Source of the DNA: Caldilineaceae bacterium
GTDB lineage: Bacteria; Chloroflexota; Anaerolineae; Caldilineales; Caldilineaceae
Assembly (NCBI GenBank): GCA_026708085.1
Contig: JAPOVP010000056.1
Span: forward strand, 1 to 64,000
DNA length: 64,000 nucleotides
Reading direction: 5' to 3'
Shown piece after piece: positions 1 through 64,000 of the stretch. Made by a program: the position numbers and the translations under genes. Numbering within the stretch: position 1 is the stretch's first letter; the number at the start of each line of letters is the position of its first letter. The notes below the pieces were generated by a model, which saw only the letters and a program-made list of their open reading frames with translations, ran no database searches and was not told the origin of the DNA.

Positions 1-57
1 GACGCCTTTCTTGACCAACCCTTCATCCCTGACACCTCTCAGCCTTAGTAGTTACCA

Positions 58-79
58 CAAAACTGAAAACTGAAAACTC
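58..79. repeat. Short heptamer array before the amidohydrolase start
   Basis: Degenerate tandem copies of the 7-base word ACTGAAA lie directly before the start codon at 83. They fill the place where a Shine-Dalgarno site would be. The array belongs to a heptamer repeat type found in many spacers of this window. Confidence 0.7.
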
Positions 80-82
80 CAA

Positions 83-1035
83 ATGCTTCCGATTATCGAT
101 ACGCACCAACATCTGTGGGACCTGCAGCGGTTCGAGCTGCCGTGGCTGGCTGAGGCGCCGAGTTTGAACCGGAGCTATGTGACCGGCGACTATCTTGAGG
201 CGACGGCGGGGCTGAACGTGGTGAAGACGGTCTACATGGAGGTTGACGTGACGGCGGCGCAGCATCCGGCCGAGGCGGAGCACCTGATTGCGCTGTGCGC
301 GGCGGAGGACAACCCGACGACGGGCGCGGTGATCGGCGGGGCGATGGGTTCGGGCGCGTTCGGCGACTATATCCGGCGTTTTGCCGGCCACGCGGCGATC
401 AAGGGGGTGCGGCAGGTGCTGCACGGGCCGGGCACGCCACCGGGCACCTGCCTGGGGCGGCAGTTTGTGGAGAATGCGCGGCTGCTGGGCGAGCTGGGGC
501 TCTGTTTCGACCTGTGCATGCGGCCGTCGGAGCTGGGCGACGGGGTCGCGCTGGCGCAGCAGTGCCCGGAGACGCGCTTTGTGCTCGACCATTGCGGCAA
601 CGGCGACCCTTATCTGATCAGCGGGAATCTGCCGGCGACGCGGGGGAGAGCGGGGACCAGGACGATTTCAATTTGACGATCGGGGACCACAGGGACCGCG
701 ACGACCCGTTCTGGCACGACCCGCAGCAGTGGCGCGACGGGATCGCGGCGCTGGCCGCGCTGCCGAACACGATCTGCAAGATTTCGGGCATCATCGCGCG
801 CACGCGGCCGGGTTGGACCGCGGCGGACCTGGCGCCGGCGGTCAATCACTGCCTGGACAGCTTCGGGCCGGACCGGGTCGTCTTCGGCGGGGACTGGCCG
901 GTGTGTACGCTGGGCGCGGAGGCGACCTACCGGGCGTGGGCGGAGGCGCTGAAGGAGATCATCGCCCCGCGCAGCGAGGCGGAGCAGCGCAAGCTGCTGC
1001 ACGACAACGCGGCGGCGTTCTACGCGCTGGATTGA
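83..1035 (+). pseudogene. Amidohydrolase (TIM-barrel metal-dependent hydrolase), interrupted
   Basis: The product resembles the amidohydrolase-2 family, which includes sugar-lactone hydrolases of the L-fuconolactonase type. The N-terminal metal motif DTHQHLWD is at residues 6-13, the strand LDHCGN is near residue 173, and the second frame carries KISGI and the late motif GDWPVCTLGA. The first frame ends at 676 and the rest reads in another frame from about 708 to 1035. Removing 98 bp between two CGACCC copies (604-609 and 702-707) restores one frame through GDPFWHDP. The gene is therefore probably inactivated by a small insertion. No Shine-Dalgarno is visible because heptamers abut the start. 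The substrate is not known, although a sugar-lactone role would fit the carbohydrate genes at 21-34 kb. Confidence 0.8.
610..707. mobile_element. 98-bp insertion flanked by 6-bp direct repeats
   Basis: The 98 bp separate two halves of one conserved amidohydrolase. They are bracketed by CGACCC at 604-609 and 702-707, so excision of one copy plus the insert restores the reading frame exactly. The insert contains GGGGACCA at 653-660 and GGGGACCAC at 682-690. It encodes no protein and could be a MITE-like element or a local duplication product. Confidence 0.55.
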
Positions 1036-1476
1036 TGGGGCGGGGGCCGTTTTTGGGCGTGTAGAGCGCGCTGCCGGGCCGCCACCGGTTTTGACACCGA
1101 CGCTGGCACTAACGCCGTCATTCCGGCTGTCCTCGAAGATCCGGCGGCGGCAGGTCTTGCCCGGGCGGGTAGACGATGCTCGTCCTGTTTTCCACTCTTT
1201 GCATCCTTCTCTGACATTATTCATAGCAGCTCTTTGGCTTGCCCCGTCGGACGGAACGGCAGTGGCCAGTGGTCGGTTGCCGGTTGCCAGTGACGGCGTG
1301 CGGCTGCGCGGCGGCGGTGGCGTTGTGTTGGGCGGGAGTGGGGCCGGATGTGTCGTAAGTTGGGCCGGATGGGGTCGGGTTGGAGCGCTTTTGGGGGGAT
1401 GGAAAGGGTATCGATAGGGTATCGAATGCCCTGGAGTGGCCAAATGGGCCCAATATTTGAAAAATTCTTCGGCGCC

Positions 1477-1636
1477 TTGTGACAGGATGCCGAGTTGGAC
1501 TTTCGTGACAGGAAGCGCGAGTTGTCGTTTTGTGGCCGCAAACGGTCGTTTGCGGTCATTTTTTTTGCACAAAGTGCGCAATCGCCGGGCGGATTGGGGC
1601 GTTTTGTCGTATGTTTCGCGTTCTTCGTGACAGGAT
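1477..1636. repeat. Three direct copies of TTSGTGACAGGA around a terminator
   Basis: Copies lie at 1477-1488, 1502-1513 and 1624-1635, each starting TTGTGACAGGA or TTCGTGACAGGA and all in the same orientation. They flank the hairpin at 1536-1566. They may be repressor sites or a short repeat family; nothing in the sequence decides between these. Confidence 0.5.
1536..1566 (+). terminator. Rho-independent terminator-like hairpin
   Basis: CCGCAAAC (1536-1543) pairs perfectly with GTTTGCGG (1548-1555) across a GGTC loop and is followed by eight T residues (1559-1566). The T-run is on the plus-strand side, so it would end plus-strand transcripts, although the nearest plus-strand gene end is 500 bp upstream. 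Confidence 0.7.
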
Positions 1637-1751
1637 ATGGCGTGGTGTGTCATCTGTTCTCCGGGGCGCGGGGGCCGGTTGTGGGTTGCGTTGCGGCGGG
1701 GTATGGGGGCCGGCGGCGGCTTTGTTTCGATGGCGGCGGGCATGGTTGGTC

Positions 1752-2954
1752 TCATTGGTTTTGCGGGTGGCGGCGCGGCGGCTCGATCTGGAGGCGAAGG
1801 CTCACGCGACGGGCGATCTCTTGCGCGCAGATGCGGATAGCGGTACGCAGGGCGGCCGGGCAGTCGTCGGCGTAGAGCAGCCGTGCCGGCAGGCGATCTT
1901 TGGTGAGCGGAATCCACAGCAGGGCTGCGTCGTCGGGCGGCGTCTGTTTGGGCAGGGGCACGTCGCGTGCGCCCGTTTGGAGGAAATCCTTGTCGGTGTG
2001 ACGCAGATTGGCTTTGAATCGGAAGACGTCACCGCGGGCCAGGTCGTGCAGCGCTTGCCGCGAGTGGTTGGGGCAGTAGAGTTCGCCGGGCAGGGCGGGG
2101 TGTTTGCAGGCGGCGCCGGCGCGGGTACGGCCTTGGCAGAGGCGGCCTTCGGCGTGCCAGCGGACCTGGTTTTGGCGGTAGGCGCGGCGGGCGGCGTTTG
2201 AAGCGGCGGCGCGGCGTTGGGTCTCGGCCTGTTTGTAGGCGCGTTCTCTCTCTTTGCGAGCTTTACGCTCCTTCTGCAGTGCGTCCTGATTGAGGAGCCG
2301 CTGCTGGCGGCGGTCGTATGCGGCGGCGCGGGCGACCCATTCATGGTCGACGCACCAGGTGCGCCAGCGGCCGGGCAGCTTGGCGGAGTCTGAGCCTTTG
2401 AAGCTGCGGTAGGCTTTCTGGAGCGACCTGTCGAGGCCGAGGTGGAGGTAGACGAGGAATGCGCGATGGGCCTGGGTGCTTTCGCGCGGGCGGCGGTCCC
2501 AGGGTTGGGGGCCTGCATCCTGCGGCGGGTCCGGCTCCTGTTGGGACGGGTCGAGGGCGGCGGTGAGAGAGGAGAGTGCATCGGCGAGGTCCGACGCGGG
2601 TGCGGGCGCTTGCTTACGGGGCGCGTGGCTGGGTTCAGGGGAGAGGAGGTCTTTCAGAGTCGGCTCGGCGTCCCCGATTGACTGCATCTGGTCTTGACGG
2701 ATTTGGGGGCGGTTCTCTGCTTTTGCGGCGGCGCGCTGTTCATCGCGCTGTTTTTTGCGGCGGCGGTTTTCCTTGGCGCGGCAGTCGGAGCAGGCTTTGC
2801 GGTTGTCGTCGCGTTTTTGGCCGCACTGGTAGCAGAGGGTGGGGTCGGTGCGCCAGGCGGCGCGTTCCTGCTCTTTTTTATGGTACCAGTGGCGCAGGCA
2901 GAGGCCGGCGCTCTGGGCGGGTTTGCGGCAGTTCTTTTCGGTGCAGATGGCCAT
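1752..2954 (-). CDS. Zinc-finger protein with phage small-terminase-like core
   Basis: This 400-residue protein has cysteine pairs at its N-terminus (CTEKNCRKPAQSAGLCLRHW, then CYQCGQ and CSDC at about residues 41-60), a Lys/Arg-rich stretch and a proline-rich linker. The core at about 149-215 has PWDRRP, AFLVYLHLG, WRTWCVDHEW and VARAAAYD. That pattern is shared with the proteins at 61266, 61919 and, more weakly, 62827, and is known from phage small-terminase-like proteins. A further Cys/His cluster lies near residue 285 (LCQGRTRAGAACKHP). No terminase large subunit or other phage gene is next to it. The role is unknown; DNA binding is likely. A palindromic operator-like site lies upstream at 3013. 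Confidence 0.7.
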   Translation of the reverse strand: MAICTEKNCRKPAQSAGLCLRHWYHKKEQERAAWRTDPTLCYQCGQKRDDNRKACSDCRAKENRRRKKQRDEQRAAAKAENRPQIRQDQMQSIGDAEPTLKDLLSPEPSHAPRKQAPAPASDLADALSSLTAALDPSQQEPDPPQDAGPQPWDRRPRESTQAHRAFLVYLHLGLDRSLQKAYRSFKGSDSAKLPGRWRTWCVDHEWVARAAAYDRRQQRLLNQDALQKERKARKERERAYKQAETQRRAAASNAARRAYRQNQVRWHAEGRLCQGRTRAGAACKHPALPGELYCPNHSRQALHDLARGDVFRFKANLRHTDKDFLQTGARDVPLPKQTPPDDAALLWIPLTKDRLPARLLYADDCPAALRTAIRICAQEIARRVSLRLQIEPPRRHPQNQ

Positions 2955-3012
2955 GGTCGGTGGTCCTTGGTACGGTGGATTGGTGGGCGCGGTTGGGCGC
3001 TCAGCTGGCGGT

Positions 3013-3034
3013 CATGGTTATAGAGTAGCAGGTT
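3013..3034. promoter_or_regulatory. Operator-like site, copy 1 of 3
   Basis: CATGGTTATAGAGTAGCAGG lies 59 bp upstream of the gene that starts at 2954 on the minus strand. It matches two better-preserved copies at 50371 and 50452 that contain the palindrome CTAC-NNN-GTAG. Here the left half is degenerate (TTAT). Confidence 0.4.
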
Positions 3035-3112
3035 TGTGGGCCATTTGCTTTTGGGTGGTGGAATTGGGCAGGCGGGCCCTCGCAGTCTGCAGCTCGCCCT
3101 GCACCGGCGGCG

Positions 3113-3508
3113 ATGAAGGAGCGGGTGCGCATCCGGGGCGCTCTGCGCAAGTGGACCGGCCCCGACCCGGTGGAGCCGTTCGTTGTGGGCGAGCTGGTCG
3201 TCGACGACATCACACGGCAGGTGACGCTTGGCGGTGAGCGGGTGCGGCTGACTGCGATCGAGTACCGGACGCTGGTCGAGCTCGCGCGCAATGCCGGCCA
3301 GGTGTTGACGTATGAGTGTCTGCTGAGGAAGATCTGGGGCGTGGATGGTGACGGCGACCTGCGGCCGATGCGTACGGCGATAAGCACGCTGCGGCGCAGG
3401 CTGGGCGACGACGCGGATAATCCGATCTATATCTTTACTGAGCCGCGTGTTGGGTACCGGATGGCGAGGGCGGATGCGCGGGGGGTGAATCGGGCCGGGG
3501 CTGTATGA
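3113..3508 (+). pseudogene. OmpR-type response-regulator DNA-binding end, receiver domain missing
   Basis: The 131 residues form a winged-helix transcription-factor domain (Trans_reg_C). VGELVVDDITRQVTL is the usual leading sheet, LTAIEYRTLVELA and GQVLTYECLLRKIWG form the HTH core, and TLRRRLGDD then VGYRMA end the wing. The N-terminal KERVRIRGALRKW resembles the last helix and linker of a receiver domain, but no receiver lies upstream. No sensor kinase is nearby. It is most likely the remnant of a full response regulator, though an active stand-alone DNA-binding protein cannot be excluded. Confidence 0.65.
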
Positions 3509-3619
3509 TGCGCTGGCGGGATCGGGCGGTAGGTCGGTGGGTGGTGGGTTGGGCGAGGTCGTAGCTCTTGAGGATGATGTCGCCGGGGCAGTGGACGGGG
3601 GAGAAGAGGGCAGTTATCG

Positions 3620-4522
3620 CTATTGCTGCAACTGCACAAATGCCGGGGATTGGCCGCAACCTTCCAATAGCTCTTTTGTCTTCTTGAGAGAACGATCGCC
3701 ACTCATATTGGCCTCCAGAAACAGGCAGGTGCCTGGAACAGGTTTGGGGTTAAAGAACTCATTACCGCACGGATGGACCGTTTCGGTGTGGACCAGGTGA
3801 CGAAGCTCGCTTGAGAAATCTGAGAAATCGTCTTCTGTCAACAGTCGATTGGACCAGAGCCACTGCGCTGTCCGCAAAGCCAGATCATACCAGTGGTGTA
3901 CTGGATATTCGGTCCTGTCCAGGAATCGGATTGTCTTGGGACATTCTTTTCCTTTGCGAAAAGAGAATTTCGCCAGTGACGTCCATGAACTCGGATCAGG
4001 ACCGGGCTGGACGGTAGCTGTTGGGTTTTCCGTCCGTACAGGTTGTTCTGAAGTGAGATTGGGCCGCCAGAGAAGCAGGAGACTGAGGGCGCTCTGATAG
4101 GGAGGAGACGCCGAGATCCGCACGTCCAAAATCTGCTTTTCTGCCAGGGAGCCGCTGCCGGAAACGTCGTAGAGTTGCCATTGGTCGCCGTTGGTAATTG
4201 CGGCGTACTTGATGCGGGCATCCTTGGCATAGTCGATTGTCTTGTCTCTATGTTTCTGCAGCGGTTCCTCGAAATGTTTTGCTTCGATGACAGCAGTCGG
4301 ACCGCCCTTCTTGCTCAGCAGCGCGTAGTCGACTTGGCCGTCGCCGATGACATATTCGGGAATGACGAGGAAAGGGTCTGTCGTATCCCAGCCGAGGGCT
4401 TGGAGAAGAGGGTCGACGAGCGCCATGCGCGTGCGTGTTTCGTTGTCTTGGAGAATGGTGTTGTGGTCGGCCATTCGCTGTTTCAGTGTTTCGATAGTTG
4501 TGATCAACTCGTCAGGAAGCAT
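3620..4522 (-). CDS. PD-(D/E)XK nuclease-like protein (type I R-subunit N-terminal fold)
   Basis: The start is ATG at 4522, preceded by AGGAGA; an upstream extension to 4693 lacks such a site. The 300-residue product has the HsdR N-terminal layout: E28 in NETRTR, then LVDPLLQALGW, D65 in GQVDYAL and E80-x-K82 in VIEAKHF, followed by YAAITNGDQWQLYDV. This is the PD-(D/E)XK arrangement used for cleavage or substrate binding in restriction systems. The C-terminal half (about 190-300) is not recognised. It is divergent from the helicase gene at 4924, and its place in the defence island suggests an accessory nuclease. No helicase domain is attached, so it is not a full HsdR. Confidence 0.75.
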   Translation of the reverse strand: MLPDELITTIETLKQRMADHNTILQDNETRTRMALVDPLLQALGWDTTDPFLVIPEYVIGDGQVDYALLSKKGGPTAVIEAKHFEEPLQKHRDKTIDYAKDARIKYAAITNGDQWQLYDVSGSGSLAEKQILDVRISASPPYQSALSLLLLWRPNLTSEQPVRTENPTATVQPGPDPSSWTSLAKFSFRKGKECPKTIRFLDRTEYPVHHWYDLALRTAQWLWSNRLLTEDDFSDFSSELRHLVHTETVHPCGNEFFNPKPVPGTCLFLEANMSGDRSLKKTKELLEGCGQSPAFVQLQQ

Positions 4523-4923
4523 GGTAGTTCTCCTGCGTTCTGAAAGTGGTGCGGGGAGGCAGGCGCTGGAAGTGCCGAATCGGTCCAGCGCAGAAGCCGG
4601 TCGGGCGGTTGACGGAGCGGTGGTTCGATGGTCACGCTGCAAGTTTCCCCGGCGCGGCAATATTATGCCGTTTCTGGCGGCGGTTGACAACACGGGATGG
4701 AATCAAGGTGGATGGAGCAGCAGCGTCCCCGGTTTTTCCGGGATGAGAGTTCGCGCACCCAAGGCGACGGAATGGTCGTTGTGGGGGGAGGGTGAGTACC
4801 GTTTTGCCAGCGGGAGTATGCCTGCAAAATTCTCTGGGGAGCAGGCGCACATGGTAAAATTGGGTATATTTAGGCCGGAAGCAGAGCCGAACTACCTCCG
4901 AAGGATGTCCACAACTTACGACT

Positions 4924-7900
4924 ATGCCACACCAACATATTCTCGATAATCGAGCACATACTGTGGCTGATTATCTGCGGAAACATCTGCAGGGCAGTGA
5001 TGCTTTCCGGCTGGTTTCGGCCTATTTCAGTATCTACGGCTATAAGGAGCTAGCGGACGCGCTGGACAGCGTCGGCGAGGTGCGTTTTCTCTACGGCGAC
5101 CCATCGTCGATTGACGACGTTGACCCGGGTGAAGCGGAGCCGAAGTCGTTCGCCGTTACCGAAAAGGGTCTCGATCCCAGACATGCGCTGGATCAGAAGT
5201 TCGTGGCACAGCGTTGCGCAGAATGGGTAGGCCGCGATAATGTCTGCATCCGTTCCATTGCCCGGGCGAACTTCCTGCATGGCAAGCTCTACCTGACTTC
5301 ACCGCCGCTGCGCAGCATTGTCGGCAGTTCCAACTTTACCCAGCGCGGCCTCGGCGCCAGCAGCCAATCCAACATCGAGATCAACTTCGCCAGCGGCGAC
5401 CTTGAAATCTTCGCCGAACTGCGAGAATGGTTTGACTGTATCTGGGCCGACGGGAGCTTGACCGAGGACGTCAAGCAGCAGGTCCTTGACGCGCTTGCCC
5501 GCATCGGCAGGGAACACGCGCCCGAACTAATCTATTACAAGACGCTCTACGAGCTTTTCCGCGACGAGATCGAGGCGCGTCTCGCACAGGAGGGCCGTAT
5601 AGACGATGTCCGCCTCGTCGACACCGCCATCTGGAAAGCGCTCTACCAGTTCCAGAGAGACGGCGCGTTGAGCGTAATTGCAAGGCTGCAGCGTCACAAC
5701 GGCTGCATCCTCGCCGACAGCGTAGGCCTGGGCAAGACGTACACCGCGCTGGCGGTGATCAAGCATTTCGAACTGCGCAACGAGCGCGTGCTGGTGCTGT
5801 GCCCGCGCAAACTGCGGGAAAACTGGTCGCTCTACCAAGCGCACACCGGGCACAGAGGAAACCCCTTCATCGATGACCGTTTTGCCTACTCGCTGCTCTC
5901 GCACACCGATCTCTCGCGTGACAGCGGCTGGGCGCCGGGCGACATCGACCTGGCCAACTTCAACTGGGAGAACTACGACCTGATCGTTATCGATGAGTCG
6001 CACAACTTCCGCAACCATGAGGGCAAACGCTACGCGCGGCTGCTCAATGAGGTGATCGGAAAGGGGGCCAAGACCAAGGTACTGATGCTGTCGGCCACCC
6101 CGGTCAACACCTCGCTGATCGACCTGCGCAACCAGATCCACTTGATGACTGAGAGCCGCCAGGACAGCTTCCGCGAGAGTCTCGGTATCTCCGACATCGG
6201 CAGCCTCCTCAAGCGCGCGCAGACCCAGTTCAAGGAATGGGAGACCCAGGCCCCGGTCAACGGCAAACGAAACAAGAAGGAGCTTCTCGACAGCCTAGGC
6301 AGCGACTTCTACCGGTTGCTGGGGGGTGTCTCGATCGCGCGCTCACGACGGCAGATCGAGGAGTACTACTCCAAGGAGATCGAGCGCATAGGACGCTTCC
6401 CCGACCGCGAGAAGCCGAAGAACGTCTATCCCCCGACGGACGTGCAGGGCGGCCTGTCCTATAAGAACCTGGCCGAACAGATCAGCAAGTTCGAATTGTC
6501 AGTGTATCGTCCGTCCGACTATGTCGTCAGCGAAAGAGCCAAACAGCAGCTGGCGGAAGAGAAGGAAAAGCGCAACTTCAACCAAGCCGACCGCGAGCGT
6601 TTTCTGATCGCAATGATCCGGACCAACTTCCTCAAGCGGCTGGAAAGCTCAGCTCATTCGCTTACCCTGACACTGGAGCGCACGATCGGCAAGATCGACA
6701 CCCTGTTGGACAAAATCGACCGCTTCGAGAACCGCCAGGCCGGTAAGGACGACTTAGCTGACGCGCTGCCGGACGACGACGAGGACGACGAGGAGTTTCT
6801 CATCAACCGCGCCCGCCATCCCTTCCACCTGGCCGACCTGAATCTCGTGACCTGGAAGGAGGAGCTGCGCAAAGATAGAGACACTCTCAGCGAGGCCTAC
6901 GCCAGCGTCGCGCAGGTTACTCCAGAGCGGGACGGCAAGTTGTTGAAGATAAAGGAACAGATCGAAGCGCGCGTCGCCACCCCGACCACGGACCGCCGCG
7001 GCCGCGAGAATCGCAAGCTGTTGGTCTTCACCACATTCAAGGATACGGCCGAATATCTTTACGACCACCTGCAGGAACTGGCGGCCAGTCTGAATCTCAA
7101 TATGGCCATGGTCTCCGGGGATGCTACGCAAACGATGGCCGGGGCCAACAATTTCAACGGCATCCTCGACAACTTTGCGCCGGTCGCCCGCGGGCGGGGC
7201 GGGAGCAGCAACGGATGCGATATCGACCTGCTCATCGCCACGGACTGCATTTCAGAGGGGCAGAACCTGCAGGACTGCGACACGGTGCTCAACTACGATA
7301 TCCATTGGAATCCGATCCGCATCATCCAGCGTTTCGGGCGGATCGACCGCATTGGCAGCCAGAGCAGCGCTGTACGTATGATCAATTACTGGCCGACTGC
7401 GGAGATGGAGGCGTATCTGCGCCTGCAGACGCGCGTTGAGGCGCGCATGGCTCTGGCCGATGCCGCGGCTAGCGGCGATGAGGACCCGTTTGAAAACCTA
7501 GAAGGCATCCAGGGGGAGCTCAACTTTCGCGCGCAGCAACTCCTTCAACTGCTGGACGAGGACCTCGATCTCGAAGATCTCGACGACGGGGTGACGATGA
7601 GTGACTTTACACTTGACCAGTTCTTTACACAGCTGTTGCACTACCTGGAGAAGAACCGGGAGGAACTTGAGCAGACGCCACTGGGCGCGTACGCGGTGGT
7701 CGACAACGAAAAGGACGCAGGCGTGATCTGGGTGCTGCGACAGCGCAACGCCGACCTGGAGAAGCAGACGCAGGCCGCCAGCCCCGTTCACCCCTTCTAT
7801 CTCGTCCACGTGCGGGAGGACGGAAGAATCGGTCATGGCTGCGCCGGCGTCAGACAGACGCTCGATCTGTTCCAGGCGTTGAGTCTCGGTAAGACGGAGG

Positions 7901-8142
7901 CGATAAATGAGTTGTGCGACCGATTCAACCGCCGTACCGACAACGGCCGCGACATGGCGGCGTACAATGACCGGCTCAATGCCGCCATCGGACATATCAG
8001 CCAGGCGCACGGCAAGGCCCAGATCGCGGGGTTGGGCCTGCAGGGATCGGGCGATTTCAAATTGCCTAAAGCCTCCGCGTCGCCGAAAGAAGCCGAGGAC
8101 TTTGAGCTGGTGACTTGGCTGGTCATTCTGCCGCGGGAGTGA
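4924..8142 (+). CDS. PLD-like nuclease fused to SNF2-family helicase
   Basis: The 1072-residue product has two parts. Residues about 1-180 form a phospholipase D-like domain with one HxK motif (HGKLYL, H119 and K121) followed by GSSNFTQRG. Residues about 240-840 form a superfamily 2 helicase/translocase: Walker A GLGKT (~268-272), DESH box IDESHNFRN (~355), SATPVNT (~390), ATDCISEGQNLQ (~770) and the arginine-finger motif RFGRIDRIGS (~802). The C-terminal ~230 residues are not assigned. The gene is followed after 25 bp by the Eco57I-class methylase, so the two are probably one operon. Such PLD-helicase/methylase pairs occur in defence islands and are likely to restrict foreign DNA (inference). 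Confidence 0.85.
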   Translation: MPHQHILDNRAHTVADYLRKHLQGSDAFRLVSAYFSIYGYKELADALDSVGEVRFLYGDPSSIDDVDPGEAEPKSFAVTEKGLDPRHALDQKFVAQRCAEWVGRDNVCIRSIARANFLHGKLYLTSPPLRSIVGSSNFTQRGLGASSQSNIEINFASGDLEIFAELREWFDCIWADGSLTEDVKQQVLDALARIGREHAPELIYYKTLYELFRDEIEARLAQEGRIDDVRLVDTAIWKALYQFQRDGALSVIARLQRHNGCILADSVGLGKTYTALAVIKHFELRNERVLVLCPRKLRENWSLYQAHTGHRGNPFIDDRFAYSLLSHTDLSRDSGWAPGDIDLANFNWENYDLIVIDESHNFRNHEGKRYARLLNEVIGKGAKTKVLMLSATPVNTSLIDLRNQIHLMTESRQDSFRESLGISDIGSLLKRAQTQFKEWETQAPVNGKRNKKELLDSLGSDFYRLLGGVSIARSRRQIEEYYSKEIERIGRFPDREKPKNVYPPTDVQGGLSYKNLAEQISKFELSVYRPSDYVVSERAKQQLAEEKEKRNFNQADRERFLIAMIRTNFLKRLESSAHSLTLTLERTIGKIDTLLDKIDRFENRQAGKDDLADALPDDDEDDEEFLINRARHPFHLADLNLVTWKEELRKDRDTLSEAYASVAQVTPERDGKLLKIKEQIEARVATPTTDRRGRENRKLLVFTTFKDTAEYLYDHLQELAASLNLNMAMVSGDATQTMAGANNFNGILDNFAPVARGRGGSSNGCDIDLLIATDCISEGQNLQDCDTVLNYDIHWNPIRIIQRFGRIDRIGSQSSAVRMINYWPTAEMEAYLRLQTRVEARMALADAAASGDEDPFENLEGIQGELNFRAQQLLQLLDEDLDLEDLDDGVTMSDFTLDQFFTQLLHYLEKNREELEQTPLGAYAVVDNEKDAGVIWVLRQRNADLEKQTQAASPVHPFYLVHVREDGRIGHGCAGVRQTLDLFQALSLGKTEAINELCDRFNRRTDNGRDMAAYNDRLNAAIGHISQAHGKAQIAGLGLQGSGDFKLPKASASPKEAEDFELVTWLVILPRE

Positions 8143-8167
8143 GGACGGGAAGACAAGGGAGAGGGCG

Positions 8168-11100
8168 ATGACGACCGGCAACGTCTTAAGAGATATCGAA
8201 GCCGCATTGGCAACTTTTGCGCAGGACGACCTGGTAGACGCGGGGCGCCGCCTGCTCGATACGCTCGGTTATCGCAGTGATCGGAGATTGGAGCTGTCCG
8301 GCTCTGTCGACGAATTCATCGAAAAGCTCCCCGCCCGCAATCCGGGCACGCAGACGGAGAACCGCTTCCGTGATGATGTGGCAACTGCGCGCATCCTTTT
8401 TCAGTTCACCGACTCGGAAATCGCCGAGGCGCAGCCTTCGCTGCTCGATACGGGCGAATTTGACGAGGGAAATGCCCGCAGCTTCATCTTCATTGCCGTC
8501 GAGCTGAACGGTGAAAGATACGCCCGCGGCAGGTATGCCGAATTCACGCGCGAGATAAACAAGCGGCTGAGCCAGCCCACGGTCGTACTTTTCCGGACCG
8601 CCAGCGGGCTGATTTCCTTGGCTTTCGTTCACCGCCGCAAGCACAAGCGCGACGATAGGCGCAGCGTGCTCGGCAGTGTATCGCTGGTTCGCGAGATCAG
8701 TCCCACCAACGCCCACCGCGCCCATCTTGATATTCTACACAAGCTGGCTCTGCCCGAACGTCTATCCTGGATAGACGCCCACCGCAAGCGGCGGAACTTC
8801 GACGGTCTGCTGGAGGCCTGGCTGGACGCGCTCGACACAGAGGAACTGAACCGCAGCTTCTACAGACAGCTGTTCAGCTGGTTCGAGCGTGCGGTCAAAG
8901 AGGCGAGATTTCCTGACAATCAAGTCAAGACGTTGGAGCCCGAAGGGCATGTCATCCGTCTCATCACCCGCCTGCTTTTTGTCTGGTTCATCAAGGAGAA
9001 AGGGTTGATTGCGCCGCAGTTGTTCATCGAACCGCAGATCGGTCCGCTGCTACGCGATTATGACAGAGAAAGCGGCAGTTCCTACCACCGCGCGGTGTTG
9101 CAGAACCTTTTCTTCGCTACACTGAACAGCGAAATCAGCGAACGCGGCTTCAGCAAGCAAAGCAATGTGACGCACCGCGATTTTTCGCGCTACCGTTACC
9201 AGGCCGAAATCGCCGACTCCGAAAAGTTATTGGAACTATTTGACCAGACCCCCTTTATAAACGGCGGCCTGTTCGACTGTCTGGACAGTTTTGAGGCGGC
9301 CGGAGACGGCGGCTACCGCATCGACTGCTTCACCGACAACATTATTGATCCCAAGCGTGGGGATTTCGGCATCCTGTCGATTCCCAACCGCCTGTTCTTT
9401 GACGACGAGGGGCTGATCACTCTCTTCGACCGTTTCCAGTTCACCGTCGAGGAGAATACGCCCGCCGAGCAGGAGGTGGCGCTGGACCCGGAACTGCTGG
9501 GCAAGGTCTTTGAGAACCTGCTGGCTGCTAATGTCGAGGAATCCAAAGAAAATGCCCGTAAACAGTCCGGCTCCTACTACACCCCGCGGGCGATAGTCGA
9601 CTACATGGTGGACGAGTCTTTGGTCGCGTCGCTGGCCCAGAAATGCCCACCGGCGGACGGAGACGTCGAATTTTGGAAAGAGCGCCTCAGCTACCTGCTG
9701 GACTATGAGGACGCTTTCGACGATGCCCACGAACTCTTTGAAGAAACGGAAAGGGAAGGTTTGGTGCGCGCTATCGCCGGGCTGAAGCTGATCGATCCGG
9801 CAGTCGGTTCTGGGGCATTTCCCATGGGCGCGCTGCACAAGCTGACGCTGGCGCTGCGCCGCCTCGATCCCGACAACCTGCTCTGGGAAAATCTGCAGAA
9901 ATCACTGGCCAGGCATCGAGCTGGAGAGGCTTTCGATACGCCTGATCCGGCCGAACGAAACGAGGAACTGGCGGAGATCAGCGCTACCTTCGAGAAGTAT
10001 CGCGACTCCGATTTCGGGCGTAAGCTCTATCTGATCCAAAACAGTATCTACGGGGTCGACATCCAGCCGGTCGCCTGCCAGATCGCGCGTCTGCGCTTCT
10101 TTATCTCTTTGGCAATCGAGCAGGAAAGGGACGAAACAGAGGAGAATTACGGCATCAAACCGCTCCCCAACCTCGAAACCCGCTTCGTCGCTGCCAATAC
10201 GCTTCTAGCGCTGAACACATCCGGCGCGCAGATGAACCTTGCTCCAGACAAGGTACTCCGACTGCAGGAAGATTTGAACACCAACCGCGAGCGTTATTTC
10301 CACGCTACAACGCGGCGCAAGAAGATGGAGTACCGCGACCGTGATCAAGAGTTACGAATAGAGCTAGCATCCGCCCTACAACAGGTAGTCAATCTGCCTG
10401 CCGCCGACGCCGCCAACATCGCCAACTGGGACCCCTACGACCAGAACGCCAGCACAGAGTGGTTCAATAGCACGTATATGTTTGGCGTCAAGCAGGGCTT
10501 TGATGTGGTAATTGGAAACCCGCCCTATATCCAGTTGCAGAAGGACGGCGGTAAACTGGGCAACCTCTACAAGGACGCCGGCTACACAACCTTTGCCCGC
10601 ACCGGTGACATATACCAGCTCTTCTTTGAGAAAGGCTGTCGCCTGCTTAAGCCGGAGCAAGGTCTTCTTTCCTATATCACTTCCAACAGTTGGTTGAAGG
10701 CGGAATATGGCAAGCAATTGCGTCGCTTCTTCTCGGAGAACCACACCCCCATGCGATTACTGGAAATGGGTAAGGACATTTTCGAGAATGCTATTGTGGA
10801 CACCAGCATCTTGCTGGTGCGAGAGGGCAAGAGCGAGCATCCCGGCATCGCAGTAGATATGGATCGGGTCCCCGACACACGTTTTCCTCCATCACGGAAA
10901 GTGTGGGGGCCACTTCGTCATGAAGGCGAGAGACCCTGGAGCGCCCTATCGTCCATCGAGCGGGGAATCATGGATAAAATGGAAGCGATCGGTACGCCGC
11001 TGAAAGAGTGGGATATTGACATTTATCGAGGAGTTCTCACCGGCTACAATAGGGCTTTCATTGTCGATGACGAAGTGAAGTCGGCGTTGATAGCTGATGA

Positions 11101-11794
11101 TCCAAAATCTGCTGAGATCATAAGGCCAATCCTGCGCGGGCGCGATATTCAGCGTTATCGAGCCCAATGGGCGGGACTATGGTTGATTGACACGCATAAC
11201 GGCTATGGGGATGTACCACCCATCAATGTTAACGAATACCCCGCGGTCAGGGCCTATCTCCACCGACACTATGATCGACTTGCATCACGACAAGACAAAG
11301 GGCGGACGCCTTACAATCTTCGCAATTGTGCTTACCACGAAGAATTCAAAAAGGAAAAGCTATTTTGGATGCATATGTCACCAAGAGGGAGATTTGCTTA
11401 CTCTGACTTGGAAATCTATTGCAACCAGAAAGCCTTCTTTCTTACGGGAATTTGTTTGAAGTATCTCTGCGCCATTCTGAATAGTGCTCTTGTCACATGG
11501 TTTATACAAAATACAGCGGTCACCACAGGAATGGGACTAACCCAGTGGGACAAGTTTGTTGTCCAAAGAGTTGCAATCCCTGTAGTTGCCTGTTCAGAGC
11601 AACGTTCTTTCTTATACTTAATTGAGCGCATTCTGTCAGCGAAAGCAAGCAATCCTTTGGCTCACACGACAAATCTAGAAGCCGAAATCGATGAGCAGGT
11701 CTATAGAGTGTACGATCTGTCTTCTCAAGAGATTGCTTACTTAAATGCCATTGATAGATTGGCGCCAATAAACAAGCAGAAACGCCATGCATAG
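8168..11794 (+). CDS. Eco57I-class adenine DNA methyltransferase with TaqI-like specificity end
   Basis: The 1208-residue product is a large N6-adenine methylase of the Eco57I/PglX kind. GSYYTPRAIVDYMV (~467) leads the catalytic part, motif I is DPAVGSGAF (~542), and motif IV NPPYIQL (~781) marks adenine N6 methylation. Residues ~830-1208 form the target-recognition part, with GRDIQRYR (~991), CAYHEEF (~1054) and ILNSALVTWFIQN (~1100). The ~460-residue N-terminal region is family-specific and may hold a nuclease domain, but no catalytic motif is clear. Base composition drops in the last kilobase. Directly downstream lies an inverted copy of the C-terminal part, which makes this gene the likely acceptor of a specificity switch. 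Confidence 0.88.
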   Translation: MTTGNVLRDIEAALATFAQDDLVDAGRRLLDTLGYRSDRRLELSGSVDEFIEKLPARNPGTQTENRFRDDVATARILFQFTDSEIAEAQPSLLDTGEFDEGNARSFIFIAVELNGERYARGRYAEFTREINKRLSQPTVVLFRTASGLISLAFVHRRKHKRDDRRSVLGSVSLVREISPTNAHRAHLDILHKLALPERLSWIDAHRKRRNFDGLLEAWLDALDTEELNRSFYRQLFSWFERAVKEARFPDNQVKTLEPEGHVIRLITRLLFVWFIKEKGLIAPQLFIEPQIGPLLRDYDRESGSSYHRAVLQNLFFATLNSEISERGFSKQSNVTHRDFSRYRYQAEIADSEKLLELFDQTPFINGGLFDCLDSFEAAGDGGYRIDCFTDNIIDPKRGDFGILSIPNRLFFDDEGLITLFDRFQFTVEENTPAEQEVALDPELLGKVFENLLAANVEESKENARKQSGSYYTPRAIVDYMVDESLVASLAQKCPPADGDVEFWKERLSYLLDYEDAFDDAHELFEETEREGLVRAIAGLKLIDPAVGSGAFPMGALHKLTLALRRLDPDNLLWENLQKSLARHRAGEAFDTPDPAERNEELAEISATFEKYRDSDFGRKLYLIQNSIYGVDIQPVACQIARLRFFISLAIEQERDETEENYGIKPLPNLETRFVAANTLLALNTSGAQMNLAPDKVLRLQEDLNTNRERYFHATTRRKKMEYRDRDQELRIELASALQQVVNLPAADAANIANWDPYDQNASTEWFNSTYMFGVKQGFDVVIGNPPYIQLQKDGGKLGNLYKDAGYTTFARTGDIYQLFFEKGCRLLKPEQGLLSYITSNSWLKAEYGKQLRRFFSENHTPMRLLEMGKDIFENAIVDTSILLVREGKSEHPGIAVDMDRVPDTRFPPSRKVWGPLRHEGERPWSALSSIERGIMDKMEAIGTPLKEWDIDIYRGVLTGYNRAFIVDDEVKSALIADDPKSAEIIRPILRGRDIQRYRAQWAGLWLIDTHNGYGDVPPINVNEYPAVRAYLHRHYDRLASRQDKGRTPYNLRNCAYHEEFKKEKLFWMHMSPRGRFAYSDLEIYCNQKAFFLTGICLKYLCAILNSALVTWFIQNTAVTTGMGLTQWDKFVVQRVAIPVVACSEQRSFLYLIERILSAKASNPLAHTTNLEAEIDEQVYRVYDLSSQEIAYLNAIDRLAPINKQKRHA
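11141..11160 (+). repeat. Inverted repeat 1, left copy (in methylase gene)
   Basis: The 20 bases CGCGATATTCAGCGTTATCG encode part of GRDIQRYR. The exact reverse complement is at 12436-12455 inside the inverted fragment, in the corresponding codon phase. Recombination here would swap C-termini in frame. Confidence 0.85.
11327..11346 (+). repeat. Inverted repeat 2, left copy
   Basis: TGTGCTTACCACGAAGAATT encodes CAYHEEF. Its exact reverse complement lies at 12223-12242. A further 17-bp match, AAAAGCTATTTTGGATG at 11355-11371, has its partner at 12198-12214. These could be alternative crossover points giving mosaic specificity domains. Confidence 0.8.
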
Positions 11795-12222
11795 GCCTCA
11801 ACTGGGTCTATGCCACTGAACTCGATATCGAAAGTTGCTCTTTCGGAGTAAGCTCGTATAGCTTGTAGACTCCCTTACTGATCTCGTCTTCAAAGTCACT
11901 CACGTCTGCATTTGGACCAGAGGCCAGTTCGAACATAATGCGATTCACCAATTCAATAAAAGGTTGCTGCTCTTCGGCCGTTTGCATTGGAATTGGCAGG
12001 CGTTCAACAGTGAATCTTACCCATCGAGGAATTCCCATTCCGGAATTAAGAGCAGAATTCTTGATAAACCAGGTAATCAAATCAGAATTGAGCGCTGCAC
12101 ACAAGAATTTTAGCGAGGATCCCGAAACCATGTACGCAGTGTTAGCGCAAAACATAGTTCCTTCTTCGTACGCAAATCGACCTCGTTCTGTTAAATCCAT
12201 CCAAAATAGCTTTTTCTCTCTA

Positions 12223-12242
12223 AATTCTTCGTGGTAAGCACA
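12223..12242 (-). repeat. Inverted repeat 2, right copy
   Basis: Exact reverse complement of 11327-11346, in the CAYHEEF codons of the silent cassette. The neighbouring 17-bp match is at 12198-12214. Confidence 0.8.
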
Positions 12243-12435
12243 AGTATCTTGTAGTTCAAACCAGTGGTGAGGGGTCTTCTTCCTCGATTTGCTCCCGTCT
12301 TTGAGTGTTTGCCCCGCCTGTTCCAATCTCTCTCTGCCGAAGGAAAGCAAATGACTTTTAACTGCAGGATAATCATTGATGTCAAGGTGAAGCGAAGGAA
12401 ATGTCGCTATCAACCACAGCCCTCCCCATAGAGCC

Positions 12436-12455
12436 CGATAACGCTGAATATCGCG
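12436..12455 (-). repeat. Inverted repeat 1, right copy (in silent cassette)
   Basis: Exact reverse complement of 11141-11160. The segment between the outer copies (11141-12455) is about 1.3 kb and contains only the two opposed specificity ends. Confidence 0.85.
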
Positions 12456-12649
12456 GCCTCGCAGGACTGGCTTTATTATCTGGGTGGACTTTGGGTCTTG
12501 AGCAATTATCTTTGCCCTTGTCTCACTATCAATAACGAAAGCTGCGTTATAGCCGGTTTTTATTCCATAGTTTATGTCAGAACTGAGTAGCAGGAATCGA
12601 CTGTCAATCGCTTGTCAATTTCAAGATGTCCACTCTTATTGAGTAGCCA

Positions 12650-13621
12650 ATGACGACACCTGGTTCGATCGAATCCGATCTTTCAGAGCAACTGCGGAAC
12701 GCAGCCTTAGCACACAATACCCGTATCGCCTACGAAAAGGGCTGGCGGTGCTATTCCGACTACTGCCAACGTCAAGGAGTCGAACCGCTCGACGCTACGC
12801 CTGAGGAGGTCGCAGAATTCTTCATCGAAATCGCCACTCAGCCCAGCCCAGCGAGCGGAAAAATCCTCTCATTGGGAACTCTGGCACTATATCGAAGCGC
12901 CATTAATAGACAATTTGTGGATACAAACAGGACATCTCCCGCTGCACATAGCAAAGTAGCTTCCGTGCTGAAGGGACTGGCCCGTTTGCGAGGCGGCACA
13001 ACGCGTCAGGTCAAGGCTCTTCGAGAGCACCACATCGCCGCGATGCTGAGGATTTGTCCTGATACGCTCATTGGTCGTCGAGATGCTGCTTTCCTCGCGA
13101 TCGGCTTTGCCGCTGCCTTGAGACGATCAGAACTGTGCAACCTCAAAGTCACTGATATTGAATGGGTGCAAGAAGGACTGTTGAAAGACAGCCATTTAGG
13201 GATAGTGCTACATATTCGCAAGTCGAAGACAGATCAATTTGGTACTGGGCAAAAGGTTGCTGTGCCGGACGGAAAGAAGATTAGACCGGTGGCACGCCTA
13301 CGCGTTTGGCTACAACAATCTGGAATTCAGAACGGCTATCTTTTTCAGTCGATGCGCAAAAATGGCAGTCTGACTGGATCGCCGCTGCACCACACCGACA
13401 TCCCTCGCTTAGTAAAGCGATACGCGGCGGCTATCGGTCTTGAAGCAAAGGAGTTTTCCGCACATTCCTTGCGAGCAGGGTTTGTTACCAGCGCGGCAGC
13501 CCACCACGCCCGTTTGGACAAGATCATGGAGATCACAAGACACTCCAATCCTGCCACCGTATTGAAGTATATTCGGGACGCCGACGCGTTTACCGACCAT
13601 GCCGGCGCGGCTTTTCTGTGA
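12650..13621 (+). CDS. Tyrosine site-specific recombinase
   Basis: The 323-residue protein has the XerC/XerD-like layout: an N-terminal SAM-like core-binding domain (to ~120) and a C-terminal catalytic domain. Catalytic Arg lies in AALRRSELCNL (~157), HSLRAGF supplies His and Arg (~272-275), ITRHSN the second His (~295), and VLKYIRD the nucleophilic Tyr (~306). Its start lies 36 bp beyond the open frame of the inverted specificity cassette and it faces away from it. There is no integrated element, attachment duplication or phage gene set beside it. Recombinases in this position control hsdS and pglX inversions in other bacteria, so it may be the invertase for the 11.1-12.5 kb segment (inference). 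Confidence 0.88.
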   Translation: MTTPGSIESDLSEQLRNAALAHNTRIAYEKGWRCYSDYCQRQGVEPLDATPEEVAEFFIEIATQPSPASGKILSLGTLALYRSAINRQFVDTNRTSPAAHSKVASVLKGLARLRGGTTRQVKALREHHIAAMLRICPDTLIGRRDAAFLAIGFAAALRRSELCNLKVTDIEWVQEGLLKDSHLGIVLHIRKSKTDQFGTGQKVAVPDGKKIRPVARLRVWLQQSGIQNGYLFQSMRKNGSLTGSPLHHTDIPRLVKRYAAAIGLEAKEFSAHSLRAGFVTSAAAHHARLDKIMEITRHSNPATVLKYIRDADAFTDHAGAAFL

Positions 13622-13842
13622 AACGACTTATACAGCCTTCGCGCTACTTGAACGCAAAAGGGGCTATGGGCCGTCCAAAGGTTTCAGGCATGTAATAGCC
13701 GATGCCAGGCAAGTCCAAACAGAGGCGGCATGTTATTCCTGTCCTATCTTTGGATTATCCCTCAGCGGCCATGCGACGACGCGCCAGCCAGCCCCCAGTC
13801 CAGACGGAAGGGGGCAAATTGCTTTGGTGGTCAAACTCAGGA

Positions 13843-15033
13843 TTACGGAGAGAGAACAATCGAGGAATCCGGCCAGTCGAGGTCTTCTATGCTTTCCAGC
13901 GTCACCTTGCCATGAGTGTCAAACGCTGCCTGTAACCGCTCGCTAAGCCAGGAGAGACTCTGGGTAGATAGCTTCGCTTGTGGCTGACGTCTAATTGCTG
14001 CTCTCGGCTTCGTGTTTCCTTTGCCGCTTGCGGCATTTTTCTGTGTGGACTCGAATGAGTCGGCTCCGAACGTTTTCATCAGTTCGTTAAGCGAGACGCC
14101 ATTCTTAAGCGTGCCATCAACGAACTCAGCGTGGTGGACTCGGACGAAGTGTGGCCACCTTGCCTTCCGGGGTCGCATTTCTATATCAGCCTCTGTTGCG
14201 TCGTCTCTTCCCGGCCTGTGCGCCATTGCGATGGCTCGACCGAAGATACGGATGTCGTTTGGGCCCTGCGTGAAACGCCCAATGAAAATGATATCGTCGT
14301 CCTGCACGGCCTTTGGCCGCCTTCCGTTCTTGTAACCGGGATAGCCGACTGCCCAGTGACATCCGGACCACTTGATTGCCTCTACGGTTGACTTCGACAG
14401 GTCTTCACGTTCGTCGTTCGTGCCCAAGAATTTCACGAATGCCTGCGATGCATCGGACACGGCGGTTGGCACATGCGCAGGAGGGGCATCGGCAATCCCG
14501 GCATCCGCACCAAAGTCGCCGAGGCCGCCTTTCCCCTTTGGGCGGCCGCCTTCCAGCCAATGGGCTTTGACAGTTCGGTCCCAGGTGTCGAGTTGATCGT
14601 GCAGTAGGTCGTTGCCGGCGCGGTCCCATAGGTCATTGAAATAGTCCAAACAGTTCTCGACAGTAGTCTCTTCGCTGGTAACCATGCCGAACTCATGGTT
14701 TGAATCGAGCGCGGCCACGGTAAGGTTGGCCGAGGTGATGACGGCACGCGTCTTGCTGACGAGGTACAACTTGGCGTGGAGGTTCTTCACGCCGCGAACT
14801 GCGGCGCCGGCATCGAGCAGATTTCGCAGCGCGGCGACGTCGCTGACGCCTTCCGCAAAGTCGCCGAGATTGAAGCGGGTGATGACCTGAATCTTTCTTG
14901 GGTTATGTTGCAGTAGCCGCTGAAGGGCGCCTGCTTTTATGAAGGGACAGATGATGCGAAGCTCGCTGGCGTCGTCTTTGAGAGCCTTAGCGAATTCCGT
15001 GGTCCAGTTTCCGTCAACCAGTCGAGTAGGCAT
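13843..15033 (-). CDS. Stand-alone PLD-like nuclease-domain protein
   Basis: The 396-residue product begins with a phospholipase D-like domain holding one HxK motif, HAKLYLVSKTRAVITSANLT (H86, K88, N103). It also has the typical lead-in ICPFIKAGALQRLL and VITRF. One motif per chain suggests a dimeric active site. The remainder (180-396) contains AFVKFLGTNDER and a Gly/Lys-rich linker and is not recognised. It is convergent with the recombinase gene. PLD proteins of this kind occur in restriction and DISARM-type loci, so a defence role is plausible, but no DISARM partners are present. Confidence 0.75.
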   Translation of the reverse strand: MPTRLVDGNWTTEFAKALKDDASELRIICPFIKAGALQRLLQHNPRKIQVITRFNLGDFAEGVSDVAALRNLLDAGAAVRGVKNLHAKLYLVSKTRAVITSANLTVAALDSNHEFGMVTSEETTVENCLDYFNDLWDRAGNDLLHDQLDTWDRTVKAHWLEGGRPKGKGGLGDFGADAGIADAPPAHVPTAVSDASQAFVKFLGTNDEREDLSKSTVEAIKWSGCHWAVGYPGYKNGRRPKAVQDDDIIFIGRFTQGPNDIRIFGRAIAMAHRPGRDDATEADIEMRPRKARWPHFVRVHHAEFVDGTLKNGVSLNELMKTFGADSFESTQKNAASGKGNTKPRAAIRRQPQAKLSTQSLSWLSERLQAAFDTHGKVTLESIEDLDWPDSSIVLSP

Positions 15034-15236
15034 GGCAGATTCTATCCTCCCTCTTACGCAGGGTCAGGCGCCATCAACACAACTTGCAGAGCGGAGAGAG
15101 TATATCACCTTGCGAGGACGAAAGGGAACCGCTGGCTGCGAACGAGTCTGGTCCACGCTTGAGAAAAGGATGTCGGGAGGACGGCGAATTCAGTTGTCGG
15201 CAGTTGCCGCTGCGGACCTGCGCGAGGCCGCCGGCC

Positions 15237-18200
15237 CTACGGCGGGCTGACCACCTCCACGTCGTGTGCATTCGTGGCGGCAACCAGCGGCCCGTACACC
15301 CATGCGGTGCGGCCTTCGTAGCTGATCTGCCACCAGTCGCCGGGGGCGGCGTTTTTGCCGGTGATGGGGAAGGCGTCGCCGGGTGCGGCGGTGCCGATGA
15401 TGGCGAAGCTGGTGCCGGGGCCGGCGCGGACGTTGATGGGGGAGATTATGACGGCATGCGGCCTCAGGGCGGTCTGCGGGTCGGTCGTGGCGGCGCGGTT
15501 GACGGAGACGGTGTAGCCGGCCGGCGCGTTCGATCGCGGATGTTCGTTTCTGACGATCAGGTTGTACACGCCGGCGTGGGGCGCGTACAGGACGATGCGG
15601 GCGTCAAGCCCGAAGAGACCGCCGCCGCTGTTCTCGTCTACCATCAAGACCCCCTGATTTTCTCCGCGGTAACCAGAGACGGCGAGCTGAGAGTCGGCCA
15701 TGATGGAGCGTACGACGATCTCGACCTTTTCATCCTGCTGCAGGTCGAGGGAAAGGTAGTCGATGTCGCTTGGGAAATCGATGTTGCCGCGGTAGGTCTC
15801 TCCAACCGCGAGTTGCTTGCCATCGTCGGGGTCTTCCAAGGGCACAAGCGGGTGGCTCGATGTCAGGGCAATGTCGTTTGAGACCTGCAGAAGGACCAGG
15901 AAGTAGAGGCCGCTGCTGGAGATGACAAAGGAGATTGAGCCGGTGCGGCCGTCCGCCAGTTTTTTGCCGTAGATGTCGACGAGCTGGATCCTGTCATCAG
16001 CGTCGGCGCCGGCGAGCTGGATTTCGACGGCGGTCTCGGGCGGTTCGTGGAGCAGGTAGGCGGTGCCGTCGTCTTGCGGCGTCAGGCTGTGGTTATGGGC
16101 GCCGGCCGTCAGCTTGAGCTGTCTTGGGCCGAGGCCGGCGGGGTCCCGGCCGGCGATGAGCTGGCGGATGCGGGGCAGCAGGTCGGCTGAGGAGGCGGCG
16201 AGGCCGAACTCGTCGAAGACTTTGAAGCCGCTGAGGCCGATGACGGCGCCGGTCGCGGAGACGAGCGCGCCGCCGCTCTGTCCTGCGGCGATGGCGGCAT
16301 CGGTCTGGAAGAAGGTGATGCCGGCCGGCTGCCACTCGCGCGTACGGGAGAGGATGCCGCGCGTCATGGTTGGTTGGGGATAGGCTTCGATCTCGGCCGG
16401 GTAGCCGACCAGGAAGAGCTCGGAGCCGGTCGAGAGCTGTTCGCCGTCGAGCATGGGCAGTGGCTGAGCGGGGGCGTCAACCGGGCCGAGGACGGCGAGG
16501 TCTGCCAGCAGGTCCCAGTCGATGACGGGCACATTTCTGAGGACGGTCCCGTCGGGGAAGACGACGCCCGCCGTGTCGTAGGGCCAGACGACGTGGGCGT
16601 TGGTGACGATGTATCCGCCCTCGATGAGAACGCCGCTGCCGCGCCCGGTCCAGGTAATGACGAAGGCGATGGCCGGCGAAACGGTTTCGAAGATCCGGGC
16701 CGCGGTGAGGTCTTGGCCGGTTGCGGCGGCGGTCGATGCCGCCGGCTGGCAGAAGGGCAGATCGAGAAGCAGGATATCGCTTCTTTCAACGCTTTCCCAG
16801 GCAGCGGGTATACACCCGCTCAGGCGGTTGCCGGCGAGAGAGAGGATCTCCAGATGCCGGAGGTTACGCAGTTCTGACGGAACTGCCCCGCTCAGCCTGT
16901 TATCTGAGAGGTCCAGCCCTGTAAGTCGGGCGAGGTTGCCCAACTCGGGGGGAATTTCCCCGCTCAAGCGGTTGTCGGCAAGGTTCAGCCCATTCATGTT
17001 GGCGAGGTTGCCCAGTTCGGATGGTATTTCCCCGCTCAACTGATTCGAAGCGAGGGACAGATTTTCCAGGCTGGCGAGATTGCCCAGTGCCGGCGGGATG
17101 GGGCCTTCCAGGTTGTTTTCCGCCAGGATCAGCATTTTCAGGCTGGCAAGGCTGCCCAGTTCTGACGGAATCGGACCGCTGAGTTGGTTCTTTGCGAGGA
17201 ACAGCAGTTGCAGGTGGGGCAGATTTCCCAGTTCTGCGGGGATGGTCCCTTTCAGTCCATTGTCGAAGAGGCTGAGTCCGATGACGCGACCGTTCTTGTA
17301 GGCGACGACACCGTGCCAGTCATCGATTGGTTCGTTGCTCAACCAGTTGTGGTTGTTCGTCCAGTTGTCGCCGCCGGCGGCGTGGTAGAGCGCGATGAGC
17401 GCGTCTCTGTCTGAGCAGAATGGCAGGCCGACTTCGTCCAGGTCATTTTCCTCGACATTATGCCAGAGCGCGGGCAGGCATCCGGTTAGGCGGTTGTTTG
17501 CGAGGTGGACCCATACCAGGTGGGTGAGCCTGGTCAGCTGCGGCGGGACTTTGCCGCTCAGGTCGTTTTTATTGAGGGCCAGATATTCCAGATTGCCGAG
17601 GTCGGGTGGAATCGTGCCGCGCAACCGGTTCCCCGCGAGGGCCAGCGACTTCAGGTTGGTGAGGTTGCCGAGGTCGGGTGGAACTGTTCCTTCCAAGCGG
17701 TTGTTCAAGAGGGCAAGCTGTTCCAGGTTGGCGAGCTTTCCCAGCTCTGGCGGGATTGGACCGGTCAGCTGGTTCGAATAGAGGAGCAGTAGTTTCAGGC
17801 TGGCAAGGTTGCCCAGCGCGGCTGGAATTGCGCCGCGCAAGCGGTTCTCTGGCAGGTTGATCATTTCCAGCCTGGAAAGGTTGCCCAGCGCGGCCGGGAG
17901 CTCTCCATTCAGCTCGTTTTCGGGGAGATTCAGTCCGATGACACGATCGTTTTCGTCTGTGAAGACGCCGTACCAGGTCTGGAGCGGTGCGTCGCTGAGC
18001 CAGTTGCGGTTTCGCAGCCAGTTGTCGCCGTCTGTGGCTTCGTAGAGGGCAATGAGCGCCTCGCGATCGGAGCAGAACGGCAAAGAGATGTCGTCAAAGT
18101 CGTTTTCCTCAAGATCGCGCCAGATCGCCGGCAGGCATCCGGTTATCCCGGAGTGTGAGAGGTATAGGTAGGTCAGGTTGGCCAGGTTCTCAAGTTCGGG

Positions 18201-18991
18201 CGGAATCGGACCGCTCAGCTTGTTGCTCCAGAGGTCCAGCATCTCAAGGTCTGTGAGGTTGCCCAATTCTGGGGGAATCGGACCGCTCAACTGGTTGTTT
18301 CCGAGGCCCAGCCGTCTGAGATTGGTGAGGTAACCCAATTCTGGGGGATCGGACCGTTCAACTGGTTATCCCCGAGGATCAGCCATACCAGGTTGGTGAG
18401 GTTGCCCAGTTCTGGTGGAATCGGACCACTCAACAGGTTGTCTGCAAGTATCAGCCATTCCAGGTTGCTGAGTTCGGCCAATTCTAGCGGAATCGGACCA
18501 GTTAGGCGGTTGCTAAGAAATATCAGCCAATGCAGGTTTTTGAGTCTTGCCAGCTCTGACGGAATTTCCCCGCCCAGCCGGTTATGGTTGAGATAAAGTA
18601 GCTCGAGGTTGGAGAGGTTGCCCAGCTCGGGTGGAACTGCTCCGCTCAACTGATTCTCTGAGAGATTTAGCACTACAAGGCTGGAGAGGTTGCCCAACTC
18701 GGATGGGATGGCTCCCCTCAGATTGTTATCCGAGAGGTCCAATTCGAAGACGCGACCGTTGCGGTCCGTATGGACACCGTGCCACGAAATGAGCGGCCGG
18801 TCACCGAGCCAGTTGCTGTTGTTTTTCCAGTTATCGCCGCCGGTCGCGTGGTAGAGCGCGACCAGCGCTTCTCTGTCGGTGGCTGCGGACGTCTGTGTAT
18901 GGGGCGCTGCGGATGCTTGGGGAATCCTGAGCCCAAGGGTCAGGGCAAGGACAGCCAATACGGCAATCGGGAATCTGAAGGGGGATTTCAT
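15237..18991 (-). pseudogene. Secreted LRR / trypsin-like protease / SH3 protein, frameshifted
   Basis: A signal peptide (MKSPFRFPIAVLAVLALTLG) leads three LRR blocks starting near residues 38, ~307 and ~527. Each opens with DREALIALY...GGDNW and has plant-type repeats of the LSGPIPPELGNLxxL kind. A trypsin/HtrA-like domain follows with His in TNAHVV (~799), Asp in LADLAVLG (~830) and Ser in AGQSGGAL (~905). C-terminal beta-rich regions and an SH3b-like domain (INVRAGPGTSFAIIG to YEGRTAWVYG) complete about 1250 residues. The frame breaks at 18343-18347, where a run of five G needs six to encode GPIPPELGY, so the two frames are 18287-18991 and 15237-18338. This is either a real one-base deletion or a sequencing error. 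The role is probably extracellular binding and proteolysis. Confidence 0.8.
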
Positions 18992-19086
18992 GTTGTTTTC
19001 CTGTTTGCTGGCTAAGGTATCGGTCGGTAGGAGGTCCTTTCTGTTTGAGGCGACGGTATGTGGGAGTCAGTGTAGCATTAGCACTG

Positions 19087-19198
19087 TAGTTCGAGCAAAA
19101 AGCAGTGGCCAGTTGGCAGTGGATAGTGGTCGGGAACTGCCGAAACTCGAAACGTTGAAACTCGAACGGCGGAGTTGGGGACGCGCATGCACGGTGGC
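19087..19198. repeat. Heptamer array plus conserved GGGGACGCGCA motif
   Basis: AGTGGCC/AGTGGTC words are followed by AACTCGA words. The stretch CTCGAAACGT-x-GAAACTCG (19146-19164) recurs at 52987-53006. A second shared motif, GGGGACGCGCATGCACGGTG (from 19177), recurs at 52865 with one change. This ties the two spacers 33 kb apart. Confidence 0.65.
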
Positions 19199-19221
19199 GG
19201 GGCGGTCGGGGCGGCGGGTGA

Positions 19222-19227
19222 TATAAT
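19222..19227 (+). promoter_or_regulatory. Extended -10 promoter of the LRR gene
   Basis: GGGTGATATAATGG contains a perfect TATAAT with a TG one base upstream, an extended -10. No -35 match is visible. Transcription would start near 19235. Confidence 0.55.
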
Positions 19228-19254
19228 GGTGGATCTTGCGTGTTGCGGCGTCTT

Positions 19255-19277
19255 CCCCAGCACTGCCGGGGCTTTTT
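19255..19277 (+). terminator. Terminator-like hairpin in the LRR gene leader
   Basis: CCCCAGCACTGCCGGGG can fold into a hairpin and is followed by CTTTTTT. It lies only ~20 nt after the expected transcription start and 55 bp before the coding start, so it may act as an attenuator or define a very short RNA. Confidence 0.5.
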
Positions 19278-19331
19278 TGCGGCTGCGGGAGAGGGCCGAA
19301 CTATCCTATCAAGCCGAGGGGAGTGTCGTTG

Positions 19332-21188
19332 ATGAGATTCAGGGAGAGGTGTGTGCGGGCCGGCGGTTGGGCGGTGCGGGTGGTGTGGGCGGCGGTGGTT
19401 GTTGCGGCGGGGGCCTGTACGTTTGCGGCGGGGGGGCTGGAGACGGCGCTGTGCTCGAACGGGGTCGCGGTGGCGGAGCCGGCGGAGAACGGGGGGCTGG
19501 TGGCCGACTGCGCGGCGCTGCTGGGGCTGAAGCAGGAGCTGGCCGGGGATGCGGTCCTGAACTGGAGCGAGCAGCTGCCGCTGGATGCGTGGGAGGGCGT
19601 GAGCACCGGCGGGGCGGAGGATGCGCCGGCGCGCGTGACCGAGCTGCAGCTGGACGGGCGGGGGCTGACGGGCGAGATCCCGGCGGGGCTGGGCGCGCTG
19701 TCGATGCTGGAGGGGCTGTGGCTGCACGACAACCGGTTGACGGGCGGGATCCCGGCGGCTCTGGGGACGCTGGTCAAGCTGGAGTGGCTATGGCTCTACG
19801 ACAACCGGCTGACAGGCGCGATTCCGGTCGAGCTGGGGGCGCTGACGCAGCTGGTGGGGCTGGGGCTGCACGAGAACCAGCTGACGGGCCCGGTGCCGGC
19901 CGGGCTGGGCGGGCTGGCTGAGCTGGAGTGGCTGCGGCTGGACGGCAACCGGCTGACGGGCGAGATCCCGGCGGCGCTGGGCGGGCTGGTCGCGCTGAAG
20001 GGGCTGGGTCTGCACAGGAACCAGCTGACGGGCCCGATCCCGGTCGAGCTGGGCGGGCTGGCCGCGGTCGAATGGTTGCGGCTGGACGGCAATCACCTAG
20101 AGGGAGAGATCCCGGCGGAACTGGGTTCGCTGGCCAACCTGGAGGGGCTGGGTCTGCAGGAGAACCATTTGGAGGGGACGATCCCGCCCGAGCTGGGCGG
20201 GCTGGCCAATCTCAACTGGCTGCATCTGTTCAACAACGATCTGGAGGGCGGGATCCCGCCTGAGCTGGGGGGGTTGGAGAATCTGGAGTGGCTGCGGCTG
20301 GACGGCAACGGTCTTTCGGGCGCGATCCCGGCAGAGCTGGGCGAACTGGTCAATCTGCGCGAGCTGCGCCTTTCGGACAACCGGCTGACCGGCCCGGTGC
20401 CGGCGGCGTTGGGGTCGCTTGCGAGTCTGGAGTGGCTGCGGCTATCGGATAACCAGTTGTCGGGCGCGATCCCGGCGGAGCTGACCGGGCTGAGCAGGTT
20501 GCGCGAGCTGGGGCTGGCCGACAACCGGCTGACGGGTGAGATTCCGGCGGCGCTGGGCGAACTCGTCTTCCTGGAGGGGCTGGGGCTGGAGGGGAACGGG
20601 CTGACGGGCGCGATCCCGGCCGAGCTGGGCGGGCTGGCCGACCTGGAGTGGCTGCACCTGGCGGACAACCGGTTGGAGGACCCGATCCCGGCGGCACTGG
20701 GCGAGCTGGCCAAGCTACAGTGGCTGCGGCTGGACGGCAACCGGCTGACGGGCGAGATTCCGGCGGCACTGGGTGAGCTGCACGATCTGAAGGGGTTGGA
20801 CCTAGACGGGAACGGGCTGACGGGCGCGATCCCGGAGGAACTGGGGCATCTCGACAATCTGAGAGAGCTGGGGCTGGCCGATAACGGGTTGACGGGCGCG
20901 ATCCCGGCGGCCTTGGGCGCGCTCGACGACCTGCGGGAGCTGCGGCTGGACGGCAACCGGCTGGCAGGCGCGATCCCGGCCGCGCTGGGCGCGCTGACGA
21001 ATCTGCGCGAGCTGGGTCTTGCCGACAACGGTTTAACGGACGGGGTGCCGGCGGCGCTGGACGGGCTGGTCAATCTGCGCCGGGTGCGGCTGGCGGGGAA
21101 CGGGTTGGACGGCTGTGTGCCGGGGCACTGGCGCGAGGTGGGTGACGGCGATTTTGGGGAGGCGGGGCTGGGGTTTTGCGGGGGATAG
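19332..21188 (+). CDS. Secreted leucine-rich-repeat protein
   Basis: The 618-residue product has a basic N-terminus, a hydrophobic stretch VVWAAVVVAAGAC and a possible lipidation cysteine, so it is exported and perhaps membrane-anchored. From ~100 to ~600 it consists of about 21 plant-type LRRs of 24 residues (LTGEIPAALGELxxLxxLxLxxN). It ends with a capping motif LDGCVPGHWREVGDGDFGEA. It has no enzymatic domain. ATG at 19332 was chosen because the signal peptide follows and GAGGGGAG lies upstream; a longer frame from 19236 runs through the terminator hairpin. It is divergent from the LRR-protease gene. A binding role at the cell surface is likely; the ligand is unknown. Confidence 0.85.
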   Translation: MRFRERCVRAGGWAVRVVWAAVVVAAGACTFAAGGLETALCSNGVAVAEPAENGGLVADCAALLGLKQELAGDAVLNWSEQLPLDAWEGVSTGGAEDAPARVTELQLDGRGLTGEIPAGLGALSMLEGLWLHDNRLTGGIPAALGTLVKLEWLWLYDNRLTGAIPVELGALTQLVGLGLHENQLTGPVPAGLGGLAELEWLRLDGNRLTGEIPAALGGLVALKGLGLHRNQLTGPIPVELGGLAAVEWLRLDGNHLEGEIPAELGSLANLEGLGLQENHLEGTIPPELGGLANLNWLHLFNNDLEGGIPPELGGLENLEWLRLDGNGLSGAIPAELGELVNLRELRLSDNRLTGPVPAALGSLASLEWLRLSDNQLSGAIPAELTGLSRLRELGLADNRLTGEIPAALGELVFLEGLGLEGNGLTGAIPAELGGLADLEWLHLADNRLEDPIPAALGELAKLQWLRLDGNRLTGEIPAALGELHDLKGLDLDGNGLTGAIPEELGHLDNLRELGLADNGLTGAIPAALGALDDLRELRLDGNRLAGAIPAALGALTNLRELGLADNGLTDGVPAALDGLVNLRRVRLAGNGLDGCVPGHWREVGDGDFGEAGLGFCGG

Positions 21189-21227
21189 CGGCCGGGGACG
21201 GCCGTAGTTCGTGATTCGTGATTCGTG

Positions 21228-21352
21228 GACACCAGTTTTTCGTTTTTGGTTTTCAGTTTTTCGTGAACACCGGTTGGCCGCGAGTGCGGCAGTTGCCGTT
21301 ACTAAAAACTCGAAACTCGAAACTCGAAACCAAAAACTGCAGTTGCCGTTGG
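21228..21352. repeat. Palindromic interspersed element, copy A
   Basis: The element starts GGACACCAG, has a T-rich left arm of heptamers (TTTTTCG, TTTTCAG), a central core GTGAACACCGGTTGGCCGCG... (21263-21303), then an A-rich right arm complementary to the left (AAAAACTCGAAACTCGAAAC) and ends CTGCAGTTGCCGTTGG. The 41-bp core matches copy B (24742-24782) at 38 positions. It lies between two converging genes and is preceded by TTCGTGA heptamers at 21208-21228. Confidence 0.75.
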
Positions 21353-21473
21353 CGGCAGCGGTTGAATTCTGAGAAGGGGCACAGGCGGACCGAAGGGATA
21401 TCGCCTGCGCGCAGAAGATTTCGACGGGTAGGCGCAGGCGATGATGATGTAGCGTGTTCTCCACTTTCGGCGC

Positions 21474-22901
21474 TCACGATGCGTTGACGGCGTAGATGCG
21501 GGCGTCGCGCAGGTAGAAGCGCAGGCAGATCTCGCGGCCGGTGAGGGCGGTGGTGTCGTTCTCGCCCCAGCGCAGCGGCAGCGCAGAGCCATCCACATCA
21601 ACGAAAAGGCATCTTTCGCGTTCGTAGCCCTCGATCGGGTGGCCGTTCGGCTGGCGCGCCTCGACCATGACGTAGGCCTGATCGGGCAGGAGGGTGCCGG
21701 TGCCGCTCCGGAGGTTGACGGTGAGGGTGTGCGCGGGGGCGGTGAAGAGGGGCGAGGAGAACTCGGCGTTGGACTGCGCGCCGACCCAGGTGATACGGTC
21801 GACGGGCGTGCTGTAGCGGTGCATGGTGTTGTATTCGAGGAAGCAGAGGCGGCCGTCGACGACGAAGGGTGTGCAGGTGGTGAAGACGCCGGCGTGCATG
21901 TTGCGGGCGGGGCGCTGCCAGCGGAGGCCGTCGTGGCTGACCCACCATTCGTAGAGCAGATGGGGGCCGTGTTCGCCGATCATGAGCGGGCTGCGGGCGT
22001 AGTTGCGCATCAGGCCGACGAAGCGGTCGCGGTAGGGGAAGACGGTGAACATGTAGAGCTCGAGCTCGGGCGGGTCGTCGGCGTCGGGCTCGATGAAGTT
22101 TTCGAGCCGCGACCAGTGGAGGCCGTCGTCGCTGCTGCGGATTGCGAGGACGCGGCGCTGGCCGCGCGGGTCGTCGGCGCCGATGCTGTCGGGGTAGGGG
22201 AAGTGATACGGGCGCAGCACGGCCTGGTAGCAGCGGTATTGGCCGGCGCGCGGGTCGTAGATAGCGGAGAAGGCGTCGTTGCCGTCGCGGAAGGCGGGGC
22301 CGTGCTCCGATTCGCGCCAGTGCAGGCCGTCGGCGGAGAAGGCGGCACCGGCGTTGTGGACGGGGTGAAAGCCGGGCTGGGCTGCGGCGGGCGCGGGTCC
22401 CCAGCCGGTGTGGAGCATGGCGTAGCGCCGCTGCGGGGGCGCGTCGTCGTTGTGCATGACGGAGAAGATGCCGCCGTAGTCGATCAGCACGTTGGGCGAC
22501 TGCGGGTCGGGGACGATGCCGAGGTCGGGCCGTTCGAAGTGGACGCCGTCGCGGGTGCGCGCGTAGCAGACCTGCCACTTCATTTTGGCAGGGTCCCAGC
22601 CGGGGCGGGTGAGGCTGAAGGTCTTGGCGCTTTCGGAGTGGCTGCGGGCGCTGGCCTGTGCCGGGCCGAGATGCTCGACGAGAAAGGGCTCGGGGCTGCG
22701 CCGCAGGCTGTACCAGACGTGGACCGTGCCGTCGGCGTCCTGCAGGGTGGTGAAGGCGAGGGCCTGGGCGAACCGGTTGAGGTCCTGCTCGAGGCCCTGG
22801 GGCGGGTCGGGGTCTCTGCGCAGCGTGCAGCCGCCGGTCTGCAGCAGCCCGCGCGGCTCGTGCACGTCTGCGAGGGACATGAAAAGCAGCGGGAAGGTCA
22901 T
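21474..22901 (-). CDS. Five-bladed propeller glycosidase-like protein
   Basis: The 475-residue product has the repeated blade pattern of GH32/GH43-type beta-propellers: WYSLRR, WQVCYARTRDGVHFERPDLG, SADGLHWRESEHGP, SSDDGLHWSRLENF, YEWWVSHDGLRWQRPARN. No signal peptide is obvious. A C-terminal beta-sandwich-like part (about 390-475) resembles the region after the propeller in GH32-type enzymes. I cannot name catalytic residues with certainty. The location beside a dehydrogenase, ThuA and a sugar ABC transporter supports glycoside processing. It could also be a non-catalytic sugar-binding homologue. Confidence 0.65.
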   Translation of the reverse strand: MTFPLLFMSLADVHEPRGLLQTGGCTLRRDPDPPQGLEQDLNRFAQALAFTTLQDADGTVHVWYSLRRSPEPFLVEHLGPAQASARSHSESAKTFSLTRPGWDPAKMKWQVCYARTRDGVHFERPDLGIVPDPQSPNVLIDYGGIFSVMHNDDAPPQRRYAMLHTGWGPAPAAAQPGFHPVHNAGAAFSADGLHWRESEHGPAFRDGNDAFSAIYDPRAGQYRCYQAVLRPYHFPYPDSIGADDPRGQRRVLAIRSSDDGLHWSRLENFIEPDADDPPELELYMFTVFPYRDRFVGLMRNYARSPLMIGEHGPHLLYEWWVSHDGLRWQRPARNMHAGVFTTCTPFVVDGRLCFLEYNTMHRYSTPVDRITWVGAQSNAEFSSPLFTAPAHTLTVNLRSGTGTLLPDQAYVMVEARQPNGHPIEGYERERCLFVDVDGSALPLRWGENDTTALTGREICLRFYLRDARIYAVNAS

Positions 22902-22929
22902 CGGCCGTCTCCTCGCGCGTGCGGCGCGC

Positions 22930-23009
22930 TATGAGTCGTGAGTCGTGAGTCGCGTCTCCGGGCGCTATTGGCAGTCGGACTGCTGCCAGTCGGACTATTG
23001 CCAGTCGAA
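22930..23009. repeat. Heptamers and 15-bp triplication reaching into a stop codon
   Basis: GAGTCGT heptamers (22932-22953) are followed by three 15-bp units at 22965-22979, 22980-22994 and 22995-23009. Each begins CTATTG or CTGCTG and ends CAGTCGGA or CAGTCGAA. The last unit is the end of the dehydrogenase coding sequence (FDWQ-stop), so the spacer copies look derived from it. Confidence 0.75.
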
Positions 23010-23945
23010 CACGGTGCCCAGGAGCTGATGGGGGCTGTCGCGCAGGGTGTCGTAGGTGCGCCGGGCGCCGGTCAGCGGCACGACATCATGGAGCAGGGGC
23101 GCGATCCGGACCAGCCCGCGGCGCACGAGCCGGCAGACGTTGGCGAGGTCGTCGCGGTCGTAGCCGGTGTTCTGCCTGATGTTGATCTCGTGGGCCTGCC
23201 CCAGATTGAAGGTGTAGTTGACGTTGAAGCGGCCGGCGATGAGCATGAGGCGGCCGCGCTGCTTGAGCGCGCGGATCAGCCGGTCCTCCATGCCCTCGAC
23301 GCCGGCAGTGTCGATGAGCGCGTCGAAGGCGCGGTCGGCGATTTGTCTCTCCCAGCCGTCGCCGGCGACGTCGAAGATCTCTTCGGCCGCGCCGATCTCC
23401 CGCGCCAGCTCGAGGCGGCGGCGGTCGATTTCGCAGACGGCGACGCGCGCGCCCATGGCGTTGGCGATCTGGGCGGCCATCTGGCCGATGAAGCCCTGGC
23501 CGGCGATGAGGACGCGTTCCCCCATGCGCAGATCGGCGTGGCGGCAGGAGTGCATGGCGACGCCGGTCATGCCGAAGAGCGCGGCGTGGGTGGGGTCGAC
23601 GTCGGGCGGCAGTCTGATGAGCAGGCCGTCCTCGCGCGCGACGACATATTCCATGTGGTCGGCGTTGATGTAGACGAGGTCGCCGGCGGCGAGCCGTGTC
23701 ACGTCGGGGCCGGTTTCGATCACGCGCCCGACGTGTTGGTAGCCCCAGCCGGCGGGCAGCGCGTCGTCGGGGTGGGCGTAGTTGCCGCCGGTGAGGTCGT
23801 TGTGCTCGGTGCCGTTGGTGATGCCGGAGTAGACGGTCCGGCTCTTAACCTGGTTGCCGGTTGGCGCCGGCGGCGCGGGCCAGTCGTCGACGAGCAGTTT
23901 TTCACGTGTATTGTCGGGCCTGAGTCTCGTGACCAGTGCGCGCAT
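22995..23945 (-). CDS. Medium-chain dehydrogenase/reductase
   Basis: The 316-residue protein is a medium-chain NAD(P)-dependent alcohol/polyol dehydrogenase homologue. The N-terminal GroES-like half has YSGITNGTEHNDLTG and GWGYQHVGRVIETG, and the Rossmann half has VLIAGQGFIGQMAAQIANAMG. The cysteines of the structural zinc site are missing, as in several short members. It lies 16 bp downstream of ThuA on the same strand and probably shares its transcript. It likely oxidises a sugar or polyol-derived substrate; which one cannot be told. Confidence 0.75.
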   Translation of the reverse strand: MRALVTRLRPDNTREKLLVDDWPAPPAPTGNQVKSRTVYSGITNGTEHNDLTGGNYAHPDDALPAGWGYQHVGRVIETGPDVTRLAAGDLVYINADHMEYVVAREDGLLIRLPPDVDPTHAALFGMTGVAMHSCRHADLRMGERVLIAGQGFIGQMAAQIANAMGARVAVCEIDRRRLELAREIGAAEEIFDVAGDGWERQIADRAFDALIDTAGVEGMEDRLIRALKQRGRLMLIAGRFNVNYTFNLGQAHEINIRQNTGYDRDDLANVCRLVRRGLVRIAPLLHDVVPLTGARRTYDTLRDSPHQLLGTVFDWQ

Positions 23946-23961
23946 GGGCGGTCTCCGGGCG

Positions 23962-24633
23962 TCAGATCCGGCGGGCGGTCCAGCGGATGGCGCGTGCGAC
24001 GGTTTCGCCGAAGCCGGGATTGGCCCAGGTCAGGTTGTCGTGGCCGGACTGGAAGCAGACGACGCGGGCGCGCTTGTGCGTCCTGGCCCAGGCGATTGCC
24101 TTCATGCTCTTGGGGTGGTCGGCCGTGAGGAGAATTTCGCTGTCTTCATCCGGCTCGTCCATCAGGTAGGTCTCGTCCTCCATCTGCCAAGCGCTGCGGC
24201 CGGCGGTGATGGGGTGTGCCGGGCGGGCGATCTCGATGCGGACCGTCTGCTCGGGGTGGTGGCGGAAGCTGCGGTCCTCGATGCCGGCGATTTCGCTCCA
24301 GAGCGGCCACTGCGGGTAGGCGAGGATGGCGTGGTGCAGGAGGATGATGCCCTGCGCGGTCTCGCCCAGGTGCGCGAGCGCGGTCTCCGGTTTTCCGGCG
24401 TACCAGGGCCCGTCGTCCCTGGGACCGTCCATCAGCATCGTGTAGAAGAGGGCGACGTCGTAGCCGTCGCGCACCTCTGCGCGTGCGGAGGCGAAGTCGT
24501 CCATGTGCTGGATGTAGGCGTCGACGCCGGGCAGGCTGCGGAAGAAGCGGTGAAAGTTGCGCACGTCGTAGCCGTGTCCGCCGGTGATCACCGCCAGCTG
24601 GATTGGGTTTTCTGCTGTCCTCTCTGCGGTCAT
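23962..24633 (-). CDS. thuA: ThuA-domain protein
   Basis: The 223-residue product has the ThuA (trehalose-utilisation, glutamine-amidotransferase-like) fold: AVITGGHGYDVRNFHRFF at the N-terminus, FYTMLMDGP, LGETAQGIILLHHAI, HPEQTVRIEIARPAHPIT and VVCFQSGHDNLTW near the end. The family accompanies sugar-oxidation operons; in rhizobia ThuA/ThuB act in trehalose catabolism through keto-sugars. With the adjacent dehydrogenase it forms a ThuAB-like pair. Substrate assignment to trehalose would be over-reading. Confidence 0.8.
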   Translation of the reverse strand: MTAERTAENPIQLAVITGGHGYDVRNFHRFFRSLPGVDAYIQHMDDFASARAEVRDGYDVALFYTMLMDGPRDDGPWYAGKPETALAHLGETAQGIILLHHAILAYPQWPLWSEIAGIEDRSFRHHPEQTVRIEIARPAHPITAGRSAWQMEDETYLMDEPDEDSEILLTADHPKSMKAIAWARTHKRARVVCFQSGHDNLTWANPGFGETVARAIRWTARRI

Positions 24634-24699
24634 CTTCTGCTCCGGCGCCGGCGAATGAAAGGGAACGCTGGAGACGGAGGCGGTCCCGTCTCCAGCGTT

Positions 24700-24828
24700 G
24701 ACACCAGTTTCTAGTTTCTAGTTTTTGGCTTTTAGTTTTTAGTGAACACCGATTGGCCGCGTGTGCGGCCGTTGCCGTTACTAAAAACTCAAAACACAAA
24801 ACTAAAAACTGCAGTTGACGTTGCCGTT
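24700..24828. repeat. Palindromic interspersed element, copy B
   Basis: It has the same organisation as copy A: GACACCAG, TTCTAGT/TTTTTAG heptamers, core at 24742-24782, A-rich arm (ACTAAAAACTCAAAACACAA) and CTGCAGTTG. GAGTTAC heptamers follow at 24829-24842. It sits upstream of thuA and downstream of the binding-protein gene. Confidence 0.75.
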
Positions 24829-24868
24829 CGAGTTACGAGTTACGGCAGTATTGCCGCCGGCAGATGCG

Positions 24869-26536
24869 CTACTGCGCGCGCGCCAGGGCGGCGTTGTAGG
24901 CGTCTACGATATCCTGTGCGCCCATGCTCTCGATCGTCGAGGTCAGTTCGCCCCAGGTGTCGTCGTTAATCTCAAGCTGCCCCTCGATCATCTGCTGGAT
25001 CGTTTCAAGCAGATAGGTATCGATCGGGGTGCCCAGGCTGGCGGCCACCTCCGCCTCCTCTTCGTTCAGGATGATGGAGGGCAGGGGGTCGCCGTAGGAG
25101 CCGCTGGGATTGATGAAGTTGTCGTCGATCCAGCGCCAGCCATCGGGGAACTCGGGCGCGGGCCAGTCCGCCATCAGGCCCCAGTGGGGCTCGGCCTCGG
25201 GCCACCAGACGCGGGCGAGCGAGCCGATGTCGTTGATGAAGGCCGACTCGTTCGTCATCGCGGGCGGGGATTCGGGGATCATCCCGCTGCAGTAGTGTTT
25301 CTCCTTGAGGCTGGGGTGGCGCTGGATGGTATCGGTGTAGCACTTGGTGCCATCGGCGCGATAGGTCCAGTCGACGCCCTCTTTGCCCTGGTAGATGAGG
25401 AAGCGGCCCTCGGTGCTGAAGAGGTAGTCGAGCAGCCAGACCGAGGCATCGATCTCCGCCTGGGAGGAGGAGGCCGAGATAACGAGCGGGTTGCCGAGCC
25501 AGACATTGGAGGGGGCGGGCCAGAGGATCTTCTCGCCGTCGATTGTCAGCGACATGACGGGGTAGAACTTGCCCTGGTCGATGCCGGCGTTGGCGACGCA
25601 GGAGTAGAAGTGCCAGCCGGTGTTTTCGAGGATGGCCCCGGCTTCGCAGGTGCCGCGTGCCAGCGCCTCCCAGTCCGGGTCGCTCATGGTGGCGTATTCG
25701 GGGTGAAGGATGCCGTTCTCGAACATCCAGTTCATGAACTCGACCATGTGGCGGAAGCGGGACATGAGCGGGCCGTACTCATATTGCTCGGTGTAGGGAT
25801 TGTAGTAGACGGTCAGGTCGGTGCCCAGCCATTTGGCCCAGTTGGCGGCGTGGCCGGTGAAGCCGTTGCGGCTGGAGATGACCGGTTTGCCGCCGAGCTG
25901 GTCTTTGAGGCAGAGCATGGCGTTCTTGAGGTCGTCCAGGTCCAGAATGGCGTCCCAGTTGCCGTTCCATCTGTCCTCGATGATGCCGCACTGTTCGATC
26001 AGGTCGGCGCGCAGCTGGAGCCACGGCCGCAGCTGGCGCAGGCGCCTGACCTGGGGCACGCCGTAGATGTTGCCGTCGGGCGAGGTCATCAGCCGTTCCA
26101 TATCGGGCTGTCTGGCCATTTCGGCGACGAGGTTAGGCATCTTGCCGTCGTCGATGTAGTCGCTGAGCGAGACGAAGAGCCCTTGCGGGCCGAACTCGTG
26201 GGCGATGTCCATCGGCGTGCCGGTGGTGTCGGCGGGCAGGCCGAGCTGCATGATGTCCGGCAGGTCGCCCGACGCGAGCGTGGTGGCGATGCGTTCGCCG
26301 AGGAACTCGCGCGGGATCTGGCGGAAGCCGAAGTTGAAGCCGGTGCGGTCGGCCAGCAGCTGCATCGAGTAGGTCTCGGGCGTGATGTCGCCGAAGACGC
26401 CTTCGGGCGCGAGCATCAGCTCGAGCACCAGCTCTTCGGGCTCGGCGGTCATCTGCTCGGCTGGCATACAACCCACGGCCAGCATGCTCAAAATGATGAG
26501 CAGACCCAGGGATGACGACAGGCTGAATCTCTTCAT
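24869..26536 (-). CDS. Carbohydrate ABC transporter binding lipoprotein (LplA-like)
   Basis: The start at 26536 has GAGGAG upstream and gives a type II signal peptide, MKRFSLSSSLGLLIILSMLAVGC, with the lipobox cysteine at ~23. The mature 555-residue precursor product is a large extracellular solute-binding protein of the family that works with LplB/LplC-type permeases: FGDITPETYSMQLLADRTGF, LASGDLPDIMQLG, GNIYGVPQVRR, NPLVISASSSQAEIDASVWL. It probably captures oligosaccharides or uronosides outside the cell. The two permease genes lie upstream in the same operon; no ATPase is present, which is usual because a shared MsmK-like ATPase can serve. Confidence 0.85.
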   Translation of the reverse strand: MKRFSLSSSLGLLIILSMLAVGCMPAEQMTAEPEELVLELMLAPEGVFGDITPETYSMQLLADRTGFNFGFRQIPREFLGERIATTLASGDLPDIMQLGLPADTTGTPMDIAHEFGPQGLFVSLSDYIDDGKMPNLVAEMARQPDMERLMTSPDGNIYGVPQVRRLRQLRPWLQLRADLIEQCGIIEDRWNGNWDAILDLDDLKNAMLCLKDQLGGKPVISSRNGFTGHAANWAKWLGTDLTVYYNPYTEQYEYGPLMSRFRHMVEFMNWMFENGILHPEYATMSDPDWEALARGTCEAGAILENTGWHFYSCVANAGIDQGKFYPVMSLTIDGEKILWPAPSNVWLGNPLVISASSSQAEIDASVWLLDYLFSTEGRFLIYQGKEGVDWTYRADGTKCYTDTIQRHPSLKEKHYCSGMIPESPPAMTNESAFINDIGSLARVWWPEAEPHWGLMADWPAPEFPDGWRWIDDNFINPSGSYGDPLPSIILNEEEAEVAASLGTPIDTYLLETIQQMIEGQLEINDDTWGELTSTIESMGAQDIVDAYNAALARAQ

Positions 26537-26602
26537 TTTCTTCTCCTCGATGGTGGAAGTGACGTGAATCGAACGTGAAAGCGGGCCTTCGTACTCCATA
26601 CT

Positions 26603-26644
26603 GCGTACTGCCGATAGCGTACTGCCGATAGCGTACTGCCTATG
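26603..26644. repeat. Three tandem 14-bp units
   Basis: GCGTACTGCCGATA is repeated at 26603, 26617 and 26631 (last unit GCGTACTGCCTATG). Each 14-mer equals two heptamers, matching the period of the other spacer arrays. Confidence 0.75.
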
Positions 26645-26680
26645 GCGCAAGAGCGGACGGGGCGCTTGCGCGGCCGGGAC

Positions 26681-27559
26681 TTACCCTTTGATCGCGCCGA
26701 CCAGCGTGCCCCTGACAAAGTATTTCTGCACGAAGGGATAGACGAGCAGAATCGGGCCGGTGGTCACGATGACCGTCGCCATTTTGACCTGGCGGAAGAA
26801 GGACTTGGCCTGCAAGGTGTCGCTGTAGTTGCCCTGCACCACCTCGCCGGTGGCGCCGCGGATCAGCATGCGCCGCAGCATGATGGTCAGGGGGAACTTT
26901 TCCGAGTTGTTGAGATAGAGCAGCGGGTTGAAGAAGTCGTTCCAGACGGCGACGGCGACAAAGAGAGCGATGGTCGCCAGGATCGGCTTGGACAGGGGCA
27001 CGATGATCTGCAGGAGGATGCGAAAGTCGCTGGCGCCGTCGACGCGGGCCGCGTCCTTCAGCTCGCGCGGGATGGTGGAGATGTTGGCGCGCACGAGGAT
27101 GATGAACCAGAAGTTGAAGGCGACCGGCAGGACGATGACCCAGGTCGTGTTCAGCAGGCCATAGCCCTGGTAGGTCAGGTAGGTGGGGATGAGGCCGGCG
27201 GAGAAGAAGAGCGTCAGCCCGAGGATGAGGCTGATGGGGCCGCGCAGGCGGAAGCGCGGCTCGGAGAGGGGGTAGGCGGCCAGCAGGCAGGCGATGAGGG
27301 TGAAGGCGGTGCCGAGAACGGTGTAGGTGATCGAGTTACGGTAGGCGCGCAGGACGGAGTTCGAGCGTGCGATCGCCTCGTAGGGCTCCAGGTTGAAGCC
27401 GATGGGGAAGAGCTTGACCGATTGACGCCAGACCGCCTCGCCGTCGCTGACCGAGATCGAAAAGACGTAGAGCAGCGGGTAGAGCATCACGCAGCTGAAT
27501 CCGAACAGGAAGAGGTAGTTCAGGTAATCGAACAGCTGCATCTTTCTGAGTGTATGCAC
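26681..27559 (-). CDS. Carbohydrate ABC transporter permease (LplC-like)
   Basis: The 292-residue integral membrane protein has about six transmembrane segments (YLNYLFLFGFSCVMLYPLLY first) and the EAA cytoplasmic motif DAARVDGASDFRILLQIIVP that contacts the ATPase. It ends with VQKYFVRGTLVGAIKG, typical of CUT1 permeases. The start lies 13 bp downstream of the LplB-like gene. Together they form the transmembrane channel for the binding lipoprotein at 24869. Confidence 0.88.
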   Translation of the reverse strand: MHTLRKMQLFDYLNYLFLFGFSCVMLYPLLYVFSISVSDGEAVWRQSVKLFPIGFNLEPYEAIARSNSVLRAYRNSITYTVLGTAFTLIACLLAAYPLSEPRFRLRGPISLILGLTLFFSAGLIPTYLTYQGYGLLNTTWVIVLPVAFNFWFIILVRANISTIPRELKDAARVDGASDFRILLQIIVPLSKPILATIALFVAVAVWNDFFNPLLYLNNSEKFPLTIMLRRMLIRGATGEVVQGNYSDTLQAKSFFRQVKMATVIVTTGPILLVYPFVQKYFVRGTLVGAIKG

Positions 27560-27572
27560 GGTTTACTCCCGG

Positions 27573-28562
27573 CTACCAGAGCCCTTCGCGGTCTTCGCTG
27601 GTCTGCTTTACGAGATAGTTGGCCGCCACGACCAGCATGAAGGCGATGACGGAGTCGAAGAGACCGATGGCCGCGCCGTAGCTGAAATCGAACTTGATCA
27701 GCCCGCGGCGGTAGACGTAGGTGGCGATAACGTCGGAGACGTTGTAGGTTGCCGGCTGCTGCAGCAGGAAGGCGCGCTCGAATCCGACCGAGATGATGGA
27801 CGAGACCGAGAGGATCAGGGTGACGCTGATCACCGGCAGCAGGCCGGGCAGGGTTATGTAACGGATACGCTGCCAGCGCGAGGCGCCGTCGACGATGGCC
27901 GATTCATACTGTTCGGGCGGGATGCCGGTCAGCGCGGCGAGGTAGATGATCGAGCCCCAGCCGATGCCCTGCCACAGCACCGAGCCGATGTAGAGCGGGC
28001 GGAACCAGGCGGAGGTGCCGAGAATGCGCACCTTTTCGCCGGTCAGGGCGACTGCGATCTGGTTGACGATGCCGTCGGTGCTGAAGAAGTCGTAGATGAG
28101 GCCGACGATGACGACGACGGCGATAAAGTGGGGCAGGTAGCTGATCGATTGGGTGACGCGCTTGAAGAGGCCGTGCTGCTGTTTGACCTCGTTGAGCAGC
28201 ACGGCGAAGACGATCGGCAGCGGGTAGGATATCACCAGCGTCCAGAAGCCGAGCACGACGGTGTTTTTGACGACGCGGAAGAAGAAGGGGTCTTCGATGA
28301 ATTTGATGAAATTCTCCAGACCCACCCAGGGGCTGCCCTGGATGCCGGAGACGATGTTGTAATCTTTGAAGGCGATCTGGAGGCCGTAGAGGGGGTAGAA
28401 GCGGAAGAGGAAGAAGCCGACGAGCACGGGCAGGATCATCACATAGAGCTGCCAGTTGAGCTGCATCTCTCTGTGCAGACGCGTTCGCCAGTCACGCAGG
28501 ACTGCCCGCGGCGCGGACGGCCCCGAAACCAGCGCAGCGTCTAAGGTTGCATCGTCGCTCAT
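27573..28562 (-). CDS. Carbohydrate ABC transporter permease (LplB-like)
   Basis: The 329-residue protein has a cytoplasmic N-terminus of ~35 residues, then LYVMILPVLVGFFLFRFYPL and further hydrophobic segments. The EAA loop is ESAIVDGASRWQRIRYITLP. It is the first gene of the minus-strand transport operon and has a promoter candidate upstream at 28650-28678. Members of this family import complex sugars or, in LplABC of Bacillus, lipo-oligosaccharide-type substrates. Confidence 0.88.
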   Translation of the reverse strand: MSDDATLDAALVSGPSAPRAVLRDWRTRLHREMQLNWQLYVMILPVLVGFFLFRFYPLYGLQIAFKDYNIVSGIQGSPWVGLENFIKFIEDPFFFRVVKNTVVLGFWTLVISYPLPIVFAVLLNEVKQQHGLFKRVTQSISYLPHFIAVVVIVGLIYDFFSTDGIVNQIAVALTGEKVRILGTSAWFRPLYIGSVLWQGIGWGSIIYLAALTGIPPEQYESAIVDGASRWQRIRYITLPGLLPVISVTLILSVSSIISVGFERAFLLQQPATYNVSDVIATYVYRRGLIKFDFSYGAAIGLFDSVIAFMLVVAANYLVKQTSEDREGLW

Positions 28563-28649
28563 GGGGCCACCTTGCGATCACGGGGAAGGCAGGCGAGAAT
28601 TCCGCGGGCGGACAGGCCAGGATTGGAGAGTGCCTCGAACCTGCGGCGC

Positions 28650-28678
28650 AGCATACATGAGGGGCCATTTGTAGTCAA
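28650..28678 (-). promoter_or_regulatory. Sigma-70-type promoter of the sugar transport operon
   Basis: On the minus strand TTGACT (28673-28678) and TATGCT (28650-28655) are separated by 17 bp. The start codon of the first permease gene is ~88 bp downstream. Confidence 0.5.
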
Positions 28679-28761
28679 GTAGATTAACAATTGGATGTGC
28701 GCAAGGCGGGAACTGTGCTAAAGTGCCCGGGCAGCCGTATCCAGCGGAGGGAATCAGCGAC

Positions 28762-30813
28762 ATGCAACTGACAACTGTCGAATCGATCAGGGTGCCGCGC
28801 GATGCCGGTCCACGCGTGAGGACGGCGGCGGACGAGCTGGCGCGCTGGGTCGAAGAGCTGGGCGGCGCGCGGCCAACTGTCGGCGTGCATGCGGCGCAGA
28901 CGCAGGCCTCCGTCTGGCTGGACGACGCCGGGCGCGATTTGAAGCCGGAGCACTTTCGTATCGAGGTGGAGGACGGCGCCGCGCTGCGCATCAGCGGCGG
29001 CGACGGGCGCGGCGTGCTGTACGGCGTGCAGGAATGCATCGACCGCGCGCGGGCGGGCCGGCCGATGACGGCGATGACCGACGGCCCCCATTTTGCGGTG
29101 CGCGGCCTGCGGATGTGGGAGACGCCTTCGAACAAGGTCTGGTGTCTGCCGGTCAAAAGCATCCTCGATTATGATAAGATGCTGCGCCCCGAGGCGCAGC
29201 CCGAATACCTGGATTTCGCGCGGCGGCTGCTGGCGATGCGCGTGAACCGTCTCAGCCTCTTTGCGCAGTACGCGGCCAAGGGCTCGCAGTTCGAGCGCTG
29301 GCTGGCGCGCGCCGAGCCGGTCGAGCGGTTCGCGCGTTTTCTGGACCGTTTTGGCGTGACCGTCGGGCTCTCGCTCCACTATGCCGAGCCTGACGAGAAC
29401 GGGGTCTATGCCGACGTCTGTCCCTTCTCGGAGGTCGTTCGCGACCAGTGGCACAGTTTCACGGCGCGCCTGGCTGCCGACATGCCGAGCGTGCGCAATG
29501 CGATCGTGTGGGGCGCGGGTGAGAACGCGCCCGGCCCGCACGAGGACGACTGCGAGCGCTGCCGCGGGCTGCCGGTACGCGAACGCGTTCTGGCCGGAAT
29601 GCGCCTGGTCAGCGATGCGCTGGCCGCGATCGACGGCGAGCTGCTGTGGCCCGCGGTCACCGACCAGGCCGCGTACGCCAAGGCGGAGACGGAGATGTTC
29701 GGCGAGTGGGGGGATGAGATTCCTGAGAACGTGCGGATCGCGCCGTGCCATCTCTACTGGGACTTTCGCCCGCCCTATCCGCCGCATCCGATCTGGGGCC
29801 ATATCGGCAACCGGCCGGGCGAGCGCTCTCCGTACGTATTCGAGCTGGCGCTGGTGGGCGATACGGCCGGCCTGAACTTTCTGCCGTGCTCGATGGCGCA
29901 CCGCTGGCGGGAGGCGTTTCGCAAGGCGGCGGCCAAGGGCTGTGAAGGCTTTGACGCCAACCTGGGCGTGCACCCCGAGTATGTGGACCATCCGCTCAAT
30001 CTCTCCAACTGGTATGCCTACGGCCGGCTGTGCTGGGACCCGCAGCTCGACCCGGACGAGATTCTGTCGGAGTGGCTGACGATGGAGTACGGCGCGGCCG
30101 CGGTCGCGTTTCTGCCCGGGCTGAAGGAGACCTATCCCGCCGCGATCGGCGCGCTGTTCAGCCGCTGCGGCCTGACCCAATGTCACAGCTACGTTGCCCG
30201 CTACAGCTATCTGGACACACGTCTGAACGGGCCGTGGCGCATCTGGACCGACTACCTGCATCCGGGGATGGACCGCGCGGGTGAAGACGTTCTCGGCCTG
30301 GAGCTGCCGCTGGACGCCTATCCTGAGGAGGAGCGGGAGTCGCTGCGCAGCGACCCGCGCTATCAGCTCATTTTCAACCGGGTGCCGCTGACCGCCGAAT
30401 ATGCGGCCGAGCTGATGGCGGAGAAGCGGCCGTCGATCGAGCGGATGGAGGAGGTGCTGGCGGCGTGGCGGCGGCTGGAGGGCGAGGTAGAGCCGGCCGC
30501 CTTTGCCCGCGTGGCCGGGCTGCTGGAAGGCAACGTCAACGACGTGCGCATCTTTGTGGACTGTTTCGGGCTGTACCTGGACCACAAGCTGGGACGGCTG
30601 GAGGCGGGGCAGATCGAAGCGGTGCGCGCGCGCTACGCCGGCGTTCCCAAGGGGGAGGCCACGGCGGGCTCGCCGTATGACGGCTGGTTCTGGGACCACT
30701 TTGGCTGGCAGGGCACCTACCTGGAGTTCCTCGAGGACCTGGAGAAGCTGCTGCGCGGCGAGACGCTGGGCCCGTTTCTGGCCGCAGGCGCGACGGAGAG
30801 CCAGATGGAGTAG
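28762..30813 (+). CDS. Alpha-glucuronidase-like (GH67/GH20-type) glycoside hydrolase
   Basis: The 683-residue product begins with a small alpha/beta domain like the GH20b/GH67 N-terminal domain (LARWVEELGG, LRISGGDGRGVLYGVQECID at ~70-95). It continues as a TIM-barrel-like region with AVRGLRMWETPSN, RLLAMRVNRLSLFAQY, AIVWGAGENAPGPHEDDCERC and IAPCHLYWDFRPPYPPHP. ATG at 28762 was preferred over an upstream frame because GGAGGG lies before it. The gene is divergent from the transport operon and is followed by GH127, so it probably acts on imported uronic-acid- or hexosamine-containing glycans. Exact specificity cannot be read from sequence. Confidence 0.6.
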   Translation: MQLTTVESIRVPRDAGPRVRTAADELARWVEELGGARPTVGVHAAQTQASVWLDDAGRDLKPEHFRIEVEDGAALRISGGDGRGVLYGVQECIDRARAGRPMTAMTDGPHFAVRGLRMWETPSNKVWCLPVKSILDYDKMLRPEAQPEYLDFARRLLAMRVNRLSLFAQYAAKGSQFERWLARAEPVERFARFLDRFGVTVGLSLHYAEPDENGVYADVCPFSEVVRDQWHSFTARLAADMPSVRNAIVWGAGENAPGPHEDDCERCRGLPVRERVLAGMRLVSDALAAIDGELLWPAVTDQAAYAKAETEMFGEWGDEIPENVRIAPCHLYWDFRPPYPPHPIWGHIGNRPGERSPYVFELALVGDTAGLNFLPCSMAHRWREAFRKAAAKGCEGFDANLGVHPEYVDHPLNLSNWYAYGRLCWDPQLDPDEILSEWLTMEYGAAAVAFLPGLKETYPAAIGALFSRCGLTQCHSYVARYSYLDTRLNGPWRIWTDYLHPGMDRAGEDVLGLELPLDAYPEEERESLRSDPRYQLIFNRVPLTAEYAAELMAEKRPSIERMEEVLAAWRRLEGEVEPAAFARVAGLLEGNVNDVRIFVDCFGLYLDHKLGRLEAGQIEAVRARYAGVPKGEATAGSPYDGWFWDHFGWQGTYLEFLEDLEKLLRGETLGPFLAAGATESQME

Positions 30814-30873
30814 GCGTCTGTTCTGCGTGTTGCGCAGGGCGAGCGGGACGTTCTCGGACTGGAAGGGGGGAGC

Positions 30874-32853
30874 ATGTCGGACAACGGGAAGACCCCAGAG
30901 TGGCAGGAGGCGGGCGTGGTGTCGACAGTCGCCAGTCGATATGCCGCGCTCAGGCCTGTTCCGCTACAGGCGGTCAGGATGGGCGACGGTTTCTGGAAGG
31001 CGCGCATCGATGCCGGCCGGCGCAACGGCATCGCGGCGTTCCTGGCCTGGCTGGACGTAGACGACCAGACCGCGCCGTTCCGGGCGTATGCGGCGGGCGA
31101 TAGGGTGGGCATCCTTGCCGGCCTGGAGACGCTCAAGGCCAATCCGACAGGGATGAACCGCACGCGCAACGGGCATTCGTGGCGGGCGAATTTCCAGAAG
31201 TGGCTGGAGGCGTGCGCCTTTTTCATCCAGTCCGATCACGATGCGGGTACGCGCGCGTTGCTCGATCTGTTTGTGCGCGGGGTTGTGCGGGCACACGAGG
31301 ACGATGCCTTCTGGGCGGTCTACTACGGCGACGGGTTCGAGAGATCGTACGGACTGGGCAACCCGGGGCACCTGATCCAGGCCGCGATCGCGCACCACCG
31401 GGCGACCGGCTCGACCGAGTTCCTGGAGTGCGCGCAGCGCGTTGCCGACGCGATCTGCCAAAAATTCGGGGGCGAGGATTTCGCCGGGCACAGCGTGATC
31501 GAGATGGCGCTGGTCGAGCTCTACCGCACGACCGGCCAGGAGCGGTATCTCGCCGGCGCGCGCCATTTCCTCACGCCGCTGCTGCGGCAGCCGCCGGTCG
31601 TGGGCTCCCCTTTCCGCGGCTCTGCGAGCAGGCACGTCGTGCGCCAGACCTACCTCCTGTGCGGCGGCGCCGACTATTTTGCCGAGACGGGCGACCGGGA
31701 ATTCCTGGACAAGCTGACGGCGATCTGGGAAGACATGGCCGGCGGCAAGCTGCATCTGACGGGCCAGCTGGCTGTGGATGGGGAGAACATCGAGATGACC
31801 TGCAAGGAGGCGTTCGAGCTGCATACGGGCGTCTTCCGGTTTTTACTCGGCACCGGTCTGGAGACGTGTGAAGCGGTCGGTAACGCGACCTGGAACTGGC
31901 GGATGCTGGCGGTGACGGGCGCTGCCCGCTACGCCGACCTGATGGAGAGGACGCTCTACAACGGCTTCCTGGCGCACGTATCGCTCGACGGGGCCAAGTT
32001 TCACTATCTGTGTCCGCTCTCTTCGGACGGTAACCACTGGCAGCGCACGGCCTGGGCTTCGACGTCGACGGGCTGCTGCCCGCCGAACGCGCTGCGCATG
32101 CTGGCGTCGCTGCCGGGTTATATCTTCAGCACGTCGCAGGACGGCGTGTGGGTCCACCTGTACGACGGCTGCAGGATGGACTGGCGGCTGCAGGACGGGA
32201 CCGGGCTCCGCCTGACGCAGGAGACGGCGTATCCCTGGGACGGTGAGGTCGCGTTCAGGCTTGAGCCTGAGCGGCCGGTCGCGTTCGCGCTGAACCTGCG
32301 CATTCCGGCGTGGTGCCGCGCCGCGTCGCTGCAGGTGAACGGTGAGGCGTTCGAGGGCGAACTTGCGCCCGGCGCCTACTGCCGCATCGAAAGGGTGTGG
32401 CGCAGCGGCGCTCTTGTCGTTCTGCGGCTGCCGATGCCGGTCGTGGCGGTGACGGCCGATGCGCGCGCCCGGTACTACGAGGGCAAGGTTGCGCTGTGTC
32501 GCGGCCCGCTTGTCTATAGTGTCGAGAGTACGGACAATCCTGGTGTCGGTATGTGGGGCGCGTGGGTTGGGTTGCCTGCGGGGGATGGGCCGGGCGGCCG
32601 CGAGCTGACGGGGCATTACCGGCAGGCGGCGCTGCTGGACGAGTTTGCGGTGGATTACAGGCAAGACCTGCTGGGCGGCGTTGTCGCTCTGCAGGGAGCC
32701 GGGGGGTCGTACGATGAACCGGCCGGCAAGCTGACATTCATTCCCTACTATGCGTGGGGGAACCGGGAGAGCAGGTCGTCGCTGCGGACGTGGATCGACG
32801 GCAGGACGCAGGGAGAGGAAGGGGAAGATGCGAGCCAGACGCCTGGTGTGTAA
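30874..32853 (+). CDS. GH127-family beta-L-arabinofuranosidase-like enzyme
   Basis: The 659-residue protein has the GH127 layout: VPLQAVRMGDGFWKARIDAG at the N-terminus, an (alpha/alpha)-barrel with GGADYFAETGDREFL and ENIEMTCKEAFELH, and the conserved motif TGCCPPNALRMLASLPGYIF near residue 400. Its Cys pair belongs to the zinc-associated cysteine nucleophile site in characterised members. C-terminal beta-sandwich domains follow (FALNLRIPAWCRAASLQVNG). No signal peptide is present, so it acts in the cytoplasm on imported sugars. It overlaps the next dehydrogenase gene by 26 bp, which implies co-transcription. Confidence 0.85.
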   Translation: MSDNGKTPEWQEAGVVSTVASRYAALRPVPLQAVRMGDGFWKARIDAGRRNGIAAFLAWLDVDDQTAPFRAYAAGDRVGILAGLETLKANPTGMNRTRNGHSWRANFQKWLEACAFFIQSDHDAGTRALLDLFVRGVVRAHEDDAFWAVYYGDGFERSYGLGNPGHLIQAAIAHHRATGSTEFLECAQRVADAICQKFGGEDFAGHSVIEMALVELYRTTGQERYLAGARHFLTPLLRQPPVVGSPFRGSASRHVVRQTYLLCGGADYFAETGDREFLDKLTAIWEDMAGGKLHLTGQLAVDGENIEMTCKEAFELHTGVFRFLLGTGLETCEAVGNATWNWRMLAVTGAARYADLMERTLYNGFLAHVSLDGAKFHYLCPLSSDGNHWQRTAWASTSTGCCPPNALRMLASLPGYIFSTSQDGVWVHLYDGCRMDWRLQDGTGLRLTQETAYPWDGEVAFRLEPERPVAFALNLRIPAWCRAASLQVNGEAFEGELAPGAYCRIERVWRSGALVVLRLPMPVVAVTADARARYYEGKVALCRGPLVYSVESTDNPGVGMWGAWVGLPAGDGPGGRELTGHYRQAALLDEFAVDYRQDLLGGVVALQGAGGSYDEPAGKLTFIPYYAWGNRESRSSLRTWIDGRTQGEEGEDASQTPGV

Positions 32854-33844
32854 GGCCGTTGGCCGGGTCGAATGGGAGAGCTTCGAGATCGCGGCGCAGC
32901 CGGCCCCGCACGAGGTGGTCGTCAGGTCGGTCTGCTCGTTGATCAGCGCGGGCACGGAGACCGCGTTGTACAGCGGTACGCACATCGGCTTTTCGCAGGA
33001 TAGCCCGCCGATGCTCCCACAAGAGTTGGGCTACGCCTTGGCCGGTGTTGTGCAGGCGGTTGGCGGCGCGGTGACGGCGTGGGCGCCGGGCGACTGGGTG
33101 GTGGCCTACGCAGCGCACGGCGACTGGGCGGTGTGCGACGTACGCACGGCCAAGATTTGGCGTCTGCCGCCGCTGGTATCGTTCGAGCAGGGGGCCCTGG
33201 CCGTGATGGGCGGCATCAGTGCGGTGGGTGTACGCCAGGGCCAGGTCGCGCTGGGCGAGACGGTGGTGGTACTGGGCCTGGGGCTGGTCGGCCAGTTTGC
33301 GGCGCGGCTGGCGCGCGCGGCGGGCGCGCGGCCGGTGATCGGGGTCGATTTCTTTCCCAAACGGGTGCAGGTCGCGGCAGAGGCGGCTGTGCGGGCGTTC
33401 AATCCGGACGAGATAGACGTCGGGCAGATGGTGGGCGATCTGACCGATGGGCGCATGGCGGAGGTGGTGATCGAGGCGACCGGCAATCCTGCGGTGATCC
33501 CGCAGGCGCTGGAGCTGGCGGGCGACGGCGGGCGCGTGGTGTTGCTGGGCAGCCCGCGCGGCACGGTCGAAATCGATCCGTACGCGGTCCACCAAAAGGG
33601 TGTCTCGCTGATCGGTGCGCACGCCCGCGTCTCCGGACATGCGCAGACGGTACGCGATCCGTGGACGCGTGAGCGCAATCTCGAGCTGGTCCTGCGTCTG
33701 TTTGCGGACGGTTCGCTGTCGGACGGGGGGCTGATCAGCCACCGTATTCAGCCGGAGGCGGTTGGCGAGATGTACGAGCGGCTGGTTGAGCGCCCGCGCG
33801 ATTTTCTCGGCGTGTTGATCGAATGGGCGGGGACGAACGCGTAA
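32828..33844 (+). CDS. Medium-chain zinc-type dehydrogenase-like protein
   Basis: The 338-residue product has a GroES-like domain (VVRSVCSLISAGTETALYSG, GYALAGVVQAVGG) and a Rossmann domain (VVVLGLGLVGQFAARLARAAG, ~160). The C-terminus holds ISHRIQPEAVGEMYERLVER. ATG at 32828 follows a purine-rich GAGGAAGGGGAAG and lies inside the end of the GH127 gene. It is probably an oxidoreductase for the sugar or inositol-type product of the upstream hydrolases. A second, distant homologue is at 22995. Confidence 0.78.
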   Translation: MRARRLVCKAVGRVEWESFEIAAQPAPHEVVVRSVCSLISAGTETALYSGTHIGFSQDSPPMLPQELGYALAGVVQAVGGAVTAWAPGDWVVAYAAHGDWAVCDVRTAKIWRLPPLVSFEQGALAVMGGISAVGVRQGQVALGETVVVLGLGLVGQFAARLARAAGARPVIGVDFFPKRVQVAAEAAVRAFNPDEIDVGQMVGDLTDGRMAEVVIEATGNPAVIPQALELAGDGGRVVLLGSPRGTVEIDPYAVHQKGVSLIGAHARVSGHAQTVRDPWTRERNLELVLRLFADGSLSDGGLISHRIQPEAVGEMYERLVERPRDFLGVLIEWAGTNA

Positions 33845-33969
33845 TTGTCTGCGGGCGTATAGATTATCTGTACTCAGACCTTGGCCTGATTCGATGCCTT
33901 GCGGATGCCGCTGAGTCCAGAGGTCTGGACAGTTAGCGACAGTCCAGGTGTTGCCAAGTGCACCTCGAT

Positions 33970-34356
33970 CTATGCCGCCTCAATATCGGTATGGGTAAAG
34001 TCCTGACCTTTGAAGAGGAGCGGTTCACGGCTTGTTGCCGCGAGCGCGTAGACAAAGCAGTCGCCAAAGTTTAGCCCGGCTGGATGATTGCCTTTTCCAA
34101 AGCGCCGCCAAGCGCGGCGAGCAACGTCAGCCTGTTCGGTCGTAACAGGGACCAGTTCGATGGATGCTGCCTCCAGAAGCAGGTCCAGTTCATGCCCGGC
34201 GGCGGTTCCGCCTCTGCTCTCGACCACCATCGCGGCTTCAAGTAACGCGGTCACCGACATACGTCTGGGCCAAGCCATCGCGATCGCCTCTGCGTAGCGA
34301 GCAGCGTCTGGCTCGCCGAAAAGAATGGCGAGGATTGCCGACGTGTCGATAATCAT
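33970..34356 (-). CDS. vapC: VapC-type PIN-domain toxin
   Basis: The 128-residue protein has the PIN nuclease fold with acidic residues D4 (MIIDTSAILAIL), E40 (ALLEAAMVV) and D99 (NFGDCFVYALA). VapC toxins cleave tRNA or rRNA. Its start overlaps the stop of the antitoxin by 4 bp (ATGA). All expected active-site residues are present, so the pair looks intact. Confidence 0.9.
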   Translation of the reverse strand: MIIDTSAILAILFGEPDAARYAEAIAMAWPRRMSVTALLEAAMVVESRGGTAAGHELDLLLEAASIELVPVTTEQADVARRAWRRFGKGNHPAGLNFGDCFVYALAATSREPLLFKGQDFTHTDIEAA

Positions 34357-34610
34357 TTGGGCAGGCCTCGCTCGTCGTAGAGCAGATTACCGTGCTCGAC
34401 AGCAGCCGGCCCTGGCTTGAGATGAGCGGCGCAGCGCCGGCCAATGGCATGCAATTCCTGCGCCAAGGCAGTTGCACCTCGTCTGGCCCTCTCGCGTTCC
34501 AAACGTTCGCGTAGCGCAACCGCAATTGCGCCGTTCGTCGTTTCGCCAGTCAGTTGGGCCAGTTCAGCAGCCAGCCGGCAGGTCTCGGCATTATCGATTT
34601 GCAGGCTCAT
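34353..34610 (-). CDS. vapB: VapB-type antitoxin (Rv0623/PSK family)
   Basis: The 85-residue protein begins MSLQIDNAETCRLAAELAQL followed by TGETTNGAIAVALRERLER, the ribbon-helix-helix start typical of Rv0623-like antitoxins. The C-terminal tail (HGNLLYDERGLPK) is the part that usually binds and inhibits the toxin. It precedes vapC with a 4-bp overlap and probably autoregulates the pair. Confidence 0.85.
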   Translation of the reverse strand: MSLQIDNAETCRLAAELAQLTGETTNGAIAVALRERLERERARRGATALAQELHAIGRRCAAHLKPGPAAVEHGNLLYDERGLPK

Positions 34611-34666
34611 CAGTTGCCTCCAGGTAAGATATCGCGCCCGATGCGTACCCTACACTATCGCGACAT

Positions 34667-34876
34667 GGCTGGCAAGACCTCCGGGCCGACCGAACCTTTG
34701 GCGGACAGAAACGCGACGCCACGGGCCTGATGTACTATAACGCCCAGCACTACGACCCTGCTTTGGGCGCCTTCTTTTCGTCGGATACGAGCGCGCCCAA
34801 TGCGGCATGCGCGGTAGACTGCGACGGGCGTACCTTTGGCAGTTTGAAGCCCCTGGCGATTCGCGACGCACCATAG
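34667..34876 (+). pseudogene. Rhs/YD-repeat protein C-terminal core fragment
   Basis: One frame reads GWQDLRADRTFGGQKRDA, TGLMYYNAQHYDPALGAFFS, SDTSAPNAA to a stop at 34874-34876. It matches the conserved Rhs core ending (GQ-R-D-TGLMYY-A-YYDP-LG-F-SPDT). The rest of the core is absent and no start is visible. This is a relic of a large polymorphic-toxin gene. The remaining ~180 bp up to 35057 show nothing recognisable. Confidence 0.7.
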
Positions 34877-35057
34877 CAATGGATTGCCGCCTCACAGTTC
34901 TCCTCCGCCTTCCTGCTCATCGCGGTCAGGCTCGGCAATAGTCTGTACCATTCGCGGCTCCAGCGCAGAGGCTCGCTGCGGTCTTATGTTTCGTCATTGC
35001 GGCCGCGGTCATACCGCGCGCCGCGTGCCATCCTCGGTTTCGAAAAGTTGGTCCGTG

Positions 35058-36668
35058 CTACCCGGTCCAACGCAGCCGCCGCACGATTTCATTCAGCACC
35101 GGTCTCAGCGCGGCGAATTCGTCGCTATGAATGCTGAACGCGAGCGCGGCCAGCGTCTCTCCGTCGGGTGAGAGGAGCCAGGCCTGCCATACTTCGTTGT
35201 TGGTCTCGTTTTCGCTGTAGCGGACCAATACCACCTCTTCGCCTGACGGCCTCAGACCGACGGATGTTCTGACGCGGGCGGGTGTGATGCTGTAGGTGTG
35301 CGCGGCGGCTGCCGGCGCGTAGTCCTTCAGGGTCCGGCCATTGGCTGCGAAGGAGAAGACAAGGACGAAGTTGCTGGCCTCGCGGCCGGCCGGGCCGGAG
35401 TGCAGGCCAAGTCCGGTCACGGCATCGTCGCGGCGGTAGGTCATTGTCGACACCATCCGGCCCAATCCTGCGACGTCGAACTGCTCGCTGTCGTACCGTT
35501 TGGCTGCGGAGAAGAGGGCGAGGTCGGCCGCGGTGGGCCGCGCGGGGTCGAAGTAGCGCCATGTTGACGGAAAGGAGATCGACAGACCGGATGCGTCATC
35601 GTAATATTTGAGCCAGCCGGTCCCGTCCGCCAGGGGCACATCGTCCGCATCCGCGGACGCGGTCACATAGTCGCTGTGCAGCCAGGCAAGCCGGCCGTCG
35701 AAGACGATTTGCCACCAGTCGCCGCTGGCATTTCTGCTGATCGCGGCGAACTGTTGGTCGGCGGCCGCGCCGCCGATGACGGGATGGTCGGTGCCCGGCC
35801 CCCGGCGCACGTTCATGCTGTTGTTGGTCGTCACCGTCGGCCCGGAGCGGGGATTCAAGGCGGGGTCCCCCAGCCACTGGACGCGCCGCACGACCTCGTG
35901 CAGCAGCCCTTCCACCCATTCGGAATGCTCGCCCCACAGGTCGTAGGTAACGGTCAGAAAGGTGCCGCCGTCGGGAGAGAGCAGGACGACCTGCCGGCCG
36001 TCGACGTTGGGGCGGGGGACGGTTACGACCCGGCCGGGGAAGGCGCGCACGCCGTCTATGCGGTAGCGGATTGTTGCGGCCTGCTCGCCCCAGGGCCGCA
36101 GGCCGGGCCCGATTTCGATGCTCCTGACAAAAGTCAGCCCGGAGGCTTGCAGCTGTGCGGCCAGCTCGCGTGCATAGGTCGCCAGGCTCCGGCCCTCGCT
36201 GGGGACGGCGAGGAGGTGGAAGCCGTTGGTCTCCAGCGGCGGGGAATGTGGGTCGAAGGGGAAACCGGTACCGGCGAAGAGCTGCTCCTGCCCGGCCGGC
36301 GTCAGCGAATCGACATAGCTTTCCCTCTCCGTGAGCAAGGCATCGGCCATCTCGGCTTCGTCAAGCTGCGGACGGAGCGCGCGCAGCTCCTCCTGGGAGG
36401 ATGCGAAGAGCCACCCGTGCGGGTGGAAGATCTTCAGGCCGTGCCTCTCGACCTCGACCGCGGGCCAGCCCTGGAACGGTCCACCTGAAGACAGGGGCGT
36501 GTCACCCACCGGCAGCACGAGGGGGTTGTGGATCGATATCAGGGGCGTCCCGGGCGCGGGCGCGCTGATAGGCGTCTCCGGTCCCGCAGCGGCGGGAATA
36601 CAGGCGGTCAGCAGGAGGGAAACAATCGCGGCGATCGCCCGGCAGGGGGTGCGATGTTTTGCAGCCAT
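35058..36668 (-). CDS. Lipoprotein with central SH3b domain
   Basis: ATG at 36668 has AAAGGAAA upstream; a nearby start at 36683 adds five residues. A lipoprotein signal (IVSLLLTAC, lipobox Cys ~23) anchors the protein outside. Residues about 280-340 form an SH3b domain (NSMNVRRGPGTDHPVIGGAA to WWQIVFDGRLAWLHSDYVTA). On each side lie similar halves of a PsbP/DUF1795-like fold (HGLKIFHPHGWLF and SGLSISFPSTWRYF), each ending with RRVQWLG or RRLRWTG. The internal duplication around an SH3 domain is unusual. The function is unknown; envelope association is likely. Confidence 0.75.
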   Translation of the reverse strand: MAAKHRTPCRAIAAIVSLLLTACIPAAAGPETPISAPAPGTPLISIHNPLVLPVGDTPLSSGGPFQGWPAVEVERHGLKIFHPHGWLFASSQEELRALRPQLDEAEMADALLTERESYVDSLTPAGQEQLFAGTGFPFDPHSPPLETNGFHLLAVPSEGRSLATYARELAAQLQASGLTFVRSIEIGPGLRPWGEQAATIRYRIDGVRAFPGRVVTVPRPNVDGRQVVLLSPDGGTFLTVTYDLWGEHSEWVEGLLHEVVRRVQWLGDPALNPRSGPTVTTNNSMNVRRGPGTDHPVIGGAAADQQFAAISRNASGDWWQIVFDGRLAWLHSDYVTASADADDVPLADGTGWLKYYDDASGLSISFPSTWRYFDPARPTAADLALFSAAKRYDSEQFDVAGLGRMVSTMTYRRDDAVTGLGLHSGPAGREASNFVLVFSFAANGRTLKDYAPAAAAHTYSITPARVRTSVGLRPSGEEVVLVRYSENETNNEVWQAWLLSPDGETLAALAFSIHSDEFAALRPVLNEIVRRLRWTG

Positions 36669-37010
36669 GATATTTCCTTTCAAGTTTCCACAGTCGGCTC
36701 GGAGCGCACGGTCTCAGTGCGCCTGAGCTCTCGAAAGTGTCGGGGAGGCTTTCTGGATTCGTCCGTCTCTGATATTGCCGTCATGCCGGAGGCCTGCAGC
36801 AGTCTCGGGGTACCGGCCCAAGCATAGGTCCACGTGTCGGCCTCAACCAAGGGCGTTCTCTTCCGGCCTGATTGCGGCGCGCTCCTATGGTCGACGGTTT
36901 CATGCGGTGTATTGGCGGTCATGGTCATGCGTCGGGCCGGGCTGGCGCCGATAGCGGGCCATCGCCTGTTCGACTGCCTTGCCGTCGCAGGCGGGGCAGA
37001 TGTCGCCGGC
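36669..37010. other. 342-bp spacer, no gene
   Basis: No coding signal is convincing. It contains a palindromic-repeat-like motif around 36776-36816 (CCGTCATGCCGGAGGCCTGC), akin to the CGTCATTCCGGC motif near 1118, which may be a remnant of a dispersed small repeat family. Confidence 0.5.
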
Positions 37011-40000
37011 TTAGCTGAATGTCAGAACTGCGGGCTTTTCTCTGCCCGCCTCAGATGACGCATCACAAAACATCTCGACGACCGTCGGATGGCAGGTGAA
37101 AACCAGGACCTGGTTGGTGTCGGAGAGTTCTGTAAAAGCGGATGCAGCGCGGAGCGCCCGTGCGGGGTCGAAGTTTACGAGAACTTCATCGACAATGACG
37201 GGGAGCGGCTCCGTTCTCTGTCCAAGTTCGCGGATCAGTCCGAAGCGGAGGGCCAGGAAAAGCTGCTCGCGTGTGCCGCGGCTCAGTTCGGACGGCTGCT
37301 TGCTCTGCCTATCGGCGTCCATCACCGCGACCGTTTGCTCACCGAGGGGGGCGTACACCTGCCGGTAGCGTCCCTCGGTGATGGCTGCGAAGACTTTCTC
37401 GGCATGACGAACGACTTGCGGCTGCCGCTCGCGCTCGAACTTTGCGCGCGCTTCGTTGAGCAGATTCTGGGCGAGGGTGAGCCGGGACCAGTCGCGGGCG
37501 TGGCCCCTTAGCTGTTCCAGGAGGACGTTGCGCTGCATGCGCAGCCGCGACGACTCCTCCTCACCCTCGAGGTTGGCGAGCTCGGCCTGGATGGAACCGC
37601 GTTCGGTCAAGAGTTCACCATGTTGGGCGTCGACGCCGGCCTGTTCTTCCTCCAGCGCGGCTATCTCGCCGGTGATCGTCTGGCGGTCTGTGTTTTGGAG
37701 GTCGTTCTTCAGAGATTCCAGCGGTTTTCCCGGGCCGCTGAGACGCTGAAGCTGGTCCAGGGCGGAGCGGGCGTTGCTGTCGAGTTTTGCCCGCTCTTCT
37801 GTCTGCCTCGCTCGCTGGCGGAACTCATCGACGTTGCCGGCGCCACCGCTGCGGAACAGCCGCTCAAGTTCACTCTGCGCCGCCTGAAGTTCGCCTTCGC
37901 GTCTTTTTAACTGGCGACCAGCGGTCTCCAACTCGGTTTTGGCGTCGCCCAGCCGGCGGACGCTTTCTTGAACTTCCTCATGCAGCTCGACGAGCCTGTC
38001 AGCCGCCGCGACCACAGCGCGCTGGTCGCTGCGGTCGAAGGTAACGTTATAGGATGACGCAAGCGGTGCAACGATCTCGACATAATCGGCGATGTCGTTT
38101 TCGATATCCTGGATGCGCTGCCGAAAGCTCAGAAGCTCGCGGAGCTGGCTGCGTCCAAGCTCGATCTGTTTCTGCAGAACGTCAGCGGTCTCCGGCGTGT
38201 AGGTATCGAGCAGGCCGCGTGTCACCAGCCAGTTCTGCCAGTCACTCTGCGCCGAGTCACGTTGTTGACGAGCAGAGTCGACAGCAGTGGCGGACTCCTC
38301 GACGCGAATTCGCCGCTGGTCTTTCAGTTCCTTTGCCTTGTCAAGTGCGTCGGAGAGACGGGCCCATTCTTGCAGCCTGCGTTCCTCTTCGTCTATCAGT
38401 TCTTCTGCTTCAAGGATAGACGACTCATCGATCGTATCGAGCTCAAGGGACGCCGCTTCGTGCATCATCGTGGAGTGGAGACTTTGCATATTCGCTTCTT
38501 CGCGTTGAAGGGACTGCTGAAGGGGGGAGACATGAGGCAGTTCCCCGGCACTCGCAAGACGGGCATTGCCGGAAATGAACAGGTATATGGCCAGAGCGCT
38601 GAGCGCAACAGCGGCCGCGATGCCAATGTAGAGTGCCGTTCCGCCGAGAACCGCTCCTCCCACCACTAGGGCTATGCCAGCTATCAGAGCGGCGGCGGCA
38701 ATGGCTCTGCTATGGTCTGACTTGCTTGGCGGGCGTTCCGTGCTTTTCAGGCTGTCCAGCTGGGTTTGTAGATTTCTTATATCCTGGCGCTGGCGGGCGA
38801 GATCGTTGAGTCGCGACCTTGTCGTGCGAATCAGGTTGCGGCGCAGCCGTATCTGTTCGATATCAAGGGGCGGCCTGTCTATGGACTGAAACTGACTGTC
38901 AGCCTTTTCCTCGCCGGCGATTGCCTCCCGCAATGCGAGTTCATTCTGGTCATGGGAAGATTTGCGCGTCGAAAGCGCGTCCAAGAGATCGCGCTTCCTG
39001 TCGCGGTGCTCCGCTATCTCCTGACGCACAGCCATGGAGAAGTCGAACGCTTCCAGCCTGGACTCACCCCAGTCCGGTCCCAGATCTCTGAGTGTTTCGG
39101 CGAGGGCCCTCTCGCGTTCATTCAGTTCAGCTCGCCGTTCGGGGTAGTCTCTGATTAGACCGCTGAAATCGGTTCGTCCTTCCTGCAGACGTCTGATGTC
39201 GGTGGCGTGCTGAAGAATGGCCTCGTGTTCAACCTGAATTTCGGCTGCTTGTTTTGCTTCTGCAGCCTGTTCTTGCGCAGTCCCAAACTCGCGTTGAGCG
39301 TTTCTGACGCGCTCCTCCAACGTTTCCAGACGGGTTATGCCGTCCACGGGGAAATTTTCAATCGCTGGCAAAGAGGCTATCTCTTGGCGTGTCGATGCCA
39401 AGTCGTTCCATGGGTCCCAGGCGCTCTGGAGTGTCGTCTGGTGAGAAAGCCGCGATTGAATCTGTTGCCGGCGGGCGGCCAGGCCTTCGAGTTCGGTCTT
39501 GACCTGTTGTTGACGGGTAATGAGATTCCCGTACTCGCCTGCGTTCTCTTCGATTACTTTCAGCTTGCTGTCTATGTCTTGAAGTTGTTTGTGGGCAGCG
39601 TAGATTTTCTGGCTGCTGCCCCGATTGAGAAACAGCTTCTCTCGCTCGGCCGCGATTGATTTGAGGACGCTCGGAAGCGAGGTCACGCCCATGCCGGCGC
39701 TGTAGATCTGGTTGTTGACGTTGGCATCTTCAAGCAAGGCGGTACTATGGAGCTCGGTGAGGGTAAAGGCGAAGACCTGTTCAAACAGGTTTTTGGAACT
39801 GTTGCCCAGTATCTGGGCGAGCATCGTCTCATTCAGCGGCGCGCCGGTTTCTGAAGTAAGGGTGACCCCCGCTGAAGGTCCTCCCTTAAACCGGCTGACA
39901 TCGGTCCGAAGGCCTTCTTTGTTGGTAAGGGTTACACGGCCTCCGTGGCGGCCGCCTGCCAGCGGTGGGTAGTCGTGGGGCGCGCGTCGAAAGCCGAACA

Positions 40001-40142
40001 GGACTGCACGAATGAACTCCAGCAGTGTGCTTTTGCCCGCTTCGTTGGGCCCGTAGAAAACGGTTACGGGCTGTTCCAGCGGCCCGAAATCCCTTGCGGC
40101 GAACTGCCCGAATCCGTCGACGTAGATTTCACGAATTCTCAT
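37011..40142 (-). CDS. YhaN-like SbcC/Rad50-type ATPase with membrane segment
   Basis: The 1043-residue product has an SMC-like head: Walker A YGPNEAGKSTLLEF (~30-43), and at the C-terminus the signature LSRGTREQLFLALRFGL and Walker B LPVIVDEVLVNFDP. Long coiled coils fill the middle. Near residues 475-520 there are two hydrophobic segments (AIAAAALIAGIALVVGGAVL and IAAAVALSALAIYLFI), as in Bacillus YhaN, so it is probably membrane-linked. Its start overlaps the stop of the YhaO-like nuclease by 4 bp. The pair likely processes DNA ends or breaks, like SbcCD. Confidence 0.85.
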   Translation of the reverse strand: MRIREIYVDGFGQFAARDFGPLEQPVTVFYGPNEAGKSTLLEFIRAVLFGFRRAPHDYPPLAGGRHGGRVTLTNKEGLRTDVSRFKGGPSAGVTLTSETGAPLNETMLAQILGNSSKNLFEQVFAFTLTELHSTALLEDANVNNQIYSAGMGVTSLPSVLKSIAAEREKLFLNRGSSQKIYAAHKQLQDIDSKLKVIEENAGEYGNLITRQQQVKTELEGLAARRQQIQSRLSHQTTLQSAWDPWNDLASTRQEIASLPAIENFPVDGITRLETLEERVRNAQREFGTAQEQAAEAKQAAEIQVEHEAILQHATDIRRLQEGRTDFSGLIRDYPERRAELNERERALAETLRDLGPDWGESRLEAFDFSMAVRQEIAEHRDRKRDLLDALSTRKSSHDQNELALREAIAGEEKADSQFQSIDRPPLDIEQIRLRRNLIRTTRSRLNDLARQRQDIRNLQTQLDSLKSTERPPSKSDHSRAIAAAALIAGIALVVGGAVLGGTALYIGIAAAVALSALAIYLFISGNARLASAGELPHVSPLQQSLQREEANMQSLHSTMMHEAASLELDTIDESSILEAEELIDEEERRLQEWARLSDALDKAKELKDQRRIRVEESATAVDSARQQRDSAQSDWQNWLVTRGLLDTYTPETADVLQKQIELGRSQLRELLSFRQRIQDIENDIADYVEIVAPLASSYNVTFDRSDQRAVVAAADRLVELHEEVQESVRRLGDAKTELETAGRQLKRREGELQAAQSELERLFRSGGAGNVDEFRQRARQTEERAKLDSNARSALDQLQRLSGPGKPLESLKNDLQNTDRQTITGEIAALEEEQAGVDAQHGELLTERGSIQAELANLEGEEESSRLRMQRNVLLEQLRGHARDWSRLTLAQNLLNEARAKFERERQPQVVRHAEKVFAAITEGRYRQVYAPLGEQTVAVMDADRQSKQPSELSRGTREQLFLALRFGLIRELGQRTEPLPVIVDEVLVNFDPARALRAASAFTELSDTNQVLVFTCHPTVVEMFCDASSEAGREKPAVLTFS

Positions 40143-41410
40143 TCGTCATCTCCGGCGAGCTGTTCAACGACGATCGCCTCGGCCTCGTCGATCAAGGTGG
40201 CGAAACCGTCTCCGTCGAGAACATGGTCGGACAGGTACCTTCTGTACTGGCGATGTTGGTAAAGTTCAGAAAGACTGTTATTCAGACGCTCTTGCAGTTC
40301 GGGGTCGTTCTTTGCTCGATCCACTGTCTTCAGCAGTTCGGCCAGAAAGTCGGAACCCTCGATCCGTTCCTGTCGGTTGAAGGGAGCGCCCGTATTGTCT
40401 TCGATGCGCTCGCACCAGACGAACGGCGAGCGCTCTTCCCATTCGCCGTTCAGGTCCTCTATCAGACTCTCGATGAAGTTCGGCCGCTGCAGAGCGCTAT
40501 ACAGGCCGCCCCGCCCGGTCAAAGTCACTTGCAAGACGACCGACCGGTCGCCGGCTTCTCCCTGCGCATCGGTCATGGTCTGGTCAAGGCTGTCCAGTAA
40601 CTCCTGCTCGGTTCCCAGTGGGGAAATGTCGAGGACAGAACGCTGCCAGCGTACGGTGTCCACTGCCCTGAAGTCCAGCTGCAGGTTTTTGGCTCCGTCC
40701 ACCTCGACAAGGTAGACGCCGCGTGGGCCGCTCTCATTCGGATGTCTGCCCTGGGAATTACCCGGGTAAACCACAGCAGGGGACTGCTCGCTGAGTATCT
40801 GCTGCGTATGAACGTGGCCCAGCGCCCAGTAATCGATTGCGGACGATCTGAGATCGTCCAGCGAACACGGGGCGTTGGAGGCGTGCGCTGTGTTGCCGTC
40901 AACGTTGGTGTGCAGCAGCCCGATGGAAAAGGCGTTGGAATTGACTTCGTCGAGGTCTCGCACCAGGTTGTGATGGATGTCGCGCGTCGGGTAACTGATG
41001 CCGTGTACGACCGCGCGTCCGGGGTCGTCGTCAAAGACCGGCGCGGACTCAAATTGCGGGCCAAAGCGAGTACAGCTTGGCGGATAGTCAAGGCGAGCTT
41101 CCCAGCCGTCGAGGGGATCATGGTTGCCGTGGCAGACAAAGGAGCGGATGCCAGCCTCGTGCAGCTGCTCCAGACCGGCAACGAACTTGAGCTGGGCGCG
41201 CAGGCTCCGATCGGACGAATCGTACACATCACCGGCAACGAGCAGCGCATCGACACTTTCGTCAATACAGAGCTTGATAATGTTCTGATATGCGCTGAAC
41301 GTCGCGCTGTGCAGGGCGTTCGTCACATGTTCGGGAGCAACGGCCTTGATTCCGACAAAGGGGCTGTCGAGATGCAGATCAGCCGCATGTACGAAGCGGA
41401 GAAGGGTCAT
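40139..41410 (-). CDS. YhaO/SbcD-like metallophosphatase DNA nuclease
   Basis: The 423-residue protein has the calcineurin-like motifs in order: FVHAADLHLDSPF (8-20), LLVAGDVYDSS (~60), FVCHGNHDPLD (~93), GLLHTNVDG (~165) and WALGHVH (~195). These bind two metal ions in Mre11/SbcD nucleases. The C-terminal part (300-423) is acidic and likely contacts the ATPase encoded next. It is translationally coupled to that gene. Confidence 0.88.
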   Translation of the reverse strand: MTLLRFVHAADLHLDSPFVGIKAVAPEHVTNALHSATFSAYQNIIKLCIDESVDALLVAGDVYDSSDRSLRAQLKFVAGLEQLHEAGIRSFVCHGNHDPLDGWEARLDYPPSCTRFGPQFESAPVFDDDPGRAVVHGISYPTRDIHHNLVRDLDEVNSNAFSIGLLHTNVDGNTAHASNAPCSLDDLRSSAIDYWALGHVHTQQILSEQSPAVVYPGNSQGRHPNESGPRGVYLVEVDGAKNLQLDFRAVDTVRWQRSVLDISPLGTEQELLDSLDQTMTDAQGEAGDRSVVLQVTLTGRGGLYSALQRPNFIESLIEDLNGEWEERSPFVWCERIEDNTGAPFNRQERIEGSDFLAELLKTVDRAKNDPELQERLNNSLSELYQHRQYRRYLSDHVLDGDGFATLIDEAEAIVVEQLAGDDE

Positions 41411-41470
41411 GTGGGTCCGTCAGCTCTGGGTGGATGGATCGGCAATTATAGCTGATCGCACCCTGCATCA

Positions 41471-44400
41471 CTAATCGGCCGTCCCGAGCGGAAGACTCGC
41501 AACGGCACTGGATGGGCCGCCTTTCAGCAGGCCCAGGGCCGCCTCTTCCGCCTCTTGCATGGCGGCGGGCAGGTTGTCGATGGTGCTGATTTGGTCCGGC
41601 GCCAGGAAGAGGAAGGAGACCTCCTTCACTTTGACGCCGGTTGCTTTTGTCAGGGCGAGCGCGTAGGCGCCGCCCTGCAGGCGATAGCGGGAGACCGCTC
41701 TTTCCATTCTGTCATCGGATTTGAGGTCATCGGTCTTGAAGTCTACGATGACGAAGCCGTCCTCTTCCTCGAAGAGCAGGTCGATGAAGCCCTCGACGAT
41801 GCCGTCGCCGACGGGTCCGGCGACCGGCGTTTCGCGCCAGTAGCGTTTCGAATCGAGGGCGCGCTGCACGAGGGGGCTGGCGAGCGCGCCGCGTACGAGG
41901 CGGGCGATCTCGTCGGCGCGGCCGGGCACGCCTTCGGCCGCGGCCTGCGCCTGGGCGATGTCGTCGAGGCCCGCGCCGGTGCGCAGATCGACGACCTGCA
42001 GCGCGGCGTGGACCGCGCGGCCGATGTTGGTGCCGGCGCGGCCGCGGCGCCAGGGTTCGTCGGGGATATCCTGCTCTTCTTTCGCTTCCTGGGCGATGCG
42101 GGTGGCGGCGGCCGCTATGGGACGCTTGCGCGCGGCGTAGACAGCATCCCGTTGTTCGATCCATTCTTGTCGCGCGGCAGGGGTGTCGCGGTCGAGCGCG
42201 GCCGTTTCGCCGGGCGGGCCGGGGGGATCCGGGGCTGCTTCGGGGGGATCGAACCGCTGCCAGAGATGGTCCGCTTCTTTCATGAACTCGGCGATGCGGG
42301 CCGCGGCTGAGTTTCTGCCCCTCTTGTTGTGGTACAGGCTGACGATGAGGTGATCGCGGGCGCGCGTGGCGGCGACGTACATCACGCGCACGCGCTCCTC
42401 TTCGTCGCGTTCCTTGTCGGTCGCGAGCAGCTCTTCATAGCCTGCCGTCTGCAGCTTCACTGCCTGCGGGCCTGCTTTCACCTCGACCTGCCCGTTCAAG
42501 CGGTCAAACAGCACGGGGTCTCTCTGGTTGTTTGCGCCCGCGCCGAGCCCGGCCAGGACCAGGATAGGGAATTCGAGACCCTTGGCGGCGTGAATGGTCA
42601 TCACGCGTACCGCGCCCTCGTCGGACTCCTGGACGGCGGTCTCCAGCGCTCTTGCCTGCTCCTCGCGCTGGCGGGTTGTCCACGAGATGTAGGCGCGCAG
42701 CGATGTCTCACCGGCCGCGGCGAAGGCGCGGGCGCGGTCGATAAGGAAGTTGTAGCGTTGCCAGCGGCCGCGCCACTGCCGTTCGTCGAGGGCCAGCTCC
42801 CGCAGCTGACGTGTGCGCACGAAGCGCTCGATCAACGCGGCCGGGGAGGTCCATCTGCGCTGTTCGTGGAACGCTTTCAGCGCGGCCAGGGCTGCGGTGA
42901 CGCGCCCGGGCGGCGTCTCGCTTTCGGCAAGGTAGTCGAACTGTCCGCTATCTTTGACGAATTTTAGCAGGTCGGTGTCGGAGCAGGCGAAGGCTGGGGA
43001 GCGCAGCGCGGCGACCACGGCGACCTGGTCGGTCGGGTCGTCGATGGCGGCGAGACAGTTGAGCAGGTCGCGCACCTCCTGCGTCTCGTAGATCATCGAC
43101 GCGCTCTCGAGCCGGTAGGGTATGCCGGCATCCTCGAACGCGATTTCCAGGGCGTTGAAACCGGCGCGGCGCGGCATCAGCACGCAGATGTCGTTGTATT
43201 CCGCCGGGCGGAGTTCTCCCTCGGTCTCCTCGGCGCGGACCTGCCAGCCTTCGGCGATCGCCGTCTGAATCGCAGCCGCGATGGCGCCGGCCTCCCGCTC
43301 GCGCACCTCGGGCGCAAGCCCCTCGATCTCTTCGCCCATGCAGCGAACGGGGGGCGGGCCGTGCTGATCCGGCAGCGGCGTGAGATCAGTGTAGTCGGCC
43401 TGCGCTTCGCCCTCCTCCATCCAGCGGGCGAAAAGGCGGTTGACCCAGCGGATGACCGGTGAGAGGGAGCGGAAGTTTTGCGAGAGGACCACCTGCGCGC
43501 CGCCGACCGCCCGCTGCATCTGGTCGACCTGCTGGATGTCGGCGCGGCGGAAGCGGTAGATCGACTGCTTGGGGTCACCGACGATGAAGAGCTTGCCGGC
43601 TTCGGGGCGTACCGTGCGCCACTCCTGGGGTCGGGTGGCCGGGTCGGCGCGGGCGGGGGTCTCTTCGGCCAGGAGCATGGCGATCTCGGCCTGGATCGGG
43701 TCGGTGTCCTGGACCTCGTCGATCAGGAGATGCGTGTAGCGGGCGCGGAAATGGTCGCGCGCGGGGAGACTGTCGCGCAGCAGGTTGCGGGCGAGCACGA
43801 GCAGGTCGAGGAACTCCACTTCGCCGGCAGTTTTGCGCGCGGCGGCATAGTCGAGCGCAAAGCGTTGGAGCAGCTGGAGCACCGGAACCAGGGTTGGGGC
43901 TCCCTCCTCCTGCGCGGCGCGATTGGCGGGTGTATCGAAGGAGGCGCCGGCGAGCAGGTCGTAGTTCCTGTGGAAGGAGACGGCGATCTTGCGGAGGTGG
44001 TCCAGGGTCATCCCTTCCGCGAGCGCGAGAAGGAGTGCCTGCTGCGCGCCGGGGTCGTCGAGCGTTGCGTCGAGCCAGTGGGACCAGCGTTCTTCGAATG
44101 CGATTTCGGCTGCGAACTCGTCGCGGATGGTGAAGCCGGGCGGCAGGCCGGCCTCAAGCGGGCGCTCGCGCAGGAGGCTGCCGGCGAAGCTGTGCAGCGT
44201 CTGGACGGCGGCCTGGTCGAGCTCTTCGACGGCGCGCTGGCAGTTGGCGCGCTCGGCCCGGCCGAGGCTGTCGTCTTCGGCGGCCTTTTCGAGGGTCTCG
44301 CCGATGCGGCTGTTCAGCTCGGCGGCGGCGGCCTCGGTAAAGGTGATGGCGGCGATGCCACCCATGTCGGCGCGGCCTGTTGTAATGAGGGCAACGATGC

Positions 44401-44512
44401 GCTGGACGAGGCTGTGCGTTTTGCCGGTGCCGGCGCCGGCGACGACGACCATGTTCTGGTCGAGGTTTTGGACGATGGCATCGCGTGCGGCCTGATCGGC
44501 GAGGGTCGTCAT
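41471..44512 (-). CDS. addA: AddA-like UvrD-family helicase-nuclease
   Basis: The 1013-residue product has Walker A VVAGAGTGKTHSLVQRI, AAITFTEAAAAEL (motif Ia), LLIDEVQDTDPIQ (Walker B), FIVGDPKQSIYRFRRAD (motif III) and VMTIHAAKGLEFPILVLAGL (motif V). A RecB-type nuclease domain ends the protein (GFVIVDFKTDD, RLQGGAYALAL). This matches AddA, which with AddB resects double-strand breaks and degrades unprotected linear DNA. The gene overlaps the upstream addB-like gene by 4 bp. It is somewhat shorter than Bacillus AddA. Confidence 0.88.
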   Translation of the reverse strand: MTTLADQAARDAIVQNLDQNMVVVAGAGTGKTHSLVQRIVALITTGRADMGGIAAITFTEAAAAELNSRIGETLEKAAEDDSLGRAERANCQRAVEELDQAAVQTLHSFAGSLLRERPLEAGLPPGFTIRDEFAAEIAFEERWSHWLDATLDDPGAQQALLLALAEGMTLDHLRKIAVSFHRNYDLLAGASFDTPANRAAQEEGAPTLVPVLQLLQRFALDYAAARKTAGEVEFLDLLVLARNLLRDSLPARDHFRARYTHLLIDEVQDTDPIQAEIAMLLAEETPARADPATRPQEWRTVRPEAGKLFIVGDPKQSIYRFRRADIQQVDQMQRAVGGAQVVLSQNFRSLSPVIRWVNRLFARWMEEGEAQADYTDLTPLPDQHGPPPVRCMGEEIEGLAPEVREREAGAIAAAIQTAIAEGWQVRAEETEGELRPAEYNDICVLMPRRAGFNALEIAFEDAGIPYRLESASMIYETQEVRDLLNCLAAIDDPTDQVAVVAALRSPAFACSDTDLLKFVKDSGQFDYLAESETPPGRVTAALAALKAFHEQRRWTSPAALIERFVRTRQLRELALDERQWRGRWQRYNFLIDRARAFAAAGETSLRAYISWTTRQREEQARALETAVQESDEGAVRVMTIHAAKGLEFPILVLAGLGAGANNQRDPVLFDRLNGQVEVKAGPQAVKLQTAGYEELLATDKERDEEERVRVMYVAATRARDHLIVSLYHNKRGRNSAAARIAEFMKEADHLWQRFDPPEAAPDPPGPPGETAALDRDTPAARQEWIEQRDAVYAARKRPIAAAATRIAQEAKEEQDIPDEPWRRGRAGTNIGRAVHAALQVVDLRTGAGLDDIAQAQAAAEGVPGRADEIARLVRGALASPLVQRALDSKRYWRETPVAGPVGDGIVEGFIDLLFEEEDGFVIVDFKTDDLKSDDRMERAVSRYRLQGGAYALALTKATGVKVKEVSFLFLAPDQISTIDNLPAAMQEAEEAALGLLKGGPSSAVASLPLGTAD

Positions 44513-47500
44513 GTGGTTGCCTCGCCGTCGGCCAGGGCCGCGTAGGCGGCCAGGCGGTCGTCACGGCGCTTCTGGCGCCAGTGCCGCTCGCGCCGGGTGG
44601 GGCAGAGGTTCTTGAATTCGCAGAATCTGCAATTCTCGCTGTCTTTACCTGGGTTGGCAGGGAAGAAGCCCTTGCCGATACCGTCGCTGATTATGTCCAC
44701 CGCATCCTCGAAGGGATCAAGCATCTCTTCGAGAGGCGCCGCCTTCCGGGAGGGACGCGTCTTGAAGTTCCCCTCCGATGATACGAACCAGTAGGCGACT
44801 TGGACGTCGACCCCATCGTCCAGGAGTTGCCTCGCCGCGAGACCGTAGACAGGTAGCTGCAGGCGCTTGCCGCTCTGAACGGGGTCTTTGTCCATGTTCT
44901 TGTAATCGTCCGTCTTGCCCGTCTTGTAATCGAGCACGAGCGCGATATTCCCATCCGGGGAGAGGTCGATGCGGTCGATATAGCCGCGGAAACGGATCGC
45001 GCCCCTCTTCGCGCTCGACCATTCGACAGATTCCTGTGTTTGGGAACTGTCGGGCCTGTGCCGTACGGAGCCGAAAGCGGGCTCAACGAGGTGGGGTGAG
45101 ACGCCGTACCTTTTGCGTAGTTTGGCATCCTCTTCCAGGAACCTGTCGAGGTCGTTGCGCAGCTCCTGTCGCGTCACCTTCCACAGGAGATCTTTGCCGG
45201 TCACGCCGCGCTGCTCGGCGTCCTGTAGCACCTCGGTCGCGATCTCACCGAGCAGATGGCGCTGCTCATCGCTCCAGGGCTGGTCGGGTGCGGGGACGGC
45301 GTCCTGCGCCTGCACGGCGCGGATAAAGCGTTCGAGCGTGGTGTGGACGAGGGAGCCCCGCTCCCTGGCAGAAATGGTCGTGATCTCCTCCGGCTGCTGC
45401 GGTGCGGCGATGCCGAGGACGTTGGCGAGGAAGTAATTGAACGGACATCGCGCCCAGGTTTCAAGGCGCGTCGGCGAGAAGACTTCGCTGCTGGAGAGAC
45501 CGATGCGCCCGGACGCGGCGCGGGCGTGCGAGAGGTCCCCGTCCCAGACGGTCAGCCCGGCGCTCCTGCGGGCCCGATGCATCGCCAGCGCTCTGGCCAG
45601 CACGGTTTCCGGCGCCGCGAGGTGGTGCCGGCCGATGCGTCTGCCGACGTCGCGCCAGTGCCACAGGCGGTGGAGGTCGTAGTCGTGGACGTCGGCGGGT
45701 TGTGAAGCGGAGAGGGCGCTGATGCCGGCCTGGGCCGACGGCACCTCTGTGAACCAAGGCTGGGCGCGCAAGGAGGCCAGGTCGTCGGGTGAGGTGAGCA
45801 TCGAGGGGTAGACGCGAGAGCCGTACAGAAGGGACGCCTCTTCCAGGAGCCATTGGGACGGGCGCTGCACCCGCTGTGCGATGTTGTTGCTGCGGGGGAA
45901 GGTGAGGACGGTCGCGTGTGCGGTGGATGCCGCGGCCAGGTAGTCGTACCGTTCGGCGGCCGCGCCGAGGCGGGGCGGGAGGCCGGCCAGCTCGCGGTCC
46001 TGTTCCGGCAGCAGGGGATCTTCGGAGGGACGCGAGGGCACGAGGCCTTCGACCATGCCGAGCAGGTATGCGCGGTCGAAGCGCATGCCGACTGCGCTGC
46101 CGACGGGGCCGACGAAGACGCCTTCGCCGAGCGCGCCGGATATGGCTGCGGAGCGTTTGAGTGATTCGTCGAGCGCGGCGCGAAAATCTTCGAGCGTGAG
46201 GTCCTCATCGCCGCTGAGGGCGGCCAGCTCCTGCAGGGCCCCTTCCAGCTTTTCGAGGTTTTCCTGCTCGTCGAGCGGCAGCGACGCCTTGTCGAGGTAG
46301 TGCTCGACCAGGTTTTCGGCCCAGGCGACGAGTTGCGGCCAGGTGCGGCAGGAACCGGCCTGCGCCAGGTCGTCGTGCAGGCGGAGTATGAAGCCGCGCA
46401 GGGCGCGGGCCTCGCTTATGCTCTCTGCAACCAGCGTTCGTTCGGCCTCGGACGGCTCTTCGTTCCGCTCTTCGCCCGCCTGCTCCTGTGCTGCGGCATA
46501 GCGTGCAAGGCGGTCGCGCCACTGCTCGATGCCGGCGATGACGCCGGCGTCACGCGAGACGGCGTCCCAGCGAGCGGGGCTGTGTCCGGTGCGGCCGGCC
46601 TTTGCGGGGCAGGAGGTGAGCCAGCGCATAATCTCTTCCCTGGGCAGATCGCCGCCGGCCAGGTCGACGATGCCTTTGACCGTGCGCCCGGCCGCGGTCG
46701 CGGCCAGCCTTCCCGCTGGCGGACCGGCGGTCGGAATGCCGGCGATGGCGAACTGTTCTGCGACCAGCGGGGCGTAGGGTTCCTGCTGCCAGTAGAGGAC
46801 GGCCATGCGTTGGAAGGGTGTGCCGGCGTGCGCGGCCGCTGCGATCTCGCGCGCCACGCTGCGCACCTCTTCGCGGATATCCGAGGTGACGAGCAGGCCC
46901 GACGCGTGCGGGCCCCGCGTCGCGGCGTCCGGCGGGCTGGAAAGGTCCTCTGCGCCCGGTGCGCCGGCAAGCAACTCCCTGTCGATCTTTCCCTCTCCCG
47001 TGATTCCCAGGACGGTCGCGCAGTTCCCCGCGCCATGCAGCGCCTCCAGCAGCCGCTGCTCTCCCGGCTTCAGGTCGTGCGGCAGGTATGCGATCAACTG
47101 CCCGAGCGCGTCGAGAGCGGTCGTCTGTTGACCCTTCACAACGTCGGCGGCCTCGTGGGCGAGCGTTTCAGGGTCATAGTAGGACTCCGTCGCGGCGCGG
47201 AAGCGTTCGAAGAGCCGGACAGTCTCACCCGTGATGCCGCCGCGTTGTTTGAGCGCAGCCAATCTGTTTTTCTCGACATTGCGGAGCTCGCGGAATGTCC
47301 TGTGCAGGCTGGCATGGAAGGAGGGGTGGGCGCGGAAGGGTTCGAGCTGCCCGCCGGCCCCACGTGCGGCGCGGCGGACCTCTGCGAATCTGATCAGAGG
47401 CTTGAGCGGTCTTTTTTCTTGTGCGGCCAGCCGCGGGGCGCCGAGCAGCTCGGCGAGGCGGGCAAGCACCATGAAGCGCACGTTGACGAGGCCGCGGCGG

Positions 47501-47655
47501 CCGATGTCGCGGCGCAGGTGGAGGCCGGCAAAGGGCGTTGGCACGATGACGGTGACGGGCGCGAAGGGGTCTTTGGCCTGGTACTGGCGCAGGAGGTCTT
47601 CGAGGCGTTCCTGCGCCTGTTGGATCGGCTCAACGAATACGGAGGAAGTCTGCAT
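44509..47655 (-). CDS. addB: AddB-like nuclease subunit with Fe-S cluster motif
   Basis: The 1048-residue product opens with the inactive-helicase type start VTVIVPTPFAGLHLRRDI. It ends with a PD-(D/E)XK nuclease (ALVLDYKTGKTDDYKN, RLQLPVYGLAARQLL). C-terminal ENCRFCEFKNLCP and an upstream Cys in ARCPFNYFL fit the four-cysteine iron-sulfur staple of AddB nucleases. It is co-expressed with the addA-like gene. Immediately upstream is the truncated AbiEii gene, with only 3 bp between them. Confidence 0.85.
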   Translation of the reverse strand: MQTSSVFVEPIQQAQERLEDLLRQYQAKDPFAPVTVIVPTPFAGLHLRRDIGRRGLVNVRFMVLARLAELLGAPRLAAQEKRPLKPLIRFAEVRRAARGAGGQLEPFRAHPSFHASLHRTFRELRNVEKNRLAALKQRGGITGETVRLFERFRAATESYYDPETLAHEAADVVKGQQTTALDALGQLIAYLPHDLKPGEQRLLEALHGAGNCATVLGITGEGKIDRELLAGAPGAEDLSSPPDAATRGPHASGLLVTSDIREEVRSVAREIAAAAHAGTPFQRMAVLYWQQEPYAPLVAEQFAIAGIPTAGPPAGRLAATAAGRTVKGIVDLAGGDLPREEIMRWLTSCPAKAGRTGHSPARWDAVSRDAGVIAGIEQWRDRLARYAAAQEQAGEERNEEPSEAERTLVAESISEARALRGFILRLHDDLAQAGSCRTWPQLVAWAENLVEHYLDKASLPLDEQENLEKLEGALQELAALSGDEDLTLEDFRAALDESLKRSAAISGALGEGVFVGPVGSAVGMRFDRAYLLGMVEGLVPSRPSEDPLLPEQDRELAGLPPRLGAAAERYDYLAAASTAHATVLTFPRSNNIAQRVQRPSQWLLEEASLLYGSRVYPSMLTSPDDLASLRAQPWFTEVPSAQAGISALSASQPADVHDYDLHRLWHWRDVGRRIGRHHLAAPETVLARALAMHRARRSAGLTVWDGDLSHARAASGRIGLSSSEVFSPTRLETWARCPFNYFLANVLGIAAPQQPEEITTISARERGSLVHTTLERFIRAVQAQDAVPAPDQPWSDEQRHLLGEIATEVLQDAEQRGVTGKDLLWKVTRQELRNDLDRFLEEDAKLRKRYGVSPHLVEPAFGSVRHRPDSSQTQESVEWSSAKRGAIRFRGYIDRIDLSPDGNIALVLDYKTGKTDDYKNMDKDPVQSGKRLQLPVYGLAARQLLDDGVDVQVAYWFVSSEGNFKTRPSRKAAPLEEMLDPFEDAVDIISDGIGKGFFPANPGKDSENCRFCEFKNLCPTRRERHWRQKRRDDRLAAYAALADGEATT

Positions 47656-47658
47656 TGA

Positions 47659-47910
47659 TTATCTTTCCGTTGCGGGGCGCGGGGCGCCAAGCCTGTCGAT
47701 GTCACGTGTCGCGCGATAGGGTTCCTCCATCCATAAAGCCAGGAGGGCCGCCCCTTTCAGGATGAACCGTTCCCGCATGGTGGACTCGCCCAAGCGATAG
47801 AGAAAGCGCTCGCAGGCGTAGCGGACGAGGAAGAGTTCAAACTCTGCTCCAGCGTTTCTTGCCTTGTTGAGCAGACGCGCCCTGATTGAGGCGGCGGCGT
47901 TTGAGGTCAT
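47659..47910 (-). pseudogene. AbiEii-type nucleotidyltransferase toxin, truncated
   Basis: The 83 residues hold the family's N-terminal start: ARNAGAEFELFLVRYACERF, RERFILKGAALLALWM and RATRDIDRLG, the last being the catalytic D-x-D neighbourhood. Intact proteins are roughly 250-300 residues; here the frame stops a few residues after the motif and the addB-like gene begins 4 bp later. The toxin is therefore almost certainly inactive. The start overlaps the antitoxin by 4 bp as in intact systems. Confidence 0.8.
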
Positions 47911-48509
47911 AGGATGCCCGTTTCCAGTATCGACTTGAGGCGGCGCGAGGGTAATACCTCGAGCGTGCGCGCCAGCGCGGCGATAGTCACCTTTTTGTCC
48001 TGTAGCGCCTCTCGCAGAGCCTCCAGCGCGGCCTCTCGCTCGATAAGGCGTTCGAACCGGAAACAGTCAACCACCGTGCGAGCTGGGGAGGTGATGCGCG
48101 CGGGTACCGATTCGAACTTCGTCTCTTCGACGCCATAGGTCCAGGCTGCGCCGCTAAATCGGAGCAAACGGAGGCTTACATTGGTCAGCGCAGGAGGTTT
48201 TGCCTTGTGCGGAATGGCGATCCAGACCTGATACGGGAGTTGTGTGCCGATACCATATACCTGGAGCGCCGAAAGGAGACATACGATCGAGTTGGGGACG
48301 CGGGCGCAAACGGAGGCGACCGAGTAGCGCTCGGTCGGTTCGGCGGCGGCAAGCCGGTATAGACCCCAGCCGATGCGTTCGACGGTCTGGTTCGCCTCAA
48401 GCTGGCGCAGCCTGTGGTAGGGGATTCCCAGGGGCTCCAATTGGCTGGGGCGAAAGAAGCTCCCTATACCGGCTTGATGAAGAATCTCCGCGTTGAGTTC
48501 AGCGGTCAT
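47907..48509 (-). CDS. abiEi: AbiEi-type antitoxin
   Basis: The 200-residue protein has an N-terminal winged helix (FFRPSQLEPLGIPYHRLRQL, then VERIGWGLYRLA) and the AbiEi core ALQVYGIGTQLPYQVWIAIP and TSPARTVVDCFRFERLI. AbiEi proteins repress their own operon and neutralise the AbiEii nucleotidyltransferase. Here the partner is truncated, so the gene may persist as a regulator of the AddB/AddA genes behind it (inference). Confidence 0.85.
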   Translation of the reverse strand: MTAELNAEILHQAGIGSFFRPSQLEPLGIPYHRLRQLEANQTVERIGWGLYRLAAAEPTERYSVASVCARVPNSIVCLLSALQVYGIGTQLPYQVWIAIPHKAKPPALTNVSLRLLRFSGAAWTYGVEETKFESVPARITSPARTVVDCFRFERLIEREAALEALREALQDKKVTIAALARTLEVLPSRRLKSILETGIL

Positions 48510-48636
48510 TGCTTGTCGCCCCCGTCGGCTTTGTGATGGCAGATGCCGACATTTTACAGGGCCACAGCGTCGCTGTCAATTAAAGTCGGCACTCTGAAGT
48601 GCTATGCCGACCTTTTCTGCTATTGACGGGCAGGAA

Positions 48637-48783
48637 TCACAGAGCGATTGCCGCGGCATGGGTGAGCCTCTCGGTATTCTCCCTGATGATGCGGTCCGCG
48701 GTTTCTGCGCTGTTGATTGACAGAGCGGGGCCATGCACGAAACTCTCACCTGTGGAGATTGCCAGCCGCGAACAGAGTCCCGC
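48637..48783 (-). pseudogene. C-terminal scrap of an unidentified gene
   Basis: Directly after the stop of the dehydrogenase gene, one minus-strand frame reads LCSRLAISTGESFVHGPALS then INSAETADRIIRENTERLTH and AAAIAL before a stop. It looks protein-like but has no start. Family unknown. The rest of the spacer to 48509 is AT-richer and shows nothing else. Confidence 0.35.
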
Positions 48784-49842
48784 TCAACCGGCTCCGGCGG
48801 CGAAGGCCCCCCGCACCGCGATCTTGAAGGCGGTCTTGCCGTCGAGTTCGTAGTTGCCGTTGAGGGCGTCGAAGCCCTCGCGCACGCGCTCGAGGGGCAA
48901 CTCATGGCTGATCACGGCGCCGAAGTCGATGTCGCCGCTCTCCATGACCGACACGGCGCGGATGAAGTGTTCATAGCGGCTGCCCCACACGCCTTCCAGG
49001 CGCAGGTTGGGGCGCAGAAAATGCCGGTTCGGGTTGACCTCGACCGTACCGACGTCGACGAAGTGGCCGGCCTCGACGAAGACGCCGTCCTGTTTGACCA
49101 GCTCGAGCCCTTCGGGGAAGGCGGGCAGGAAGCCGGCGGCCTCGATGACCACGTCGCCGCCGGCGCGGCCGGGCGTCAACCCCAGCACGATCTCCTTGCG
49201 CTCGCCGGCGTCGGGCACGGCGCCGATGTCGACCGTCTCGTGGGCGCCCAGTTTGCGGGCGAGCTCGAGGCGGCCGGCGGGTCCGCCGATGACGATCAGT
49301 TTGCCGGCGCCGCTGATCCTGGCGGCGATCATGCACATGATGCCGATCGGGCCGGAGCCCTGGATGATGACGGTATCGCCGATCTTGATGTTGGCGCGCA
49401 GCGCGGCGTGGACGCCGATCGTAAAGGGTTCGGCGAGCACGCCGACCTGCGGCGGCTTTTCCGATTTGATCATGCAGCGCATCGGGTCGGTCAGGTAGAT
49501 GTAGTCGGCGAAGCCACCGCTGAAGGGCTCATCCGGGCCGCGCATGCCGTTGGAGATGCCGCTGTTGCGGGGATGGAAGACGACGCGATCGCCCTCTTTG
49601 ACCGGCGTGCCGAGGTCGTCGGTGGTGACGCCTTTGCCGAGGGCCTCGATGATGCCGACGTTCTCATGGCCGAGGAGCATCGCCGGCTCGATGCCCTGCT
49701 GCCACCAGTGCAGATCGGTGCCGCAGATGCCGGCCAGCTCCTGCCGCAGCAGGACCGTGCCCGGCGCCGGGTCGGGTACGGGATATTCGGCAACAGTGAA
49801 GGTCTGTCCTTCGGCTATGACCGCATGTCCTGTTTGTGTCAT
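48784..49842 (-). CDS. Zinc-binding alcohol dehydrogenase family protein
   Basis: The 352-residue protein has the catalytic zinc-site sequences CGTDLHWWQQG (Cys ~40) and GHENVGIIEALG (His-Glu ~58-59). The Rossmann motif is VIIQGSGPIGIMCMIAARI (~165-185). The structural-zinc cysteine cluster is missing. SGGFADYIYL and LAEPFTIGVHAAL are typical of sorbitol/threonine-type members. It stands alone between repeat-rich spacers. The substrate is not evident. Confidence 0.85.
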   Translation of the reverse strand: MTQTGHAVIAEGQTFTVAEYPVPDPAPGTVLLRQELAGICGTDLHWWQQGIEPAMLLGHENVGIIEALGKGVTTDDLGTPVKEGDRVVFHPRNSGISNGMRGPDEPFSGGFADYIYLTDPMRCMIKSEKPPQVGVLAEPFTIGVHAALRANIKIGDTVIIQGSGPIGIMCMIAARISGAGKLIVIGGPAGRLELARKLGAHETVDIGAVPDAGERKEIVLGLTPGRAGGDVVIEAAGFLPAFPEGLELVKQDGVFVEAGHFVDVGTVEVNPNRHFLRPNLRLEGVWGSRYEHFIRAVSVMESGDIDFGAVISHELPLERVREGFDALNGNYELDGKTAFKIAVRGAFAAGAG

Positions 49843-50235
49843 GTTTGCCTCCGCTTTATTCTTGACTCGCCAAATGGTCGGTTGTCAACGAACCCTGCAG
49901 TGAAAAACTGGAAACTGAAAGCCGAAAACCAATAGCGATCCCTTTTGATACCACGATTTCCGGCAAGAGTTGCATCCCGGGATTTCAGACGTCTCACCCT
50001 CGAAGCCGAATGTGAAAGCTCCTGGTTTCAATAGGGTCGTTTTCATTTCCCATACAATTTCCCTTGTGAAACCGATTCCCTTGTGAAACCGAGCGTTTCG
50101 ACGTTCTCAACCTCACAGAACCACCCTGGTTTGTGCGAGCGTTGGGCCCAGAATTTGCATGTTTGCGAAGTCGGGATGGCGGCCGTCCGGCTCCTTTGTC
50201 TCTTGGGACTGAAATTCTCTCGTTTTGGCGTTCAA

Positions 50236-50283
50236 GGGGGACATATGTCCCCCAATGTCCCCCAATGTCGTCCAATGTCGCCC
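50236..50283. promoter_or_regulatory. 18-bp palindrome with three trailing direct repeats
   Basis: GGGGGACATATGTCCCCC (50236-50253) is a perfect palindrome. It runs into CAATGTCCCC, CAATGTCGTC and CAATGTCGCC, a ten-base direct repeat carrying variants of the right half-site. The arrangement is typical of a cooperative operator or plasmid iteron-like site. Confidence 0.5.
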
Positions 50284-50370
50284 TATATTTTTTTCCCGAA
50301 GGGGGGTGTCCGGCACCGGGATTGGCGGTATTTCGGGCGAATATCGGGCGGAATCCGGCGGTTGGAATTG

Positions 50371-50395
50371 CATGACATCTACAGAGTAGCAGGTT
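50371..50395. promoter_or_regulatory. Operator-like site, copy 2 of 3
   Basis: GACATCTACAGAGTAGCAGG contains the palindrome CTAC-AGA-GTAG (50378-50388). It matches sites at 3013 and 50452. Confidence 0.45.
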
Positions 50396-50451
50396 CTTCG
50401 TGCTCCTGCAGGAATTCTGCGCAATTGGGTCGGTGGTGTCGGATGGATAGG

Positions 50452-50476
50452 CACGATATCTACAGCGTAGCACGGT
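50452..50476. promoter_or_regulatory. Operator-like site, copy 3 of 3
   Basis: GATATCTACAGCGTAGCACG contains CTAC-AGC-GTAG. It lies 81 bp from copy 2 in the same orientation. Confidence 0.45.
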
Positions 50477-50653
50477 CGGAGCTCATTTGCACGCGATTTC
50501 GCTTTTTTGGCTAATTTTCGTTGTTCGTCCCTGGTTTTTGATAAGGGTCCCATATCCAACGACCTGTTTTCAGAAGAGGGGCAGCCTGGATTGATGGGCG
50601 TCCTGCCGGCACGGCCTTTGGGCAGAACATCAGGGTTTCATCAGGGAGGCGGC

Positions 50654-51154
50654 CTAGGTACTGAGAGAGATCACGCGCGGCTGGGCGACGCGCACCAGTT
50701 CGGCAATGGTCAGGCGCAGCATCGTGCGGTCGTCGCCGCCGCCGGCGAAGACGTCGCCGGCGGGCAGTGTCTCGATCGAGCTGTCGAGCAGGACCGGCGC
50801 GGTGCTGCGGTGGCCGAACGGGGGCACACCGCCGGCGGGATAGCCGAGCAGATCGAGGACGACATCGGGCGCGGCCAGCTTGATGCGCTTGATGCCGACG
50901 CCGTGAAGGTCGGCCAGCGGCCGCTTCTCGACGCGGCGCTCGCCGTGGCTGATGACGACGAAGGGCGCGGGCGGCGCGTCGGGTTGCCCCGGCTTCTGCG
51001 CGAGGAAGAGCAGCGTCTTGAGAATGCGCTCCGGCTGCACGCCCAGGGCCGCGGCCGCGGCCGGCACGGTCGGCGTGTCGCCGATATCGCGCAGGAGTTC
51101 GGCTTCGATCCCGTTCTCTTCGATATAGCGTTGCAGATCGTCGGGTGTGCGCAT
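50654..51154 (-). CDS. YbaK/EbsC-family aminoacyl-tRNA deacylase
   Basis: The 166-residue protein has the YbaK/ProX editing-domain fold: TVPAAAAALGVQPERILKTL (the conserved Lys follows in LKTLLF), PFVVISHGERRVEKRPLADL, YPAGGVPPFGHRST and LDSSIETLPAGDVFAGGGDD. Relatives hydrolyse mischarged Cys- or Ala-tRNA in trans. It is a single gene divergent from the aminotransferase at 51482. Confidence 0.88.
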   Translation of the reverse strand: MRTPDDLQRYIEENGIEAELLRDIGDTPTVPAAAAALGVQPERILKTLLFLAQKPGQPDAPPAPFVVISHGERRVEKRPLADLHGVGIKRIKLAAPDVVLDLLGYPAGGVPPFGHRSTAPVLLDSSIETLPAGDVFAGGGDDRTMLRLTIAELVRVAQPRVISLST

Positions 51155-51481
51155 GGGCGTTCCTGTCGGTTTTGCGGTGCGGGGCAGGCTGCTGCCCGGG
51201 CGCTGGGGGCGCAGCCGGGGCCGCGGCGGATCGATGCCCGCAATCTACCAGCAGACCAGAGGTCGCGCAAACGGGGCGGGCTGCGGCGGCTGGAAAGCGG
51301 TAGCCGCGCACGGGGCCGCCGCCGCCGGTTTTGGGCTGGAAATCGGCCGTTGGAAACCGGCCGCCGCGGGCCTGCCGGTATTGGCCTGCAGGTGGCGCGC
51401 GAATTCCCGTTATGATAGCATATTCCGGAGGAGGTGAGTTGGGCGTCGCGCCCCACAGCGGCGTACGAACCGGACCTGGAT
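51155..51481. other. 327-bp GC-rich spacer, no gene
   Basis: No gene is visible. TATGAT at 51411-51416 could be a -10 element for the downstream aminotransferase, but no -35 is properly spaced. GGAGGAGG at 51428-51435 is a strong ribosome-binding-like sequence whose only nearby start is GTG at 51434, which overlaps it. Confidence 0.45.
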
Positions 51482-52660
51482 ATGCCAACCACATCGATTC
51501 ATGGGACACCGGACTACGCCGAGCTGGATGCGTTGGGGCTGGACCCGTCCGAGGTCGTCTATTTTTCGTCCAACATCAATCCTTACGGGCCGCCGCCGTC
51601 GGTGGTCGAGGCGGTGCAGGCGGAGATCAGCCGCTCCTTTCTGGCCCGCTACCCCGACAGCCGCAGCCAGCGGCTGCGCGAGAGGATCGGCGCCTACCAC
51701 GGCCTGCCGCCGGGCGCGGTGCTGGTCGGGAACGGCACGGCCGACCTGATCTGGCTGCTGGCGCACGCCTACGGTAACAACCGCAACGCGGCCATTCTCT
51801 CGCCCACGTTCAGCGAATACGCCGACGGCGTCATCATGGCCGGCGGCCATCCGGTCTACTTTCCGCTGCCCGGCTGGCAGCGTATTTACGACCCCTCCGC
51901 TTCGCGCCGCCGGGTAGGCGCGGCGGGCGGATTCGGCAACCGTTTCGCGCCGGCCGGCACAACGGTCGAGCAGACGCGCAAGGCGCTCGAAGCGGCTGCG
52001 CCCTGGCTCGTCTTCATCTGCAACCCCAACAATCCGACCGGAGAGTATCTGACGCCGGGCGAGCTGCGCTATCTGTGGGAGGGCGCGCCGGATGCGCTGT
52101 GGATCGTGGACGAGGCCTACGCCGAGTTCACGGAGGACCCGTGGAGCGCGGCGCAGTGGGTGATGTCGGCGACGAATGGGCGGCCCGCGCGCGGGCCGGG
52201 CTGGATCGTGCTGCGCTCGATGACGAAAGATTTTTCTCTGGGCGGGCTGCGGCTCGGCTATCTGCTGGCGGCGCCGTCGACCATCGAACGGCTGCAGGAC
52301 GTGCAGCCGCCGTGGAGCGTCAACGGTGTGGCGCAGCTGGCCGGCCTGGTTGCGCTGGACGAGCTGACCTGGCGCGAGGAGACGACGGCGCGGCTGCGCG
52401 AGGAGACGCGGGCGCTGCAGGCGGGCCTGCGCGCGTGCGGCTACGCGCCGCTGCCGACGACGGTCAGCTACTTTCTGCTGCCGGTGGGGAACGCCCAGGC
52501 GATGCGCGACCGGCTGGTGGCGGAGCGCATGTTCGTGCGCGACTGCACCTCGTTCGGTCTGCCCGATCATATCCGCATCGCGTCGCGGCCGCCGGAGGAG
52601 AACGCGCGTCTGCTCGAGGTGATGGCGGAGTTTGCGCGGCTGCCGGGGGGCGGGTTTTAG
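51482..52660 (+). CDS. PLP-dependent class I/II aminotransferase (HisC/CobC-like)
   Basis: The 392-residue protein resembles histidinol-phosphate aminotransferase and the related CobC decarboxylase: YFSSNINPYGPPPSVVEAVQ, LVGNGTADLIWLLAHAY (cofactor phosphate loop), FICNPNNPTGEYLTP, WIVDEAYAEF and SMTKDFSLGGLRLGYLLA, with the PLP lysine in TKDF. ATG at 51482 is used; a GTG at 51434 would add 16 residues. No histidine or cobalamin genes are adjacent, so the choice between HisC and CobC cannot be made. Confidence 0.82.
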   Translation: MPTTSIHGTPDYAELDALGLDPSEVVYFSSNINPYGPPPSVVEAVQAEISRSFLARYPDSRSQRLRERIGAYHGLPPGAVLVGNGTADLIWLLAHAYGNNRNAAILSPTFSEYADGVIMAGGHPVYFPLPGWQRIYDPSASRRRVGAAGGFGNRFAPAGTTVEQTRKALEAAAPWLVFICNPNNPTGEYLTPGELRYLWEGAPDALWIVDEAYAEFTEDPWSAAQWVMSATNGRPARGPGWIVLRSMTKDFSLGGLRLGYLLAAPSTIERLQDVQPPWSVNGVAQLAGLVALDELTWREETTARLREETRALQAGLRACGYAPLPTTVSYFLLPVGNAQAMRDRLVAERMFVRDCTSFGLPDHIRIASRPPEENARLLEVMAEFARLPGGGF

Positions 52661-53105
52661 TTTTTGGTTTTTGGTTTCTAGTTTCTAGTTTTTAGTGGTC
52701 AGTGGTCAGTGGCCAGAAAGTGCAGGGGGACGGTGGTCGCCGGTCGGGCGCGCGATCGGCTGGCGATGTGTACGCACGGTAGCATCGTGTCCGCGACGCG
52801 TTGGCGGCGAGCTGGAATCGCGCACGCACGGCGGCATCATCTCCTGGTCGCTGACACGTCAGCTGGGGACGCGCAGGCACGGTGGCATAGCTAAGGGGGG
52901 CGTTGCGGGGGGAGTCCCCCCGCACAAGGGAGGGCCGGAACGGCCCGACCGTTCAACGGCAGTGGCCAGGGACTGTCGAAACTTGGAACTCGAAACGTCG
53001 AAACTCGAACGGCGGCAACCGGCCACTGACAACTGACAACTGACAACTGACCACTGGCAACCGACCACCGGCAACTGACCACTATCCACTAACCACTATC
53101 CACTG
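52661..53105. repeat. Long composite heptamer and 28-bp motif region
   Basis: It begins with TTTTTGGTTTCTAGTTTCTAG heptamers and AGTGGTC words, then three related ~28-bp motifs ending GCACGGTGGCAT or close variants (near 52765, 52808 and 52862). A block shared with 19146-19198 follows, and the region ends with AACTGAC and CCACTAT heptamers. The array runs to within 5 bp of the next start codon, leaving no Shine-Dalgarno. Confidence 0.75.
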
Positions 53106-53110
53106 CCGTT

Positions 53111-53932
53111 ATGCTTGAAGCGATCACGTTTGATTTTTGGGATACGATAGCGATCGACGATTCGGACGAGCCGAAGCGGCGCGCGCTGGGGCTGCCGAGC
53201 AAGGCGGACGCCCGGATCGAGCTTTTTGCCAGCCACGTGACGCAGCGGCATCCGCAGATCGCGCATGAGCAGGCGGTGCGGGCGTACCGGCACGCGCATC
53301 AGAATTTTCAGCAGGCGTGGCACGAGGAGCAGCGGACGCCGGGCATGGCGGTGCGGATGTACGATGCCTACGAGTTTCTGGGGCTGCGGCCGGGGCCGGG
53401 GCGGTTTGCGCAGCTGATGCGGGAGGTGGATGCGCTGGTGCGTGAAATCGAGACGATGGAGGTGCGCATCCAGCCGGACTTCACGCCGGGCGTGCATGCG
53501 GCGCTCGAGGAGCTTTCGCTGCATTACAAGCTGGGCATCATTTCGGACACGATCCACACGACCGGCCGCGGGCTGCGCTATCTGCTGCAGCGGCAGGGTC
53601 TGCTGCGCTATTTCAACTACATGCTCTTTTCCGACGAGATCGGCGCGTCCAAGCCGGAATCGGCGGTCTTCCGCCAGGCTGCGCTCGGCCTGGGTGCGGC
53701 GCCGCACCAGATTGTGCACATCGGCGACCGCGAGAGCAACGACGTGGCCGGTCCGCTCTCGATCGGCATGAACGCGATCCTCTTCACCGGCGTCAAGGAC
53801 CGCGGCAGCGCGTCGACGCAGGCCAATGCGGTCTGCGGCACCTTCTCAGCGCTGCCCGGGACGGTGCGCCTCCTCTCCGCCACAATCAGACCGCCTGCCG
53901 GCCCTGGGTCCGAGACGTGGAGCCCTCGCTGA
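53111..53932 (+). CDS. HAD-superfamily hydrolase
   Basis: The 273-residue product has HAD motif I as ITFDFWDTIAID (Asp ~8; the position two residues on is Trp-Asp as in DFWDT members), motif II GIISDTIHTTG (~143), motif III Lys in GASKPESAVF and motif IV HIGDRESNDVAG. It is probably a phosphatase for a small metabolite. The last ~30 residues are low-complexity and overlap the next gene by 16 bp. Heptamers directly precede the start. Confidence 0.83.
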   Translation: MLEAITFDFWDTIAIDDSDEPKRRALGLPSKADARIELFASHVTQRHPQIAHEQAVRAYRHAHQNFQQAWHEEQRTPGMAVRMYDAYEFLGLRPGPGRFAQLMREVDALVREIETMEVRIQPDFTPGVHAALEELSLHYKLGIISDTIHTTGRGLRYLLQRQGLLRYFNYMLFSDEIGASKPESAVFRQAALGLGAAPHQIVHIGDRESNDVAGPLSIGMNAILFTGVKDRGSASTQANAVCGTFSALPGTVRLLSATIRPPAGPGSETWSPR

Positions 53933-55236
53933 ACAGAACATACGAAGCGCTGGCGGCGACGTTCGCCGGCCATTTTCCCGCGCAGCTGAGCGGCCCGCGC
54001 ACGGTCGGTCGCGAGGCCGAGTTTCCCATCGTGGACGGGAGCGGTCGCGCGGCCGACGTCGCGCGGCTGTGGCCCCTGCTGCAGGTGGCGCGGGGCGACA
54101 TTCTGAAGGTCAAGCGCGACGCGGTCAACAGCGAGCTGGTGGTGGGTCTCGACGGCAGCTCGTACAGCTATGCGCTGGAGGTGGGCCGTGGCACGATCGA
54201 GCTGAATGTCGGCCCGTGCGACACGCTTTTCGGGCTGGAAGCGCTGTTCCGCGCGGGGCTGGCGCGGCTGGTGCAGGCGGCGGACCTGCTGGGCTGGCGG
54301 GTGCTGGGATACGGTGTGCAGCCGCTGACGCCGGCGACACGCGCGCTGCTCTCGCCCAAGCAGCGCTACGCGGCGCTGGCCGACGTCATGGGCGACGACT
54401 GGGTGTGGTACACGGTGACGGCGAGCGACCAGCTGCACGTTGACGTGAGCCGCGGCGAGGCGGTGGCGGTGCTCAATTTCGCCAATCTGATGGCGCCGGT
54501 GGTGGTGGCGCTGTGCGCGAATTCGCCGGTCGTTGCCGGCGCGTTGACGGGCAGCTGCTCTAGCCGCGAGGCGCGCATGGTCGATGCCGTGCACGGGCAG
54601 CGGCACGGGATGATCGCGCGGCCGTACGCCGATTTAACCGATTTCGTGGCCAGTCTGAGCGGGATGCGGTCGCTGCTGCGGCGCGAGGGTGAGCGGCTGC
54701 TGCCGGACGGACGGCTTTTCGACGAGGTGCTGGGGGCGGATTACTGCGCGGGAGATACGCTTGCCCCCGGCTGTTTCGAGGCTTTTCTGCTGCACGATCA
54801 TTATGTGTGGCACAGTGCGCGTTTGCGCAGCGCGTACGGGACGGTGGAGCTGCGGCCGGCGTGTCAGCAGCCGCCGCATGAGGCGATGGCCGCGGCTGCG
54901 CTCTACCTGGGGCTGGTGGAGGGGCGGGCGGAGATCACGGACTACGTGCAGGGCGCGCTGTCGCCGGCGGGATACTGGGAGGGCATGATGGAGTACCACC
55001 GCGCGGCGGTGCGCGACGGGCTTGCGGCGGTAGAGCCGGCGGCAGGATTTTTGGCGGAGGTACTGACGCTGGCGGAGAAGGCGCTGGTGCGGCGGGGGCA
55101 GGGTGAGGAGCGGATGCTGGCGCCGTTGTGGGGGCGGTTGGAGCGGGGGGAGAATCCGGCGCAGCGGTTGGCGCGGGTGTTTGGGGCGGAGGGTGTGGCA
55201 GGGTTGGTGCGGGTTTGTGGGGTGGGTTTGGAGTGA
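53917..55236 (+). CDS. Glutamate-cysteine ligase family 2 (GCS2) protein
   Basis: The 439-residue protein starts with GTG. It has the carboxylate-amine ligase motifs TVGREAEFPIVDGSG (~31-45), GRGTIELNVGPCDTL, SDQLHVDVSRGEAV, GSCSSREARM and AYGTVELRPACQQPPHEAMA. These fit GCS2 enzymes that make gamma-glutamylcysteine, the first step to glutathione or ergothioneine. The 16-bp overlap with the HAD gene implies co-translation. Confidence 0.8.
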   Translation: MEPSLNRTYEALAATFAGHFPAQLSGPRTVGREAEFPIVDGSGRAADVARLWPLLQVARGDILKVKRDAVNSELVVGLDGSSYSYALEVGRGTIELNVGPCDTLFGLEALFRAGLARLVQAADLLGWRVLGYGVQPLTPATRALLSPKQRYAALADVMGDDWVWYTVTASDQLHVDVSRGEAVAVLNFANLMAPVVVALCANSPVVAGALTGSCSSREARMVDAVHGQRHGMIARPYADLTDFVASLSGMRSLLRREGERLLPDGRLFDEVLGADYCAGDTLAPGCFEAFLLHDHYVWHSARLRSAYGTVELRPACQQPPHEAMAAAALYLGLVEGRAEITDYVQGALSPAGYWEGMMEYHRAAVRDGLAAVEPAAGFLAEVLTLAEKALVRRGQGEERMLAPLWGRLERGENPAQRLARVFGAEGVAGLVRVCGVGLE

Positions 55237-55256
55237 GAGGGGGGCTGGGCTTTCGC

Positions 55257-55487
55257 TTACTGGCTGGAAGGCGGAACCTCCCGCTCTTCCAGCCTGCATG
55301 CTGCATACGCCAAGGACTGGTCGATATCTTCTTGCTCAAGATAGGGGTAGGCTGCCAGGATCTCTTCGGCTGTCCGGCCGGCCGCCAGGAGGCCTATGAT
55401 GGTTCCAACCGTTACGCGCAGGCCCCGAATGCATGCTTTGCCGCCCATGACGGCGGGGTCGAATGTAATGCGCGGGAATGCTTCCAT
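55257..55487 (-). CDS. DUF433 antitoxin-like protein, no toxin partner
   Basis: The 76-residue protein is a DUF433 (VapB45-like) member: RITFDPAVMGGKACIRGLRV, TVGTIIGLLAAGRTAEEILA, YPYLEQEDIDQSLAYAA. These small HTH proteins usually precede a DUF5615 PIN-like toxin. Here its 3' end is followed within ~20 bp by the end of the GCS2 gene, so there is no partner. Confidence 0.88.
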   Translation of the reverse strand: MEAFPRITFDPAVMGGKACIRGLRVTVGTIIGLLAAGRTAEEILAAYPYLEQEDIDQSLAYAACRLEEREVPPSSQ

Positions 55488-55998
55488 GATCTGCTTTTGT
55501 GCCTGTGTGCCATGCGCGCGGCACCGCAGTCCTTACTGTATGTCGTGATTGTATCGCTGTGATTGTATCTACGATGCAAGAGGGATGCAATTCTGACGCA
55601 GGGAGCGGCGCGGCGGGGTTTGCGCGTCGTTCCGCTACACCCTCAGCCCTTCGTTCTGCCTTTTGGGGAAAAGTAGATGCATAAAGGCGGACAAAGCGCC
55701 GCGCCGAACTTTTTCTCAACAAGAAGCTGGTGAATGAAGCGCCGGAAGTGCGGTTGTCTACTGTCATCCGCTGTGATACCGTACTCCTATTTTCCGCGTC
55801 GCGTCAGGCCGGCCCCGGCCATGCGCCGTTGTCGAGCCGGAGCGGGCGCAAGCGCACGGCGGCTCGCTGGAAAGTTCAGGGCATGACAGTGGTCCCTCCA
55901 GTGCTGCGGGGCCCGCTTCGGCCGGAGAGCAGAAAGTCCAGATTGGGTTTCAGACGGGAGGCCGGGTAAGGGCCGCGTTTGAGGCTGGAGCAAGCAAA
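55488..55998. other. 511-bp spacer, nothing recognised
   Basis: The region contains a GATTGTATC direct repeat (55548-55556 and 55561-55569) and GC-rich sequence, but no gene, hairpin terminator or repeat element that I can name. Confidence 0.4.
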
Positions 55999-57294
55999 TT
56001 GACAACTGATATTTTTCGCAGAGCAGCCGCCTGGCTGGAAACTGCTTTGGCCGGATCGCTAGCGCCTCCGGTGCGCCGCGTCATGCACATTGAGCTCTCG
56101 ATGTCGCTGGCCTATGGCGTGTTCTACGCCACGATCATCCCCTTCACGCAGGTTGTTTTGCGGCGCCAGGGCGCCACCGTCGAGATGCTGGCGATTTACA
56201 CGGCGCTCCTCTTCCTCGGCTCGGTCTTCACCTCTTTCAGCATCGTGCTGATGCGCCGCCGCCGCACCGTAAACATCATCATCTACTGCTGGCTGTTGGG
56301 ACGTTCGCTCTTTCTGCTGACCGCCTTCACATCGGGGGCCGTGCCGCTGATGGCGTTCGGTATCATTTTCTGGGTGACCGAGGAGTTTGTCGTCCCGGCC
56401 TATACGCGTGTCATCCAGAGGATATATCCCGAAAGCGGGCGGGGCAAGGTGATGTCGTCGGTGCGCATGGGGAGGGTGTCGGTCATCCTTCTGGTCACGC
56501 CGCTGGCCGGTTGGGCGCTGGACAAGGTGGGCTACCAGGTCCTCTTTCCGATCGCCGCGCTCTTCGGCATCCTGGCCACATATCTCTTCACCCGCATCCA
56601 GATAGACGAGGGGGAGCTGCCGCCGCGGCAGACCAGGGCTTTCGCAGAACTGTGGCAGATCGTACGGACGGACCGGAACTTTGCCGTCTATCTGTTTAGC
56701 TACACGCTGTTCGGGCTGGGTGGGATGATGGCGTGGCCGCTCTACCCGCTGGTGCAGGTGGACCGCCTGCAGCTTTCTTACTCGCAGATCGGCCTCCTGG
56801 GCCTGGTCGAGTCGCTCACATGGTGCCTGAGCTATCTGCTGTGGGGCCGGACGATCGACCGGCGCGGCGGTCTGTTCGTGGTACGCGCGATCTGCGCCAT
56901 TTCGATCGTAGTCCCTTTCAGCTACATGTCGGCGCAGAATCTGTGGATGCTGCTGCCTTCCGCGATCGCGGGCGGGCTGGTGATGGCCGGTTTCGAGTTG
57001 GGACGGATCAGCGCGGGCATCCAGCTGGCCGATCCGGAGCGGGTCACAGAGTACGCTGCTTTGCAGTCTACAGTACTCGGGTTGCGCGGCCTGGTTGCGC
57101 CGCTGATCACGATCGGACTGCTCCGCCTGGGCGTGTCGCACAACGCCATCTTTTTGCTCAGCGCGCTCTGTCTGGTGCTGGGCTGGCTCGCTTTCGCACG
57201 CGTGCGCGCGCCCACGCCGGGGGACAAGGGCTACAGCGAACGGCAGAAGCTGCGCTACCGCTGGCCCTTTTGGCGGCGGATCCCGCGGGTATGA
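55999..57294 (+). CDS. Major facilitator superfamily transporter
   Basis: The start is TTG at 55999 with GGAG eight bases upstream. The 431-residue protein has about twelve hydrophobic segments in two halves, with the loop RMGRVSVILLVTPLAGWALD and the second-half motif LLWGRTIDRRGGLFV resembling the MFS GxxxDRxGRR loop. The C-terminus is basic (RQKLRYRWPFWRRIPRV). The substrate is unknown; no partner genes are adjacent. Confidence 0.82.
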   Translation: MTTDIFRRAAAWLETALAGSLAPPVRRVMHIELSMSLAYGVFYATIIPFTQVVLRRQGATVEMLAIYTALLFLGSVFTSFSIVLMRRRRTVNIIIYCWLLGRSLFLLTAFTSGAVPLMAFGIIFWVTEEFVVPAYTRVIQRIYPESGRGKVMSSVRMGRVSVILLVTPLAGWALDKVGYQVLFPIAALFGILATYLFTRIQIDEGELPPRQTRAFAELWQIVRTDRNFAVYLFSYTLFGLGGMMAWPLYPLVQVDRLQLSYSQIGLLGLVESLTWCLSYLLWGRTIDRRGGLFVVRAICAISIVVPFSYMSAQNLWMLLPSAIAGGLVMAGFELGRISAGIQLADPERVTEYAALQSTVLGLRGLVAPLITIGLLRLGVSHNAIFLLSALCLVLGWLAFARVRAPTPGDKGYSERQKLRYRWPFWRRIPRV

Positions 57295-57348
57295 TGGGGA
57301 TGTGCTGGGGAGGTTGGGGAAAGCCGGCAGCGCACAGATGGAGATAGT

Positions 57349-57426
57349 TCAGATGGGTAATTCCCCGTACTCACCGGGCCGCATCCGGTTGACAGCAGCC
57401 TGCACGTCGTCAAACAGAATCTTCAT
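57349..57426 (-). pseudogene. DUF5615-type toxin reduced to its two ends
   Basis: The 25-codon frame starts ATG overlapping the DUF433 stop by 4 bp, exactly where the toxin gene belongs. It reads MKILFD, the invariant start of DUF5615 toxins, then at once VQAAVNRMRPGEYGEL, which resembles their C-terminal end. About 80 central residues are missing. This suggests an internal deletion of the toxin. Confidence 0.6.
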
Positions 57427-57650
57427 GAATCGGTGGGCACTGTCAAGGCCCTGACTGCCTGCTCCAGCGCAGCTTCTGCCAGCCATCTTTCTACACCGGG
57501 AAACCACTCCAGAAACTGCTCTACGCTGGCTCCGTCGCGCAGATTTTCGAAAAGAGCGGACACGGGCACACGCGTGCCTTGAAACACCCAGGCCCCGCCG
57601 AGTCTGTCCGCGTGTCGTTCGACAGCCTTGCACGAATCCCAGTCTGTCAT
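57423..57650 (-). CDS. DUF433 antitoxin
   Basis: The 75-residue protein has the DUF433 core LGGAWVFQGTRVPVSALFEN, LRDGASVEQFLEWFPGVERW. AAAGGAGAAAA lies just before the start at 57650. It would bind a DUF5615 toxin, but only a stub of that gene follows. Confidence 0.88.
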   Translation of the reverse strand: MTDWDSCKAVERHADRLGGAWVFQGTRVPVSALFENLRDGASVEQFLEWFPGVERWLAEAALEQAVRALTVPTDS

Positions 57651-58133
57651 ACGGTTTTCTCCTTTTCACAGCGCCGGCGGTGCAGGTGGAGTGTCATCTG
57701 CTCTCCGCCGCGATGGACGCCCGTCCAATCACCTTTAATGGGGATGTAGCGGCAACGATCCGGTCGTCAGGTACTCCTTACCGTCTCTTCTGGCGCGATT
57801 CGGCATGAGACAAGCTTTCCTGCGCTCTCCCTGGAGTATATCTTACCGGCTCGATTCAGACGCGAGACAGTTGTCGGATGGGTACGCAGGCCTGCAGAAC
57901 GGTCCGGTTTCGGCGCAGCGCGGCTGCCTCTGTGGATTCTTCCCCGAGAAAGAGCGGGTCGAATTCGATGCGTAGGGCATTCAGGGTGGCTGCCCGATCC
58001 TCCCCGTGCACCCCGGAACAGCCCGCCCGGAGGAGGGCAAATGGATTGATCTGCCTACCCAGTGCTATGATAACTCGATACCTTTCAATGGAGGACAGGT
58101 GCCGCAAGCATAGGCTGGGAAAAGGTGCGTAAC
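57651..58133. other. 483-bp spacer between divergent genes
   Basis: No gene is supported. A minus-strand frame at 57856-58146 (96 codons) has no recognisable family and overlaps the start of the next gene. AAAAGG at 58120-58125 is the ribosome-binding site of the ATPase gene. Confidence 0.45.
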
Positions 58134-59264
58134 ATGTATACCTCATTCGGCATCAAGAACTTTCGCTGCATAGAGGAGTTGAGCGTCGGGCCGCTGGCCC
58201 GGGTCAACTTGATTGCAGGAAAGAACAACATGGGTAAGACAGCGCTTTTGGAAGCGTTGTGGCTATACTCTGGCCCGAATCTTCCTGACCTCGGCGACCG
58301 GCTTGCCAGGTTCCGCGGTATTCCCGGTCAGGATCCGGGGCGATTGTTGCATGATCTTTTCTTTGGCTTTGACGAGCAACGCACGATCTTACTGGCGGCA
58401 AATGGTGTCGATGGGGTCTGCAAAGGCATTCTCAATATCAGATCACAGATGCGAGAAGACGTGGTTACCGCGGTTCCTGCATCTGATTCTCCTTCCACCC
58501 CGCCGCGCGGCTCGCAAGAGACCGATGTTTCAGCCGTTTCAGATACCGCAATCGTTCTCGACTATATTGACGAGAACGCTCAAACACATATCTCGTCAGG
58601 CTGGTGGGTGAGGGCAGAGGGGCAGTCCGTTCAACTTGGAACCAATGCCACGATGACGCTTACACACGGAGGAATGACAGGACAGGACGCAAAGACGCCA
58701 AGCCGCCCATCGAATATTTTCCTTAGCGCCCGCCAACGAACGGGCCCCGAGGAGGATGTCAGGCGTTTCGGAGATGCGGAACTAGAGGGGTATGCTGACC
58801 GCCTTGCGAACTGTCTAAGGAGGGTCGATCCGCGAATAGAACGATTGTTGACGATTGCAGCCTTGCCTGCCCCGATGGTATACGCGGATGCCGGACTTAG
58901 CCGCCCCGTCCCTATCGGCTTTTTGGGTGATGGAGTGAGTAGACTGCTGTCAATGGCGCTCGCTTTCCGCGAAGCCCGAAAGGGAATAATCCTGATTGAC
59001 GAAGTGGAAAACGGCCTGCACCATAGCGTCCTGAAGAACGTGTGGGAGGCGTTGAACTGGCTCTCGAAAGAGTTCGAGGTGCAGGTCTTTGCAACAACCC
59101 ACAGCCAGGAGTGCATGGAGGCCGCTCGCGACGCCTTTACCTCCACCGAGGACGAGGACTTTCACATCCATCGTCTCACTTTGCGGGACGAGCAGATTGC
59201 TGCGACTACTTATCCATTCGAGGATCTTGATTTTGCCCTGGACTACGGAACGGAATTGCGTTAA
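58134..59264 (+). CDS. AAA ATPase of the OLD/AbiL-like defence type
   Basis: ATG at 58134, nine bases after AAAAGG, is preferred to an in-frame GTG at 58125. The ~376-residue product has an SMC/ABC-like ATPase: SFGIKNFRCIEELSVGPLAR, Walker A AGKNNMGKTALLEALW (~28), the signature-like LGDGVSRLLSMALAF and Walker B IILIDEVENGLHH (~286), then QVFATTHSQECME. There is no TOPRIM domain inside. Such ATPases usually work with a small TOPRIM or DUF3226 effector encoded next; here the following gene is a remnant overlapping the stop by 1 bp. It may therefore be non-functional as a defence system. Confidence 0.82.
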   Translation: MYTSFGIKNFRCIEELSVGPLARVNLIAGKNNMGKTALLEALWLYSGPNLPDLGDRLARFRGIPGQDPGRLLHDLFFGFDEQRTILLAANGVDGVCKGILNIRSQMREDVVTAVPASDSPSTPPRGSQETDVSAVSDTAIVLDYIDENAQTHISSGWWVRAEGQSVQLGTNATMTLTHGGMTGQDAKTPSRPSNIFLSARQRTGPEEDVRRFGDAELEGYADRLANCLRRVDPRIERLLTIAALPAPMVYADAGLSRPVPIGFLGDGVSRLLSMALAFREARKGIILIDEVENGLHHSVLKNVWEALNWLSKEFEVQVFATTHSQECMEAARDAFTSTEDEDFHIHRLTLRDEQIAATTYPFEDLDFALDYGTELR

Positions 59265-59436
59265 TGCCGGAAAACCCCCCTTTCCTTTTCCGTGATATGG
59301 AAGTCGCAACTTTGCTGCAGTCGGAAGGGGCAATCAAGATCCCGGCCTGCGGCTCGGCGAAGCCGCTGAAGCTGGCGTGTGGGACTGGGAGGCTCCGGCG
59401 TTTCGGCAAATGGTCGAATTTCTGCAAAACCTGTAG
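59264..59436 (+). pseudogene. Collapsed partner gene (DUF3226-like ends) after the ATPase
   Basis: The ATG overlaps the ATPase stop (TAATG). It encodes MPENPPFLF and then leaves any family pattern. In a shifted frame the segment ends with DPGLRLGEAAEAGVWDWEAP, then AFRQMVEFLQNL before a stop at 59434, which resembles the C-terminus of DUF3226/TOPRIM-type partners. The likely history is a large internal deletion leaving the two ends out of frame. Confidence 0.45.
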
Positions 59437-59555
59437 CCCTCACACGCCCGAATTATGTGCCCGTAGGATAGGTCAGCCCAACGCAGTGTGTCTCTTGTAA
59501 GACCGTCTCCAAGACGCGGTAATCGCTGATTCTCGCGCCACATTTGCCAGCGCCA

Positions 59556-59858
59556 ATGCCCGGCCAGCTCTTCACCACCTACTTTCTCGAAGAGGGCATC
59601 CTCCGCACCGATGCCTGGCAGGAAGCCCTGTCGCAGCCCGCGGAGCTCGAGTCCTTCCGCGCGCAGGCGCTCGCCCTGCTCGACAATGCGGCCGGCTTTC
59701 ACTCGATCAACGAGGCCTCGACCGAGCAGGAGCTGATCCGCCCCCTGCTGGATCTGCTCGGCTGGGGCGACTACCTGCCGCAGCAGGGCAGCGACAGCAA
59801 CAAGGACATCCCCGACCATCTGCTGTTCGGTGACGCGAATGTGCAGGTGGCGATCTGA
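59556..59858 (+). pseudogene. N-terminal fragment of an Eco57I-class restriction-methylase
   Basis: The 100 residues include MPGQLFTTYFLEEGILRTDA, FHSINEASTEQELIRPLLDL and LGWGDYLPQQGSDSNKDIPD, typical of the N-terminus of large Type IIG/Eco57I-type enzymes. The frame stops at NVQVAI and no methylase motifs follow. The other >900 residues are missing. Confidence 0.7.
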
Positions 59859-60124
59859 GGGCGGACGACGGCGCCGCATCAGGGTCTCTCGGCTTGTGCC
59901 CGCGCTCGTTGTGCCCAGGGGACATGTCGGGGATCTCGCGCCGGTTGGGACTTATCAGCCTAGTGCAGCAGGGAATGAACAGGCCGCCGGCCGAGCGGAC
60001 GGCAGCTTGATTCATTACTGAGAGCGTGTTTTCACCTTTTTCAAGCTCAGAACAATCCGATTCCTCTCTGGCGGCAGTCATTCACCGCGGCCTGCGCCAA
60101 CCTGAACTGCTCTATTAAAGCAGC
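59859..60124. other. 266-bp spacer, nothing recognised
   Basis: No gene, repeat or strong hairpin is visible in this stretch. Confidence 0.4.
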
Positions 60125-60265
60125 TCATTCCGAGGCCGAAGATGGTGTCATATTGTGCTCTCGAAGATAGGCATTTGCCTCGTCAAAAGTAAGTACCCTC
60201 TGGAAAGACGCGGATTCCTCTTCGACTTTCTGAAAATACTCGAACAGATCTTCAGTAGAAAGCAT
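60125..60265 (-). CDS. 46-residue protein of unknown function
   Basis: The start at 60265 has the strong site AGGAGGAGAG upstream; the longer upstream frame is not needed. The product is acidic and helical: MLSTEDLFEYFQKVEEESAS, FQRVLTFDEANAYLREHNMT. It resembles small antitoxin-like or regulatory peptides only in size and charge. A 22-bp palindrome lies 50 bp upstream. Confidence 0.6.
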   Translation of the reverse strand: MLSTEDLFEYFQKVEEESASFQRVLTFDEANAYLREHNMTPSSASE

Positions 60266-60314
60266 GATGCTCTCCTCCTGACTTGGAGAGCACCTGCTTG
60301 ACCCATACCCCCAA

Positions 60315-60336
60315 TTGACAGCCGCGCGGCCGTCAA
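60315..60336. promoter_or_regulatory. 22-bp near-perfect palindrome upstream of the small gene
   Basis: TTGACAGCCGC pairs with GCGGCCGTCAA across the dyad with a single mismatched pair. It is placed where an operator for the minus-strand gene at 60265 would be, and the TTGAC ends also resemble -35 elements in both directions. Confidence 0.5.
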
Positions 60337-60383
60337 CTATACTCATTAACAGGACGCAAAACGTCCGTGTTGATATGAGAGGG

Positions 60384-60427
60384 GCACCTGTTTGGTTGTT
60401 GGGCCAGAGCAGGTGCTTCTCATTTTT
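60384..60427 (+). terminator. Hairpin GCACCTG/CAGGTGC followed by a T-run
   Basis: GCACCTG (60384-60390) pairs with CAGGTGC (60410-60416); GAGA and TTCTC extend the stem, then CATTTTT. AGCACCTGCT also occurs at 60285-60294 next to the small gene's ribosome-binding site, so the right arm could pair there. Confidence 0.5.
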
Positions 60428-60530
60428 ACGGGCGAATTTGCCCAAGGGAATTACACCATTGGCTTAGTCGAAGTTGGTGCTTGGCATAACCCCCTCCCCT
60501 GCTGAACATTCTACATTTGCGTTTCAGTAC

Positions 60531-60667
60531 CACTGTGGTAGATTGCGCTCACCACAGCACAAATTGAGCCCGATAGAAAGCGTCAATCCGACAGGCGGAC
60601 GTATTGCGTCCCCTTGTTGGCTGTCGGGCTCATGGTGCTGTGGTAGCGTCCATCTGTCGACTACCAC
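60531..60667 (+). ncRNA. Structured leader with mutually exclusive stems
   Basis: Outer stem CCACAGCAC (60552-60560)/GTGCTGTGG (60635-60643), second stem GAGCCCGA (60566-60573)/TCGGGCTC (60624-60631) and inner stem GGACG (60597-60601)/CGTCC (60607-60611) nest cleanly. CCGACAG (60588-60594) can instead pair with CTGTCGG (60621-60627), competing with the second stem. GTGGTAG (60640-60646) can pair with CTACCAC (60661-60667), just before the ribosome-binding site, competing with the outer stem. GTGGTAG is also present at 60535-60541. This is the layout of a regulatory leader for the gene at 60683. No known riboswitch class is recognised. Confidence 0.5.
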
Positions 60668-60682
60668 CAAGGGGGCACCACT

Positions 60683-60901
60683 ATGTCCAGCGACTTGCCG
60701 ACGGGAGCGGATGGAAACGGAGGTTCGGGCTGCGGAACGCTTATGTTCGTGTGCGGATGGGTTTTCAACATATCTCTGGTATTTATGTTTGTAGTTAGTT
60801 TCTCTCCAGTTTTGCTTGTGGTGTGTCTGGTGACGGGGTCGATCTGGCTACTATGCTTGCTATTTGCGATATTCGGCGGTGGAGCTAAAGACAGACGGTA
60901 A
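60683..60901 (+). CDS. 72-residue membrane protein
   Basis: AAGGGGGC (60669-60676) lies seven bases before the ATG. The product has a polar Gly-rich N-terminus, then two hydrophobic helices (GTLMFVCGWVFNISLVFMFV and VLLVVCLVTGSIWLLCLLFA) and a basic end (GAKDRR). It fits a small inner-membrane protein. Its family is unknown; the defence-island setting and structured leader suggest an effector or stress peptide, but this is inference. Confidence 0.6.
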   Translation: MSSDLPTGADGNGGSGCGTLMFVCGWVFNISLVFMFVVSFSPVLLVVCLVTGSIWLLCLLFAIFGGGAKDRR

Positions 60902-60995
60902 GAGGAGATGATGGAGGAGTGGCAAGAACAGGATTGGATGCGAGACCGTTGACGGCAAACGTGTGATTTCGGGCCTCGCACCTATCGAATAGCCC

Positions 60996-61024
60996 TTGAC
61001 AACAGCCTTGAAATGGTGTAATAT
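60996..61024 (+). promoter_or_regulatory. Sigma-70 promoter of the terminase-like operon
   Basis: TTGACA (60996-61001) and TAATAT (61019-61024) are separated by 17 bp, close to the consensus. Transcription would begin near 61031, giving a leader of ~235 nt. Confidence 0.7.
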
Positions 61025-61030
61025 GGCAGT

Positions 61031-61265
61031 TAGCTGACCGAGAGACCCAAAATCTCTCCAACAGCAACAACCAAATCGAAGGACCCCCTGTTCAAACCTG
61101 GGGGAAGGGCCACCGCCAATAGGCATCCGCCCACTCCCCAATCAGGTACAGGCGCTCCGCTTTCTTGCCGGTGTACCCACGCAAGTTCGCAATTCTGGAA
61201 CACGCGTCGCTTCACCGGCCAAGGCGGGGCTTTTTTGTTTCCCCGCGAAAGGTACGAGGCATACC
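61031..61265 (+). other. 235-nt leader of the terminase-like operon
   Basis: The leader contains a hairpin CCCCC/GGGGG (61084-61108) and a GCGGGG (61224-61229)/CCCCGC (61241-61246) stem with a T-rich loop 20 bp before the start codon. No known riboswitch or ribosomal-leader motif is recognised. The second hairpin may control access to the start. Confidence 0.4.
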
Positions 61266-61922
61266 ATGTCCTTTGATTCTGTAGGACCTGAACAGAACCC
61301 CCAGGACGGCCACGACCGCAAACCTTGGGAGCAGCAACCCGACGAACCCCCCGATCACTACGGCTGGTTCAAGGTCTACCTCACCCTGCCAGTGCCCCGC
61401 CATTTCGTGCGCGTCGCCGAAATCGTGGGTATGAATCCCGCAAGCGGTTGGATTGGCAAGATTGCGCGCAAATGGCGCTGGGTCGAGCGCGCCGCAGCCC
61501 TCGACGCCAACAGCGCCCAGCGCCTCGCCGTCCAGTCCGAACTGCGCAGCCAGGCGCTCAAGGACGTCGCCTTCAACGCCCAGTACCAGGGCCTCCATCT
61601 CACCGGCCGCGCGCTCGATAACGCCGCCGTCGGCGAAATGGACCGCGACGAAGCCCGCCGGTATCTCAGCCCTCTCTTCCAGCATCAACTCGGTCTGCTA
61701 AGGCTGACGACGCCCCGCAGAGAGAAGACGGGCCGGATCAAGATCAACGAGAAGCGGCAGGAAAGGTTGACCATGGAAAGAGCGATAGAAATTCGCGAGG
61801 AGAGAATAATGCCGTTGATCAATGAAGTGTACGGCATTACCGATGGCGCAGACGGCGCCGACGCCGACAAGGAACCCGGCAACGGCCCGGCAACCGTCGA
61901 ACAACAGGAGAAACGAACATGA
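61266..61922 (+). CDS. Small-terminase-like HTH protein 1
   Basis: The 218-residue protein has PWEQQPDEPPDHYGWFKVYL, VAEIVGMNPASGWIGKIARK and WRWVERAAALDA, the pattern of phage small-terminase-like DNA-binding proteins. A helical second half follows (ALDNAAVGEMDRDEARRYLS) and an acidic tail. Its stop overlaps the next start by 4 bp. Another gene of the family lies at 1752. No phage packaging or head genes are nearby. Confidence 0.7.
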   Translation: MSFDSVGPEQNPQDGHDRKPWEQQPDEPPDHYGWFKVYLTLPVPRHFVRVAEIVGMNPASGWIGKIARKWRWVERAAALDANSAQRLAVQSELRSQALKDVAFNAQYQGLHLTGRALDNAAVGEMDRDEARRYLSPLFQHQLGLLRLTTPRREKTGRIKINEKRQERLTMERAIEIREERIMPLINEVYGITDGADGADADKEPGNGPATVEQQEKRT

Positions 61923-62662
61923 GTGACACCGATTACAAGAAATCCGCCGGCACGCAAAGCGGCGGCCAGCCCGAATCCCGGGACCTGCAGCCCGTCAACC
62001 GCCGTACAGAAGGAGAAACGAACATGAGTGACACCAATTTCGAGAAAACCGTCGGCACGCAAGACGGCGGCCAACCCAAACCCTGGGACCGGCAGCCCGG
62101 CGAACCGGAGGATCGTTACTACTGGTTCCGGCTTTACCTGACCCAGCCAATCCCGCGCAAGGTCGCGCAGGTGGCCAAACTCATCGGCACCAATTCCAAG
62201 AGAACCTATCTGTCAAAGATTGCCCGTGAGTGGCGCTGGGAAGAACGCGCTGTGCATTTCGACGCCGACAAGGCAGAGCAGCTTGTCATCCAGGCCGAAA
62301 TGCGCGAGCAACTCCTTTTTGACAAGCTCTTCGAAGTGCAGTTTCATGGCCTGCTCGACACAACCCAGGCCATCGAAAACGCCGAAATCGACCGGATGGA
62401 CCGCGACGAAGCGCGCGGCCACCTCTCGCAGATTGCGCGGCACCAGCGCGGTCTGCTCAGTTTCATTCTGCAACAGAATGAACAGGCAGCAGGGAGGTCC
62501 CAGCAAGAGCTCGACGAGGCCCGCCTCGCGCAGGAGGTCGAGGAAGAGGCCCTGGCTATGATCGCGGAGGAGGAGGCAAGGACGGACGAGCAGTTGATGC
62601 AGATCTATGGCGGTGATGAAGAGTCGGCAGAGACCTGCGGCGATTCCGAGGAAGACGGCTGA
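61919..62662 (+). CDS. Small-terminase-like HTH protein 2, duplicated 5' end
   Basis: The 247-residue frame carries the same core (PWDRQPGEPEDRYYWFRLYL, WRWEERAVHFDADKAEQL) and continues with IDRMDRDEARGHLSQIARHQ. The first 35 residues repeat the beginning of the protein: GGAGAAACGAACATGAGTGA occurs at 61907 and again at 62012. Each copy supplies a ribosome-binding site and ATG (61919 and 62024). The true start could be either; the second gives a 212-residue protein more like its paralogue. Confidence 0.7.
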   Translation: MSDTDYKKSAGTQSGGQPESRDLQPVNRRTEGETNMSDTNFEKTVGTQDGGQPKPWDRQPGEPEDRYYWFRLYLTQPIPRKVAQVAKLIGTNSKRTYLSKIAREWRWEERAVHFDADKAEQLVIQAEMREQLLFDKLFEVQFHGLLDTTQAIENAEIDRMDRDEARGHLSQIARHQRGLLSFILQQNEQAAGRSQQELDEARLAQEVEEEALAMIAEEEARTDEQLMQIYGGDEESAETCGDSEEDG

Positions 62663-62826
62663 TGCCGCCCCTGCGGTTTCCGCCGTTTCCGCCCGCGCCT
62701 GCGCGCTGGGGAAAGGGGGCTTCGGCTCCCTCTCCCCGCCCACAGGCAGACTCAGCCGCGGCGGCGCGGCCGCAGATAACATATACCTTTACAACCGGCC
62801 CGACCGGCGAATGAAAGAGGCCCAAA

Positions 62827-63282
62827 ATGAACAAGAACATAAGACTACAAGCATGGGATCAGCAACCCGGAGAGCCCAATCCCTCCTACGTCGCCTTCGT
62901 CCTCTACCTCTCTCTCGGACCGAAGCGCGAACAGATCATCGGCAGAGGCGTCGGCCGTCAGATGTGGCGAATGCTCCTGGCCGGCATCGACCGCATGCAG
63001 GACGATACGCCCCTGCCGCTCGTCTGTGACATCATCTCCGCCGTACTGTACAACATGCTGTGCGAGGATGCCTTGGAGCAGATCGACAAGAGCGGCGATG
63101 ACTTTCACTTTTTCGAAAACTTTCACAACGGTCTGCATGGCGACGAGCAGCTGCTTTCCGCCGTCGAAACCATGCGCGCCAACCTCGAAAAGGTCAAAAA
63201 CGGCCAGGAGCTGCCGCCCCTGTCCTACCCCTCGCGCGGCCGGATCATGCGCGACGTCAAGCGCTTCCTGGAAAAAAGCTGA
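62827..63282 (+). CDS. Small-terminase-like family member 3, divergent
   Basis: The 151-residue product starts MNKNIRLQAWDQQPGEPNPS and YVAFVLYLSLG, sharing only the N-terminal signature of the previous two. The WRW helix is missing; the rest (MLCEDALEQIDKSGDDFHFF) is unassigned. It probably arose by fusion of the leader motif to another domain. The spacer 62663-62826 holds a GCCGCCCC-rich stretch and no gene. Confidence 0.6.
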   Translation: MNKNIRLQAWDQQPGEPNPSYVAFVLYLSLGPKREQIIGRGVGRQMWRMLLAGIDRMQDDTPLPLVCDIISAVLYNMLCEDALEQIDKSGDDFHFFENFHNGLHGDEQLLSAVETMRANLEKVKNGQELPPLSYPSRGRIMRDVKRFLEKS

Positions 63283-63539
63283 GGGGTAGCCGCTGACAAC
63301 CCCACCAGCCGCTACGCGGGCGCGGCCGACCGCCTTCCCGGTCAGTCGCGTCCGATGTGCCGCGCCTCAATCGCAACCTGCAGAGCTGCAATCCCGCTGC
63401 GCCTCTCCCCCTCTTCACCCGCTGCCGCTCGCTCACGCATGCCAGCGCGGGCCGGTTGTACGGGGGGCAGTTGTGGGAGCATTCGGTATCATATGCAAAT
63501 CTGCCTCCATCCTGATATGAGATCCAAAGCATCAGAGAT
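63283..63539. other. 257-bp spacer before the hsdM promoter
   Basis: No gene is visible. The composition falls from GC-rich to AT-rich toward the promoter at 63540. Confidence 0.45.
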
Positions 63540-63568
63540 TTGACAGCTCCACCCACAAATGTTATAAG
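63540..63568 (+). promoter_or_regulatory. Sigma-70 promoter directly before hsdM
   Basis: TTGACA (63540-63545) and TATAAG (63563-63568) are separated by 17 bp. The expected start point is 63575 plus or minus one or two bases, which coincides with the ATG. Confidence 0.7.
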
Positions 63569-63574
63569 GCGAAT

Positions 63575-64000
63575 ATGACGAATATATCAGAACTCCGCGA
63601 TATTCCCGCTACACTCCGCGCCCTGCGCGCCGAACTCGACCTCACGCAGGAGCAACTCGCCGACCGCCTCGGCGTTGCATTCGCTACAGTTAATCGCTGG
63701 GAGGGTGCCGCAGCCAGACCCCAGAAGGCCGCGCGGGAGGCGATAGCGGCCCTGGCCGTCGAAGCCGGACTCGACATGGAAGCGGTGGCCGCAGAGCCGG
63801 TTGACTCGGCGGCGAGCATCACCCGGCGGCGGCGTGCACGCAGTTCAAGCGTTCCCTCGACGAAGACCATGGAGCAGATGCTGTGGGACGCGGCCTGTTC
63901 CATCCGCGGCGCAAAGGAAGCGGCCAAGTTCAAGGATTACCTGTTGCCGCTCCTCTTTCTCAAACGGCTGTCGGATGTCTTCGATGACGAGGTCGAGCGC
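63575..64000 (+). CDS. hsdM: HTH-fused HsdM-type DNA methylase, 5' part
   Basis: The frame continues past the window edge; 142 codons are visible. Residues ~8-58 form an XRE/Cro-type HTH ([37 protein letters not shown]). After an Arg-rich linker, residues ~105-142 match the HsdM N-terminal domain: [40 protein letters not shown]. Type I methylases normally lack the HTH, so the protein may repress its own gene. There is no Shine-Dalgarno; the promoter predicts a leaderless message. hsdS and hsdR would be expected beyond 64000. Confidence 0.78.

Follow-up and report, generated by a model that had tools for sequence, protein, structure and literature searches.

A locus encoding an Eco57I-class adenine methylase, found in the window (the whole stretch of 64,000 nucleotides of a Caldilineaceae bacterium analysed here), appears to be an invertible specificity cassette of this methylase, with a neighboring Cre/Xer-like recombinase as the likely catalyst; we assign this reading a probability of about 85%. 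Exchange between inverted repeats situated in conserved codons would flip 0.9-1.3 kb. The active gene would thereby acquire the silent C-terminal target-recognition region, fused in frame to its body, and its previous one would fall silent. Each locus has two or three sites, and inversions at one and then another of them would build mosaics. The methylase can thus probably change the DNA sequence that it marks, and members of a clonal population would mark, and via an SNF2/PLD partner probably restrict, different sequences. That such switching occurs in living populations, at whatever rate, we infer from assembled genomes.

The source contig is 175,919 bp long and belongs to an assembly of 6.2 Mb in 193 contigs. 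The locus comprises, in this order, a PLD/SNF2 helicase, the methylase, an inverted copy of the methylase C-terminus, a tyrosine recombinase and, on the opposite strand, a DrmC-like PLD protein (Table 1). The helicase, which is likely to be the restriction partner of the methylase, is found in the same position in six other genomes (G010, G012, G014, G015, G016 and G003) and in one G004 locus. The methylase matches the PADLOC model REase_MTase_IIG at 465 bits, and its TaqI_C specificity domain was mapped by Pfam to residues 987-1122. A profile built from the C-terminal two thirds of the protein aligns with the MTase and C-terminal parts of a methylase of solved structure, 7lni (E 3e-42). The N-terminal 400 residues (1-400) matched no Pfam family, and no nuclease part was recognized. 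An AlphaFold model of residues 401-1208 has a mean pLDDT of 61, with values below 50 over residues 652-739 of the model. The recombinase scores 64.3 bits against the Pfam Phage_integrase cut-off of 27.1, and R158, K193, H272, R275, H298 and Y307, which we take to be its catalytic residues, are invariant in seven sequences including that of the window. The DrmC-like protein adjoining it (13843-15033, minus strand) is a strong PADLOC match that stays under the NCBIfam cut-off. Further on lie two large, opposed ORFs (15237-18991, minus strand, and 19236-21188, plus strand) that look leucine-rich-repeat-like by eye and share many similar stretches.

Table 1. Features of the methylase locus, in coordinates of the window.
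Feature	Position	Strand	Basis or remark
PLD-domain SNF2-type helicase	4924..8142	+	Pfam Helicase_C, SNF2-rel_dom, PLDc_2; PADLOC C3a139 'HKD+Snf2', 386 bits
Active Eco57I-class adenine methylase, type IIG-like, 1208 aa	8168..11794	+	Pfam Eco57I, 124 bits; TaqI_C, 45 bits
Beta-site repeat (RDIQRYR), arm 1	11141..11160	+	exact, 20 bp
Active beta module, DTHNGYG type	11161..11325	+	counterpart in the G010 silent copy
Gamma-site repeat (CAYHEEF), arm 1	11326..11346	+	exact, 21 bp
Third repeat (EKLFWM), arm 1	11355..11371	+	exact, 17 bp
Active gamma module	11372..11794	+	
Silent inverted copy of the methylase C-terminus	11808..12614 (open frame 11811-12614)	-	ATFPSLH-type beta module; different gamma module
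Third repeat, arm 2	12198..12214	-	
Gamma-site repeat, arm 2	12223..12243	-	
Beta-site repeat, arm 2	12436..12455	-	
Tyrosine recombinase (Cre/Xer-like), 323 aa, candidate invertase	12650..13621	+	Pfam Phage_integrase; profile match to Cre over 35-312

An initial reading made from the sequence alone had described a non-identical, inverted, tail-to-tail copy of the methylase C-terminus with a tyrosine recombinase beside it, and this anatomy was confirmed: the silent copy has an open frame and is 44% identical to the methylase C-terminus, and the recombinase ORF starts 36 bp beyond position 12614. The outer 20-bp repeats and the 17-bp pair of that reading were recovered as described, and the inner pair was found to be 21 bp long rather than 20. 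As had also been proposed, all three repeats fall in conserved codons and are in register in both copies, which keeps the frame; around them the match extends, imperfectly, to arms of 98 nt (79%) and 76 nt (82%). When the codons of the silent copy were permuted among positions with the same amino acid, three or more exact runs of at least 17 nt were obtained in 0 of 5000 shuffles, so that the set exceeds chance; the single 20-nt run of the window is modest when taken alone (P=0.04 in the same test). Under this test, the longest runs in G010, L051 and L052 (23, 46 and 27 nt) gave P of 0.002, 0/5000 and 0.002, and in all four loci tested the longest exact stretches sit at the borders of modules. 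Comparison of positions 11000-12650 with the 6.2-Mb genome yielded no match outside the cassette at E 0.001. The claim that the inverted copy is promoterless could not be established, as 11700-12800 contains two promoter-like matches against 1.4 expected, one of them inside the copy and on its strand (12532-12505, minus).

Inversion in silico at the 20-bp repeats, at the 21-bp repeats or at both gave open proteins of 1206, 1197 and 1217 aa, compared with 1208 aa for the assembled form, which makes four distinct computed forms of the methylase. The predicted replacement of about the last 215 residues was thereby reproduced in computation, with a slightly different length: 207-209 residues are exchanged after a shared 999, and the TaqI_C domain lies mostly inside the exchanged part.

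The strongest support for the mosaic route comes from G010, a genome of the same genus with the same gene order and a recombinase 82% identical to that of the window, which was recovered by a search with the methylase and not with the recombinase. For the beta module, nucleotide identity is high between copies in swapped roles (73% for window active and G010 silent, 79% for window silent and G010 active) and low between copies in the same role (52% and 50%). The gamma module shows the opposite pattern, with 69% and 75% for same-role pairs and 54% and 49% for cross pairs. Between the two genomes, beta has been exchanged between the active and silent copies and gamma has not. A swap of beta alone is the mosaic expected from two inversions at different repeats, since one inversion would swap both modules. 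The suggestion that the inner repeats allow mosaic domains is thus borne out by an actual pair of relatives.

A methylase followed by an inverted copy and then a recombinase was found in 11 further loci from Chloroflexota and Latescibacterota, giving a set of twelve: the window, G010, L051 (Dehalococcoidia, OX638324), L052 (Latescibacterota, JAJEHL010000017), G636, G815, G913, G929, G736, G747, G1083 and G1181. Ten of the twelve were recovered with the recombinase as bait: L051 and L052 in a scan of genome contigs, G636, G815, G913 and G929 in the class or order of the L051 genome, G736 and G747 in the phylum of the L052 genome, and G1083 and G1181 in the phylum of the window. In 12/12 loci the inverted copy is directly followed by the recombinase gene, an adjacency largely given by the search, in which the recombinase served as bait. 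The active copy of G747 is represented on its contig by its last part only, and the methylase of G736 is split upstream. Recurrence in 12 assemblies, including two in which the contig measures 2.5 or 2.9 Mb, makes it scarcely credible that two orientations or strains were collapsed into a false tail-to-tail join by the assembler, even with the 7.5% contamination listed for the genome of the window.

With the centre genome counted in each case, the recombinase was detected in 3/46 genomes of the family (E 1e-20), 4/294 of the class of L051 and 5/64 of the phylum of L052 (both at 1e-60), and 7/250 of the order of L051 and 3/400 of the phylum of the window (both at 1e-100); a wider class sample gave 8/396 genomes at E 1e-30, five of these being merely distant (33-39%). 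All 25 recombinase loci taken together comprise the 12 full cassettes, four that show no more than the silent copy or the first part of it (G927, G591, G727 and G746), four whose contig breaks off within the recombinase or shortly before it (L053, L056, L057 and L058) and five with no methylase copy beside it (G061, L054, L055, G606 and G925). Viral contigs gave one weak match (26%), and the 286 plasmid records with recombinase relatives all fall below 60% identity. Relatives at 57-58% without a methylase are present in the Gammaproteobacteria (L053, L054 and L055); those in L054 and L055 adjoin a divergent gene with RTX repeats, and a short scan revealed no clear invertible promoter. In several relatives, a distant PLD/SNF2 helicase (~27% identical) is placed after the recombinase and not before the methylase (L051:12080-15622; L084:6226-9726; L125:2378-5617; L128:10467-13988).

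Of the modules compared across the loci, beta has two clear types, DTHNGYG and ATFPSL, and 11 of the 12 loci hold one of each, the active type of G747 being inferred from its last two residues; the active copy is DTHNGYG in six loci and ATFPSL in the other six. The exception is locus t (G1083), in which both beta modules are of the ATFPSL type. A short alpha part further upstream, of IYRG or INYG type, is complementary in 13 of the 14 loci with both copies readable, a count that includes the contig ends of G591, G727 and G747 and rests on types assigned by eye from alignments and not resolved by automatic clustering; in locus q (G929) the alpha modules of both copies are of the same type. For gamma, at least three types were distinguished by eye. 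All four alpha-beta combinations occur. Beta is likewise combined with gamma types 1 and 2 in all four ways, already in the window and G010 alone. Both junctions thus pass the four-gamete test for recombination.

These patterns bear on the alternative that the silent copy is a decaying duplicate, whose modules came to differ in the course of evolution by horizontal replacement or by one-way gene conversion. The active and silent copies are indeed only 44-54% identical in the four loci compared, and in loci q and t one module is not complementary. The silent frame, however, is open in 12/12 loci, that is, in 11/11 beyond the window, beta types are paired in nearly all of them, and the longest exact runs coincide with module borders. 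Two types paired in nearly every locus fit reciprocal exchange better than one-way conversion, and we regard decay as improbable. The sequence-only reading had also named the absence of the alternative orientation from relatives, or stops in their inverted frames, as evidence against a switch; as it turns out, the relatives do carry alternative states, G010 being the example, with open silent frames throughout.

A more serious alternative, although still an unlikely one, is that the inversion is real and is driven by general homologous recombination between coding stretches that the copies have in common, the recombinase being a neighbor with another job. The repeats vary in place and sequence between loci. 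The beta-site repeat is found in the window and G010, and the longest exact repeat of the other loci is usually further upstream, at the alpha site, in the codons around FIIDNxTK (46 nt in L051, 27 in L052, 38 in G636, 23 in G736, 44 in G913, 40 in G815, 66 in G929 and 21 in G1181). A gamma-site repeat of 15-49 nt is present in the window, L052, G636, G736, G747, G929 and G1181, and G1083 has no exact repeat of at least 15 nt. A motif common to the three kinds of repeat was sought in nine pairs, none of which beat random gene-segment pairs (118 to 382 of 400 reached the observed value). A classical single-site recombinase would be expected to leave a shared site motif, whereas the repeats here have none beyond chance, which points either to a recombinase with relaxed demands or to homology-driven exchange. 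The presence of the recombinase family beside RTX-type genes in two Gammaproteobacteria loci is also in line with another job.

Against homologous recombination stand the 15-24 bp repeats, which are short for RecA, the position of the recombinase directly after the copy in all 12 loci (with the reservation that 10 were found by its bait) and a set of controls. Among related methylase loci without the recombinase, the inverted copy was found in 0/12. These controls (G012, G014, G015, G016 and eight G004 loci) were not baited by the recombinase; they were queried with the window methylase, and each was then compared with itself on opposite strands, a procedure that detected both of the two cassette loci used as positive controls. 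The DNA available after the methylase was 2.7 to 6.0 kb, with only 2.7 kb in L038, and L039 of G003, cut by the contig end, was kept outside the twelve. The control loci share descent, and for this reason no P value is given. In G004, a genome of the same genus assembled as a single contig, no such recombinase was detected at E 1e-20; it has eight methylase paralogues (L028-L030 and L032-L036), several of them with very different C-termini. In favor of a homology-driven process, spnIII recombination in the pneumococcus is reported to be independent of all known pneumococcal site-specific recombinases (PMC6620402).

Contig ends near the cassettes were considered as a possible sign of coexisting orientations. 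In G727, a 24-nt inverted repeat contains the end of both the methylase and the recombinase contig, at one and the same base; the methylase contig of G747 breaks off in a repeat that is 39 nt or longer; and in G591 the recombinase contig reaches 33 nt into the repeat region and that of the methylase 55 nt. The methylase contigs of G003 and G061 end near the cassette, at no checked repeat. Word lengths of 33, 39 and 55 are common in assemblers. This line was set aside, because a repeat longer than the assembler word, such as the 66-nt exact repeat in G929, could produce the same ends.

Within the preferred reading of an invertible cassette, a more specific proposal can be put forward tentatively, and we rate it somewhat below an even chance: three junctions (alpha, beta and gamma) in two copies might form a combinatorial shufflon within one gene, yielding up to eight specificities, with paired complementary types maintained in Chloroflexota and Latescibacterota and a dedicated recombinase that accepts unrelated coding repeats. 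The exchange junctions can be read from the reassortment of modules between genomes, and the locus opens a direct test of whether a fused methylase with half of its recognition region swapped acquires a new working target, and of how the cell survives the change. The natural library of modules could also be useful for working out how type IIG-like enzymes recognize their targets.

Regarding classification, known defense systems that share components were compared with the locus. In BREX, the Eco57I-class methylase PglX has a switched C-terminus; the window methylase scores 75.3 bits against the curated PglX cut-off of 500, and filing under BREX was rejected on this ground, five neighbors having been scanned. 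DISARM was likewise rejected, as NCBIfam DrmD (145.6/610) and DrmC (38.1/133) are both under cut-off; contrary to the NCBIfam result, the PADLOC DrmC model matches at 425.6 bits. The window protein combines an Eco57I-class methylase and a C-terminal recognition domain in one chain, as type IIG enzymes do, and it fits the PADLOC type IIG models. The same layout is seen in CamA-like orphan methylases, 7lni being presumably CamA itself, and we know of no inversion of CamA. In L052, a sigma-70 family protein (3568-5211, plus strand; Pfam regions 2, 3 and 4) carries a fused N-terminal domain that resembles methylase residues 1-256, and similar fusion ORFs, 56-91% identical, occur in G747, G727 and G736 (L105:1465-3186, L100:661-2307 and L108:1426-2835); the fusion is directly upstream of the switchable methylase in L052 and G747.

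Among the matches listed, judged by titles and the first lines of abstracts, none dealt with the inversion of type IIG-like methylases; the study of gene-altering programmed inversions by Milman et al. 2023 (cited in PMC11892184) lies outside that set. In Helicobacter pylori, recognition sequences of restriction-modification genes have moved between positions within a gene (PMC3077401); the opening of that abstract names neither an inverted silent copy nor a recombinase, both of which are present here. In its working the locus resembles the type I hsdS genes of the cod locus of Streptococcus pneumoniae, in which the tyrosine recombinase PsrA is reported to drive inversions at inverted repeats (PMC4948785, PMC7096588, PMC11709252). 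Both systems combine a tyrosine recombinase with inverted repeats, but the exchange takes place in a separate hsdS gene in the pneumococcus and would take place in the C-terminus of a fused methylase here. Invertible specificity switching, known from type I hsdS, would be extended to uncultured phyla with a fused methylase of the Eco57I class.
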